Translations under genes and position numbers: made by a program
The notes under the pieces: generated by a model
Seen by the model: the letters and a program-made list of their open reading frames with translations, nothing else
What the model was told of the DNA's origin: nothing
Database searches by the model: none
IMG/VR virus record: IMGVR_UViG_3300031702_000475
Span: 1 to 46,178 of that record
Length of the DNA: 46,178 nt
Reading direction: 5' to 3' (one strand)
DNA from: a virus
Shown: positions 1-46,178 of the stretch, one piece after another
Position numbering within the stretch: position 1 is the stretch's first letter
How the letters are laid out: each line of letters starts with the position of its first letter

Positions 1-531
1 GCAAGGTTCTGGTTTCAGAATGGTAGGTATGATGATAAGGAAGGATCTGACATACCATGTAATGATTGGGGATTCAGACAAGATGCGTTCAGGGATATCG
101 ACAAACGTAAGGTAGTTATCTGGAGACCTACGTTTAATGCAGAAACTCCAAGAACATGGAAAAAAGAGTTGACAAACGATGAATGGGATGTTATAATAAG
201 ACAGTTGTCTGCGGCAGGATTATATGTAGTAGAGTTGACTTATAGAACACCAGTGAGAGAAGCACTGTATCACATATCAACCTGTAGACAGATCGTATGC
301 TATGATGGAATGTGGCATTACATTGCTCGTAACTTATATAGACCTATGTTAATTATAAGTAGAGAGGGTATCACTAAGTATCATACGCCCCATGCCCTTA
401 CAACGACCTATGATAAAGGTAGAAACATATGGTCATGGTTAGATGACATGAAAGACCTACTAGGTAAAAGTAAACATAAAGCAAGACACTTCGAAAAGAA
501 AGATGAGAGATATTATTATGACAATGCCTGA
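1..531 (+). CDS. Glycosyltransferase, GT9-like (5'-truncated)
   Basis: The frame is open from the first base of the window, so the start lies upstream; 176 residues are visible. The segment around residues 38-50 (VVIWRPTFNAETPR) followed by a long helix, a beta strand (GLYVVEL) and the segment CRQIVCYDGMWHYIARNLYRP resembles the C-terminal nucleotide-sugar half of GT9 heptosyltransferase-type enzymes, where a conserved aspartate and an HIA-like segment sit in the same place. The likely role is transfer of a sugar to a glycan. It heads the visible run of sugar-transfer genes. The next gene overlaps its end by 14 bases. The family assignment is by pattern only and the acceptor is unknown. Confidence 0.5.
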   Translation, partial: ARFWFQNGRYDDKEGSDIPCNDWGFRQDAFRDIDKRKVVIWRPTFNAETPRTWKKELTNDEWDVIIRQLSAAGLYVVELTYRTPVREALYHISTCRQIVCYDGMWHYIARNLYRPMLIISREGITKYHTPHALTTTYDKGRNIWSWLDDMKDLLGKSKHKARHFEKKDERYYYDNA

Positions 532-727
532 TGAAAGATACCAAGCACTAAAGCGTACCGCTAAGTTCTTGAGTGAGTTGACAAACCCAAAGGGTAGATA
601 CAAGAGAGACAACATACAAGAGATGCGTAAAGATGCTCACTCTTGTCTACGTCATTACCCTTGGGATATGTACCTCGAAGATTTAGCAGAGATAGCACCA
701 CACATACTGGAGAACAAAGATGGGTGA
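518..727 (+). CDS. BPSL0761-family small protein
   Basis: This is a 69-residue protein beginning MTMPDERYQALKRTAKFL and containing RKDAHSCLRHYPWDMYL. That pattern (M-T-P-x-E-R near the start, then a helix, then R-x-A-x-x-L-L-R-H-Y-P) is the hallmark of the BPSL0761 family, found in proteobacteria and their phages, with no established function. Starts at 503, 518 and 524 are in frame; 518 gives the family's usual N-terminus and is preceded by the purine run GAGAGA. It overlaps the upstream gene by 14 bases and the downstream radical SAM gene by 8, so it is probably translationally coupled to both. Confidence 0.55.
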   Translation: MTMPDERYQALKRTAKFLSELTNPKGRYKRDNIQEMRKDAHSCLRHYPWDMYLEDLAEIAPHILENKDG

Positions 728-1703
728 CATAAAGATAGATAGAGCAGTAATCGAAGTTAACGGAGCGTGTAACTTTGACTGTACTATGTGTCCCCAAGAT
801 AAACGTGTCGGTGGTAGACATAAAGGATTCCTTGCGAAGATGAACCTTATGGAGTTCGAAGATAACCTTCGGGACTGTAAGCAACATGGTATGCGAGTAG
901 TCAACCTAGACGGATCAGGTGAAGCAACCCTTAACCGTAACCTCCCTATGTACATTGCATTAGTTAAGAAGTATGATTGTCAAGCAGTCATCTTCTCTAA
1001 TGGTTTCAAGATGCATGGTCAGTTTATGAAAGACTGCGTGGATGCAGGTCTAGACTTCTTTAGGTTCTCGTTCGTAGGATCTAACCCAGAGAAGTATCAA
1101 GAGTGGATGAACAACACGCGTGGATCATCCTACCATATTATCAAGAAGAACATCGAAGAGATGATGGCATACGTCAAAGAGACAGGTAGTACCTGTGTGG
1201 TAGAGACATATCATCTAATCACAGACAATGCCAACATCGATGCAGAACTAGACGAGTACAAAGCATTAGTAGAAGAACTTGGTTGTAAGACTGAGATCTG
1301 GAAGATGCACAACTGGTCTGGGGCATATGACATAGGAGATAACAAAAGAGAGGGTACAACTAAGACTTGTGGAAGACCCTTCTCTCCAGATGTTGTAATC
1401 CGTGCAGGTGGTATTGACGGTGGGCGAGGCGCAGTTCATCCTTGTTGTCAGGTACTTGGACGAGACGAAGAGGCAGTCATGGGTCATACCTCTCACAATA
1501 CAATCGAAGAGATCATCCGTGGCCCAGAGTACTCTGCTCTGCGCGAGTCTCATCGAACTGGTGAGTATACAGATTATTGCGGAGATTGTGACTTTTTACT
1601 TGACGATCCCGAAACTTTAGTGTATACTAATAATAATAGAGCAACACAAAAAATGATCGGTACAGATTTCAATCTGGAAGATTATAGGAATGGTGGAGTA
1701 TGA
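720..1703 (+). CDS. Radical SAM enzyme with SPASM-like C-terminal domain
   Basis: This 327-residue protein has the radical SAM signature C17-x3-C21-x2-C24 (CNFDCTMCPQ), which binds the [4Fe-4S] cluster that cleaves S-adenosylmethionine, and a GGE-like motif at residues 65-68. A second cysteine set follows at C217, C242, C243, C287 and C290 (CGRP, PCCQ, CGDC), as in SPASM domains that hold auxiliary Fe-S clusters. SPASM enzymes usually modify peptides or other substrates by radical chemistry. Its neighbours are sugar transferases, so a role in making an unusual sugar or modifying a surface structure is possible, but no peptide substrate gene is obvious. The start overlaps the upstream gene; the next gene starts inside its stop (ATGA-type overlap). 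Confidence 0.85.
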   Translation: MGDIKIDRAVIEVNGACNFDCTMCPQDKRVGGRHKGFLAKMNLMEFEDNLRDCKQHGMRVVNLDGSGEATLNRNLPMYIALVKKYDCQAVIFSNGFKMHGQFMKDCVDAGLDFFRFSFVGSNPEKYQEWMNNTRGSSYHIIKKNIEEMMAYVKETGSTCVVETYHLITDNANIDAELDEYKALVEELGCKTEIWKMHNWSGAYDIGDNKREGTTKTCGRPFSPDVVIRAGGIDGGRGAVHPCCQVLGRDEEAVMGHTSHNTIEEIIRGPEYSALRESHRTGEYTDYCGDCDFLLDDPETLVYTNNNRATQKMIGTDFNLEDYRNGGV

Positions 1704-1930
1704 ATAAGATAAAGAAGTGGATCAAGGATATATTCCTTGAAGTATACGTCTTGACTATTTGGTACAAAGAAGGTAACGAATTTGAAACCAAGATTACCAA
1801 GCGAGTATACAATATGAAGAAGATTAAGAAAGCAACTGCCAAGCACGTCATTGGCATTAAGTCAGACGGTAATATGCTAGAGATTAAGACGGTCGAACCC
1901 TTTGACTATCAAATTGAGAAGATACATTAA
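1700..1930 (+). CDS. Small basic protein, unknown
   Basis: This 76-residue lysine-rich protein begins MNKIKKWIKDIFLEVYVLTIW, an amphipathic, aromatic N-terminus, and continues with a predicted beta-rich C-terminus. I do not recognise a family. Its ATG overlaps the radical SAM stop codon and its stop codon abuts the ATG of the following glycosyltransferase, so it belongs to the same transcription unit and is very likely expressed. Confidence 0.6.
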   Translation: MNKIKKWIKDIFLEVYVLTIWYKEGNEFETKITKRVYNMKKIKKATAKHVIGIKSDGNMLEIKTVEPFDYQIEKIH

Positions 1931-2722
1931 ATGAAAAGATTGATCTATCAGGTGTGTTTAGGCGAACAGTACAAGAGTAAACTTTACTCGCATTGTATAC
2001 AGAGTGTGGCAGACTATTGTGAGAAGAACGATATAGAACACTATGTATTGCGCACCCCCAAGTTAAGGATCAAACCCGATCCTTTCTCTGGTAACCGAAG
2101 CACCAATTCATATATGAAGCACGGTGGTTACCTTCCTATCTATGAGAAAGAGAATGCGTTTGACGAACTAGACAACTACGATCAGATTGCTATCATTGAT
2201 AGTGACATCTATATCAGAGCAGACGCACCGAACATCTTTGATGACTTCGGTACCGAAGATGCGTTTGGTTGTGTGTTTGAGCGTGAGATGCCCTTGACTG
2301 ATAATTATAAAGAGAAGATCCTTAACTACTCTCGTATGCAATACAAACCTTTACATGATACTGGTATTGATTTCAACCCAAGTACTATGGGTTATGAGTT
2401 TGCCAATATGGGTATGATCTTGTTGAACTGCTCGTTATTCAAACCCTATCTACAAGGGCAGACTGCAAAAGAGTTTCTGACTCGTATGGAGTTCAAGGAC
2501 TTTGTTGATGGTCTTGCGGCATGGAAGTGGTCTACTGACCAGACGTTACTGAACTTCTTCCTAAAGAAATATAACGTGCCTGTGAAGCATATGGATCATG
2601 TATGGAATGGTCTGTATGGGGCAAACACAAAGGTTGATGAGTGTCACTTCATACACTTCTTCCTAAAGACGTTACTACCTGATCAGGGCGAGAATGTCGA
2701 AGAATTGATGAGAAAGATATGA
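1931..2722 (+). CDS. Glycosyltransferase, GT-A fold (DSD motif)
   Basis: This 263-residue protein has the core IAIIDSDIYI (D90-S91-D92), a DxD motif that in GT-A glycosyltransferases binds the metal and the nucleotide-sugar. The context (a beta strand ending in D-x-D, then NIFDDFG, then FANMGMILLNCSLF near residue 165) fits GT8-like retaining transferases or the nucleotide-diphospho-sugar transferase group. Sugar donor and acceptor cannot be read from sequence. It starts directly at the stop of the previous gene and its end overlaps the next gene by 4 bases (ATGA). Confidence 0.7.
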   Translation: MKRLIYQVCLGEQYKSKLYSHCIQSVADYCEKNDIEHYVLRTPKLRIKPDPFSGNRSTNSYMKHGGYLPIYEKENAFDELDNYDQIAIIDSDIYIRADAPNIFDDFGTEDAFGCVFEREMPLTDNYKEKILNYSRMQYKPLHDTGIDFNPSTMGYEFANMGMILLNCSLFKPYLQGQTAKEFLTRMEFKDFVDGLAAWKWSTDQTLLNFFLKKYNVPVKHMDHVWNGLYGANTKVDECHFIHFFLKTLLPDQGENVEELMRKI

Positions 2723-3408
2723 AAGCATTTGTAATTGCGTTAGTGGGTCAATCATACGAACCACTAACAAGAACTATTGAGAAGACCGAATCACCTTTGG
2801 AGTTACATTGGTTACCTGCCACAACACCCGAAACTATTAAAGATGATCGTAAGGCATTTCCTAAGTTCAAGTGGACTTGGCCAATGTTAGCAGAACAAGA
2901 TGGTCTTTGTATGGAAACAGGAGTATTCAAGTTTGTCTATCAGGCACAAGAATACAGCAAGAAGATTGCCTGTTCGATCAGTCATATGAGAGCATGGCAG
3001 AAGTGTGTTGATCTAGATGAACCTATTATCATATTCGAAGCAGACGCAGTGGTTAAACGAAAGATAGACATTGAACCTGATCAGGCACTCTTGATTGGTC
3101 TTAACGATCCTCGTGGTGCCACCAGACGCGCAGGTACATATCATGCCAAACAAGTTGAGTACGGAGAAGGAATCAATCCTGTATCCACAGTCAATGAGTC
3201 TGGAGAGAATCCAGTGCCCCAAGGATTAGCAGGTAACAGTGCCTACTATATAACACCTGTAGGAGCAAAGAAGTTACTACAGGAAGCAGAAATATACGGT
3301 ATGTGGCCAAATGACGCATTTATGTGTAAGGAATTATTTCCTTTCTTACGACAAGCATATCCATATTATACAACAATCAGTGGAGCAGAATCCACAACAA
3401 CAAGGTAG
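2719..3408 (+). CDS. Glycosyltransferase family 25 protein
   Basis: This 229-residue protein has the GT25 plan: an N-terminal strand MKAFVIALVG, the segment KIACSISHMRAWQKC (the S/L-S-H-x-x-x-W block), and IIIFEADAVV with the acidic triad E107-A108-D109. GT25 enzymes transfer sugars in lipooligosaccharide synthesis in Gram-negative bacteria. The gene overlaps its upstream neighbour by 4 bases. A second GT25 gene lies at 3682, separated only by a GroES-like gene, so the two may be paralogues; their sequences are clearly diverged. Confidence 0.8.
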   Translation: MKAFVIALVGQSYEPLTRTIEKTESPLELHWLPATTPETIKDDRKAFPKFKWTWPMLAEQDGLCMETGVFKFVYQAQEYSKKIACSISHMRAWQKCVDLDEPIIIFEADAVVKRKIDIEPDQALLIGLNDPRGATRRAGTYHAKQVEYGEGINPVSTVNESGENPVPQGLAGNSAYYITPVGAKKLLQEAEIYGMWPNDAFMCKELFPFLRQAYPYYTTISGAESTTTR

Positions 3409-3415
3409 AGATGAA

Positions 3416-3685
3416 ATGAGCGAACGAGTATTAGGTGATAATGTATTAGTCACAGAACGTAAAGAAGCAGGTGAGACACAAACCGCAGGTGGCATTATCC
3501 TCAGTGGTGATCTCAGTACAGGTAACAAAGCGGCATTGGTATTAGCAGTTGGCCCAGATGTCACAGATATTAAGTCTGGTGATGTATGCTATCTCAAATG
3601 GTCTGAGTGTTTGCCAGTAGAATTAGAAGGTGTCAAGTGTGGCATCGTAGCACAAGAGTTTATTAAGATGGTTGTGGATGCGTGA
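3416..3685 (+). CDS. 31: GroES-like co-chaperonin (T4 gp31 counterpart)
   Basis: This 89-residue protein has the GroES pattern: RVLGDNVLVTER at the start, the mobile-loop segment ETQTAGGIIL around residues 20-29 that docks to GroEL, VLAVGPD, GDVCYLKW and a C-terminal IVAQEFIKMVV. In T4, gp31 replaces host GroES so that GroEL can fold the major capsid protein; the same role is likely here. The frame is open further upstream, but the ATG at 3416 lies just after a GGTAGAG ribosome-binding sequence and gives the normal family N-terminus. The location, inside a glycosyltransferase run, is unusual. The next gene overlaps by 4 bases. Confidence 0.85.
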   Translation: MSERVLGDNVLVTERKEAGETQTAGGIILSGDLSTGNKAALVLAVGPDVTDIKSGDVCYLKWSECLPVELEGVKCGIVAQEFIKMVVDA

Positions 3686-4335
3686 AAGCATACGTCATAA
3701 CAATACTAGACAATGACTTATCGCAAGAAGCGGCAGATACTTGTATTGCTAGTGCCAAAAGGTACGGCATTGAAGTAGAGAAGTTTCCTGCTATTACCCC
3801 TCGCACAGAGGGGTTTCAACATAGGGTAGCATTAGCGAACCTAGACATAGAAGCATTCTCTGGTGGATGGTCGAGGGTAGAGAACGCATTGGCGTGTTTC
3901 CTATCCCACCGTGAGTTATGGAAGATGTGTAATGAGACGCGAGAAGATATTATGATTCTTGAGCATGATGCGATATTCAAGGATGGTATACCTAAGAACT
4001 TCGCATTCAATAAGTGTATTACTCTTGGTAAACCGTCTTACGGTAACTTCGAAACTCCTACTGGATTCGGGGCACAACCACTATCCCAAGCAAAGTACTT
4101 TAAGGGGGCACACGCATATATTATCAAAGCATCTGCCGCAGAAGACTTTCTAATGAGTATCATCTCTAGACCAACCGACATCTTTCTTAACACGTTTAAC
4201 TTCCCGTACCTTGAAGAGTATTATCCTTGGGTGGTTGAGGTTGAAGATACTTTCTCTACTATTCAAAACAAGAAAGGGTTGGAAGCAAAACATACCTATG
4301 TGGCAGGGAGAGATGTTAAGGTGGTGGCGGCATGA
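3682..4335 (+). CDS. Glycosyltransferase family 25 protein (second copy)
   Basis: This 217-residue protein begins MKAYVITILD and has ACFLSHRELW (S-H-x-x-x-W) near residue 80 and MILEHDAIF with E94-H95-D96, the GT25 metal and sugar-nucleotide motif. It resembles the gene at 2719 in plan and length but not closely in sequence. It starts within the stop of the GroES-like gene (overlap 4 bases) and overlaps the next gene by 4 bases. The probable role is addition of a sugar to a lipopolysaccharide-like or virion glycan. Confidence 0.75.
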   Translation: MKAYVITILDNDLSQEAADTCIASAKRYGIEVEKFPAITPRTEGFQHRVALANLDIEAFSGGWSRVENALACFLSHRELWKMCNETREDIMILEHDAIFKDGIPKNFAFNKCITLGKPSYGNFETPTGFGAQPLSQAKYFKGAHAYIIKASAAEDFLMSIISRPTDIFLNTFNFPYLEEYYPWVVEVEDTFSTIQNKKGLEAKHTYVAGRDVKVVAA

Positions 4336-5039
4336 GTAAGCGAAAGATTAACTTTATAACAGTATGTACAGACGCGTATCCTATGGAGTATGCGCGTAAG
4401 ATAATAACTCAGTTCGAGAAACTATCTAACTTCAATGTAACATCATACTGTATAACAGACCGACCAAACGAGATCTCTGACATTGCCACCCCCATTGCTC
4501 CACCCTTCGGTATTGGTAAAGGTTGGTGGAATAAGATGTATCTTTATAGCGAGGATATGCCCAAAGGTTACAGTGTGTACTTAGACATAGACACAGTTCT
4601 AATCAAGAACTTTGATGATGAGATCATAAACTGTATTATTAACCTATCGTTTGGTAGAAAGATATCAGTCGTATCGGATGCGATTATGTGGAAGAACAAT
4701 AAGTACAGTTCCTCTATGATGGTTATGAAGCACGGTCAGATGGTAGATGTATGGGAGAAGTTTGAAAAGAACAAGGAGTCTTTGTACGGTTACGATGGGG
4801 GAGACCAAGTATGGACAGGTCACCAGTTGAACGACAGTGATGTATTCTATATCGATGAGTCATTCCCCAAGTTGAAGATGAATTTAAAATTCCACTTAGG
4901 TAAGAAGATATTTGGTCAATGGGACTTTCCCAAACGACTGCCAGTGGGTACTAAGATAGTTGATTGTGGCGGCAAACCTAAACCACATGAACTGAGTTAC
5001 TTACACTATGTAAAGGAGAACTGGCACGATGTTGAGTAA
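4332..5039 (+). CDS. Glycosyltransferase-like protein (DID motif)
   Basis: This 235-residue protein opens with a Rossmann-like strand KINFITVCTDAYP and has VYLDIDTVLI with D85-I86-D87, a DxD motif preceded by the hydrophobic strand typical of GT-A transferases. A tryptophan-rich segment GIGKGWWNKMYLY precedes it, a feature seen in phage and bacterial transferases of this type. The end overlaps the start of the inner-membrane spanin by 11 bases. Substrate unknown. Confidence 0.6.
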   Translation: MSKRKINFITVCTDAYPMEYARKIITQFEKLSNFNVTSYCITDRPNEISDIATPIAPPFGIGKGWWNKMYLYSEDMPKGYSVYLDIDTVLIKNFDDEIINCIINLSFGRKISVVSDAIMWKNNKYSSSMMVMKHGQMVDVWEKFEKNKESLYGYDGGDQVWTGHQLNDSDVFYIDESFPKLKMNLKFHLGKKIFGQWDFPKRLPVGTKIVDCGGKPKPHELSYLHYVKENWHDVE

Positions 5040-5424
5040 ACTATTTGCAGGAGTCATCCTTGCTATGAGTATTACAGGTTACCTGTTTTACACGCAAGTG
5101 CATAAACCCCTTCTAGGGGAGATGAAGCAACAAGCGGCAGTGATTGCCGCACAAGAGATCCGTCAACAAGAACAGATCAAAACTCTCGAAGCACTACAAG
5201 CAAACTTCATTAAGACAACCGAAGCACTCAATGTAATGAGCGCAAAGAATGCAGAGATCGAAGCAGAACAAGCAAGATACCTCGACATATTCAAACGTCA
5301 TAATCTAACTAAACTTGCCGCGGCCAAACCGGGACTAATAACGACTAGAATTAATAGGGGGACAAAAAATGTATTCGATTCGATTGAGAACGATTCTACT
5401 TTCATTGATAGTCTTGACGAGTAG
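5029..5424 (+). CDS. Inner-membrane spanin (Rz-like)
   Basis: This 131-residue protein has an N-terminal membrane anchor (residues about 4-22, LFAGVILAMSITGYLFY) followed by a long Gln/Glu/Ala-rich coiled coil (about 30-95) and a C-terminal segment KPGLITTRINRGTKNVFDSIEN typical of Rz proteins. Spanins fuse inner and outer membranes in the last step of lysis in Gram-negative hosts. The outer-membrane partner gene begins inside its 3' end in another frame (56-base overlap), the classic Rz/Rz1 arrangement. No holin or endolysin was recognised beside it. Confidence 0.8.
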   Translation: MLSKLFAGVILAMSITGYLFYTQVHKPLLGEMKQQAAVIAAQEIRQQEQIKTLEALQANFIKTTEALNVMSAKNAEIEAEQARYLDIFKRHNLTKLAAAKPGLITTRINRGTKNVFDSIENDSTFIDSLDE

Positions 5425-5776
5425 TGGGTGTACTACATTAGGCAACTTCTTTGCTGATGACATACCACCCCCTGTAGTTGAGATTCGTACCATAGAAGTA
5501 AAGATACCTATCACACACCCTGTGATGCCTCGTGCTATTGATCTAAAAGACCCTGAGTTCTTTGTTGTGTCTGAGAAGAATGTCGAAGAGTTTATGATCG
5601 ATATAGAGAAACGTGCAGGAACTTTAGTCTTTATTGCAATAACAGTTGACGATTACGAGTTAATGAGTTATAATATGCAAGAGATCAAACGTTATGTTAA
5701 TCAGATGAAGGAAGTTATTGTGTATTACCGTACCATCAATGACTTCGAAGAAGAAGAAGAAGTAACGCAGGACTAA
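5369..5776 (+). CDS. Outer-membrane lipoprotein spanin (Rz1-like)
   Basis: This 135-residue protein has a signal peptide MYSIRLRTILLSLIVLTSSG and a lipobox ending at C21 (TSSGC), predicting a lipoprotein attached to the outer membrane, followed by a short proline stretch (DIPPPVV), as in Rz1. It is longer than lambda Rz1 and has an acidic tail. The ATG at 5369 has a GGGGG run upstream and lies inside the Rz-like gene, so this is an overlapping o-spanin. Together the two imply a Gram-negative host. Confidence 0.8.
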   Translation: MYSIRLRTILLSLIVLTSSGCTTLGNFFADDIPPPVVEIRTIEVKIPITHPVMPRAIDLKDPEFFVVSEKNVEEFMIDIEKRAGTLVFIAITVDDYELMSYNMQEIKRYVNQMKEVIVYYRTINDFEEEEEVTQD

Positions 5777-5824
5777 GAAATCATATACATACATACAGAG
5801 AATAAATAATAAGGTTCGAAGAAT

Positions 5825-6301
5825 ATGTATGAATATAGTGCAAAAATTGTTAGAGTGGTTGATGGTGATACTGTGGACGTTGACCTTGATCTTGGTTTCG
5901 GTATCGTGTATGCTAATCAGCGCATTCGTCTATACGGTATCGACACTCCTGAATCACGGACAAGAGATCTTACAGAGAAAGTCTTCGGTAAAATCGCAGG
6001 GAAGTTCCTTGAAGGAAAACTTGGGGAGCGATGCAAGATCCGTACTCGAAAAGACGGAAAGGGAAAGTACGGACGTATCCTCGGAGAGTTTGTTGTCTAC
6101 GATCACGAGACTGACTCGGAGATGACCGTCAATGATATTATGATCCGCGACCACTATGCGGTTGCGTACTTTGGTCAGTCTAAGGATGATATCGAAGCAG
6201 AACACATTATCAATCGCGCAAAGTTGGCAGAACATTACGGTCACCCTAGCGAAGATGGAAAGTACATAGAATTGAAAGAATCATTTGGATTAGACTTTTA
6301 G
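5825..6301 (+). CDS. Thermonuclease-like nuclease (SNase family)
   Basis: This 158-residue protein has the staphylococcal nuclease pattern: VVDGDTVDVDLDLG near the start, IRLYGIDTPES with R35, D40 and E43, and GKYGRILGE with R84, matching the catalytic Arg-Asp-Glu-Arg set. No signal peptide is visible, so it probably acts inside the cell. Similar genes occur in marine T4-like phages and may help degrade host DNA or RNA; that role is inference. It follows a 48-base gap after the spanins with an AAGG ribosome-binding sequence at long spacing. Confidence 0.85.
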   Translation: MYEYSAKIVRVVDGDTVDVDLDLGFGIVYANQRIRLYGIDTPESRTRDLTEKVFGKIAGKFLEGKLGERCKIRTRKDGKGKYGRILGEFVVYDHETDSEMTVNDIMIRDHYAVAYFGQSKDDIEAEHIINRAKLAEHYGHPSEDGKYIELKESFGLDF

Positions 6302-6309
6302 GATAGATT

Positions 6310-6939
6310 ATGAGATGGAACGTACTTGGTAATGGGGATAATGCCCATATGTTTGAACGTGGGACAAAAGGTAAGTTACTGATATGTAATATGCCTCCCT
6401 TCGAGATACCCACTAGGGAAGTCCACGCTACCTGTATGGTAGACTACAAGATGATGTTGGCACTAGCACAGGGTCACATCAAACTCGATATGTATGATTG
6501 GGTTCTTGGTATGCGTCCCAGACATTGGATGGAGATGAACCCTGCGTTCTATCTCAAGTATGCTCAGAAGATCAAGGCAATGCATACACACATACCTCAG
6601 TATGCACAATTGGATGGACAAGACGCAGGACAGGCATCCACTAACTATTCCTGTGGACATATGGCAATCGACTATGCCTGTCGTGTTAAGGGCGCAACAG
6701 AAGTACACATCTATGGTTTTGATGCTATGTTCGACACTAACCTCAGATCTTATACAGACCTATTGTTAGAATCAGATCGTAGTGAACAGAACACCTATAG
6801 GATTGCCAACAACTGGAGACCAGTATGGACTGGACTCTTTAAAGAGTTCAAGCACGTTAAGTTTTACTTGTATCACAAACATGATAGACTGCAAGTGCCA
6901 GTAGGTAAGAACGTAACAATAATAGTAAAGGAGAGATAG
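6310..6939 (+). CDS. Possible glycosyltransferase (DUF115/sialyltransferase-like)
   Basis: This 209-residue protein has a C-terminal segment CGHMAIDYACRVKGATEVHI followed by YGFDAMF, a pattern (G-x-x-A-x-x-x-A-x-x-x-G-A-x-E-V-x-x-Y-G-F-D) seen in the DUF115/MAF and sialyltransferase-like proteins that handle nonulosonic acids. The N-terminus (RWNVLGNGDNAHMFERG) has a glycine-rich turn after the first strand. Its membership of the sugar-transfer cluster supports a carbohydrate role, but the match is weak. The AGGA ribosome-binding sequence sits just before the ATG. Confidence 0.4.
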   Translation: MRWNVLGNGDNAHMFERGTKGKLLICNMPPFEIPTREVHATCMVDYKMMLALAQGHIKLDMYDWVLGMRPRHWMEMNPAFYLKYAQKIKAMHTHIPQYAQLDGQDAGQASTNYSCGHMAIDYACRVKGATEVHIYGFDAMFDTNLRSYTDLLLESDRSEQNTYRIANNWRPVWTGLFKEFKHVKFYLYHKHDRLQVPVGKNVTIIVKER

Positions 6940-6940
6940 T

Positions 6941-7090
6941 ATGCCAAGTAAAGAAGACCTAGTAGTAGTAATGAGAAGGTTAACCGAATTCTTAGGAGAC
7001 ACGTTGAGTGACTTCGTTTCGTGTTGGAGAATATACCCTAATGTACTTATTTGGTGTGGACTTGCGTTCTTGATTGCCGCATTTGTATAA
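6941..7090 (+). CDS. Small single-span membrane protein
   Basis: This 49-residue ORF starts at ATG 6941, just after the preceding stop and behind a strong AAAGGAGAG ribosome-binding sequence. A charged N-terminal half (MPSKEDLVVVMRRLTEFL) is followed by one membrane span at the C-terminus (PNVLIWCGLAFLIAAFV). Its stop codon lies inside a late promoter box. It could be a small lysis or envelope protein, but I see no family signature. Confidence 0.55.
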   Translation: MPSKEDLVVVMRRLTEFLGDTLSDFVSCWRIYPNVLIWCGLAFLIAAFV

Positions 7091-7093
7091 ATA
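7086..7093 (+). promoter_or_regulatory. T4-type late promoter box
   Basis: Exact TATAAATA, the T4 late promoter -10 element, 36 bases before the kinase gene at 7129. It overlaps the stop codon of the 49-residue ORF. It is the only exact late box seen in the first 9 kb, and it selects the kinase gene for late expression. Confidence 0.75.
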
Positions 7094-7128
7094 AACGTAT
7101 ATTACAAACCATTACATACAGGTAACCC

Positions 7129-7821
7129 ATGCAGAAGTTTAAGACATTCACCGAAGAACTAGAATTACAAGAAGGGGTCAATGATCCTGCCATCTTTAAA
7201 GCAGTATTCCTAGCAGGTGGGCCCGGTTCGGGTAAGTCATTTATAGCAGGTAAGACTGGTCTTGGATCTTTCGGATTCCGTATCATCAACTCCGATGACG
7301 CGTTCGAGAACTCTATGAAGAAAGCAGGAATGGAGATGTCACCCGAAGAGATCTTCTCGGTCAAGGGACAGGAACTTCGTGGTAAGGCAACAGCGATTAC
7401 TGCCAAGAAGAAAGAGATGTATCTTAAAGGTCGATTGGGTATTTGTATTGATGGTACTGGTAAAGACTTCGAGAAGTTAAACAAGCAACGTAAAGAACTA
7501 GAGAAGATGGGTTATGATTGTGCTATCATCGTAGTCAACACTAACCTAGATACTGCCGTAGGTCGTGACCAAGCACGGAAACGTACTATCGGTAAGAAGA
7601 TGTTAGAACCAATGTGGCAAGCAGTACAAGACAACATTGGTAAGTTTCAAACAGCATTCGGACGAAACAAAACCTTTATCGTAGATAACTCAGACGGCAA
7701 AGACTACCAGAAAGAAACAATGGCGGCATACAAAGGCGTTGGTGTCTGGGCAAAGAAAGCACCAGACAACTCCAAAGCGCGTAAGTGGATTGCCAGTGAG
7801 ACAAAGAATAAGACTCGATAA
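7129..7821 (+). CDS. P-loop (zeta-toxin-like) kinase with capsid-targeting-like N-terminus
   Basis: This 230-residue protein has a Walker A motif GGPGSGKS at residues 30-37 and a following IINSDDAF strand, as in zeta-toxin/AAA-type small-molecule kinases; RDQARKRT near residue 145 could be the lid arginines. The first 15 residues, MQKFKTFTEELELQE, resemble the T4 capsid-targeting sequence (MKTYQEFIAE) and end in L-Q-E before G16, which fits the L/I-x-E rule of the T4 prohead protease gp21. With a late promoter just upstream, it is plausibly a packaged internal protein. Substrate unknown. The stop TAA touches the stop of the convergent next gene with no spacer. Confidence 0.75.
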   Translation: MQKFKTFTEELELQEGVNDPAIFKAVFLAGGPGSGKSFIAGKTGLGSFGFRIINSDDAFENSMKKAGMEMSPEEIFSVKGQELRGKATAITAKKKEMYLKGRLGICIDGTGKDFEKLNKQRKELEKMGYDCAIIVVNTNLDTAVGRDQARKRTIGKKMLEPMWQAVQDNIGKFQTAFGRNKTFIVDNSDGKDYQKETMAAYKGVGVWAKKAPDNSKARKWIASETKNKTR

Positions 7822-8736
7822 TTACTCGAAGTCATATCCCGGTGGGTAAGTAATACCTCCGGGAGTTTTGTGGCAGTCAATCATAGTATCTAGTATAGAG
7901 TATTCTATGTTCCTGTCTGCCTCAGACTCTTCTCTGAATCTATCATCCCAGATAGTCCGACTAACAAACACCTCGTTCAACCAATCAGAATTATTCTCAC
8001 GGACACCACCAATGTATTTGTCGTGGTCTTTGTCCTGATAGTTAATATCAATGATCTCAAATCCTTCACAACATATTGGCGAGAACGTAGATCGAATGTG
8101 ATGTTCGGTGAATCCCTCGTCTTCTCCAGTCTTAGGTACACCTGCAAACACAACCGCATCATACATTGTATTATGTGGGGGTGTTATAGTAACATCACCA
8201 CCGTGCTTGTATTGCTCGGATGCAGGAACAAGATCAATCTCGTATCGTTTATATAACGAGTGCATCAACTGAGTGAACCTAGACTCTGGTGGTTTGGCAG
8301 TATGCATTTGGAAGTCTCTGTAACCCATTGCCATCTTGACAATAGGAAGAAACTGAATCCAGATGTTAGGATCTACCATAGTAGTATCGGCAGACTTGAA
8401 CGTTGGAGTTGGATGTAGGTTACGATCAGACTTACGAGGATATGTCCAAGATGCTTGTGCCGCATTGAAGTGACCAACAAACAACACCTTATTGAATCCC
8501 TTCAACGAAAGATAGTTAAGTACCATAGGGCAGTAGTTGAACACATCATTAACAGTATGAGAGTCGGCATCCTTCCATCGTGTAACTAGATCATTGGTAC
8601 GCACTTCTGCATCTATGATGTAGTTTAACTTACCCCATTGGTTCTGCTTAGACTCCTTATGGATATAATTCCCAACAGATGATCCTGCCGACCTTTTACC
8701 CTTCTGAAGAAGTTCATTCACTGCTCTATATTGCAT
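7822..8736 (-). CDS. Unknown protein, 304 residues
   Basis: This protein begins MQYRAVNELLQKGKRSAGSS and contains a Rossmann-like segment GFNKVLFVGHFNAAQASW near residues 80-97 and MYDAVVFAGVPKTGED near 190-205. No family is recognised. It lies on the minus strand behind the small acidic gene 8740-9003, 3 bases away, with AAGG before its ATG, so both probably come from the late promoter at 9032-9039. It converges directly on the kinase gene. Confidence 0.65.
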   Translation of the reverse strand: MQYRAVNELLQKGKRSAGSSVGNYIHKESKQNQWGKLNYIIDAEVRTNDLVTRWKDADSHTVNDVFNYCPMVLNYLSLKGFNKVLFVGHFNAAQASWTYPRKSDRNLHPTPTFKSADTTMVDPNIWIQFLPIVKMAMGYRDFQMHTAKPPESRFTQLMHSLYKRYEIDLVPASEQYKHGGDVTITPPHNTMYDAVVFAGVPKTGEDEGFTEHHIRSTFSPICCEGFEIIDINYQDKDHDKYIGGVRENNSDWLNEVFVSRTIWDDRFREESEADRNIEYSILDTMIDCHKTPGGITYPPGYDFE

Positions 8737-8739
8737 GGT

Positions 8740-9003
8740 TTATCCCTTATAAATCTTTTGTATGTGAGTCTCGAATAGTTCGATCTTCTCTAGTCGTTTT
8801 GGCCACAGTATATAATCCTTCTCAGGATTCTGTTTCAAGTTGTTCAGCAATGGTTGGATGCCATTGTACAACTTGTCTAGTCGTTCTTTGTATGTATCCA
8901 CTTCGTCAGAGGTAGCACTGGCACTAGCAACGGCACTTTGTACTGCCTCTAGTTCGTCCTCATCTACAATGGTAAATCCAAAGTCAAAGATCTCGTCACT
9001 CAT
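8740..9003 (-). CDS. Small acidic protein, marine T4-like type
   Basis: This 87-residue protein begins MSDEIFDFGFTIVDEDELEAVQ and then has a helical, basic half ending YILWPKRLEKIELFETHIQ. The plan (acidic D-F-G-F-T N-terminus, coiled middle, WPKR-x-EKIE C-terminus) recalls a conserved protein of marine T4-like phages, from memory only, with no function I can name. AAAGG precedes the ATG by 7 bases. It is the first gene after a minus-strand late promoter, so it is probably expressed late. Confidence 0.6.
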   Translation of the reverse strand: MSDEIFDFGFTIVDEDELEAVQSAVASASATSDEVDTYKERLDKLYNGIQPLLNNLKQNPEKDYILWPKRLEKIELFETHIQKIYKG

Positions 9004-9031
9004 ATTTATACCTTTATTTTGCGTTTACCTT

Positions 9032-9039
9032 TATTTATA
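9032..9039 (-). promoter_or_regulatory. T4-type late promoter box (minus strand)
   Basis: TATAAATA read on the minus strand, 29 bases before the ATG at 9003. It lies 2 bases from the -35 element of the plus-strand promoter at 9042, so the two divergent promoters are nearly touching. A second minus-strand TATAAATA at 9003-9010 runs into the start codon and is less likely to be used. Confidence 0.7.
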
Positions 9040-9041
9040 CC

Positions 9042-9080
9042 TTGACAAAGTTCCAAAAATACTATATAATGGTATAAATA
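9042..9080 (+). promoter_or_regulatory. Composite promoter: consensus sigma70 plus late box
   Basis: TTGACA at 9042-9047 and TATAAT at 9065-9070 are both perfect sigma70 consensus hexamers with the ideal 17-base spacer. Two bases later, TATAAATA at 9073-9080 is an exact T4-type late element. The gene at 9095 could therefore be transcribed by unmodified host RNA polymerase early and by the late form later. Confidence 0.85.
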
Positions 9081-9094
9081 AGTGGAGAATTAAC

Positions 9095-9280
9095 ATGAGT
9101 GCAATGGGTGATGTAGTACAGCAGGTACAGGAGTTCGTAGATCCTATGTTATACAATGGGTATACTAACCAACAAATCTTAGATGAGTTCCAACGTCTAT
9201 ACCAAGACGATCCGAACTTCTTCTATATGAACAAGGTTATCACGGAACAACTCCGTGGTCGATCATTCCTAACGGAGTAG
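9095..9280 (+). CDS. Small unknown protein, 61 residues
   Basis: The ATG at 9095 follows GTGGAG and lies just downstream of a consensus promoter. The product begins MSAMGDVVQQVQEFVDPML and ends EQLRGRSFLTE; it looks helical and soluble. The frame is open further upstream, but a longer start would lie inside and upstream of the promoter and run antisense to the divergent gene, so the short form is preferred. It is the first gene of the auxiliary region. Unknown function. Confidence 0.6.
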   Translation: MSAMGDVVQQVQEFVDPMLYNGYTNQQILDEFQRLYQDDPNFFYMNKVITEQLRGRSFLTE

Positions 9281-9289
9281 ATACAATCA

Positions 9290-9475
9290 GTGAAGAACTG
9301 GGACAATCCACAATCCAAATGGACAATTTGGAAACACGCACTTGGGTCATTCTCCGATGAACAGACCTATGGGCAAGACGATAAGATTGCATTGATCAGA
9401 ACGGTCATTGTTGCCAGTAACCTATTGTGTGCGTATTTGTTTATGATTAATATTGTAGTAGGATGGATGGGATGA
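9290..9475 (+). CDS. Small membrane protein A (GTG start)
   Basis: This 61-residue protein begins at GTG 9290, MKNWDNPQSKWTIWKHALGS, with a hydrophobic span TVIVASNLLCAYLFMINIVV near the C-terminus. It shares its plan with the ORF at 10295: a Trp-rich start (K/SKW-x-x-W-x-K/H-x-LG), a charged D-x-x-A segment (DDKIA), I/VRTV and a C-terminal membrane span. The two look like paralogues. Related small proteins occur in marine T4-like phages from memory. The cytosolic face would be N-terminal. Function unknown. Confidence 0.6.
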   Translation: MKNWDNPQSKWTIWKHALGSFSDEQTYGQDDKIALIRTVIVASNLLCAYLFMINIVVGWMG

Positions 9476-9491
9476 GACGTGGAGTAATACG

Positions 9492-9845
9492 GTGATTAGT
9501 TATAGCACAAACTGGATGGGCCCAGTAACGACTCGTTGGTACGAAGATAACAACATACCATTTGAGATCAGAGAAACTTCTGGTAAGATACTCCCAAAAA
9601 CAGAGTACAAACACTTTCTTGAATCCTATTCATGTGGACGTATTGATATCTATGGATTAGACGAACAAGAATTCTATGCAGGTAAAGGTGAGTACGGTGT
9701 CTCGCCAATGCGTACAGAAGATTGGAATGCGTTCGGTGATTGGTTAGATAATATAAAAGATGAAAGTCTAACTACATACAAAGAACTGATACGTCAATTC
9801 GAAGAACACCATGGCAAACCTATAAGATGGTTGGAGTCGAAATGA
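9492..9845 (+). CDS. Conserved marine phage protein, MISYSTNWMGP type
   Basis: This 117-residue protein has a GTG start preceded by GTGGAG. It begins MISYSTNWMGPVTTRWYEDN and has YSCGRIDIYG, SPMRTEDWNAFGDWLD and GKPIRWLES. This combination recalls a protein family common in marine T4-like phages, whose function is not known to me. Acidic and aromatic, with no membrane span. Its end overlaps the start of the next gene by 4 bases. Confidence 0.65.
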   Translation: MISYSTNWMGPVTTRWYEDNNIPFEIRETSGKILPKTEYKHFLESYSCGRIDIYGLDEQEFYAGKGEYGVSPMRTEDWNAFGDWLDNIKDESLTTYKELIRQFEEHHGKPIRWLESK

Positions 9846-10171
9846 GTGAATATACGCCAGACAACTGGGTAGTACTAAAGATCAAAGAAGGCAAAGGCAC
9901 ATTCCCTTTCTACAAAGTATTAGGAGGATGGAGTGGTGGTTACTTAGGTGGTGACAGTTGGCGAATGAACAGCGGTGTTACCCAAGTTAAAGAAGATGGT
10001 GACTACTATGAATTCTATGGCGAAAGTGGTTCTTGTTATAGATGCCACAAAGAAGGTTATGGTTTGAAAATGAATAACTCAGGTGTCTATAATCAGTTAA
10101 GAGAACAACAGCAATTCGAAGGGCAAGTACAAATGATGCCCGAAGATACTGATTGGAGTAAACTACTATGA
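9842..10171 (+). CDS. Conserved marine phage protein with CYRCHKEGYG motif
   Basis: This 109-residue protein starts at ATG 9842, overlapping the previous stop (ATGA), with GGAG upstream. It has WVVLKIKEGKG, KVLGGWSGGYLGGDSWRMNSG and a C-x2-C-H cluster (GSCYRCHKEGYGL) that might bind a metal. The repeated glycine and aromatic strands suggest a small beta domain. Similar sequences occur in marine T4-like phages, without a known role. Confidence 0.65.
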   Translation: MSEYTPDNWVVLKIKEGKGTFPFYKVLGGWSGGYLGGDSWRMNSGVTQVKEDGDYYEFYGESGSCYRCHKEGYGLKMNNSGVYNQLREQQQFEGQVQMMPEDTDWSKLL

Positions 10172-10347
10172 GACGTGGTGAGAAAAGTTTGGAAGTAAGA
10201 GCAAAGCAACACATATCTATTTGTTGTAAGACTCTCTGCGAGAGAGAGATAGTAGAAGAATATATCAATCAATTAGAAGAGAGGGTAAAAGAACTTGAGC
10301 AAATGGTGGAGAATCTGGGCGAAGAGTCTAGGGGAGAAGGTCGGTGA
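10168..10347 (+). CDS. Small coiled-coil protein
   Basis: This 59-residue ORF has its ATG overlapping the previous stop codon (ATGA). It has a basic N-terminus (MRRGEKSLEVRAKQH), a cysteine cluster ICCKTLCE, and a strong coiled coil EYINQLEERVKELEQMVENL. It overlaps the following membrane protein gene by 53 bases in another frame. The coding status is supported by coupling and by the clean heptad pattern; function unknown. Confidence 0.5.
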   Translation: MRRGEKSLEVRAKQHISICCKTLCEREIVEEYINQLEERVKELEQMVENLGEESRGEGR

Positions 10348-10474
10348 GTCAGACAAACAAGCAAACACGATTGCAGGTGTCCGTACCGTGTGGTGGTTTA
10401 CCCATATGGCAACCTGTGTCGCAATCATCCTTAATGCCATTGCCAATCACGGTTGGGGTCTGTTAGGACTGTGA
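10295..10474 (+). CDS. Small membrane protein B (TTG start)
   Basis: This 59-residue ORF, probably starting at TTG 10295 behind AGAGGG, reads MSKWWRIWAKSLGEKVGESD, then a membrane span WWFTHMATCVAIILNAI. It matches membrane protein A (9290-9475) in plan: Trp-rich start, KSLG/HALG, DKQA/DKIA, VRTV. No ATG in this frame would keep the Trp-rich start, so a TTG start is favoured. It overlaps the coiled-coil ORF by 53 bases and the IscA-like gene by 4 (GTGA). Function unknown. Confidence 0.55.
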   Translation: MSKWWRIWAKSLGEKVGESDKQANTIAGVRTVWWFTHMATCVAIILNAIANHGWGLLGL

Positions 10475-10818
10475 TCACCGTAACGCCAGACGCATTAGTC
10501 GTTTTACAACAGAGATTAGTCTCGCGTCCTGACTGTAATGGTATTAGGTTAGAAGTTAAAGGTGCAGGTTGTAGTGGGTACGCATATCATATGGAGTACT
10601 CATACGCAAGAAAGCACGATGATGTTATTGTTCCACTAGAGGAAGTGTCCCTAGTGATAGACCCCAAGAGTATGCTGTTTATGACTGGAACACAGTTAGA
10701 ATATGTAGTCGAGGGATTCAGTGAAGGATTTCAATTCGTCAACCCCAATGTAACAGGGGAATGCGGATGTGGTGAGAGTTTCTATTATGATGGCGAAAAA
10801 GTACCAACTAGCGAATAA
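10471..10818 (+). CDS. IscA-like A-type iron-sulfur carrier
   Basis: This 115-residue protein keeps the three ligand cysteines of A-type carriers: C34 in GAGCSGYAY and C98, C100 in GECGCGESF. These proteins bind and deliver Fe-S clusters to target enzymes. The GTG at 10471 gives the family's usual N-terminus (MITVTPDAL) and overlaps the previous stop; a TTG at 10453 would add six residues. It overlaps the 2-oxoglutarate oxygenase gene that follows. IscA-like genes are known in marine phages; here it is part of a set with IscU (15762) and a radical SAM enzyme (720). Confidence 0.85.
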   Translation: MITVTPDALVVLQQRLVSRPDCNGIRLEVKGAGCSGYAYHMEYSYARKHDDVIVPLEEVSLVIDPKSMLFMTGTQLEYVVEGFSEGFQFVNPNVTGECGCGESFYYDGEKVPTSE

Positions 10819-11416
10819 CTACCAACTAAGAGGTTGGGAAGTGATATCTGAAGTGATACCGAAATCACAGATTGATGCTATCAAAGAACACGCATTACCT
10901 ATGCGACAGGAATGTCGTAAGTACTCTAAGTGGGATGGAATATCCTGCGCAGGTAGGTTCAACGGTGACTTGATGGCGTTCTATACTTCGGATGTCATGC
11001 GGTCAGTCGCAGAGAGTATTCTTGGTTCCAAAACATATCTATTCAACGATCAAGTAGTATACAAGTTGCCACATGATGGTATGACCTTTGAACCACACTT
11101 TGATGACCAGTATGGCACGAACATCGATGGGTCTATACACACAGTCAACCTCAGTGTGGTACTAGATGACTTCACTTCTTGGAATGGCACTCTGTCATTA
11201 CAGAACGCAGATGACGGAGAGTGGGTAACAGTCTATCCTAAGAGTGGGGATATTATTGCTATAAGAGGACAAACCTGTCATAAGTCTACTGAGAACATTT
11301 CAATGAGTCCACGAGGACTGTATGCCTGTGTATACACCGAAGCACCCATGAACATGACTGGGTTTTATAAGACCTTATTCGAAAAAGTTATGAGACACTG
11401 TCCTGTTATGCGATAA
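10787..11416 (+). CDS. 2-oxoglutarate/Fe(II) oxygenase, PhyH-like
   Basis: This 209-residue protein has H104-x-D106 (PHFDDQYG), the distal H165 (GQTCHKSTEN) and R176 (SPRGLYA), matching the facial triad and the 2-oxoglutarate-binding arginine of PhyH-type dioxygenases. ATG 10787 sits about 8 bases after GGTGAGAG and inside the end of the IscA-like gene (32-base overlap). Marine T4-like phages commonly carry such oxygenases; proposed roles include altering nitrogen or stress metabolism or hydroxylating bases or proteins. The substrate cannot be read here. Confidence 0.8.
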   Translation: MMAKKYQLANNYQLRGWEVISEVIPKSQIDAIKEHALPMRQECRKYSKWDGISCAGRFNGDLMAFYTSDVMRSVAESILGSKTYLFNDQVVYKLPHDGMTFEPHFDDQYGTNIDGSIHTVNLSVVLDDFTSWNGTLSLQNADDGEWVTVYPKSGDIIAIRGQTCHKSTENISMSPRGLYACVYTEAPMNMTGFYKTLFEKVMRHCPVMR

Positions 11417-11432
11417 TAGTCTAAGAAAGGGG

Positions 11433-11461
11433 TTGCGCGATACATAGAATGGTGGTATAAT
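11433..11461 (+). promoter_or_regulatory. Sigma70-like promoter
   Basis: TTGCGC at 11433-11438, a 17-base spacer and a perfect TATAAT at 11456-11461, in the gap before the gene at 11489. The -35 is weak but spacer length and the GGTATAAT context match the promoter at 13076. Confidence 0.65.
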
Positions 11462-11488
11462 AGTACCCTATTCAGTGATAAAGAGAAG

Positions 11489-11791
11489 ATGATTATGAAA
11501 GACAGAATATTCAACTACGCCAAGACTGATGACACTAACGTGTTCTACTTCAATCGTGTAGCAGATGCGTTCACTTCTAAGTTAGATTGGTACGACAATG
11601 ATGACGTTGATATGATCGTCGTTGATGCCACTAATACCTCACAAGAGACTGACAACATTTTCTCTTTCCTTTACCAAACTGAACCTAACACTGATCAAGT
11701 ATGGATGCGCTTCGCCAAAGAGTTCGAAGTGACCAATGCTGATCTGATTCTTGATCCAACTAAACCTTCTTATATGATACAGGTGAAATAA
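11489..11791 (+). CDS. Unknown acidic protein, 100 residues
   Basis: This protein begins MIMKDRIFNYAKTDDTNVFY and has VDMIVVDATN and AKEFEVTNADLILDPTKPSY. It is acidic and predicted alpha/beta. A second in-frame ATG at 11495 is equally well placed relative to AAAGAGAAG and may be the true start. It is the first gene after the 11433-11461 promoter. I do not recognise the family. Confidence 0.6.
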   Translation: MIMKDRIFNYAKTDDTNVFYFNRVADAFTSKLDWYDNDDVDMIVVDATNTSQETDNIFSFLYQTEPNTDQVWMRFAKEFEVTNADLILDPTKPSYMIQVK

Positions 11792-11793
11792 AT

Positions 11794-12150
11794 ATGTTTA
11801 ATAATTATACATGCAATGCTGTTACTGGTGCCGCAGGTGGTTACACTCTTCGCTTCGGTGGTCTTGATATGGCGGCACTCCGTCCTGAATGTGTTCTGGG
11901 CGAGACTCCTATGGTTGACAAAGAAATATCTCTGTCTGCCAAGAAGTACAGCGTCGATGAACTTATGATCGGTGAGAAGTTTATCTCTTACGATCTAATC
12001 CTACGAATGATGCTGAAGGAAGGTGTCATCACTCCCCAGACCAAAGTTAAGATTGGTGCCACTGGAAGACTTCGTGAAGTCTATAACTGTAAGACACAAC
12101 TCGCATATCGTATGTGGGGTAAGTCGTACTACGGTTGTGTGTCCAGATGA
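11794..12150 (+). CDS. Unknown protein, 118 residues
   Basis: This protein begins MFNNYTCNAVTGAAGGYTLR and has DKEISLSAKKYSVDELMIGE and VKIGATGRLREVYNCKTQLA. The middle looks like a small helical domain with a following beta hairpin. No family is recognised. It follows the 11489 gene by 2 bases and overlaps the next small ORF by 4 bases (ATGA), so it sits in a coupled series. Confidence 0.6.
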   Translation: MFNNYTCNAVTGAAGGYTLRFGGLDMAALRPECVLGETPMVDKEISLSAKKYSVDELMIGEKFISYDLILRMMLKEGVITPQTKVKIGATGRLREVYNCKTQLAYRMWGKSYYGCVSR

Positions 12151-12254
12151 TTGACTTTATCGCATCACTAACATTCGGTGAGGGGTTATCCATCCTCATC
12201 GTGTTTGGCGTGTTTGTCTTGTGGGTAGAGATTAAAGGGAGAGACGAGCAATGA
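12147..12254 (+). CDS. Very small membrane protein, 35 residues
   Basis: The ATG at 12147 overlaps the previous stop and the stop overlaps the next ATG (ATGA at both ends), a chain that supports real translation. The product MIDFIASLTFGEGLSILIVF continues as one membrane span (to VFVLWVE) and ends with a charged tail. Function unknown. Confidence 0.5.
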   Translation: MIDFIASLTFGEGLSILIVFGVFVLWVEIKGRDEQ

Positions 12255-12394
12255 GTAAACCACGCAATCCTGTTGCCAAGTTCCAACGCAAGTACAACAA
12301 GGCAAAGGTCTTTCTTGATCGCAAGCGCGAAGCAAAGAAGCAAGGCAAACTTGTGTATGCTGAATACCAACTACTAAAGGATAGTGACGAATGA
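12251..12394 (+). CDS. Small basic protein, 47 residues
   Basis: Coupled by ATGA overlaps on both sides, this ORF reads MSKPRNPVAKFQRKYNKAKV and then FLDRKREAKKQGKLVY. It is strongly basic (about a third Lys/Arg), helical, and ends with an acidic SDE. Such proteins in T4-like phages often bind nucleic acid or host polymerase, but no specific family is visible. Confidence 0.5.
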   Translation: MSKPRNPVAKFQRKYNKAKVFLDRKREAKKQGKLVYAEYQLLKDSDE

Positions 12395-12960
12395 ATATAT
12401 TTAGATTAGATAATGATCCTGTTGTTGCCGCACAGATGATGTGTGATAAACACGTTGTCAAGATGGTTACTGAGTATGGTCAGTTACTCTCTACTGCCCA
12501 CCGTGTACTAATGGGTACTCCAGAGAAACGTCTATCCAAGTCTGGCAAGCGTATGGTCGATCACTATGTAGTAAGAGGTGCCGCCAAAGAACGATTGCTA
12601 TATAAGGTTGCCCATAAGAATCATCCGTCTGCTATCTGGGCACGAGAGAATAACGAAAACTACCGATGGTTATACAAGCACTTCCAAGCAACTGCGAAGG
12701 AGTACGAACATCGTTATGGTCGTGTACACAAGACATATAAAGATCTAGGTAGTATGTTGTGGTTCTCACCTATCGTACCAGACGGTACTGATTACCGATG
12801 GGCACGAGAGACAGAGATGCCTCAGTGTATGCCTGATCATTGTAAGCAAGACGATGTAGTTGATGCTTACCGGAAATACTATATAGAGGAGAAGAAAGGT
12901 TTTGCTAAGTGGACTAAAAGAAAGACACCCAACTGGTTTCACAAAGAAGATGTCGGTTAA
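12391..12960 (+). CDS. Conserved phage protein, HVVKM/NHPS type, unknown
   Basis: This 189-residue protein begins MNIFRLDNDPVVAAQMMCDK and continues HVVKMVTEYGQLLSTAHRVL; later it has KNHPSAIWARENNENYRWLY and a C-terminal AYRKYYIEEKKGFAKWTKRK. The conserved His, Lys, Trp and Asp residues suggest an enzyme that acts on nucleic acid. Similar proteins in marine phages are, to my memory, uncharacterised; a link with pyrimidine-dimer glycosylases crossed my mind but the sequence does not start or read like T4 DenV. It overlaps the next small ORF by 11 bases. Confidence 0.6.
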   Translation: MNIFRLDNDPVVAAQMMCDKHVVKMVTEYGQLLSTAHRVLMGTPEKRLSKSGKRMVDHYVVRGAAKERLLYKVAHKNHPSAIWARENNENYRWLYKHFQATAKEYEHRYGRVHKTYKDLGSMLWFSPIVPDGTDYRWARETEMPQCMPDHCKQDDVVDAYRKYYIEEKKGFAKWTKRKTPNWFHKEDVG

Positions 12961-13093
12961 GGAAGTCATCGCCACAGCAATCCTATTGGTATGGTTATCT
13001 GCGTCATTAAACAAGTATGACGAACTCTATGGAGTAAGAATGTCAATGCGTAGAATGAATGAGTGCCGGAAAGTGTTGACAACATCAAACTAG
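12950..13093 (+). CDS. Small membrane protein, 47 residues
   Basis: The ATG at 12950 lies in the end of the previous gene, with an AAAGAAG purine run upstream. The product starts MSVKEVIATAILLVWLSASL, a hydrophobic segment of signal-anchor type, followed by a basic tail (RMSMRRMNECRK). Its last codons overlap the promoter at 13076-13104. Function unknown. Confidence 0.45.
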   Translation: MSVKEVIATAILLVWLSASLNKYDELYGVRMSMRRMNECRKVLTTSN

Positions 13094-13104
13094 CGTGGTA
13101 TAAT
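13076..13104 (+). promoter_or_regulatory. Consensus sigma70 promoter
   Basis: TTGACA at 13076-13081, 17-base spacer, TATAAT at 13099-13104: both hexamers perfect. It drives the genes from 13134, including gp33 and perhaps gp32 by readthrough. Confidence 0.8.
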
Positions 13105-13133
13105 ATAAACTTAATACACAGACAAGGATACCA

Positions 13134-13304
13134 ATGAACAAGCGACTCAGACATTTGCAACTTAGATCAGCGCAGACTGCGCAACAAAGTAGAAGAAGAA
13201 TGATGAGACTGAATGTATTATTTGAACAAGAAATTAAATCAATTGAAGGAGAAGATCCGTTATGGCCTATACAGAAAAGCAGTGGAAAGCAGACGTCGAA
13301 GTAG
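13134..13304 (+). CDS. Small basic protein, 56 residues
   Basis: The first ORF after the 13076 promoter starts at ATG 13134 with AAGGATACCA upstream. The product begins MNKRLRHLQLRSAQTAQQSR, followed by RRMMRLNVLFEQEIKSIE; it is strongly basic and helical. Its 3' end overlaps the next gene by 43 bases in another frame. Translation of the last 15 residues through the next gene's start is odd but the position behind a promoter supports expression. Confidence 0.45.
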   Translation: MNKRLRHLQLRSAQTAQQSRRRMMRLNVLFEQEIKSIEGEDPLWPIQKSSGKQTSK

Positions 13305-13573
13305 CAAAGGCAGTTCTGAAAGAAACTTATGTGAACAACATCGTCTACGTTCAAGAACGTGTTAAAGAAGGTGCTAAAGAAGAAGAATTGAAACAGATCG
13401 AAGATCTAATCATGGCGAACGAGCGATTGATTGTATACTTTGATGAAGGTGATGATTGGGTTAAAGAATTACATGAACAGGCAAAAGGCGATGGTGCCGA
13501 TGATGCCGAATTTGAGGAAGTAAAAGATGATGAAGACGAAGTTGCAAGAATTGACAATGCCAGAAACTCCTGA
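13262..13573 (+). CDS. Acidic helical protein, 103 residues
   Basis: The ATG at 13262 is preceded by GAAGGAGAAG. The product is helical, MAYTEKQWKADVEVAKAVLK, with a central coiled coil and an Asp/Glu-rich tail (residues 75-97, ending before RIDNARNS). Such an acidic tail may mimic DNA or bind basic partners, but I recognise no family. It overlaps the next gene by 47 bases. Confidence 0.6.
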   Translation: MAYTEKQWKADVEVAKAVLKETYVNNIVYVQERVKEGAKEEELKQIEDLIMANERLIVYFDEGDDWVKELHEQAKGDGADDAEFEEVKDDEDEVARIDNARNS

Positions 13574-13868
13574 AGAAATTAACATCGAAGAGAAAGCAGA
13601 CCATCTTCAAGTTATAAAGAATGGTCTTGTTGGTGCGTTACGCGATGGTGTGACACACTTACAGTTCAGGAAGGTTAACGGTGACACGCGCAATATGATT
13701 GCCACCCTGAAGACTGACTTGATCCCCGAAGATAAGATCCCCGAAGCAGGTAAGGAACGTAAAGAGTCTGTTGCACTAGTTGTGCTGTATGACCTTGAAG
13801 TTGCTGAATGGCGTTCACTGCGAACCGAGAACCTTGTCGAATATCGGTGTGAAGCATGGCAAGCGTAA
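13527..13868 (+). CDS. Small SH3-like (DUF2693-type) protein
   Basis: This 113-residue protein has the pattern LQFRKVNGDTRNMIATLKTD and later ALVVLYDLEVAEWRSLRTEN: a conserved x-K-x-(D/N)-G-x-x-R-x-M-x-x-T-L strand pair and V-x-D-L-E-x-x-x-W-R-S, as in DUF2693 phage and plasmid proteins with a presumed SH3-like barrel. GAGGAAG lies 7 bases before ATG 13527; an inner ATG at 13557 (MPETPEEINIEE) is the alternative. It overlaps the upstream gene by 47 bases and the next by 13. Confidence 0.55.
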   Translation: MMKTKLQELTMPETPEEINIEEKADHLQVIKNGLVGALRDGVTHLQFRKVNGDTRNMIATLKTDLIPEDKIPEAGKERKESVALVVLYDLEVAEWRSLRTENLVEYRCEAWQA

Positions 13869-14425
13869 AACGCAAACGGAAACCCATGTCCGAAGAGCAA
13901 CGTCTTGCGGCAAGCGAAAGACTTGCCAAGGCGCGTGAAGCACGAGGACATGATGGTTCCAAGAGCGTACATCCCTTGTTATTGGAACAAGACGATGATA
14001 GTCCTATTCATTGGAAGAAGGTTCGAGTATGGATCAAGGAGATCCAGTCGGAACTTACCTCAATGAAAGCAAAGAGACTGTCCAAGGATACCAAAGAGAG
14101 ACAAGAGTATCAGATACTTGAAGTATACCTTGGTAACCTGAAGAAGTTCCTAGAGTCTAGCATATGGTTAGATATGAGATACGGAAGACATCGTGAAGGA
14201 AGGATGAAGACTGTCGTTACGACAATGGCATACTTTCCGTGTGGAAGACCTAAGAGGACTGTAGGTCATTATTATAAAGATGTTGGTGTTTACACCGAGG
14301 AAATGAAACATGACGATGACAGAATTTACAGTACAGACAACTACACCCCAGACCCCAGACAACTTTATGAACAAGAAGAAGTTCTCGAAGATGGTGGAGA
14401 GGACGGTGAGGAACTCTGGACTTAA
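13856..14425 (+). CDS. Unknown basic protein upstream of gp33
   Basis: This 189-residue protein begins MASVKRKRKPMSEEQRLAAS and continues ERLAKAREARG, a basic helical N-terminus resembling nucleic-acid-binding helices. Then WKKVRVWIKEIQSELTSMKA forms a coiled coil, followed by an aromatic segment VVTTMAYFPCGRPKRTVGHYYKD, and an acidic C-terminus. In T4 this position (next to 33 and 32) holds gene 59, the helicase loader, but I see no clear gp59 similarity. The 3' 116 bases also encode the start of gp33 in another frame. Confidence 0.55.
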   Translation: MASVKRKRKPMSEEQRLAASERLAKAREARGHDGSKSVHPLLLEQDDDSPIHWKKVRVWIKEIQSELTSMKAKRLSKDTKERQEYQILEVYLGNLKKFLESSIWLDMRYGRHREGRMKTVVTTMAYFPCGRPKRTVGHYYKDVGVYTEEMKHDDDRIYSTDNYTPDPRQLYEQEEVLEDGGEDGEELWT

Positions 14426-14576
14426 TTACATGGATTCTATTGTGCATATGTGCGATAAGAATAACATGGAAGTAGAGGACGTTAAGAAGTATTTGACTAC
14501 CTCTATCATTGACTGCCTTGAAAGTGAGGCAATGAGTTTAAACTTTCTAGAGAAAACTAACTCACTAGATGTTTAA
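14310..14576 (+). CDS. 33: Late transcription co-activator (gp33-like)
   Basis: This 88-residue protein contains MNKKKFSKMVERTVRNSGLN, then YMDSIVHMCDKNNMEVEDVK and a C-terminal EAMSLNFL, the pattern of short gp33 proteins in marine T4-like phages (cf. Y-x-(D/E)-(A/S)-V and L-E-x-E-A-x-x-L-N). In T4, gp33 binds the RNA polymerase beta flap and links it to the sliding clamp for late transcription. It lies directly before gp32, as in T4. GAGGAA lies before ATG 14310; the inner ATG 14367 lacks a ribosome-binding sequence. The longer start means a 116-base overlap with the previous gene. Confidence 0.75.
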   Translation: MTMTEFTVQTTTPQTPDNFMNKKKFSKMVERTVRNSGLNYMDSIVHMCDKNNMEVEDVKKYLTTSIIDCLESEAMSLNFLEKTNSLDV

Positions 14577-14583
14577 ATAACAC

Positions 14584-14612
14584 TTGACTTATGTGTATAA
14601 ATAGGTTATAAT
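14584..14612 (+). promoter_or_regulatory. Composite sigma70/late promoter of gene 32
   Basis: TTGACT at 14584-14589, 17-base spacer, TATAAT at 14607-14612. The spacer itself holds an exact late box TATAAATA at 14596-14603, so early and late recognition elements are interleaved. It stands about 80 bases before the gp32 start. Confidence 0.8.
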
Positions 14613-14692
14613 ACAATGGTACAATCAAGTACAAAGTGAACATACGCTGAGTAACACAACTGTAATACAATGCATATACTGGAGAAACAAAT

Positions 14693-15610
14693 ATGTCTTT
14701 TGCAAACCTAAAGTCTCGATCAACCGATATGAGCAAACTAGTAACTGCCGCGCAAGAAGCGTCAGGTCAAACAACCAAAACCAATAAGTACGATGATGAT
14801 CGCAAGTGGAAACCTACCGTTGATGATAACGGCAATGGTTACGCTGTGATTCGTTTCCTCCCTGCGATGGAAGGGGCAGATATGCCTTGGGAACGATATT
14901 GGGATCACGGATTCAAAGGCCCCGCAGGTCAGTGGTATATTGAGAAGTCTCTCACTACCATTGGTCAGAAGGATCCTGTGTCCGAACTGAATTCACGTTT
15001 GTGGAATTCGGGTATCGAAGACGATAAAGAAACTGCTCGTCGGCAGAAACGTAGACTACACTATGTGTCAAACATCTTAGTAGTAAACGATCCAACTAAC
15101 CCCCAGAACAATGGGAAAGTATTCTTCTATGAGTATGGTAAGAAGATCTTTGATAAGATCATGGATATGATGCAACCACAGTTTCCCGGTGAAACTCCGA
15201 TTAACCCATTCGACTTCTGGGCAGGTGCAGACTTTGAATTGAAGATTCGTAATGTTGCAGGATATCGTAACTATGACAAGTCTGAGTTCAAATCAACTAC
15301 TGCTCTATATGAGTCAGATGAAGTTAAGTTGGAAGCAACTTACAACCAACAGTATGACCTACATGAATTTGTAGATCCTGCTAACTACAAGTCTTTTGAT
15401 GAACTTTCTTCTAGATTAGAATTAGTTCTTGGAACGGCAGTTGGTGGTAATGTAACACAAAAGAATGAAGCACTCACTCAGACTGCTGAGATGAATGTGG
15501 GACGTTCTGCTCCTCAACCAGAGATCGTTTCTGCTCCTGCCCCAACGGTAGGTGCGGCATCTGATGAAGAGGATACGCTATCTTACTTTGCTAAGATGGC
15601 ACAAGAATAG
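14693..15610 (+). CDS. 32: Single-stranded DNA-binding protein gp32
   Basis: This 305-residue protein matches gp32 of marine T4-like phages: a basic N-terminal cooperativity segment (ANLKSRS), the OB core with YAVIRFLPAMEG, WDHGFKGPAGQWYIEKSLTT and LWNSGIEDDKETARRQKRRL, FDFWAGADFELKIRNVAGYR, and an acidic C-terminal tail (SDEEDTLSYFAKMAQE) used to recruit replication partners. It binds ssDNA during replication and recombination. Unlike T4 gp32 it has no cysteine at all: the T4 Cys-x-x-Cys pair is replaced by D-P-V-S. It has its own promoter and a terminator after it. A GGAG sequence precedes the ATG. Confidence 0.95.
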   Translation: MSFANLKSRSTDMSKLVTAAQEASGQTTKTNKYDDDRKWKPTVDDNGNGYAVIRFLPAMEGADMPWERYWDHGFKGPAGQWYIEKSLTTIGQKDPVSELNSRLWNSGIEDDKETARRQKRRLHYVSNILVVNDPTNPQNNGKVFFYEYGKKIFDKIMDMMQPQFPGETPINPFDFWAGADFELKIRNVAGYRNYDKSEFKSTTALYESDEVKLEATYNQQYDLHEFVDPANYKSFDELSSRLELVLGTAVGGNVTQKNEALTQTAEMNVGRSAPQPEIVSAPAPTVGAASDEEDTLSYFAKMAQE

Positions 15611-15743
15611 GTGATTGGAACTCAGTGAGTGAAAATCTGCTGATATTAAACTCACCTTTAACTAAAACACTAAACCAGACGTGGGTCACGGAGAAGTTTC
15701 GAACCAGTTGATCGGGTGTAGGGATGGAGTGATGAGTGTTTAT
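15611..15743 (+). other. Structured 3' untranslated region of gp32
   Basis: No ORF is seen between gp32 and the terminator. The segment can form small hairpins: GTGAGT (15625-15630) with ACTCAC (15650-15655), and CGTGGGTCACG (15680-15690). It could be a stabilising 3' UTR or a small RNA released with the terminator; there is no tRNA cloverleaf. Confidence 0.35.
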
Positions 15744-15777
15744 AAGGGGTATGACTGGATGTCATCCCCTTTTTTTA
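15744..15777 (+). terminator. Intrinsic terminator after gp32
   Basis: AAGGGG-T-ATGAC (15744-15755) pairs with GTCATCCCCTT (15761-15771) around the loop TGGAT with one bulged T, and is followed by a run of T. It stops plus-strand transcription before the convergent IscU gene. The IscU stop codon lies inside the hairpin. Confidence 0.85.
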
Positions 15778-16145
15778 TTCCTGTAATCTGAGATTGCGCT
15801 CTTGATCGCGTCCTCTGCTAGGACAGAACAGTGTATCTTAACAGGTGGCAATGCTAACTCTTCTGCCAGTTCTGTATTCTTTATAGTGTTGGCATCATCC
15901 AAGGACTGACCAATGACCCATTCGGTAAGTAGACTACTAGAAGCAATAGCACTACCGCAACCATAAGTCTTGAACTTCGCATCTTCTATTATCCCTTCTT
16001 CGTTTACTCTTATCTGTAGTCTCATAACATCACCACACGCAGGGGCACCTACCATACCAGTGCCCACGTTCTTGTCGTGTTCGTCCATGTTTCCTACGTT
16101 TCGAGGATTCTCGTAATGGTCTAGTAACTTCTCACTGTATGCCAT
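15762..16145 (-). CDS. iscU: IscU-type iron-sulfur cluster scaffold
   Basis: This 127-residue protein is a complete IscU: C37 with D39 (GAPACGDVM), C63 (YGCGSAIASSS) and C106 (VKIHCSVLAEDAI), the three cluster ligands and the stabilising aspartate, plus LPPVK at residues 99-103, the motif recognised by the HscA chaperone. IscU assembles [2Fe-2S] clusters from IscS-derived sulfur and hands them on. Its ATG overlaps the tape-measure stop codon by one base (TAATG), so it is the last gene of the late tail operon and probably made late. Its stop codon lies in the gp32 terminator. The intact LPPVK suggests use of host HscA/HscB. Confidence 0.93.
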   Translation of the reverse strand: MAYSEKLLDHYENPRNVGNMDEHDKNVGTGMVGAPACGDVMRLQIRVNEEGIIEDAKFKTYGCGSAIASSSLLTEWVIGQSLDDANTIKNTELAEELALPPVKIHCSVLAEDAIKSAISDYRNKKRG

Positions 16146-18190
16146 TAACCAAATCCTTGGTCGTGGAAACTTCTATCATTGTGATCTTGGGTTGGTAAGT
16201 TCTGATCTATGATAGCGGCAGTGTTACTGTTACTATTGTTTGTTACTGTCGATGTCTGTGGAGCAATCATAACGGCACTAGTACCACCTGCCGCTTGTGT
16301 GTTCTCTCTAGACATTCCGTCTAGTTCACCGCCTCTTTGTGCTTTGATTGCTTCGATCTGTTCGAGTTTATTATCATTGTTAGACAAGATGCGTTGTCCA
16401 TATGCGCTGTCCTCATCTAGTTTCTGACCATTCTTCATGCCAGTAGACTTTATCACTCGAAATTTCTCTTCGTCTCTGAGCAATCTATCTTCGGCACGTC
16501 GATCCTTGTCTGCCTTTATTTTGGCACGTTTCTTTCTCTTTTCTTCCTGATCTTTTTGGTATGAAGGATCGTCCAGATCCTTTAAGAATTCCGCTGTGTC
16601 CGCGTTCATTGGTTTAGGATTAGTATCACTTGCCGCTTTAGTCTTCGTAACTTCTACAGGAAGTTCAGGAACTTCGGATGTATTCTCTGCTTCTACAGGA
16701 AGTTCAGGAACTTCGGATGTATTCTCTGCTCCCACTGCTTCTACAGGTGGGGGTGGAGCAACATTAACATAATCGTAGACTGCATCTGGTACTAGTTTAC
16801 CTAACAGTGAGTCTGCGTCTGGTAGTATACTACCTATCAGTTCCTTTAGTTTATTCAATGCCATTGCCGCGAAGTCACCGACTGCACTCTTGGCATCATC
16901 AAACTTACCCTCAAGACCGAGCAACTGAAGGATCTTTGTGAATGCCCCAGTGACCAACGTCTTGATGGTATTCCAAACCCTACTAGGAAGTTCCAGTAAC
17001 CATTCGAAAGTAAACCCTTCCCCATCTAACCCAAGCATATTACCAACCGCAGAGAACCAATCACTGATTCCTTTTATAGCGTCTTGTATAATCAAGTCAA
17101 ACTTTAGTTTGAATATATCTCCTGCATTATCTGTGTTGGTGAATATGTCACCCAGACTATCAAAGAATCCTCCAATCAAATCCATTAGACTGAATTCTGA
17201 GACCATCTTTCCAAAGTCTTCAAAACCAAGAGTCTTTGCTACGAAAGCGACGATCTTCTTTGGTATGAAGAATATGATATCAAACAAACCACCAATAATA
17301 TTCTTTGCAAGAGAACCTAAGAAGTCAACGATACCTCTTGTCATCTTCTTACCAAACCCACCTGTCTGATTCTTGAATCCCTTGAATCCATCAAACAGAC
17401 CGATTAGGGCACTGATGACTTGACCAATGATAGGAATCTTAGTACCGAACACTTTGAATACAGTGAAGACTTTTCCTAAAGATCCACCCTTAGAAAACAT
17501 ATTGCCAAACCCACTCAACAACTTTGTAGGGCCAGCGAACAGGTTCTTAAAGGTTGCCGTTATTTTTGCTAACAGACCACCTGCTTCCTTACTAGACTCG
17601 ATTGCTTTACCAACGGCACGGAAGGGAGTCAGTAAGAATCGTATCCCTTTGCCAATACCATTCATTATCTTAGACAACATGCCCATAGGTTTGAATGCAC
17701 CATTGACACCCCTACTGATACTCGTGAAACCTCTAGTACCTGCCATGAACGCATTACTAACGTTCTTCAAGTTCCTACTTAGACTCTTTACTCCCTTGGC
17801 AATAGAAGAACGGAATCCTGCTGTTGCTTTGTCAATCCAAGTACCTTTGAGTAATTTAGAGGCAAACCCACCTAACCAAGTTGCCACACCAGTGACGAAT
17901 CCTGAGACTGCCGCACCGAGAGTTAGGGCAAATCCTGCGATACCCATTCCACCAGTGAAGTCATCTTTCTGGAAACCTTTGATAGGGTTAGGCTTTTTGC
18001 CCTCACCTTTCTTATCGTCTCTGCGCTTCTCTTCATCGTCAAGTTTATCCCCCGCAAACGACTTCAAGAACTTTTCCATGTTCTTGTTTAGGTTCGTTAA
18101 CTGGGTAGTAGTCGCTTTATCTCCACTCTTCGTTGTATCGTTGAGTTCTCTTAAACCGACTGCTACTTGTTTTAGGTTGGTCTCTGCCAT
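16145..18190 (-). CDS. Putative tape-measure protein (gp29 position)
   Basis: This 681-residue protein has a helical charged N-terminus (MAETNLKQVAVGLRELNDTT), a Lys/Asp-rich linker, then several hydrophobic Gly/Ala-rich segments (for example GMGIAGFALTLGAAVSGFVT) alternating with basic helices up to about residue 460, a Pro/Glu-rich linker with a 13-residue duplication, and a charged coiled C-terminus. That composition, and its place right after a frameshifted tail-chaperone gene, fit a tail tape measure that sets tail length and interacts with the host membrane. T4 gp29 (about 590 residues) would be the counterpart; I see no direct sequence match. AAGG precedes the ATG. Confidence 0.65.
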   Translation of the reverse strand: MAETNLKQVAVGLRELNDTTKSGDKATTTQLTNLNKNMEKFLKSFAGDKLDDEEKRRDDKKGEGKKPNPIKGFQKDDFTGGMGIAGFALTLGAAVSGFVTGVATWLGGFASKLLKGTWIDKATAGFRSSIAKGVKSLSRNLKNVSNAFMAGTRGFTSISRGVNGAFKPMGMLSKIMNGIGKGIRFLLTPFRAVGKAIESSKEAGGLLAKITATFKNLFAGPTKLLSGFGNMFSKGGSLGKVFTVFKVFGTKIPIIGQVISALIGLFDGFKGFKNQTGGFGKKMTRGIVDFLGSLAKNIIGGLFDIIFFIPKKIVAFVAKTLGFEDFGKMVSEFSLMDLIGGFFDSLGDIFTNTDNAGDIFKLKFDLIIQDAIKGISDWFSAVGNMLGLDGEGFTFEWLLELPSRVWNTIKTLVTGAFTKILQLLGLEGKFDDAKSAVGDFAAMALNKLKELIGSILPDADSLLGKLVPDAVYDYVNVAPPPPVEAVGAENTSEVPELPVEAENTSEVPELPVEVTKTKAASDTNPKPMNADTAEFLKDLDDPSYQKDQEEKRKKRAKIKADKDRRAEDRLLRDEEKFRVIKSTGMKNGQKLDEDSAYGQRILSNNDNKLEQIEAIKAQRGGELDGMSRENTQAAGGTSAVMIAPQTSTVTNNSNSNTAAIIDQNLPTQDHNDRSFHDQGFG
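16651..16728 (-). repeat. Tandem 39-base duplication in the tape-measure gene
   Basis: Two copies of a 39-base unit run head to tail, nearly base-identical, encoding two 13-residue repeats of the type VEAENTSEVPELP in the linker of the protein. Near identity at DNA level suggests a recent duplication. Confidence 0.85.
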
Positions 18191-18192
18191 TG

Positions 18193-18384
18193 TTACTGCC
18201 CTTGTTGTTCTTGTTTAATTCTATCGTTCTCTTCCTTTACATAATCAATTAACATACTTACATATATCTCCCTTTCCCACGGCATCATTGTATCTATTTC
18301 TGATAAATTATAATGATGGTGTTGCATCAACGAAAAGTTGGTCTTATAATGATTGACCAAGTTATCGTGAGAAAGGTTTATGAC
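18193..18384 (-). CDS. gp51-like tail-chaperone extension, read by -1 frameshift from gp26
   Basis: This frame encodes 63 residues, VINLSHDNLVNHYKTNFSLM and onward, with HHHYNLSEIDTMMPWEREIY, that look like the short gp51-type proteins of marine T4-like phages. It has no good start: the frame's only upstream start is TTG at 18432 with no usable ribosome-binding sequence, and the homologous part begins before the first ATG (18327). It is in the -1 frame relative to gp26 and meets it at a T TTT TTG heptamer, so ribosomes slipping there would make a 299-residue gp26-gp51 fusion. It ends 2 bases before the tape-measure ATG. If it is translated separately from ATG 18327 instead, the product is 44 residues. 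Confidence 0.6.
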   Translation of the reverse strand, partial: VINLSHDNLVNHYKTNFSLMQHHHYNLSEIDTMMPWEREIYVSMLIDYVKEENDRIKQEQQGQ

Positions 18385-19091
18385 AAAAAATCTGATATTC
18401 CTTTCAGTTTCCTTTCTACCGTCTCTCCGCAACCTTCACACGCAAATTTAAGATCATGTTCTATTGCAGGTAGTTCACTAAGGAACTTTGACACACCTGC
18501 AAACTGGTCTGATGTCATGGACTCAATGAAATCAATCAACTCTTCTTGTGTCGATTCACTGGCATCAATCCTTTCGTCTTCGGTTAGGATGGCGGCAATT
18601 GATTGTGCTAACATAGCAAAACCCATCTCCGTCTGATCGCCCTCTTCGAGATCCATCTTCAATACATCCGAGTACTTTGGGTATTGCATCTCTACTGATA
18701 TGTTGTCTGTTATCTCAATTGTGTTTTCCTGATCTTCGGGGAACTTAACTTGAATTGCCGCGATGTCTAGCGACACTTCGTTCTTATGTCCACACCCTTC
18801 ATTAGAGCAAGGTACAACAATAGTCGCACTCTCTCCAACTGACTTAGATCTAACCTGAGTAAACAGATACTCTACGTCAAATGTCGTTAGACTTTTTGCA
18901 TCTATGTTTTCAATACAAGCGTCTAGTGTATTGACGATTGCATTCAATGCTTCTTTCTGATGACCAGTCTCAAATGCAATCATTAGTATCTTCTCTTCTT
19001 TGACCAAGTATGGTCGGTAACTGACAGTATCTCCAGTAGAAGGGACTTTACAAGTGTATTGCGGTGATGCGTTTAGTTTTGGTAATGCCAT
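18378..19091 (-). CDS. 26: gp26-like baseplate hub assembly protein / tail chaperone
   Basis: This 237-residue protein matches the T4 gp26 family: MALPKLNASPQYTCKVPSTG, YRPYLVKEEKILMIAFETGH, and a cysteine pattern CSNEGCGH (mid) and CEGCGE (C-terminal), which may form a zinc ribbon. In T4, gp26 acts in hub assembly and is not strictly required in the virion. ATG 19091 follows TTGGAG at 6 bases; an in-frame TTG four codons upstream is dismissed. The last codons before the stop form a slippery heptamer leading into the -1 frame ORF. It sits between gp54 and the tape measure. Confidence 0.85.
   Translation of the reverse strand: MALPKLNASPQYTCKVPSTGDTVSYRPYLVKEEKILMIAFETGHQKEALNAIVNTLDACIENIDAKSLTTFDVEYLFTQVRSKSVGESATIVVPCSNEGCGHKNEVSLDIAAIQVKFPEDQENTIEITDNISVEMQYPKYSDVLKMDLEEGDQTEMGFAMLAQSIAAILTEDERIDASESTQEELIDFIESMTSDQFAGVSKFLSELPAIEHDLKFACEGCGETVERKLKGISDFLS
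18384..18390 (-). promoter_or_regulatory. Probable -1 ribosomal frameshift site T TTT TTG
   Basis: Read on the minus strand, the heptamer T TTT TTG is in frame with gp26, one sense codon (TCA) before its stop codon, a strict X XXY YYZ site. AAAGGA lies 8 bases upstream (18399-18404), where Shine-Dalgarno-like stimulators act. A TTGGTC/GACCAA hairpin lies downstream (18338-18360), though its 23-base spacing is long. Confidence 0.7.
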
Positions 19092-19116
19092 AATATTCTC
19101 CAATATTAAATAATAA

Positions 19117-19851
19117 TTAAATCTTTCCTAATAGAAAGTTTGTTAATGATGAAATAGCACCACGACCAATTGCTTCGCCTGTGCCTGTATGTTGTCCTAC
19201 CGTGCTTTCCCAATCAGTGTACGACAGTTGTACTGTCAATTCCATTACACCTTCTTCGGCATTACCTAACTGCTGATCAGAGATCGTAGTAGGGTAACAC
19301 TCTCGTAATGAAACCGAGTATGTCTTCTTCTCTTGAAATGACGCACCTGCGTCTATCTCGCCTTGCTGTAGATCAATCGGGCCAACCTTGGGTAGTCTGT
19401 TCCGTATGAAGGATGGAATCTTATCTACGAATCCCAACTGCTTCTTAAAGAGAGACAATCTAAGTCCTCTCTCTATTAACGCAATCTTCACTGGGTATGT
19501 ATAATCTTCGAAGTAACCTACGGTACGACTCACTGGATCGTGTGCCTCTGCTTGCCATGCTTCGAAGTACTGTCGTGCCACATGATCGTTTCCTACCAAG
19601 AAGGTCAATGTTAGATCTGTAGTAGCATAACCATTAGCAATCTTACGTTGGGTTGTACCCATTGCCTGATCGATGGATGTGATCTGCCGTCCCGGTAATG
19701 ACGCAACCGTACAGAAGATGTTCAATGTCTGTGCGTCTACAGAAAAGGATGCGAGTTGGGGTAGTTGAACCATGAACTGATTCGCCTTTGCCAAACCACC
19801 CGACTTACTGAGTTCTGCTTTTAATGTTTCTATTGATGAACCTGCACTCAC
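19117..19851 (-). CDS. 54: Baseplate tail-tube initiator (gp54-like, tube-fold)
   Basis: This 244-residue protein has the tube-protein pattern: FMVQLPQLASF, CTVASLPGRQIT, TTDLTLTFLVGNDHVARQYF followed by EAWQ, YTYPVKIALIE and C-terminal CYPTTISDQQLGNAEEGVME with LTVQLSYTDWES. This is the gp19/gp54 beta-barrel fold. The position next to gp26 and gp4, away from the capsid genes, favours gp54, the protein on which the tube starts, over the main tube protein gp19. The start is GTG 19851 within the previous stop (GTGA overlap). Confidence 0.7.
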   Translation of the reverse strand: MSAGSSIETLKAELSKSGGLAKANQFMVQLPQLASFSVDAQTLNIFCTVASLPGRQITSIDQAMGTTQRKIANGYATTDLTLTFLVGNDHVARQYFEAWQAEAHDPVSRTVGYFEDYTYPVKIALIERGLRLSLFKKQLGFVDKIPSFIRNRLPKVGPIDLQQGEIDAGASFQEKKTYSVSLRECYPTTISDQQLGNAEEGVMELTVQLSYTDWESTVGQHTGTGEAIGRGAISSLTNFLLGKI

Positions 19852-20432
19852 TGAATCTGACTCCTACTATCGTAATGTACTTTATAACTGTTTGCCTTAC
19901 GGAACTGAGCAGTAGGTAGGAAGATTGCAACTTCCCATTCTGGTGCTAGTACTTCCGCGAACTTACTTGTTACCTGTGAGTTCAAGTAATGCTTTAGACA
20001 AGGTTTGAAGTATCTTAAACCAGAAGACTTCTTCAACATCCTATAGGTCAATGAAAACTTGGCATCCTCTGTCAACTTACTACCCTGTATATCCATTAAG
20101 TTTGCGAAGAACTGCATACGCAACTTAGGTGGCAGGTAGTGTAAGTTAAGTCCCATAAACCCACCTTTGGCAGGGCCGAGTACGATGACCAATGGAAAGA
20201 TATCATAGTACGGTAATTTGTCTTTATGTTTAGGATCATACATAAACATCTGCATAGAACCGATGATCTGCTTGGCACCTTGCTTCAACTCTTCTTCTTG
20301 CATTAGTGCCGTTCTATTGATCGACCTCATATTCTGTGCTTTCTTTAAAAACCACTCACGACTTTCTTTGGTGCGAGGTGTTATACCTGCACGGAATGCT
20401 TGTCGTTCTAGTCTTTGTAAAATCTTAGACAT
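19848..20432 (-). CDS. Conserved T4-like protein, LPYYD motif; possibly gp2-like
   Basis: This 194-residue protein has a basic helical N-terminus (MSKILQRLERQAFRAGITPR) and the block KLPYYDIFPLVIVLGPAKGG with GLNLHYLPPKLRMQFFANLM, a motif I associate with phage virion proteins labelled DNA end protector. In T4 gene 2 (end protector) neighbours gene 4, as here, which supports that reading, but I cannot confirm similarity to gp2 itself. It lies between gp4 and gp54 in a late operon, with a further late promoter upstream at 20460-20467. Confidence 0.5.
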   Translation of the reverse strand: MSKILQRLERQAFRAGITPRTKESREWFLKKAQNMRSINRTALMQEEELKQGAKQIIGSMQMFMYDPKHKDKLPYYDIFPLVIVLGPAKGGFMGLNLHYLPPKLRMQFFANLMDIQGSKLTEDAKFSLTYRMLKKSSGLRYFKPCLKHYLNSQVTSKFAEVLAPEWEVAIFLPTAQFRKANSYKVHYDSRSQIQ

Positions 20433-20459
20433 TGTTAATCCTGTAATAACTCATGTGTT

Positions 20460-20467
20460 TATTTATA
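20460..20467 (-). promoter_or_regulatory. T4-type late promoter box (minus strand)
   Basis: TATAAATA on the minus strand in the 41-base gap between gp4 and the next gene, 28 bases before the ATG at 20432. It gives the gp54-gp26-tape measure-IscU series its own late promoter. Confidence 0.75.
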
Positions 20468-20473
20468 TGAATA

Positions 20474-21007
20474 TTAACGCTTTGCTCGTGGTTTCTTTAC
20501 ACGAGTCTTTGCTTTAGGTCTGAATGGTGGTAAAGGTTTAATAGGTTTCTTTGATCGTAATGGTTTAGGCATCAACCCCATTGCTTGAAGTTTCTGTTCA
20601 GTCCAGATCTCGAAGTGCCACCCCCTATCTGCCGCATACTTGGTCGCTTCTTTCCACTTACTCTGGTTCTTAATATAAGTCATACCCTCATTCAGGACGA
20701 TACGTCTGGATCTACCTTGACCAGTTTTGGGTGGTAATGTCTGGGCATGGGGTTTGACCTCTACCAATACGGTACGACCATCCCTGAACTTTATCAAGAA
20801 ATCCATGAAGTACCGGTGAATTCGCTTGTCAGTCTCGCATAAGTATGGTATAATGACTTCTTCGGAGTTCCACTTAACTACCTGTGCGGAATCGTCACAC
20901 CACTTCATAACGTGCCTTTCCCACATACTTCGATACTGTACCTTGGTATGGTCACCTAGATACTTATCTTTATTCGAAGGTTTGTATCTTCCCTTGTAAG
21001 TTTTCAT
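20474..21007 (-). CDS. 4: Head completion protein gp4
   Basis: This 177-residue protein has the gp4 pattern: YKGRYKPSNKDKYLGDHTKV followed by QYRSMWERHVMKWCDD, WNSEEVIIPYLCETDKRIHR and YFMDFLIKFRDG with VLVEVKPH. The latter three blocks (E, D and E-x-K) form the TnsA-like nuclease core that gp4 resembles. In T4, gp4 completes the head before tail joining. The C-terminal 30 residues are extremely basic and proline-rich (RSKKPIKPLPPFRPKAKTRV), longer than T4 gp4 (about 150 residues). Confidence 0.85.
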   Translation of the reverse strand: MKTYKGRYKPSNKDKYLGDHTKVQYRSMWERHVMKWCDDSAQVVKWNSEEVIIPYLCETDKRIHRYFMDFLIKFRDGRTVLVEVKPHAQTLPPKTGQGRSRRIVLNEGMTYIKNQSKWKEATKYAADRGWHFEIWTEQKLQAMGLMPKPLRSKKPIKPLPPFRPKAKTRVKKPRAKR

Positions 21008-21014
21008 ATAAATA
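21007..21014 (+). promoter_or_regulatory. T4-type late promoter box (gp48 operon)
   Basis: Exact TATAAATA 43 bases before the gp48 ATG; it overlaps the start of gp4 on the other strand. Confidence 0.75.
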
Positions 21015-21038
21015 GATCTATAGAATTTCAGATAAACC

Positions 21039-21046
21039 TATTTATG
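21039..21046 (-). promoter_or_regulatory. Late promoter box, one mismatch (gp4 operon)
   Basis: CATAAATA on the minus strand, 31 bases before the gp4 ATG. With the plus-strand box at 21007 it forms a pair of overlapping divergent late promoters, each lying in the other's leader. Confidence 0.5.
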
Positions 21047-21056
21047 GAATAGTTAA

Positions 21057-22178
21057 ATGCTAGATAAATTAAAGACAAAAGCACAACAAAAAGCGGATGA
21101 ACTAAAAGCAGGTGTTACTGGTTCCTATGAAGTAGGTGCCACCGCCCCCAATACACCTGAAGTCGCATCATCTAGTCAGAGGTTATCATACCCTTTAGAT
21201 GATGCCGACTATAAAGCAAGGGTTATCTTTAGTGTGCTTGCCACAGAGTCTACTGGTGTTGATGATAGTTTCACTCAACTAGCAGAATCCGCAGATTCTA
21301 AAGCAAATGCAATCAAAACACAGATCCAAGAAAAGGTTGATGAGGCAAAGGCAAATTCAAAGAATGGGGAACTTCGCCAGTCTGATATCGATGACATTGA
21401 GACACTAGTTGCCGAGGGTAAACAACTCAAAGAACAACAAGCAAAATTCGAAGGTCTATCGAAACAAACTAACACCAAGACATCTATTGAAGATGCAGGT
21501 GCGCGTATATCATTATACCTACCGATGGGTCTTGCGTTTCGAGACAACGTAACCTATGAGAACTTCGATCTAGGTGTTGTTGGGGGTGCAATGGCACAGG
21601 GAGCAGGTATAGCATCTGCTATGACGGATGGCATTGGTTCATTCATTGGTGGACTAAAAGGGCCCGGTGGACGAGATCTTGCCAAACTAGCAGGTGTTCA
21701 ACTCGCCAAACAAGCAGGTTCATTTGGCGCAGAAGCACAAGCGGCATTGAAAATTCAGGGTGGAGTAACACTAAACCCTAACTCGCGTATTATGTTCAAG
21801 CAACCTAACATACGAGAGTTCGCATTCGCATTCAAGTTTATCGCAAGGTCGGCAGATGAACAAAAGTCAGTCAATCAAATCATTAAGACATTCCGTACTG
21901 AACTATACCCTTCTAGTATTACTTCTCAAATTGGTGGACAAACTATCTCATTGGGTTATAACTTCCCAAAGAAATTCCAACTCGCATTCGAATATGATGG
22001 AGGAGAGATCCCCGGACTTGCCAAGATTAAACCTTGTTATCTCCGTGACGTATCCACTACATTCAACTCATCACAAATGGCAATGCACAAAGATGGTAAC
22101 TTCATGGAAGTCGATATGACTCTGAGTTTCCAAGAGACTGCCGCATTGACCCAATCAGATATTAAGGACGGATTTTAA
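21057..22178 (+). CDS. 48: Baseplate tail-tube cap protein gp48
   Basis: This 373-residue protein has a helical, Ala/Lys-rich N-terminus, GARISLYLPMGLAFRDNVTY and a C-terminal tube-like domain: FKQPNIREFAFAFKFIARSA, FRTELYPSS, FPKKFQLAFEY, IKPCYLRDVSTTFNSSQMAM and VDMTLSFQETAAL. The latter blocks match the T4 gp48 family, which caps the hub and starts the tube with gp54. It heads the main baseplate operon behind a late promoter; its stop overlaps the gp53 start codon. Confidence 0.85.
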   Translation: MLDKLKTKAQQKADELKAGVTGSYEVGATAPNTPEVASSSQRLSYPLDDADYKARVIFSVLATESTGVDDSFTQLAESADSKANAIKTQIQEKVDEAKANSKNGELRQSDIDDIETLVAEGKQLKEQQAKFEGLSKQTNTKTSIEDAGARISLYLPMGLAFRDNVTYENFDLGVVGGAMAQGAGIASAMTDGIGSFIGGLKGPGGRDLAKLAGVQLAKQAGSFGAEAQAALKIQGGVTLNPNSRIMFKQPNIREFAFAFKFIARSADEQKSVNQIIKTFRTELYPSSITSQIGGQTISLGYNFPKKFQLAFEYDGGEIPGLAKIKPCYLRDVSTTFNSSQMAMHKDGNFMEVDMTLSFQETAALTQSDIKDGF

Positions 22179-23239
22179 TGTCATACTTTAAGAACTTCCC
22201 ACCTGCTCTATACAGGTTTGGTGACGAACAATCTTTCGCACTTACGACTAACTTGTCCCAGTATGTGGATCTGATTGATCAGGTGAAGGTCAATGCTATT
22301 TTCCTTCAGGACTATATTATTCCTGTCAACGAGAGACCCGATCAAGTATCATTTAAAATCTATGGTACTACTGACCACTACTGGACATTGTTTCTGGCAA
22401 ACGATCATATCAGAGAGAATGGTTGGCCGTTAACTCTACATGAAGTAGACACTGCCGCGATTAAACGATATCCGCACAGGCAGGTTACTGTAAAGATTAA
22501 ACAACAAGATGTCGTGGACTACTACGATGATGATAACAAACCAATCTTTAGAACTAAACTTGTAGGTACTTCACCTGATCAGTTTCAGATTGGTTCTAAA
22601 GTTACTGGTAACGTCTCTGGTACTCAGGGTATCATACTAAAACGTGATCTTTCATTAGGTACCTTTATAATTGATACTATTAATGTGTCTAACCTATCTG
22701 AGATTGTTGAACAAGTGGTCGTTCCTAACGGTAATGGTATTGTTGTTTTAGAAAGAACAGATGCTAACGAGGCAGAGACATTTGACTTACCATTCCAGTG
22801 GGCGTTACTAAAGGATGATGTTCCTGTTAACGTAACAAAGACACTAGATCCCTTTAAACGTAAGGCAACAATAAGCGGTATACCGTTTAGTCCTACTTCA
22901 GTATATAAATTGTCTTACTGGTTAAGTACCAAGAACTTGACAGACGGTAAGTTTACTGCGAACGAAGAACTATCCTATCGTAACCCAGATGGATTCGATA
23001 CTTCAATGATCGTTGAGTCTGATGTTGAACAATATAAAGGTACTCATCACTACGAAGATGCGACTGGTGCATGGGTGGATATTGATCCGCTATCTCAGAC
23101 GATACCTTCGGGTGCGGTAAAAGTGACTTTCCTAGACAACCTACGAAAGAACAACGAGAAGTTGAGACAAATTAAGATACTAAAACCTTCTTCTATTAAA
23201 GGTTTGGTGAATGAGTTCGCAAAAGTAATGAGTGAATAA
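22178..23239 (+). CDS. 53: Baseplate wedge protein gp53 (extended)
   Basis: This 353-residue protein has gp53 features at both ends: MSYFKNFPPALYRF, then YGTTDHYWTLFLANDHIREN (the W-T/V-L-x-x-x-N-D block) and C-terminal EKLRQIKILKPSSIKGLVNE, which closely tracks the T4 gp53 end (LRQIKII). T4 gp53 has 196 residues; here about 150 extra residues (about 110-270) contain beta-rich sequence with a GTQGIILKRD turn. gp53 joins wedges to the hub. Overlaps gp48 and gp27 genes by one base each. Confidence 0.85.
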   Translation: MSYFKNFPPALYRFGDEQSFALTTNLSQYVDLIDQVKVNAIFLQDYIIPVNERPDQVSFKIYGTTDHYWTLFLANDHIRENGWPLTLHEVDTAAIKRYPHRQVTVKIKQQDVVDYYDDDNKPIFRTKLVGTSPDQFQIGSKVTGNVSGTQGIILKRDLSLGTFIIDTINVSNLSEIVEQVVVPNGNGIVVLERTDANEAETFDLPFQWALLKDDVPVNVTKTLDPFKRKATISGIPFSPTSVYKLSYWLSTKNLTDGKFTANEELSYRNPDGFDTSMIVESDVEQYKGTHHYEDATGAWVDIDPLSQTIPSGAVKVTFLDNLRKNNEKLRQIKILKPSSIKGLVNEFAKVMSE

Positions 23240-24588
23240 TGGAAAGACAATCCCAGTTTAAATACAAGGTAGCAGAGATTACGTCCGATAGGATGGGTGA
23301 TCAGTTTACCTTGGATGTTCGTCCATTGATTGTTGAACTCGTGTTCTTCGAATCTTTGGATAAACCATATGTGACAGGACAGATTGCGATCTCTGATGAT
23401 CAAGCAATCTTTGATAGTATTACATTCTCTGGTACAGAAAGAATTAATATCCAAATGACAAGTGAGTTGTCTGCTAGTGAGAATGAAGATGTTGTTATGG
23501 ATAGAAGTTTTATTCTAACAGGCATTGATACTATTGTCAAGTCATCTAACTCTGGTTCTTCTTCGATCTATGTGTTCTCCTTTATGGACGAACACGCAAT
23601 GATCAGCAAGACCAAGAACATCTCTCGTTCAGTAAAGGATGATCTCAACACCGAGATCCTAAAGTTATGTGGTAATGAGTGTGGTGCTGATGTTGATATG
23701 TCTTATGCGTCTGAGTCTGTCCAAGGTAACTTCCGTGGTATCATACCCTATATGCATCCATTAGAAGCGGCATCATGGTTGTGCGGTAAAGCAACAACTA
23801 ACCTTGGTATGCCATTCTTCTTATATGGTACTGCGTTTGACAAGAACATACGACTTGGGTCTCTGGATAAGATGTTGGAACAACCTGCTTGGAATGAAGA
23901 TATACCATTCCTGTTCTCTCCTGCCAATACACAGGCACAAGAGTTGACTGGCAGTCCTACGTCACAGTACTTCCAAGTACAGAGTATGAAGTCTACGTCA
24001 TTACAGAATACATTTAAACAACTACAGACAGGTGGTATTGGTTCAAGATATACTGTTACTGATATATCTAACGGACGTAACACTTCTCAGCATTTTAGTA
24101 TAGACCGCATGATTGATCAAGCACATGAGGTAGGTCTTATTGATAAGACCAAACAGAACATATATGATCCCGAATATAAGACTCCTGACTTTGATGTTGT
24201 TAATATCTCTGGTGATCATCTACATGACACAGACGCACAGATATTCCACAATGTAGTTTCTCGTGGAGTATATGGTGATAAGAAGTCTTTACACGACGAA
24301 GTAAGTCCTGCTATGTTTCTCAAGAAGATAGAGAATCTGGCATACCGTAATGCAATCTACAAGAATATGATTGACGTTACATTACCGGGCCCGGGATTCA
24401 TTAAGTCTGGTGGTACTGTCGGTGACAAGATTAAGATCAATGTATTGAATGATGATAACGGTAAGGATGGTGGACTTGATAGACTGAGGAGTGGTGATTT
24501 CCTTGTTTACAATACAAGACATACCTTTAAGAACACTCGTCACGATGTGGCACTTACCGTGTTCAAATTAGAGAAGGGATCAAAATGA
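23239..24588 (+). CDS. 27: Baseplate hub protein gp27-like
   Basis: This 449-residue protein has an N-terminal gp27/gpD-type barrel (ELVFFESLDKPYVTGQIAIS, FSGTERINIQ), a DEHAMISKTKNISRSVKDDL segment and HPLEAASWLCGKATTNLGMP near residue 180, followed by FFLYGTAF and a C-terminal barrel with PGFIKSGGTVGDKIKINVLN. The L-E-A-A-x-W-L block is characteristic of hub proteins. It forms the trimeric hub around the spike. Overlaps the OB/lysozyme gene by 4 bases. Confidence 0.8.
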   Translation: MERQSQFKYKVAEITSDRMGDQFTLDVRPLIVELVFFESLDKPYVTGQIAISDDQAIFDSITFSGTERINIQMTSELSASENEDVVMDRSFILTGIDTIVKSSNSGSSSIYVFSFMDEHAMISKTKNISRSVKDDLNTEILKLCGNECGADVDMSYASESVQGNFRGIIPYMHPLEAASWLCGKATTNLGMPFFLYGTAFDKNIRLGSLDKMLEQPAWNEDIPFLFSPANTQAQELTGSPTSQYFQVQSMKSTSLQNTFKQLQTGGIGSRYTVTDISNGRNTSQHFSIDRMIDQAHEVGLIDKTKQNIYDPEYKTPDFDVVNISGDHLHDTDAQIFHNVVSRGVYGDKKSLHDEVSPAMFLKKIENLAYRNAIYKNMIDVTLPGPGFIKSGGTVGDKIKINVLNDDNGKDGGLDRLRSGDFLVYNTRHTFKNTRHDVALTVFKLEKGSK

Positions 24589-25451
24589 TTAAGTATTATG
24601 GAGACAAGACACGATGGTTCGTGGGCGATGTCATTGACGGAACACCCCCTTATGGTTATGAAGGTAGAGTACGAGTGCGCATACACGGTGTACATAATCC
24701 GTCTGCACGTCAAATAGCACAGAACGATCTACCTTGGGCACAGGTTGTATTGCCTACTACCGAAGGTGGTGTGTCTGGTTTGGGCACTACTCCAAGAATA
24801 GAAGCAGGGGCACTAGTCTTTGGTTTCTTTATGGACGGAAAACAATCTCAGGTTCCTTTGATCCTTGGGTCAATACCTCGTACCGAATACCCTAGTCCAG
24901 TACAGAAATCTGTTGCATATCAAGATCTAACCGAAAGAACTGATCCTAACGTAGAGTTCTACAATATATCAAAATCAGGTATCAATGAGAAGGATCCTTC
25001 TCTTGGTAATGAATTGTCTATGCAACCTATCACAGAAGTGATGGCAAAGTATCGTAGAGATATTGCTGTAAGATTCTTTTTGTCAAATGGTTACACAATC
25101 AAGCAGTCGTGTGCTATCGTGGGTATTATGGCAGAGACAAATCCTACATTCAATACTACTTATGAGAATGCAGGTGGTACTGGATTGATGGGATGGAGCG
25201 ACATAAGATTAACTCGACTCAAACAGTTTAGCACATCTTGGATGTATTTTAGCGTACAACTTTCCTTCATTATGTTTGAACTAAATACTACAAAAGTAGA
25301 TGCAAACGTTCGTATACTTAACTCTGATGTTATTGATAAGAGTAAAGGTAAGTCTTTAGGTGAGATACTTTCTAGATTCTATGCTCCTATTGTAAACGAT
25401 TATAGTTCCCAAGTCAAGAGAGTATATGAAATATATGCTAATAAGGTATAA
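24585..25451 (+). CDS. 5: gp5-like hub protein: OB fold plus tail lysozyme
   Basis: This 288-residue protein starts with an OB-fold domain (residues about 8-105) with GYEGRVRVRIHGVH, LPWAQVVLPTTEGG and GALVFGFFMDGKQSQVPLIL, as in T4 gp5 and gpV spikes. Residues about 150-285 look like a phage tail lysozyme: SNGYTIKQSCAIVGIMAETN with probable catalytic E184 and GGTGLMGWSDIRLTRLKQF. Unlike T4 gp5 there is no beta-helix at the end; a separate gene at 27445 supplies it. It would cut peptidoglycan during infection. 3 bases separate it from the amidase gene. Confidence 0.75.
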   Translation: MIKYYGDKTRWFVGDVIDGTPPYGYEGRVRVRIHGVHNPSARQIAQNDLPWAQVVLPTTEGGVSGLGTTPRIEAGALVFGFFMDGKQSQVPLILGSIPRTEYPSPVQKSVAYQDLTERTDPNVEFYNISKSGINEKDPSLGNELSMQPITEVMAKYRRDIAVRFFLSNGYTIKQSCAIVGIMAETNPTFNTTYENAGGTGLMGWSDIRLTRLKQFSTSWMYFSVQLSFIMFELNTTKVDANVRILNSDVIDKSKGKSLGEILSRFYAPIVNDYSSQVKRVYEIYANKV

Positions 25452-25453
25452 CG

Positions 25454-27448
25454 ATGTCTAAGATAGATACAATCAATGCTAAACTTGCCGCCAATGCCAA
25501 ACAGGTCGGAGCAGAGTCGCACACTGGTAATATTTTACAAGCGGCAAAGAACGCTACCGAAGTAAAGAAAGCAAACACGTTGACCGTGCTTGGTAGTGAT
25601 GTGGGTGTGGTGACGAATGGTTATCAGAGTTTAGACAACTGTCCTATTAGTCAGACCGATCCAAGCAAACTATTAAACAATGTATTATCAGGTGATACCT
25701 CTAGTAAGTTGACTCAGGTGATGCCTAGTGCTACTGCATTCCCTAGTACTGATCCTGCCGCATTCAAGGTAAAGACACTGGGTGCCGCGACTACCTCAAT
25801 GGTAGCACAGGTTATCCAAACAAATGTATTCGATAGTGCAGGTGATCTAATAGGTCACGATTCTGCATCCTTGGGATCATTGGTTCCTACCGTGACACTT
25901 GGTGCTGATGTAACTCAGACGGTAAATGAAGTAATGACTTCCTTGACTGGAATCGTACCTCCACTGGAACCAATTACTATTGTGTCTTTGGGTGGGTCTG
26001 CCGTAGATGCTATCGCAGGTGCTATAGTAGAAGCAAAAGAATCTAAAGCAACTATCCTCGCTAAGATCAACACCGTGGCAGGTGAAGCAAGTAAGCAAGC
26101 AGGTGGTGTTGGACAAGATGCATTGAAAGGCAGTGCCGACATGAAGAAGGTAATGCAGGAAAAGGATACATTAGTCGGTGAGGTTCTAGGTGCAGTAAGT
26201 GCCGTAGAAGGTCTTGCTGATACTGCCGCTGAAACTGCCGCAAATGCTGTAGGATCTGCGCTTGGTGGACTACAAGACAAATTAGAAACTAGTGTCGGTG
26301 ACCTTACTGCATCTATTGAAAATGGAATGTCTGATGTATTGGGTGGCATTACCAAGGCAGTAGGCGAAGGTCTTTCTAATATTGTTGGTCAAGTTGCGGA
26401 TGGATTATCTGATGTGGTAGGTTCATTACAAGTATTGGGAGAACAATTGACAGGCGCATTGAGGAGTGCTTTCGCAGGTGCGATAGGTGGGTTGCCATTA
26501 TCTGATGAAAAGGTTTCCGAATTAACATTGCTTATGCAAAAGGGTGATGATGTTTCTAAGACTAAAGCGGCAGTGATACTGGCGCAAGCGGCAGATCCTA
26601 GTCCTGCTATGAAGAAGGTTATTGCAGACGCAGGTGATAATGCTTCTACTGTAACTGGTTTTAAAGAACTAGTAGAGTCTAAAGCAAGGGCGGCAGGTAT
26701 TCCTACCGCAGAAGTACAGAAGTTTAGTGCTACTCAAGACAAGATTGAAGCATCATTAGAAGCAGTGACTACTACTATTGCAGGATCTAATGTATCCGAA
26801 GCAGGTACATTCTATAAAGAAGAAGTCGATCTAGCAGTCCTTGCCAAAAGATATAAAGAATCAAGTACTAAAGTATTCCCTTATGTTAACTCTAAGGAAG
26901 AACTTCAGTTAGAGATCCGCAAGACAACTCGTGATGTTAGTGAGATCGTAGTCCATGCCACCGAGAGTTACACCAATGCTAATATCGGTAGTGAAGAGAT
27001 TCATATACGACACATCGAAGCAGGGCATGATGGTATTCAATATCACTATGTCATTAGGCGCGATGGTACACTACAACGTGGTATGCCAACGGATACTCCG
27101 AGTACTGCCAGTGCTATTCTGGGTCACGACAAGAACTGTATTGATGTTGTGTTGGTCGGTGGTGTTAACGTACCGTCCGAAGCAGACTATCCATTGTTAA
27201 ATTTAAGTGCATCATCATTTACCCAAGCACAAATGAAGACTCTAGAAGCAATATGTGAATCATTCTACCTGAAAGTTTCGGGTGGTCAAGTGATGGGTCA
27301 CAATGCTATAGATAGAAACTCTCAAGATCCATACTTTGATGTTGTGTCTTATGTCGAAAACAAGTTCGGCAAGAAGAGTGTGTACAAAGACCTTCTGACC
27401 GAAACATCATTATCACTGAAAGACTTGATTACGAAGAGAGCAGTATGA
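25454..27448 (+). CDS. Virion amidase: Ala/Gly-rich N-terminus, PGRP-like C-terminus
   Basis: This 664-residue protein has a long low-complexity, Ala/Gly/Val-rich helical part (residues about 1-420), including SALGGLQDKLETSVGDLTAS and GAIGGLPLSDEKVSEL, and a C-terminal amidase-2/PGRP domain (about 490-655). Probable zinc and catalytic residues are H501 (VVHATES), Y532 (YHYVIRRDG), H616 (GHNAIDR) and D626 (SQDPYFD). It would cleave the N-acetylmuramoyl-L-alanine bond. Placement between gp5-like and spike genes suggests it is part of the hub, tape or tail tip rather than the endolysin. Overlaps the spike gene by 4 bases. Confidence 0.75.
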   Translation: MSKIDTINAKLAANAKQVGAESHTGNILQAAKNATEVKKANTLTVLGSDVGVVTNGYQSLDNCPISQTDPSKLLNNVLSGDTSSKLTQVMPSATAFPSTDPAAFKVKTLGAATTSMVAQVIQTNVFDSAGDLIGHDSASLGSLVPTVTLGADVTQTVNEVMTSLTGIVPPLEPITIVSLGGSAVDAIAGAIVEAKESKATILAKINTVAGEASKQAGGVGQDALKGSADMKKVMQEKDTLVGEVLGAVSAVEGLADTAAETAANAVGSALGGLQDKLETSVGDLTASIENGMSDVLGGITKAVGEGLSNIVGQVADGLSDVVGSLQVLGEQLTGALRSAFAGAIGGLPLSDEKVSELTLLMQKGDDVSKTKAAVILAQAADPSPAMKKVIADAGDNASTVTGFKELVESKARAAGIPTAEVQKFSATQDKIEASLEAVTTTIAGSNVSEAGTFYKEEVDLAVLAKRYKESSTKVFPYVNSKEELQLEIRKTTRDVSEIVVHATESYTNANIGSEEIHIRHIEAGHDGIQYHYVIRRDGTLQRGMPTDTPSTASAILGHDKNCIDVVLVGGVNVPSEADYPLLNLSASSFTQAQMKTLEAICESFYLKVSGGQVMGHNAIDRNSQDPYFDVVSYVENKFGKKSVYKDLLTETSLSLKDLITKRAV

Positions 27449-28884
27449 CTACAACAACTAAAAAGGTATCGATAGGTGACAATCCCGCAGTAGAGAATAC
27501 TGAAGGGGTACCAATTGATGGTTTCCAAGATCCCACAGGTGAGTATCCCAAGAGAGAATACCACTACGGATCATCGATAAACAAATCTGCTCGTGGACTA
27601 AAGGTAGAGAACCTTTATCTGGGTGGTGGTACCGAAGGGGTATCGCTGAATCTAGAAGACCAAGAACCTTCTCGTTTCCCTTTCAACCAAGTCAAAGAGA
27701 CTTCCTCTGGACATATCATCTCATACGATGATACTCCGGGCGGTGAACGCGTACTTATCAAACATCGTACAGGTGCAGGTGTAGAAGTTCGGGCAGATGG
27801 ATCTGTCGTTATCTCTTCTTTGAATAACAAGGTTGAAGTAACTGGGGGTGACCAAACTGTTATTGTTGAAGGTAATGGTAAGTTGGTGTATAATGGTAAC
27901 CTCAACTTAGAAGTTACTGGAGATTACAATGTCAATGTTGGGGGTGACTACAACGTCAACACTAACGGCAATCAAAACACCAAGGTAAGAAAGAACAACA
28001 TAACCGAAGTAGGATTGAACACAAACTATCTTACCAAAGGAACTCATGTCCAGAAGACAGTAGAACACGAGTCGCGTATCGTATTAGGTAACGAGAATCA
28101 TATCGTTAAGGGATACTGGAGAAACCAGATTGGTGCAGAGATCGAAATGTTCACTGGTAACCGTTTCCAAGTATCTGCCGAAGAAGAGTTTGCAATCACT
28201 GCACTCCAAGGTAATATCTCTGCGACTGAACTCTCAGTGATTGGTATGAAGGGTGTGATTGGTGGTGAGGCAGTTGAGTTTACATCTCCTGTCTATATGG
28301 GGCCAATGGGTGCCACACCATTTACTTCGGGTGCATCTTTCTATGGTTCATTCCACGGACAGGCACTAGAAGCAATCAAATCTAACTATGCATACAAAGC
28401 AGAGAATGCCAAGACTTCCGAGAAAGCAAGTAAGGAAAGTCCGGGACAACCAAGTGGTGGTGCCCCAGAAGTACCTACCAATATGGAAAGTCTTACCCCT
28501 GTTAAACCAGTACCAATTTGTGATGCGGTTTCGGGTATACTATCTGATGGACATCTTTCTATCCGTGCAGTTTCCATCGATCCACTTGATGCATTGAGAA
28601 ACTCGTTATTATTACGAGACGATTATGCAGGGTTGTTCGAGAAAGATCCAACCATTGATGAGATTAGATCAACGTTAAGAGATATAGCAAACCGAACAAT
28701 TACGAATGAAGAAGGTAATAAGTTCGTTGATATACTAATACAGAACGAAGTGATAAGTGCCCAATGGGAAGCACCATTACCATTTAAGATAGGTCGTGTT
28801 GCAAAAGGAACTGCTACAACTCCAACATTCGGATACACCGCATTAGGTAACTCAATAGACCATAGAGGAAAGATATTCAAATGA
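27445..28884 (+). CDS. Central spike beta-helix protein (gp5 C-terminal-like)
   Basis: This 479-residue protein has PGGERVLIKHRTGAGVEVRA, GSVVISSLNNKVEVTGGDQT and NLNLEVTGDYNVNVGGDYNV, runs with alternating V-x-V/N-x-N strands as in the trimeric beta-helix needle of T4 gp5 and VgrG, up to about residue 270. A C-terminal part with Pro/Ser linker (about 315-345) and an unrelated helical domain follows (about 350-479). It lacks an obvious lysozyme or OB domain, both found upstream in 24585. Function: the membrane-piercing spike. Starts and ends with ATGA overlaps. Confidence 0.75.
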   Translation: MTTTTKKVSIGDNPAVENTEGVPIDGFQDPTGEYPKREYHYGSSINKSARGLKVENLYLGGGTEGVSLNLEDQEPSRFPFNQVKETSSGHIISYDDTPGGERVLIKHRTGAGVEVRADGSVVISSLNNKVEVTGGDQTVIVEGNGKLVYNGNLNLEVTGDYNVNVGGDYNVNTNGNQNTKVRKNNITEVGLNTNYLTKGTHVQKTVEHESRIVLGNENHIVKGYWRNQIGAEIEMFTGNRFQVSAEEEFAITALQGNISATELSVIGMKGVIGGEAVEFTSPVYMGPMGATPFTSGASFYGSFHGQALEAIKSNYAYKAENAKTSEKASKESPGQPSGGAPEVPTNMESLTPVKPVPICDAVSGILSDGHLSIRAVSIDPLDALRNSLLLRDDYAGLFEKDPTIDEIRSTLRDIANRTITNEEGNKFVDILIQNEVISAQWEAPLPFKIGRVAKGTATTPTFGYTALGNSIDHRGKIFK

Positions 28885-29486
28885 TAGTTTTACCTGACCA
28901 GAAGTTCAACCCTAACTTCCAAGACATAATATTGTCTAGTACGAAACTAGCACCGGGAGTTTCACTTGCTAAGTTCCTTGGCACCAAAGGCAACCCATGT
29001 AGTTTGACAACCGTACCCAAGTATCAGAATGACCAGACAGAACGGAAACAACTAGCACGGAACCTATACCTCCACGCAGAACTGTTCCGTAGTGTTAATG
29101 GTAATACTGATATGTTCAAGGACGTTCGTTTGATTGTGACCGAAGGTGTCTACCGTGGTGGCCCAATAGAAACAGTTGCAGGTGATAACCTCACTAAGCA
29201 AGAAGGTCGATTGGTAGTATATAAAGTAGTGGGAGAAGACGGAAAGATCGATTATGAGAGAACGTTTGATCTAGCAGTGTTTTGGAAAGACTACATGAAC
29301 TATGATAAACTCTCATTAGAATACGATATGTGGAATCCCAATGGTGTACTGAATGCGCAGATTGCAGTCGAAACACCCAAGGTACCAGAGTCTTTTGATG
29401 TATCATTTGGTGGTAAAGTACAGACTAACTTTAATGGGTCGCTTTTATCGGCAGATGAACTCACAGAAGTTCTAGAAGATGTATAA
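28881..29486 (+). CDS. Baseplate-operon protein, unknown
   Basis: This 201-residue protein begins MIVLPDQKFNPNFQDIILSS and has VPKYQNDQTERKQLARNLYL, LIVTEGVYRGGP and TFDLAVFWKDYMNYDKLSLE. I do not recognise a T4 counterpart. The position between the spike and gp25, coupled by ATGA to the spike gene, suggests a hub or wedge component; the helical LARNLYLHAELFRSV segment recalls small peptidoglycan-binding or lytic domains, but no catalytic pattern is clear. Confidence 0.55.
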   Translation: MIVLPDQKFNPNFQDIILSSTKLAPGVSLAKFLGTKGNPCSLTTVPKYQNDQTERKQLARNLYLHAELFRSVNGNTDMFKDVRLIVTEGVYRGGPIETVAGDNLTKQEGRLVVYKVVGEDGKIDYERTFDLAVFWKDYMNYDKLSLEYDMWNPNGVLNAQIAVETPKVPESFDVSFGGKVQTNFNGSLLSADELTEVLEDV

Positions 29487-29489
29487 ATA
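29482..29489 (+). promoter_or_regulatory. T4-type late promoter box (gp25-gp6)
   Basis: Exact TATAAATA, 27 bases before the gp25 ATG, overlapping the preceding stop codon. Confidence 0.75.
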
Positions 29490-29516
29490 GAACTATAAGA
29501 ATTTTAGGATAGTAAG

Positions 29517-29966
29517 ATGGCAAGAGCATTCTCAGTAGAAGACGGTAAACTTGATAACCAAGTCACGTTAAACGCTACAAACAATCGCGAGTACATAGAC
29601 ATTGATATGTCTTTCTCTGCGAAACCGACTGGTGACATTTATAAAAAGAATGCTGTGGCGGCAGTTAAGCAGTCACTCAAGAACCTATTAATGACAGCAC
29701 GAACCGAGAAACCATTCCAAGCATACTTTGGATGTAATCTTAATTCGTATTTGTTTGAACTTGCAGACGCAGGAACAGTAGGTGAGATCAAGATTGCTAT
29801 CCGAGAGAATGTAAGAGTGTATGAACCAAGGGTCGATCATAAGAAATTGGTCATCCGATGTGTATTGTCTCCAGACGATAACACACTTACAATAACATTA
29901 GTTTTTAACGTATTGAATTCTGGCGAACAATCAGAGTTCACAACACGACTGAATAGGTTACGATAA
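29517..29966 (+). CDS. 25: Baseplate wedge protein gp25
   Basis: This 149-residue protein shows the GPW/gp25 pattern: DIDMSFSAKPTGDIYKKNAV, AAVKQSLKNLLMTARTEKPF, GCNLNSYLFELADAGT and IRENVRVYEPRVDHKKLVIR. gp25 is a sheath-fold wedge protein that seeds the sheath. It has the normal family length (T4, 132 residues) and stands before gp6, as in many contractile systems. Overlaps the gp6 start by one base. Confidence 0.93.
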   Translation: MARAFSVEDGKLDNQVTLNATNNREYIDIDMSFSAKPTGDIYKKNAVAAVKQSLKNLLMTARTEKPFQAYFGCNLNSYLFELADAGTVGEIKIAIRENVRVYEPRVDHKKLVIRCVLSPDDNTLTITLVFNVLNSGEQSEFTTRLNRLR

Positions 29967-31945
29967 TGGCAACAACAATACACAGTTCTTCTTTAGACTT
30001 CACAGCGATAAAGAATAATTTAAAGACATATTTACAGCAACAGTCTGAGTTTAAAGACTACGACTTTGAAGCGGCAGGTCTTTCAAATATTCTTGATGTG
30101 TTGGCATACAACACGCACATGAATGGACTGACTGCCAACTTTGCCTTGAACGAATCGTTCTTGAATACTGCACAGTTGAGATCCAGTGTTGTGTCACACG
30201 CAGAGACTTTGGGTTATGTTCCTGCGTCTAAGAGTGCCGCACAAGCGACAGTCAACCTATCCTTTAACATTGGTATCGACCAAGAAGATGTACCTGAGAA
30301 ATTACAGGTATCTTCTGGTTATAAGTTTACCTCTTCTGTTAACGATGCGTCATATACATTCCAGACTCAAGAGTTAATCGAAGCAACAAACGATGGTAAT
30401 AACTTCTTCCAATTCCAAACACTAGAGGGATCCACAGAGATTCCTGTCTTCGAAGGTATTGCTAAGACTAAGACTTTCTTCGCAGGTGAAGATGCCGAAG
30501 GTACGTTGTATATAATCCCAGATATAAACATGGATCGATCTACTGCTGTAGTAAAGGTATATGAGAGCGCAACTTCTGGTGACTTTACCTCTTACATTAA
30601 CCTAGAGGTCGCAACTAACATTGACGTAACAACTCCTGCTTATATCCTCAAGGAAGCACCTAATGGATACTATGAGTTGTCGTTCGGTAATGGTTCTACT
30701 TTAGGTGCAGTACCTACCGCAGGTTCTAAGGTCACAATAGAATACTTATCAGTAGATGGTTCTAATGCCAACGGTGCAAGATTGTTCGAACCAGTTAATA
30801 CTATCGAAGTAACTGAACCCACAAGTGGTATCGGTCTCGAACGATTACCTGTCGTATCTACTACTAACCGATCAGTCGGTGGTTCTGCCAAAGAGTCACT
30901 CGCATCTATTCGTAAGAACTCTCCTTATCGCTATGCCACACAGAACAGAATGGTAACCCATGCTGACTATGCATCATTAGTACTTCGTACATACGGTGCA
31001 TTGATTGATGACATCATTGCGTGGGGTGGAGAAGATAACCTAGTACCAGAGTATGGTATAGCATTCCTCTCTATCAAGTTCAAGTCAGACGTAACTGACA
31101 GTCTCAAAGAAGTAACTAAAGACAACATCCGTGTGTTGGTTGATCAATTGTCAATTGCCTCCTTTGGATTGAAGTATACAGATCCAGTAGTAACTTTTAT
31201 TGAAAACAATGTGTTCTTTCAGTATAACCCAGATTACACTAACTTGTCAATCAATGCTTTACAGGAATCTGTAAGAAACGTGATGACTAGTTACTATACG
31301 ACTAACACTGGTAAGTTCGGACAAGCATTCAGACGTTCGCAACTACTCGCATTGATTGATGACGTGAGTCCTGCTATCCTATCTTCTCGTGCAGATGTTA
31401 GTATGCAACAACGTTTCACCCCCTCTGGTGGCGTAGAAGGTAACTTCAGTTTTGACTTCCCGACTCAAATATCTAATCCTCTGATTGATCAGAAGGTTAT
31501 TACGTCTTCGGTATTCAAAAAGACTACTGCCAAAGGATTATTGAACTGTCAGATAGTAAACAAAGAGACAAAGAACATCGTAACGATTGATACACTAACA
31601 TCGAACGTAGTTGTTGTTGGTAAAGTTAATACAGTTACTACTGCCGCACTTGGCGAGAATAATATAACTACCACGTCCTCTAGTACTCAAGAAGTTCAAC
31701 AAGGTCTAGTATTACAGATCATTGATACTGGTACAGGTGATGTTGTTATAGACAACGTAGGATACTATGTTCCCGGAGCAGGTATAGTGCATCTAGTAGG
31801 ATTCAAAGCAGACGAATCTACTGAGATCAAGATGAGCGTAATACCTGCCAACCAGAGTGCGATAGTACCAAATAGAGAATACATTCTCGAATACGATAAC
31901 ACTAGACTAAGTGCTAAAGGTCTGCGTACTACAGCGAGTAACTAA
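29966..31945 (+). CDS. 6: Baseplate wedge protein gp6
   Basis: This 659-residue protein matches gp6/J-type wedge proteins: an N-terminal segment FTAIKNNLKTYLQQQSEFKD, YDFEAAGLSNILDVLAYNTH, FALNESFLNTAQLRSSVVSH and AETLGYVPASKSAAQATV, then GYYELSFGNGSTLGAVPTAG and NRMVTHADYASLVLRTYGAL in the core, all signature blocks. gp6 forms the iris ring of the baseplate. Length equals T4 gp6 (660). Confidence 0.95.
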   Translation: MATTIHSSSLDFTAIKNNLKTYLQQQSEFKDYDFEAAGLSNILDVLAYNTHMNGLTANFALNESFLNTAQLRSSVVSHAETLGYVPASKSAAQATVNLSFNIGIDQEDVPEKLQVSSGYKFTSSVNDASYTFQTQELIEATNDGNNFFQFQTLEGSTEIPVFEGIAKTKTFFAGEDAEGTLYIIPDINMDRSTAVVKVYESATSGDFTSYINLEVATNIDVTTPAYILKEAPNGYYELSFGNGSTLGAVPTAGSKVTIEYLSVDGSNANGARLFEPVNTIEVTEPTSGIGLERLPVVSTTNRSVGGSAKESLASIRKNSPYRYATQNRMVTHADYASLVLRTYGALIDDIIAWGGEDNLVPEYGIAFLSIKFKSDVTDSLKEVTKDNIRVLVDQLSIASFGLKYTDPVVTFIENNVFFQYNPDYTNLSINALQESVRNVMTSYYTTNTGKFGQAFRRSQLLALIDDVSPAILSSRADVSMQQRFTPSGGVEGNFSFDFPTQISNPLIDQKVITSSVFKKTTAKGLLNCQIVNKETKNIVTIDTLTSNVVVVGKVNTVTTAALGENNITTTSSSTQEVQQGLVLQIIDTGTGDVVIDNVGYYVPGAGIVHLVGFKADESTEIKMSVIPANQSAIVPNREYILEYDNTRLSAKGLRTTASN

Positions 31946-33096
31946 TGCCAAAGAATACTATCTTAGATAAAACATTAGTAGACACGAATAGACGTGACAT
32001 CAATCTTCGGGAACCCCAAGTTGAGTCCGTCTTACCCGATCATATTCTAGCAGAGTATCCGAAGTTTGTCTCGTTTCTAAAACACTACTATGACTTTGAG
32101 TCACAGAATACATCCTTAACTCGTTTCTTAAACAATATGTTCGAGACGAGGGATGTCACACAGACTGACAAAGATCTACTAAGTTATTTCGAAGACGAGT
32201 ATCTATTAGGTCAGAACTACTTCAAAGGTTTCGTAGATAAGAGGACTGCTGTTAAGTACTCTAGTTATCTCTATAGAACCAAGGGTACTAGATACTCTAT
32301 ACAACAATTCTTCAAGACATTCTTTGACATTGAACCAGATGTGGTGTATACTAAACAATATATATTTACATTAAATGAATCAAAGGTAGGTGCAGAATCA
32401 TCTAGATTTCTCACCGACAACAAATTATATCAAACCTTTGCTGTACAGATTAGATCAGAATTATCTATCGCACAGTGGAGAGATGCCTATAAGTTGATCG
32501 TTCATCCCGCAGGAATGTATCTTGGTGGACTTACACAGATCGTAGGTGCCGCAGGATTCGATAATGCTCAGTACGATCCGGGCGAAGCAATTAAACCACC
32601 AATCGTATTGGAAGGTCAGGCAGGATTCGAGAATCTGGCGTTCGAGCAGAACACCGCACTATTCGACTTTGGTATAACAAGTGACGCAGGTGCCGTATTG
32701 AAATTCAGAACTAGATTGGGTAGTAGCGCAGGTAAGGCACAAGATAGTGCAGATCTTGCACTAGGTATTCCACGCGGTAATGATTGGTCAGATCTTGAGA
32801 ATCTTACTGTCGATAACCTTGACAGAATGTATTCTAGTCTTGGTGAGTACCTCACTCCAGATAGTCCAACGTTGGATGATGATAGTGATGGATCAACATT
32901 GTACAGTGGATTCGACTTATCTTCTAGCGAACTGATCGACCAAGAGACATTCACTTGGAACCCTGCTGTGACTAGGTTCGACTCTGATAACTCTGCATTG
33001 CTAGTTACAGATACAATAAATAGAGGAGCAATACGCTCCGTAGGCGATTCTGATTCTGAGATATCTTTGCGTGAGATAATCAGAAGAGGGATGTAA
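31945..33096 (+). CDS. Baseplate wedge gp7-like protein
   Basis: This 383-residue protein has ILAEYPKFVSFLKHYYDFES, LLSYFEDEYLLGQNYF and YLYRTKGTRYSIQQFFKTFF, followed by DIEPDVVYT. The last block (K-G-T-x-x-S-x-x-x-F-F-x-x-x-F) is found in gp7-like wedge proteins of many myophages, and the gene lies where T4 gene 7 lies, after 6. It is far shorter than T4 gp7 (1032 residues), as in simpler baseplates. Role by position: pairs with gp6 in the wedge. Confidence 0.6.
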   Translation: MPKNTILDKTLVDTNRRDINLREPQVESVLPDHILAEYPKFVSFLKHYYDFESQNTSLTRFLNNMFETRDVTQTDKDLLSYFEDEYLLGQNYFKGFVDKRTAVKYSSYLYRTKGTRYSIQQFFKTFFDIEPDVVYTKQYIFTLNESKVGAESSRFLTDNKLYQTFAVQIRSELSIAQWRDAYKLIVHPAGMYLGGLTQIVGAAGFDNAQYDPGEAIKPPIVLEGQAGFENLAFEQNTALFDFGITSDAGAVLKFRTRLGSSAGKAQDSADLALGIPRGNDWSDLENLTVDNLDRMYSSLGEYLTPDSPTLDDDSDGSTLYSGFDLSSSELIDQETFTWNPAVTRFDSDNSALLVTDTINRGAIRSVGDSDSEISLREIIRRGM

Positions 33097-33103
33097 ATAA
33101 TAG

Positions 33104-33111
33104 TATAAATA
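33104..33111 (+). promoter_or_regulatory. T4-type late promoter box (33137 gene, gp8)
   Basis: Exact TATAAATA, 26 bases before the ATG at 33137 and in the 40-base gap after the gp7-like gene. Confidence 0.75.
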
Positions 33112-33136
33112 GAAGTAATAATATTCGGGAAGTAAG

Positions 33137-34156
33137 ATGACTAGACAAGTATTAAACAGAGGAACGATTGCGAATGATGGCACAGGCGATACGCTTCGCG
33201 GTGCCGCATTAAAGATCGAACAGAACATTATCGAGATCTACAATAAGTTAGGTGACGGTGATGCACTGACTCCTCTTATTGACTTTGACTCCAGTGGAAT
33301 TATATTTAAAGATTCCGCAGGTGGATCATTCTCGTCTCGAATTGGTGTTGTTGCTCCGACTGCTAGTAACCTAATCTATGTCCCGAATGCTTCGGGTCAG
33401 TTGGTTATGGATGCCGCAACTCAGACACTCACCAATAAGACTCTGACTAGTGCGGTTCTTACCACTCCTCAGATCAACGACACTAGTGCTAATCACCAGT
33501 ATGTTGTTGCAGTAAGTGAACTTGCCGCAGACAGGACAGTCACACTCCCATTGTTGGGTGCCGCAGATGAGTTTACATTCAATAGTCATACACAGACACT
33601 TGTTAACAAGACACTTACTGCTCCACGAATAGATAATATTCGTATGGGTGACGGTGATGGTATACTTGATAGTGCAGGTAACGAACAACTATTATTTGTT
33701 GCAGACTCCTCTTCTCCAGTTAACTATCTTCGCATTACAAGTGGACGTACCAATGTTGCACCGATACTTAAAGCAGTAGGCGAATCTACTACTTCATTGT
33801 CATTGCAAGGATCTGGTAATGGTGCTGTACAGATTGACTCTAAACTTGTTCTTAAAACACAAAGTGTGAGTGGTGCAGGTGCGTTAAGTGTTAATGTTCC
33901 AGTATCAATTATCGTGAATAATTCTGGTGCAGATTATACTCTACCCAATGGTACTCAGACTGGTGAAGTGAAGTATATAACCAACACAAAGAATGTCAAT
34001 GCCGTTATCAAACCAACATCATCTAACATTGGTTCAGTTTCTACTATAACATTGACACAAAATGACTCAGTAATGCTTATGTGGTTCACCAACCAATGGG
34101 CAATAATAAATACATATGGTGCGTCTACTGGATCCTCTGATCCGGCAGTTGCGTAA
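33137..34156 (+). CDS. Baseplate protein with gp10/gp9-like N-terminus
   Basis: This 339-residue protein begins MTRQVLNRGTIANDGTGDTL followed by RGAALKIEQNIIEIYNKLGDG. The pattern (x-D-D/N-G-T-G-D-x-L-R-x-x-x-x-K-I-N/E-x-N/I-x-x-I-Y-x-x-L-G-D-G) matches the N-terminus of T4 gp10 and gp9, which dock these proteins on the baseplate rim. The remainder has ATQTLTNKTLTSAVLTTPQI, repeated at 155-165 (HTQTLVNKTLTAPRI), typical of fibre shafts. It may be a short fibre or adapter. A late promoter precedes it. Confidence 0.65.
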   Translation: MTRQVLNRGTIANDGTGDTLRGAALKIEQNIIEIYNKLGDGDALTPLIDFDSSGIIFKDSAGGSFSSRIGVVAPTASNLIYVPNASGQLVMDAATQTLTNKTLTSAVLTTPQINDTSANHQYVVAVSELAADRTVTLPLLGAADEFTFNSHTQTLVNKTLTAPRIDNIRMGDGDGILDSAGNEQLLFVADSSSPVNYLRITSGRTNVAPILKAVGESTTSLSLQGSGNGAVQIDSKLVLKTQSVSGAGALSVNVPVSIIVNNSGADYTLPNGTQTGEVKYITNTKNVNAVIKPTSSNIGSVSTITLTQNDSVMLMWFTNQWAIINTYGASTGSSDPAVA

Positions 34157-34179
34157 CAACATAAATTAGGAATAGATAA

Positions 34180-35550
34180 ATGCCAGTAGTAACCGATACA
34201 TTTAAAAAACAAGTCTTGGATGATCTCCTTGCCGATCAAGTCAGTGCGTCCATAAGATATTATGCCGCAATTGGTAGATCAGAAGACTGGAACGATTCGG
34301 ATGTGGCAACTGTTCCTACGAATGATGCCGCAAGTGCGCGAGATGCTCGTGGTGGTTTCCAATCACTCAAACTTATTGAGGATGCCTCTTATGTCATTCC
34401 TCGTAGAATCTGGATTGCTAACCTGATCTATTCTGCCTTTGATGACAATGATGTTGGGTTCCCAGTGAATCCCTTCTATGCTATCAACGCTAACAACGAG
34501 ATCTACGTTTGTTTGGAGCAGGGTAAGAAGCAGGATGGTACCTCTCAGTTGTCTACTATTCAACCTACAGGTAATACTATTGGTTCTCCTTTCCGTACTG
34601 CGGATGGATACACTTGGAAATTCCTATACTCTATTGGTGCATTGAGAGCAGACAAGTTCTTATCCTCTGCATATCAACCAGTACGGTATGTTGCCTCAAC
34701 TGACTCAGACAGTCCTGCCGAAGATCTTCAACAAGAGATCGTACAGAACAATGCAATTCCGGGACAGATCTTAGGATACGCAATCACCAACGGTGGTACT
34801 GGTTATACTTCTACTCCTACAGTAAGCATTATCGGTAACGGTACTAACGCAAGAGCATATGCAGTTAAGTCTGGTGAAGTAATCATCGACATTAAAGTTG
34901 TAGCAGATAGTTCTGGCAACTCTAGTGCGTCTTACTTCGGTAAAGACTATGACTATGCTAACGTAGTTATTACTGGTGGTGGCGGTGACTCGTGTACTGC
35001 ACGTCCTATTATAGGACAACGTGATGGTATCGGTGCTAACCCAGTAATTGATCTTAAATCAAATGGTATGATGTTTAATACAAAACCAGAAGGAATAGAA
35101 GGTGGTGACTTTGTTACAGGTGATGAGATCTTCCGTCAAGTATCACTCGTTCGTAATCCTCGTGTTGACTCTGCAAATGGGACTCTTCTCACTTCTACCA
35201 CCGCTAGGGTCTTAGACAAGATTCGATTCAACTCTGGTGCGTTCTTGAAGTCTACTGTACAGAAGTCTACCATTAGTGGTGCGACCTCTGGTGCTACAGC
35301 AATTCTTGATGACACAAATGATTCGGATACTGTATGGTATCACCAGAATACAATAACAGGATTTACACCTTTCGCAGTAGGAGAAACTGTGTCGGTAGTT
35401 GGTAATGCATCTATCACTGGAGTTATTGCCGCAAAGACTCAGGGCGAAGCAGATCCTTACTCTGGAGATCTCCTATATATAGATAACCGATCACCAGTAA
35501 CACGATCTACCGACCAAACCGAAGACTTGAAAATAGTAATCACTATCTAG
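34180..35550 (+). CDS. 8: Baseplate wedge protein gp8
   Basis: This 456-residue protein matches gp8 at both ends: YYAAIGRSEDWND, DASYVIPRRIWIANLIYSAF, FRTADGYTWKFLYSIG and the C-terminal DLLYIDNRSPVTRSTDQTED with LKIVITI, which parallels the T4 gp8 end (MIYMENRPPI...QTEEINILFTF). gp8 is a dimer linking wedge proteins. It is longer than T4 gp8 (334); the extra part (about 200-330) is glycine-rich beta sequence (AITNGGTGYTSTPTVSIIGN). Confidence 0.9.
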   Translation: MPVVTDTFKKQVLDDLLADQVSASIRYYAAIGRSEDWNDSDVATVPTNDAASARDARGGFQSLKLIEDASYVIPRRIWIANLIYSAFDDNDVGFPVNPFYAINANNEIYVCLEQGKKQDGTSQLSTIQPTGNTIGSPFRTADGYTWKFLYSIGALRADKFLSSAYQPVRYVASTDSDSPAEDLQQEIVQNNAIPGQILGYAITNGGTGYTSTPTVSIIGNGTNARAYAVKSGEVIIDIKVVADSSGNSSASYFGKDYDYANVVITGGGGDSCTARPIIGQRDGIGANPVIDLKSNGMMFNTKPEGIEGGDFVTGDEIFRQVSLVRNPRVDSANGTLLTSTTARVLDKIRFNSGAFLKSTVQKSTISGATSGATAILDDTNDSDTVWYHQNTITGFTPFAVGETVSVVGNASITGVIAAKTQGEADPYSGDLLYIDNRSPVTRSTDQTEDLKIVITI

Positions 35551-35559
35551 GATTAAGAA

Positions 35560-38500
35560 ATGCCAAATACGTTTACAGAACAGACAATGAGATCGACCTA
35601 TAAGGACGATTATAAAGATAGTGATAATTACTCACAGATCTTATTCAACGCAGGTCGTGCGCTTCAAGCGCGTGAACTTACGCAGATGCAGACTATCATC
35701 CAGAAAGAAATCCAACGGTTTGCTAATAATGTATACACCAAAGACGGTGTGGCAACTCAGACTGGTGGTATAACTGTTCAGAACTGGCAGTTTGCCAAGA
35801 TCTCGAATGATGCGAACAACACGTTCGATACTACTGATAACCTTAACGGTGTTGTCCTTACTGGTTCACAGTCTAGCATTAAGGTAAAGGTTTACCGTGC
35901 AGTCGCGGCAACTGGTACTGATCCAGATACAATCTACATTCAGTATCTAGAAGATCCTACTGCTCGTAGTCCTGCTACTACTTTCCTAGAACCTGCTCGT
36001 GTAACTCCGGGAGAAGTTCTTTCTAATGGATCGAACATCAACCTGACAGTACAGACTACTAACACAACTGCAAACCCTGCTATTGGTACTGCGTGTGCGG
36101 TAGAAGTCGGTTCTTCTGAATTCTATGTTAAAGGACACTTTGTATTTACACCAAAGCAAGAGTTGATCGTATCTAAGTATTCGGCAGATGCAACGGCAGA
36201 CATTGGTTATAAGATTGTACAAGATGTTGTTACTGTATCTGATACAGATGACTTATATGATAACCAGAATGCAACTCCTAACCGTTCAAGTCCCGGTGCT
36301 GATAGACTACGAATCAGACTTACTTTGGCAAAACGATCATCATTGGTCGCAGGTGAGACCTTCGTATACTATGCTACTATGTTCCGTGGTGTTATGGAGA
36401 ACGAAGTAACTCAGAAAGAAAACTATGGTTTCCATGATCATGTCGCTACACGCGTCCGTGAGATTCATGGTGACTTCATTACAAAATATTGGAAGATTGG
36501 TATTGCTCCAGACGCAAAGAGTACAACCAACTTCATCATGCGAGTAGATCCGGGAACTGCATATATTGACGGTCACCGTATTGCTACTAAGCAAACTCAA
36601 AGTCTTATTGTTCCTCGTGCTACTGATACTATTGTTCGTGAAGAAGATCAGGTTGGTGTTGACTACGGCAACTACTTCTACTTCAACGATGGTGTTGGTA
36701 TGTTGGATATCGATGTCTGTGAAGCAGTTAACCTTTATAAGGGTACGGGAGGTCAAGACTCAGTAATTGGTACTGCTAACATTCGTGCAATCACCGAAGG
36801 TGCTTCGGGCACAAGAGTAGGTGGAAACTCTTACGATAGCGTACCTGCATTTAAGGCACACTTATTCAATATCAATCGTACTAACTTTAACTGGTCACTT
36901 GCAGACGTTTCGTCTATCAAGTCTGTTGCAAACACTCATTATGTCAATACTGTTAAGACAACTAATAGTAACAATTTGATTAACAGTGCGGCACTACTTC
37001 ACGAACCAAAGAAGAATGCTTTAATCTTTGATACGCCTTTGCGTAGACCAAAGAACTTCTCTGATGTCACTATGACATTTATGAAGAAGTATAACTTCAC
37101 TTCTAGTGGTACCACTCACTTGATTAATCTAACTGATGCAGGTGAATCATTCGTTCGTGCTAGTGATGTGATTGTCGCATCTACTACAGATTTTAATCCG
37201 AACGGTGTATCTGCCGCGATCTCTACCGCAGGTAATAAGAGAATAACTTTCTCTGGTCTTACTGGTAGTGTCGCATACGAAGTTATCGTATTCATTAAGA
37301 AGACTAATGCTACTGTTAAGTCCAAGACCCTAACGTCTGCGACTGTTACTGCCGCATTGGATTCTGATGGTCAAGGTCGTTACTTCTTAGATCTTGGTCA
37401 ATCAGATGTCTATAGTGTTGAACGTATTCGTAAGACTAACTCCGATGGATCAGATCTCTTTACTAACTTCTTGTTTGATGCAGGTAACCGTACTACTCAC
37501 CAAGCAGATGGTAAGTTAATCTGGTCTGGTGGTGGTCTTGATAATTCTACAGATGGTCAAGTCTTTGCTCGATACAAGTACTTCGCAAACTCTACCGCAG
37601 GTTCATTCTTTGCAGTCAACTCTTATGATGGTCAGTTAGACTATCTTGATGTTCCTGCTCAGAAACTACCTACTGGCGGCAAGGTATCTTTGCGTGACGC
37701 AATCGACTTCCGTCCTTCAATGAACGGTTCTGGTGCGTTTACTGCAACTGATGTGCCACCTTTACCAGTACCATCCGATACAATTATCGCAGATGCCGAA
37801 TACTACTTGCCTCGTGCAGACCGTTTGGTTATCTCAGACAAGAGCGAACTACGTTATATTACTGGTTCATCTTCTCTTAATCCTAAGTTCCCTGACATTC
37901 CAGTGGATTGTATTGATCTTTATAAGGTTAAGTTAGGGGCGAACACTCTACACACCCAAGATCTCAAATCAACTATTATCCCTCGTAAGGGATATACGAT
38001 GCAAGACATCAACAAGTTGGAACAGAAAGTTGATCGTCTAGAAGAGATGACTACACTTTCATTACTTGAGTTGAACACTAAGTTCTTGCAGGTATTAGAT
38101 AGTTCTGGTCAAGATCGTTCTAAGGCAGGTTTCTTTGTAGATAACTTCTCTAACCATTCCCACACTTCGATAGGGACTCATGTTGGTGGCGGTGGTAAGT
38201 CTTCGATTGATCCCCATGCTAAATTGATGCGTCCTACTTACTCAGAAGATGCTATCGATATGTACTATGATAGTAATCACTCTCTACAGTTAAACACTGT
38301 TAAGCAAGGCGATTTCGTTACACTAAACTACTCTACGGTTGGATACCAGTCACAAGAACTTGCATCTAATACAGAGAACCTTGCACCATTCTATGTGCAG
38401 ACTTCTATTGGCGCATTGTCAATATCTCCTGAAACTGATAACTGGTTTGATACGCAGAAAGTTGGTGAGACTGTTGTAGGTACCGCAACCGAACTAGACT

Positions 38501-41500
38501 TAACCCATGCTTTATCTTGGAACAACTCTGAGAACTCTTGGTATGGTGTTGATCCTAGTGAACTGGATGTTGGTGATGCTTCTAACTCATTCATCTCTGG
38601 TACTTCTACTCAGGTTACTCACGATTCATTAGACCCAATCCTCATTGGTACTCAGGCAACTGAGTCACTAGGTGAGTGGGTTAAAGTTGGTAACGTAACT
38701 GATGTCGAAACACTGTTTACCGAGACAGTAGAAATCTCTAGGGAACGTGAAGAAGAAATCTCACGAACTGTTATCGATTCATATTGGCAAGCATTCTCAG
38801 ACGGCACTTGGGAAGATTACTGGGGCGACTGGGACGGTCACTGGGATGACGTGAACTGGGGTGCAGGATATGGCGTAGGCACTAACTTCTGGGGAGGCGA
38901 CTTTGGTCTAGGTGGAGGTAGTTACAGTGGCGGTGGTTTTTATGGTTGGGGTGATTTCGACTGGTCATTCGAAGAAATCACTACAGATATGTGGGATGTT
39001 ATTACTTCCGAAACAAGAGAGACTGTACGGACTGCTAACACTTCTACATACGAGACTACTCGTACAATCAATACAGAGAATACCTACGAAGGTACTGTAG
39101 AGACAACTACTGCCACAAGCACTTCAAGCACAGTAAACCGTGTTGCAAGTGAGTCAACTATTCGAGACATTATTGGTAGTCGAATCGTAGATGTTGCAGT
39201 TATACCATTCATGCGTCCTATTAGAATCAACTTCAAAGCAGAAGGACTTCGTGCTAACACACAGTACTTCCCATTCTTTGACGGTGAGAACGTATCTACT
39301 TTCTGTAGAGAAGAGACTGTATACCAAACTTATGGTGACAAGTCTTATACTCTTGCACAAGGTGTTGAGGATGATGAGGGGACTCAACGTCCTACTCAGG
39401 ATCACTCACAAGGAAAGACTAACTTAGTTGCCAATGGAGACGGTGAGATCATAGGTTCTTTCGAAGTTCCTAATGGTACTCATATGAGATTCAAGACTGG
39501 TAGTCGAACATTTGCGATGTATGATGTTAATGCTTCGGATCGTAACTCTTCAATGTCTTTTTGTGAGACAGTATTTACTTCGGCAGGTGTTTTGAACAAG
39601 ACCGAAGATAACGTACAAGTAACTCGCATACTCAAGATTGTTGGTGGATCGACTGTTTCGGTCGAAACCACTACGGCAGTTGAGAATACAGTATGGACAG
39701 AAAGTGTTGTAACTACCGAGACTGCCACCGATGTTAGATCAACATCTACTACTACTGTAATTGCAGGGGATCAGTCAACTACTCGTGAACACGTTGATCA
39801 GACTGTCGTAGTAGACTACGGTTGGGGAACTTATCCAGTAGATCATACTACTGACACAGTAACTCCTCCCGGTGGTTCTGGTACACCAGAAACTCAACCT
39901 GCCGCAGAAGTTCCTGCCAGAAATAGAGGTAAGGGCAATCGAGGAATGCAAGATGGTGGCGCAAGATATGTCGATCCTATTGCACAGACTTTCCAAGTAC
40001 TAGAAGCAGGTGGTATCTTCATGCCTAGTGCTGAAGTATACTTTGCAACTAAGGGTAGCACTTCGGTAAGATGTGAGATTCGTCCTGCTGTTCAAGGAAA
40101 ACCTTCTTCTACTTCTATCTTGGCATTCAAGGTTCTTAAAGCAAGTCAAGTTAACTTGGTATCGGCAGGTTCTACAAACAAAGAGATGCTACAAAACTCT
40201 ACTAAGTTTATATTTGACAACCCTCTGTTCCTTGCTCCGGGAGAATACTCAATTGTATTAATTCCTACAGACAACAACCCAGACTATAATGTCTATGTTG
40301 GTACTGTTGGTGAGTTCCAGTTGGGATCAAGTACTTCGTTTATATCACAACAACCGACTCTGGGTGGATTCTTTAAATCTCAGAACGGTAAGTTATGGGA
40401 ACCATCTAGTGACATTGACTTATGTTACAGACTTAACTGTTGTCAGTTTGTTAGTAGCGGTAATGCGATATTTGAGAACAGTAATGTATCACCACAAGCA
40501 CTAGGCAAAGACCCATTACTTGTTGACTCAGGTAGTAACGTTCGAGTAATGTTACAGGGTCATGGTTTACGCGCAGGTGATATGACTTGGATTCGTGGTA
40601 TTGACTCCGCAACTAACTTTGGTAATGGTCTTACTGGTGCTGATGTAATTGGCCCTAGAACAGTCATCCAAGCAGATAACTCTGGTTACACATATGCCGC
40701 AGATGCTAACGTAACTTCTCGTAAGTGGTTCGGTGGTTCTTCTGTGACTTCACAACGTAACATTAACTTTGACAGACTCAAACCAATAATGAACTTAACT
40801 CAACCTTCTTCGACTAACATTACGTTGTCTATGAAGACTACTAGTCAATCTGCTCTGGCAGGTGATCAGATTAGGTTCGTAAAAGATAGTAAGTTTAGTA
40901 TTGTTGAGAACAACAAATGGATTGAGTTTGCTCAACCAAAAGCAATATACAATAGACGTACCGAGAACTTGACTGGTGCAGGTAAGTTAGCAGGTGAGAG
41001 ATCTTCTACTCTACAGGTTACTATGGCAACGACTAACCCATTCCTATCTCCAGTACTTGATCTGGAAGGAATGAGTCTGAATGCTTGTGCTAACTTGATA
41101 TCTAAACAAGACTCTGCCGCAACTGTCGGTTACAATGTTCCGTTAACTTATGTATCAGAGAGATCACCTCTCAACGGTACCGAATCTGCGAAGCATATAA
41201 CTAAGGTTACTACTCTAACAGATGCCGCAGTTGGTCTCAAGATATTACTTGCCGCTAACCGTCCTCCTGAGTCTGACTTCCAGATTTACTGGAGAGTGGC
41301 GAGTGGTTCAGATCCTATCCAGAAGATGGCATGGACTATTGCACCTGCCGAAGTATCTCCACAACCAGATACGAACAAGAACGTGTTCCGTGAGTATCGT
41401 TACCTAGTAGGTGGTGAAGGTGGTACTATGAATCCATTTACTCAGTTCCAAGTCAAGATTGTTATGCGATCTACTAACAGTGCGAAATGTCCTACCTTCC

Positions 41501-41532
41501 GTGACTTACGCATAATGGCATTGGCAACATAA
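35560..41532 (+). CDS. Giant baseplate/fibre-base protein, DUF4815-like
   Basis: This 1990-residue protein begins with a recurring phage domain: YSQILFNAGRALQARELTQM, QTIIQKEIQRFANNVYTKDG and TQTGGITV, which I know as DUF4815 in marine phages. Later blocks include RDAIDFRPSMNG, GSRIVDVAVIPFMRPIRINF, ARYVDPIAQTFQVLEAGGIF and LAPGEYSIVLIPTDNNPDYN. The middle (about 1045-1210) has an unusual Trp/Gly/Asp-rich insert (1078-1138) inside Thr/Glu-rich, coiled-coil-like flanks; a Thr/Val-rich stretch at about 1360-1425 ends in a Pro/Gly linker. It occupies the T4 gp9-gp10 position and is probably the platform for the fibres. Confidence 0.75.
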   Translation: MPNTFTEQTMRSTYKDDYKDSDNYSQILFNAGRALQARELTQMQTIIQKEIQRFANNVYTKDGVATQTGGITVQNWQFAKISNDANNTFDTTDNLNGVVLTGSQSSIKVKVYRAVAATGTDPDTIYIQYLEDPTARSPATTFLEPARVTPGEVLSNGSNINLTVQTTNTTANPAIGTACAVEVGSSEFYVKGHFVFTPKQELIVSKYSADATADIGYKIVQDVVTVSDTDDLYDNQNATPNRSSPGADRLRIRLTLAKRSSLVAGETFVYYATMFRGVMENEVTQKENYGFHDHVATRVREIHGDFITKYWKIGIAPDAKSTTNFIMRVDPGTAYIDGHRIATKQTQSLIVPRATDTIVREEDQVGVDYGNYFYFNDGVGMLDIDVCEAVNLYKGTGGQDSVIGTANIRAITEGASGTRVGGNSYDSVPAFKAHLFNINRTNFNWSLADVSSIKSVANTHYVNTVKTTNSNNLINSAALLHEPKKNALIFDTPLRRPKNFSDVTMTFMKKYNFTSSGTTHLINLTDAGESFVRASDVIVASTTDFNPNGVSAAISTAGNKRITFSGLTGSVAYEVIVFIKKTNATVKSKTLTSATVTAALDSDGQGRYFLDLGQSDVYSVERIRKTNSDGSDLFTNFLFDAGNRTTHQADGKLIWSGGGLDNSTDGQVFARYKYFANSTAGSFFAVNSYDGQLDYLDVPAQKLPTGGKVSLRDAIDFRPSMNGSGAFTATDVPPLPVPSDTIIADAEYYLPRADRLVISDKSELRYITGSSSLNPKFPDIPVDCIDLYKVKLGANTLHTQDLKSTIIPRKGYTMQDINKLEQKVDRLEEMTTLSLLELNTKFLQVLDSSGQDRSKAGFFVDNFSNHSHTSIGTHVGGGGKSSIDPHAKLMRPTYSEDAIDMYYDSNHSLQLNTVKQGDFVTLNYSTVGYQSQELASNTENLAPFYVQTSIGALSISPETDNWFDTQKVGETVVGTATELDLTHALSWNNSENSWYGVDPSELDVGDASNSFISGTSTQVTHDSLDPILIGTQATESLGEWVKVGNVTDVETLFTETVEISREREEEISRTVIDSYWQAFSDGTWEDYWGDWDGHWDDVNWGAGYGVGTNFWGGDFGLGGGSYSGGGFYGWGDFDWSFEEITTDMWDVITSETRETVRTANTSTYETTRTINTENTYEGTVETTTATSTSSTVNRVASESTIRDIIGSRIVDVAVIPFMRPIRINFKAEGLRANTQYFPFFDGENVSTFCREETVYQTYGDKSYTLAQGVEDDEGTQRPTQDHSQGKTNLVANGDGEIIGSFEVPNGTHMRFKTGSRTFAMYDVNASDRNSSMSFCETVFTSAGVLNKTEDNVQVTRILKIVGGSTVSVETTTAVENTVWTESVVTTETATDVRSTSTTTVIAGDQSTTREHVDQTVVVDYGWGTYPVDHTTDTVTPPGGSGTPETQPAAEVPARNRGKGNRGMQDGGARYVDPIAQTFQVLEAGGIFMPSAEVYFATKGSTSVRCEIRPAVQGKPSSTSILAFKVLKASQVNLVSAGSTNKEMLQNSTKFIFDNPLFLAPGEYSIVLIPTDNNPDYNVYVGTVGEFQLGSSTSFISQQPTLGGFFKSQNGKLWEPSSDIDLCYRLNCCQFVSSGNAIFENSNVSPQALGKDPLLVDSGSNVRVMLQGHGLRAGDMTWIRGIDSATNFGNGLTGADVIGPRTVIQADNSGYTYAADANVTSRKWFGGSSVTSQRNINFDRLKPIMNLTQPSSTNITLSMKTTSQSALAGDQIRFVKDSKFSIVENNKWIEFAQPKAIYNRRTENLTGAGKLAGERSSTLQVTMATTNPFLSPVLDLEGMSLNACANLISKQDSAATVGYNVPLTYVSERSPLNGTESAKHITKVTTLTDAAVGLKILLAANRPPESDFQIYWRVASGSDPIQKMAWTIAPAEVSPQPDTNKNVFREYRYLVGGEGGTMNPFTQFQVKIVMRSTNSAKCPTFRDLRIMALAT

Positions 41533-41762
41533 TGAAACGCACATTGACTGCTGTAAAAGATGAACCCGATTTTGCCAGAGATGGTGAGTCGGGTGGCATT
41601 ATTAATATAAATAGAACTGAGATACAGAATGCTAAAGAACGGAAGAAGAACCGCCAAGCAAAACTTGCGGATGAAAAGAATCTGAAGGATAAGGTAAGTA
41701 ATCTCGAAAATGATATGCGAGATATCAAATCCTTACTTTCACAACTAGTAGAGAAACTATAG
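41532..41762 (+). CDS. Small coiled-coil protein before the fibre gene
   Basis: This 76-residue protein begins MKRTLTAVKDEPDFARDGES, contains basic KERKKNRQAKLADEKNLKDK and ends in a heptad pattern VSNLENDMRDIKSLLSQLVE (a trimeric or dimeric coiled coil). It lies between the DUF4815-like protein (1-base overlap) and the fibre (adjacent), so it could be a fibre-attachment or chaperone protein. A late promoter box lies inside it. Family unknown. Confidence 0.6.
   Translation: MKRTLTAVKDEPDFARDGESGGIININRTEIQNAKERKKNRQAKLADEKNLKDKVSNLENDMRDIKSLLSQLVEKL
41606..41613 (+). promoter_or_regulatory. T4-type late promoter box inside the small coiled-coil gene
   Basis: Exact TATAAATA within the 76-residue gene, about 150 bases before the fibre ATG at 41763. 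Coding constraint (I-N-I-N-R) may have created it, so function is uncertain. Confidence 0.45.
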
Positions 41763-44558
41763 ATGTCAAGACCATTTACTAAATTATCAGACTCGTTTAA
41801 GATATTACGAGACAACCTGAATACGACATCGTATAACGTTGGCGATCCAGATAACTTACTTACTTATGGTGACAGTGATGTTGTCATGGCAATCAATGAG
41901 ATCGAAAGAGTCTTTGATGCTTCGGCAGGTGAAATATTATATCCTACTGGTAATGCACTACAGGGCGAAACCCAAACACGACTATTGATTAGTACTGCAC
42001 AAGCAAGTGGTACTGATATCCAATTTAATGTCGGAGCAAACTTCAACGTCAATGCAGTGGGTGATATTAACCTAGATGCAGGTGGAGCGAACATCAACTT
42101 CCTTGATGATTCGGTTGCGCGTTTCAACTTTACATTAGGTGCAACTAACGTAGTAGACGTTACTGGTATCCTTGACCTTAATATTTCGAGTAACCTAGAT
42201 GCAGATATTGCAGGTAACTCAGTACTTACGACCACTGGATCCCAAACCCAAGAGGGCACAACCCTTAACCTAGACTTCTCTGGTGATATCACCTTAGACG
42301 CTGATGGTAACGACATCATATTTAAGAATGGTGCAGGTGGTGATCAAGTAACGCATACTCTTCTCGACAATGCAAAGTACACTATTGCCGCACCTGATGA
42401 CTACACTATTGATGCTGTAGGGGATATAGTACTTGATGCAGGTGGAGACAATATAACACTGAAGGATGCAGGTACTACTCGTATCGGTTATACCCTTGGT
42501 GCTACAAACACTATTGCGACTACTGGCAACTTAACAAACAATACGTCTGGTGCAGTAGTTGATTCTGCCGCATCATACACAGGTACATTCACTGGTGCAT
42601 ATGCTACTACCGCAGGTGGTAATCAAACTGCCACAGTGGGTGGTAACTATGTCCTAGATGCAAACGGTGACATAACCCTAGACGCGAACGGTAATGATAT
42701 TATCCTTCGTGATGGTGCCAGTGACCGAATCAAACACACACTTGGTGCTACTAACACTACTGCCGTGACAGGTAACTATACTGTCGATGCGTCTGGAGAC
42801 ATTGTTCTCGATGCAGGTGGTAATGACTTAGACATTAAAGGTGCAGGTACTACTCGTTTCGCATATGGTCTTGGTACTAGTAACACAATAGATGTTACAG
42901 GAAACTTAACACAGACTATTGCAGGTGCTTATTCAGATAGTGCTACTGGTGCTTATCATATTGGTGCTACTGGCGCACTTGACATTGTTAGCGCGTCAAC
43001 TTTAGTAACTAGTTCTAAGGCACAGACCCACACATCTAACGGTGCATATAACGTCAATGTAACAGGTGCCGCTAAGATTGCCGCATCAACTACTATCACA
43101 TTAGACGCGGCAGGGGATATTATCCTTGACGCGGCAGGTGATGACGTAATCCTTAAAGATGCAGGGACAGAGTACGGAAGATTCAAACACGCAGGTGACA
43201 GTCAATTAGGTATCTACTCTAATGGTATCCTGACTGCAACACTGAATGACTCAGACATTGTATTCAACAACGATGTTAACATTGAGAATGATCTTGATGT
43301 AGACCGTGACTTGAATGTTGATCGTAACACTACCTTAAATGGTAATGTTGATCTGGGTAATGCTACTGGAGATACTATCTCTTTCCTTGGTCGTGTTGAT
43401 ACAAACATCGTACCAAGCACAGACGGTACTCGTGACCTTGGTTCTGCCTCACTAGAGATGCGACATGGTTTCTTCGATGGAACAGTAACTACTGATAGTC
43501 TTGTCACAGACAGTGCAGACATTGCTAACTTTAATGTTGTTTCCAATACAATAAGTAATCCTAATGCAGTGACCCTAGATGGTGGTAATGCCATTAACCT
43601 AGACACTCATACTGGTTCTTTGACAATGAAGAAAGCAGGGACTACTCGTCTTGCATATACTCTTGCCGCGAACAACGTATTAAATGCGACTGGTAGTTTG
43701 ACTACTAATGCTACTACCCTGATAAAGGACTCTGCCACTACTAGTCACACAACTGTAGCAGGTACTTCGATAGTACATACCGCAGGTACCACACTGACTA
43801 ATACGTCTGGTGGCGCAATGCAACAAACGTCTGGTGGAAACTGGACTGCGACTGTAACAGGTGCCGCTAAGATAGACGCATCAACTACCATTACATTAGA
43901 TGCGAATGGAGACATTGTTCTTGATGCTAATGGTGGTGACGTATATCTCAAAGACAACGGTACTCAGTTTGGTCGATTCCAAAACAGTAGCAATCAATTA
44001 GATATATACTCTGGGACTACACTTGCAGTAGCAATGGACGCAAGCAAAGTAGAGATTCATGGTCGCGCATTCTTCGTAGACAGTGGCGTGAATACTGTGG
44101 CACAGAACATAGCAGGTTCTATCAATGAGATACATACTCAGTTAGATTCGGCAGTATCAGAGATCCTTGTTAACAAGGGAAACATTGCTACTAATGATGC
44201 AGAACTTGCAGTTCATCTTTCAAGACTCGATTCTGATAGTACTCAGTTGGCATTTAACATTGGAAGACTGGATTCTGATAGTACTCAGTTGGCAGTTAAC
44301 ATTGGAAGACTTGATTCTGATGCTACTTTCTTGCAATCTAACCTTGGTAGGATTGATACCAACTCAGCAAACATAGCGACTAACGTAAGTAACATTACTG
44401 CTGTCAATACTTTGGTAGGAACTCTGAATACATTAGATTCTTCTGCTCCGGGCGGTTTCTTCAAAGGTATAAATAATGATAGTATCGTTAAAGCGTTAAA
44501 TGAACTGGCAACTAGAACTGTCCTTATCTATGACGAAAGCGGTACTCTTCTAAACTAA
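41763..44558 (+). CDS. Tail fibre with repeated beta domain
   Basis: This 931-residue protein starts with a helical domain (SRPFTKLSDSFKILRDNLNT) and has many imperfect repeats of the form D-I-x-L-D-A-x-G-x-D-I-x-x-K/R-D-A/G, then T-R-x-x-Y-T-L-G-A-T-N-T-x-x-T-G-N-x (about residues 90-460 and 600-760), typical of trimeric beta-helical fibre shafts. A region around 520-560 (VPSTDGTRDLGSASLEMRHG) is a fibre motif preceding tip domains in many phages. The C-terminus has three 14-residue coiled-coil repeats and ends RTVLIYDESGTLLN. No intramolecular chaperone was recognised. It probably forms part of the host-binding fibre. Confidence 0.75.
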   Translation: MSRPFTKLSDSFKILRDNLNTTSYNVGDPDNLLTYGDSDVVMAINEIERVFDASAGEILYPTGNALQGETQTRLLISTAQASGTDIQFNVGANFNVNAVGDINLDAGGANINFLDDSVARFNFTLGATNVVDVTGILDLNISSNLDADIAGNSVLTTTGSQTQEGTTLNLDFSGDITLDADGNDIIFKNGAGGDQVTHTLLDNAKYTIAAPDDYTIDAVGDIVLDAGGDNITLKDAGTTRIGYTLGATNTIATTGNLTNNTSGAVVDSAASYTGTFTGAYATTAGGNQTATVGGNYVLDANGDITLDANGNDIILRDGASDRIKHTLGATNTTAVTGNYTVDASGDIVLDAGGNDLDIKGAGTTRFAYGLGTSNTIDVTGNLTQTIAGAYSDSATGAYHIGATGALDIVSASTLVTSSKAQTHTSNGAYNVNVTGAAKIAASTTITLDAAGDIILDAAGDDVILKDAGTEYGRFKHAGDSQLGIYSNGILTATLNDSDIVFNNDVNIENDLDVDRDLNVDRNTTLNGNVDLGNATGDTISFLGRVDTNIVPSTDGTRDLGSASLEMRHGFFDGTVTTDSLVTDSADIANFNVVSNTISNPNAVTLDGGNAINLDTHTGSLTMKKAGTTRLAYTLAANNVLNATGSLTTNATTLIKDSATTSHTTVAGTSIVHTAGTTLTNTSGGAMQQTSGGNWTATVTGAAKIDASTTITLDANGDIVLDANGGDVYLKDNGTQFGRFQNSSNQLDIYSGTTLAVAMDASKVEIHGRAFFVDSGVNTVAQNIAGSINEIHTQLDSAVSEILVNKGNIATNDAELAVHLSRLDSDSTQLAFNIGRLDSDSTQLAVNIGRLDSDATFLQSNLGRIDTNSANIATNVSNITAVNTLVGTLNTLDSSAPGGFFKGINNDSIVKALNELATRTVLIYDESGTLLN
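44223..44348 (+). repeat. Three 42-base repeats in the fibre gene
   Basis: Three tandem 42-base units (44223, 44265, 44307) encode RLDSDSTQLAFNIG, RLDSDSTQLAVNIG and a diverged RLDSDATFLQSNLG, 14-residue coiled-coil units. The first two are nearly identical in bases, suggesting recent duplication. Confidence 0.85.
44468..44475 (+). promoter_or_regulatory. T4-type late promoter box (last fibre gene)
   Basis: Exact TATAAATA in the 3' end of the fibre gene, about 95 bases before ATG 44571. Possible separate promoter for the last gene. Confidence 0.5.
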
Positions 44559-44570
44559 GTAGGAAAGAGA

Positions 44571-46178
44571 ATGTCGAATAATAAGACATTACCGTTAAAG
44601 TTAAAAGACAGTGATGGTAATCTCCAACAGATCAGTGCAACGGAGAAGAACTATGTTGCCTACCTTGCAGGACTACAGAACGCGCAAGCGGATAGTAGTG
44701 ATGTAGGTCTTCTCACGCTTGCCTCTAGTGGAAACCGAGGAATCGGTTCCACCCTAGACACCTACTACCCAGAACCAGTAGGTACGCATCCTTACGACCA
44801 AGTTTCGGTAATCAGTAGCACAAAGAACCTGTTCCAGATTAATGGTACGGCAAGCGAAGCAGATAGTGACTTCCGTCTACCCATTGCTCATTTCGGGGCG
44901 CACGTTTACGAACAACCTGCTTCGAACTTCAATGCCTTTAGTGATGAGATCAATGTTCGTATTGCTCTATCGGACTATCCGGGATCTTTAAAATTATCTC
45001 CAACTGCTCCTAGTTCTGACTATAGCATACTAGTACCTTCTGTCCTGTTAGATAAACGTGCAGACTCCGCAGGTAATGCGATTATCATTAACGATTACTC
45101 TATCTGGCGTAGAGATACAATGACTGCACCTAGTGCTATCCTTGATAGTAAAGGTGGCATATCAAGTCTTGCAGGTATTAAGAGATCCAATGGAGACTCT
45201 GGTACATTCCAAGGTATACAGAAATTAACTGACAGGCAGATCCAAGTATCTGTTGGTCAACGCGCAAAGACTAGACGTGCTATCAGTGGCAACGTTGGTT
45301 CATACGAACTTCGTACTGCTTCGCAAGGTGCCCCTGCCACAGGTACTTGGGCATCTAAGGGTACTGCAACAAACACTATTCGACTGGTGGGTGAAGAACA
45401 GTACACAAGAACTAGTACTCGATCTCGTGGTTCGGCATATGCAAGAACTCGTGTAGGTAACTATACAAGAAATTCTACTCGTAATGACCCACAGAACTTT
45501 GCAGGTAATTATGGAACTACCTATGTAGGTAACTACACCCGAACATTTGCAGGTAACTACACTGGTGACTTCACTGGTGACTATACTCGTGGGTTCGTAG
45601 GTAACTATACTCGTGTTTTTGCAGGTGACTATGTTGGTGACTTCATTGGTAATTATACTGGCGATTATTCTCGTAACTTCACACGCAACCGCGCATCTAC
45701 ATTTAACCGCACTAGGGCGAGTACTTACGCAGGTAATTATACAGGCAACTATGCCAGAAACTTTGCGCGTACTCGCGTCTCAAACTATATTCGTGGTCGT
45801 GTATCAACCTATCAACGTGGGTTCGCAGGAAACTATACTCGTATAATAGCAGACCAATACGCAGGTAACTTCGTTGGTAACTATGCTCGTACTGGTATTG
45901 TTTCTAGAATAAGTACCTATACACGAACTCGTATTCAAAATAGAGTATCAAACTACGCTCGTGCATTCATCGGTAATTATGTTGGTGGTTCTGATGGTGG
46001 TACTACATATGGTACGGAAACCGCATATGGCAGAACTTCAACCAGAACAAGTTCCCAAACATTTACTGGTGAGTATGCTAGACAGTACCTCCGAACTCGT
46101 GTATCTAACTATTCTCGTAACTTTGGTGGTAACTTTGCTCGTAACTATTCTCGCGGATTCATAGGTGACTACACTCGC
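44571..46178 (+). CDS. Fibre or adhesin with tetrapeptide repeats (3'-truncated)
   Basis: This frame is open from ATG 44571 (after AGGAAAGAG, a strong ribosome-binding sequence) to the window end: 536 residues, no stop. Residues 1-220 form a mixed domain beginning MSNNKTLPLKLKDSDGNLQQ, with APSAILDSKGGISSLAG. From about residue 297, the sequence becomes a four-residue repeat, [N/D/x]-[Y/F]-[T/A/V/S]-[G/R], as in NFAGNYTGDYTRGF-like runs, with occasional R-x-S-x-Y variants. An aromatic and a Gly/Arg recur every four residues. Likely a repetitive solenoid or shaft on the tail, in the place where T4-like phages keep fibre genes. Function in host binding is inference. Not in T4 itself. Confidence 0.7.
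   Translation, partial: MSNNKTLPLKLKDSDGNLQQISATEKNYVAYLAGLQNAQADSSDVGLLTLASSGNRGIGSTLDTYYPEPVGTHPYDQVSVISSTKNLFQINGTASEADSDFRLPIAHFGAHVYEQPASNFNAFSDEINVRIALSDYPGSLKLSPTAPSSDYSILVPSVLLDKRADSAGNAIIINDYSIWRRDTMTAPSAILDSKGGISSLAGIKRSNGDSGTFQGIQKLTDRQIQVSVGQRAKTRRAISGNVGSYELRTASQGAPATGTWASKGTATNTIRLVGEEQYTRTSTRSRGSAYARTRVGNYTRNSTRNDPQNFAGNYGTTYVGNYTRTFAGNYTGDFTGDYTRGFVGNYTRVFAGDYVGDFIGNYTGDYSRNFTRNRASTFNRTRASTYAGNYTGNYARNFARTRVSNYIRGRVSTYQRGFAGNYTRIIADQYAGNFVGNYARTGIVSRISTYTRTRIQNRVSNYARAFIGNYVGGSDGGTTYGTETAYGRTSTRTSSQTFTGEYARQYLRTRVSNYSRNFGGNFARNYSRGFIGDYTR
45459..46178 (+). repeat. Tetrapeptide-coding (12-base) repeat region
   Basis: About 60 units of 12 bases, such as GGTAACTATACT and its variants, coding for four-residue repeats. 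Bases vary at third positions while the Tyr/Phe and Gly/Arg positions are kept, so selection acts on the protein. The run is still open at the window end. Confidence 0.8.

Follow-up and report, generated by a model that had tools for sequence, protein, structure and literature searches.

How does a marine T4-like phage express a gp51-like reading frame that has no credible start codon of its own? The question is raised by a 46,178-nt stretch of DNA from an uncultured marine T4-like phage (IMG/VR record IMGVR_UViG_3300031702_000475, positions 1 to 46,178; hereafter the window). Comparison of the locus with its relatives indicates that it very probably encodes a tail assembly chaperone, and that a programmed -1 ribosomal frameshift yields a short product, gp26, and a long product, gp26-51. 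On the minus strand, the gp26 homologue (18378..19091, 237 aa), the putative short chaperone form, ends with GGA ATA TCA GAT TTT TTG TCA TAA, and the slippery heptamer T TTT TTG, phased with the gp26 frame, lies at 18384..18390, one codon (TCA) before the TAA. Past the heptamer the -1 frame (18193..18384, minus strand) remains open for 63 residues (VINLSHDN...QQGQ), resembling the C-terminal part of gp51, and its stop, TAA at 18195-18193, is separated by two bases from the ATG (18190) of a 681-aa ORF. The predicted gp26-51 fusion is 299 aa long. An earlier note, made from the sequence alone, had described gp26, the heptamer one codon before its stop, the 63-residue frame, an AAAGGA motif and the ATG spacing, and on re-reading all of these coordinates hold. 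The site stands alone in the window: of 75 stop-to-stop ORFs that are 100 codons or longer, gp26 is the sole case of an X XXY YYZ heptamer located no more than nine codons from the stop and followed by a -1 extension of at least 60 residues. Runs of six T occur 7 times in the 46,178 bases, both strands counted.

Is the heptamer maintained by selection, or does it merely accompany the protein sequence? Relatives were drawn from IMG/VR and from GenBank phages, the widened set including phages of Rhizobium, Agrobacterium, Stenotrophomonas, Aeromonas, Vibrio, Pseudomonas, Pelagibacter and cyanobacteria; clustering at 80% gp26 identity gave 81 clusters with a -1 extension. Every one of the 162 first-pass loci places the extension in the -1 frame, and T TTT TT is present in 179 of the 182 loci of the widened set. 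Just before the gp26 stop, T TTT TTN is found in 80 of 81 clusters (N being T in 27, C in 26, A in 24 and G in 3), the single cluster lacking it being an Ackermannviridae-type phage. The distance from heptamer to gp26 stop is 6-12 nt, and 30 nt in one cluster. The older annotation treats gp26 and gp51 as two independent hub-assembly proteins, which would make the heptamer a by-product of an Asp/Ser/Asn-Phe-Phe motif; the Phe pair is indeed partly a protein feature, as T4 gp26 likewise ends in K-E-F-F. However, given each gene's own codon usage about 25 heptamers are predicted (24.5 of 79 under this null), whereas 79 are observed, although the clusters are not independent and the formal product probability (log10 about -51) should not be read at face value. 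Elsewhere within gp26, T TTT TT encodes only 7 of 119 F-F or F-L pairs. T-even-type gp26 provides a natural control, because it needs no shift and yet keeps the Phe pair, written TTC TTT; correspondingly, the heptamer is found in none of the 11 Straboviridae gp26 genes that are accompanied by a separate gp51. We therefore regard two unconnected proteins with a fortuitous heptamer as hardly credible.

If the frame is entered by frameshifting, it should bear the marks of coding sequence upstream of any start codon. In the window the -1 frame has its first ATG at codon 20, counted from the slip, within the conserved part. In codons 1-18 of the extension, which precede the usual first ATG, the residues L, H, L, N and F are each conserved in more than 85% of clusters, and the share of differences between relatives that falls at third positions of the -1 frame is 63%, compared with 61% downstream of the ATG. 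The conserved stretch starts immediately after the heptamer. This pattern of substitutions indicates that translation of the -1 frame starts right at the heptamer and that the frame is under selection at the protein level. Could the gp51-like protein nevertheless arise from its own initiation? The -1 ORF of the window is opened by a TTG, and translation might begin at this codon (18432) or at the TTG of codon 9, the only possible starts ahead of the first ATG, or by a restart at the gp26 stop. A few relatives do possess an early ATG, at codon 4 in S-PM2 and at codon 3 in phiM9, P10VF, Mendera and phi-Grn1, and K357 carries the sequence TAATG. Across 77 extensions, however, no conserved start codon was found and upstream starts are missing in most: 69 have no ATG in the first ten codons, 41 have no ATG, GTG or TTG there, and in 22 the TTG at codon 9 is the only candidate. 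Independent initiation also leaves unexplained both the excess of T TTT TTN and the onset of conservation right at the 3' side of the heptamer, and we consider it very improbable. Thus, aligned across marine T4-like phages, the locus keeps the heptamer and the -1 frame and does not keep a gp51 start codon, as the earlier note had anticipated in describing a frame without a credible start whose conserved part begins upstream of its first ATG. In Vibrio phage K357 the junction reads AAG TAATG, the gp51-like ATG overlapping the gp26 stop, and a switch from frameshift to stop-restart is possible in this phage. Annotation of the extension is inconsistent: S-WAM1 lacks it, while C48C1 and Vibrio phage D479 have it annotated from a codon inside the frame.

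A run of T may also be read imprecisely by RNA polymerase, and transcriptional slippage, in which an extra U is added on the T run and the altered message carries the ribosome into the -1 frame, would yield the same protein. Runs of seven T in 18 of 80 clusters and of eight T in 9 of 80 would favor such a mechanism. Against this, 53 of the 80 clusters have only six T, which is short for known transcriptional slippage sites, and the run keeps the phase of the heptamer. A signal in the RNA 3' of the heptamer likewise fits slipping by the ribosome. In the window, a predicted stem-loop (18327..18370, minus strand; core stem 18360-18355 with 18343-18338) has a minimum free energy of -11.3 kcal/mol and a z of -3.4 relative to synonymous-codon versions. 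Family-wide, the mean folding energy 3' of the heptamer is -11.1 kcal/mol versus -7.7 kcal/mol for sequences of the same protein and codon set, and against permuted codons the RNA after the heptamer shows a mean z of -1.39 (p 2e-11), compared with -0.23 in a control window further downstream; other runs of this comparison gave similar results. The signal arises from individual hairpins at shifting positions, whose registers differ between lineages; RNAalifold returned no consensus pair from 78 ungapped rows, and neither convincing covariation for any single helix register nor a common consensus helix was found. It is possible that a stem-loop 3' of the heptamer stimulates frameshifting, and we assign transcriptional slippage a very small probability. 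A second candidate stimulator, the Shine-Dalgarno-like AAAGGA (18399..18404, minus strand), does lie 8 bases 5' of the heptamer as the earlier note had reported, but a stimulatory role for it gains no support from comparison, the mean match in 79 genes being 4.11 versus 4.13 in codon-shuffled versions, with no excess. The motif probably arises as a side effect of a Gly codon that is conserved and that T4 gp26 shares.

What, then, are the proteins that a -1 ribosomal frameshift would produce? The gp26 of the window matches Pfam T4_baseplate (PF12322; E=2.4e-57) and phrog_150 (E=8e-63), and the -1 frame matches the C-terminal part only of phrog_634 (gp51, 'baseplate hub assembly catalyst'; E=1e-28) as well as the last part of phrog_150. 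Because T4 gp51 matches phrog_150 end to end, this family spans both short and long forms. Pairwise BLASTP with the window fusion detects T4 gp51 (E=4e-8) and T4 gp26 (E=1e-7), and profile comparison relates gp26 to T-even gp51 with a probability of 97% (E=2.6e-11). An AlphaFold2 model of gp26 has a mean pLDDT of 94, and the best PDB matches of its residues 1-95 are Rbstp2171 (3fgx; Z 7.5, rmsd 4.0 over 85 residues) and HK97 gp13 (2ob9; Z 7.2, rmsd 3.9 over 84 residues), both of which are phage tail assembly chaperones (PMC9603447). Z values of 7-8 (below 8) can by themselves reflect a common arrangement; each of the two matches covers most of its target, the next-ranked, unrelated chain has a Z of 4.5, and it is unlikely, judging from the model, that both top matches are chaperones by accident. 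Foldseek of the gp26 model against the PDB gave nothing with E below 0.001. The model of T-even gp51 (pLDDT 80) shows the element order of gp26 plus three C-terminal helices that match the extension; searched against the PDB, it returned no chaperone and nothing above Z 4.9. On the minus strand, a tail tube-type protein (19117..19851; phrog_45, E=6e-33) is followed by gp26 with its -1 extension and then by the 681-aa ORF (16145..18190), a candidate tape measure protein. The latter is proposed by position and by its hydrophobic stretches, as its own family matches are weak with no firm tape measure match; the ORFs at the corresponding position in phi-Grn1 and D479, both Vibrio phages, match tape measure PHROGs with E values of 7e-10 and 2e-10, respectively. 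Given homology, fold and gene order, gp26 and gp26-51 are in all likelihood tail assembly chaperones.

The arrangement has a close parallel in the E / E+E' gene of phage P2, which shares TTTTTTG near the end of the short ORF and a -1 extension, and which adjoins the tape measure gene as the marine locus adjoins a candidate one; the P2 products are of 91 and 142 aa, compared with 237 and 299 aa here, and the P2 site has no reported 3' hairpin, whereas the marine locus shows a stem-loop signal (PMC3091744). In lambda G/GT, a -1 shift in the chaperone gene likewise leads to a minor extended form (PMC5009743), the proteins being smaller than gp26 and gp26-51, and it is by analogy with this system that functions can be proposed. 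Most ribosomes would terminate at the TAA and release the 237-aa gp26, while a minority, perhaps aided by the stem-loop 3' of the heptamer, would shift back by a single base at T TTT TTG, enter the gp51-like frame and complete the 299-aa protein. On the lambda model, the short form may coat the tape measure protein, the extension may recruit tail tube subunits, and both forms would depart before tail completion. The analysis shows the sequence and its conservation, the coding character of the -1 frame that lacks a start, the signal of RNA structure and a predicted fold like that of chaperones; that ribosomes slip here, how often they do so and which partners the two products bind is what we infer from the locus. 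The slippery sequence of lambda G/GT differs from T TTT TTG.

A question remains, how do T4 and its closest relatives manage with genes 26 and 51 apart? The earlier note had taken T4 gp26 and gp51 for the two halves of a frameshifted chaperone. We find instead that T4 gp51 (249 aa) aligns in one frame with the whole fusion, across the junction, and that T4 gp26 (208 aa) aligns with the short form only, its end being near the slip position. Hence T-even phages hold the short and the long product as two genes, and by these alignments T4 gp51 is the in-frame long form, paralogous to gp26. The T4 proteins are thus homologous to those of the marine locus, but are encoded by two separate, divergent genes without the heptamer. 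Straboviridae include both arrangements: the heptamer with the -1 extension in AS-yj, AsFcp_1 and phi-Grn1, and two genes in T4, Meroveus and Aes508. No second in-frame long gene was found in the 46-kb fragment, where the matches to phrog_150 are one gp26 and the -1 frame only. In the tree, Straboviridae gp26 and gp51 each form solid clades; the union of the two has an ultrafast bootstrap of only 80, so that the duplication may have arisen inside or outside the family. Ackermannviridae keep the -1 gp51-like extension, mostly without a start codon, and replace the heptamer by (A/G)TT TTC AT(T/C) TRA, so that some members of the wider family do without it. Ile codons match on either side of the stop in Det7, Magnus, Kevin and 2050H1 (ATT TA ATT, ATC TA ATC, ATC TG ATC) and do not in Dickeya Ds5CZ (ATT TA ATG), while Vibrio phage Bakedbeans, a relative of this set, retains GAT TTT TTC ATT TAG. 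A broader scenario, which we put forward as speculative and rather unlikely as a whole, is that the frameshift was the ancestral source of the long chaperone in T4-related phages, that T-even phages came to use a duplicated in-frame gene instead, that Ackermannviridae follow a third and as yet undescribed route of recoding at (A/G)TT TTC ATY TRA, such as a hop between the Ile codons on either side of the stop, and that the branches which frameshift share a 3' stem-loop as stimulator.

Long-tailed phages in general have frameshifted chaperones, 'except T4' according to a 2016 review (PMC5009743), a statement that now narrows to the branch with two genes. In Leiman et al. 2010 both gp26 and gp51 are listed among the chaperones of hub assembly (PMC3004832), and the Meroveus record labels 26, 51 and 28 tape measure chaperones. 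In the part of Sullivan et al. 2010 considered here, the gp51 of cyanophages and of marine vibriophages is reported to be without about 200 N-terminal residues, and no recoding explanation for the short marine gp51 was found there (PMC3037559). Such proteins are probably not truncated, gp26 supplying the N-terminal part via the shift. Vladimirov, Gautam and Davidson (Virology 2022, 566:9-15) identified T4-like chaperones, according to papers that cite them; by these accounts some consist of one short and one long gene (PMC10274946), and T4-like short-chaperone genes carry polyT slippery sequences (PMC12846349). As far as the citing papers convey it, that work shares with the present picture the chaperone identity, the two-gene solution and the polyT sites, whereas the earlier note had not seen such an arrangement described for T4-like phages; because T4-like chaperones and polyT sites are already named, the locus is filed with the known frameshifted chaperones. 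In the literature consulted we did not find described how strongly, in numbers, the site is conserved across Kyanoviridae and their relatives, nor the structure signal 3' of the heptamer, nor the Ackermannviridae exception. Of the G/GT-like gp26-gp51 fusion first proposed, then, comparison strongly supports the core; T4 gp26 and gp51 are not two halves, the Shine-Dalgarno-like element finds no support, and the arrangement is already described. Deposited genomes present gp51 as a separate gene, begin it at an internal ATG or omit it, and therefore the long protein is missing from databases. The finding corrects annotation in many genomes and offers a clean experimental target.

Several minor features of the locus deserve mention. 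The gp26 of the window contains two conserved Cys pairs, C95/C100 and C218/C221, reminiscent of a site for zinc binding; cyanophages, among them S-PM2 and S-WAM1, have other residues in place of the second pair. The head closure protein at 20474-21007 (minus strand; phrog_218) matches a Pfam TnsA-like endonuclease N-terminal domain (E=1e-19). Adjoining the end of the 681-aa ORF, a 127-aa ORF (15762-16145, minus strand) has a translation that resembles, on inspection, an IscU/NifU iron-sulfur scaffold protein.
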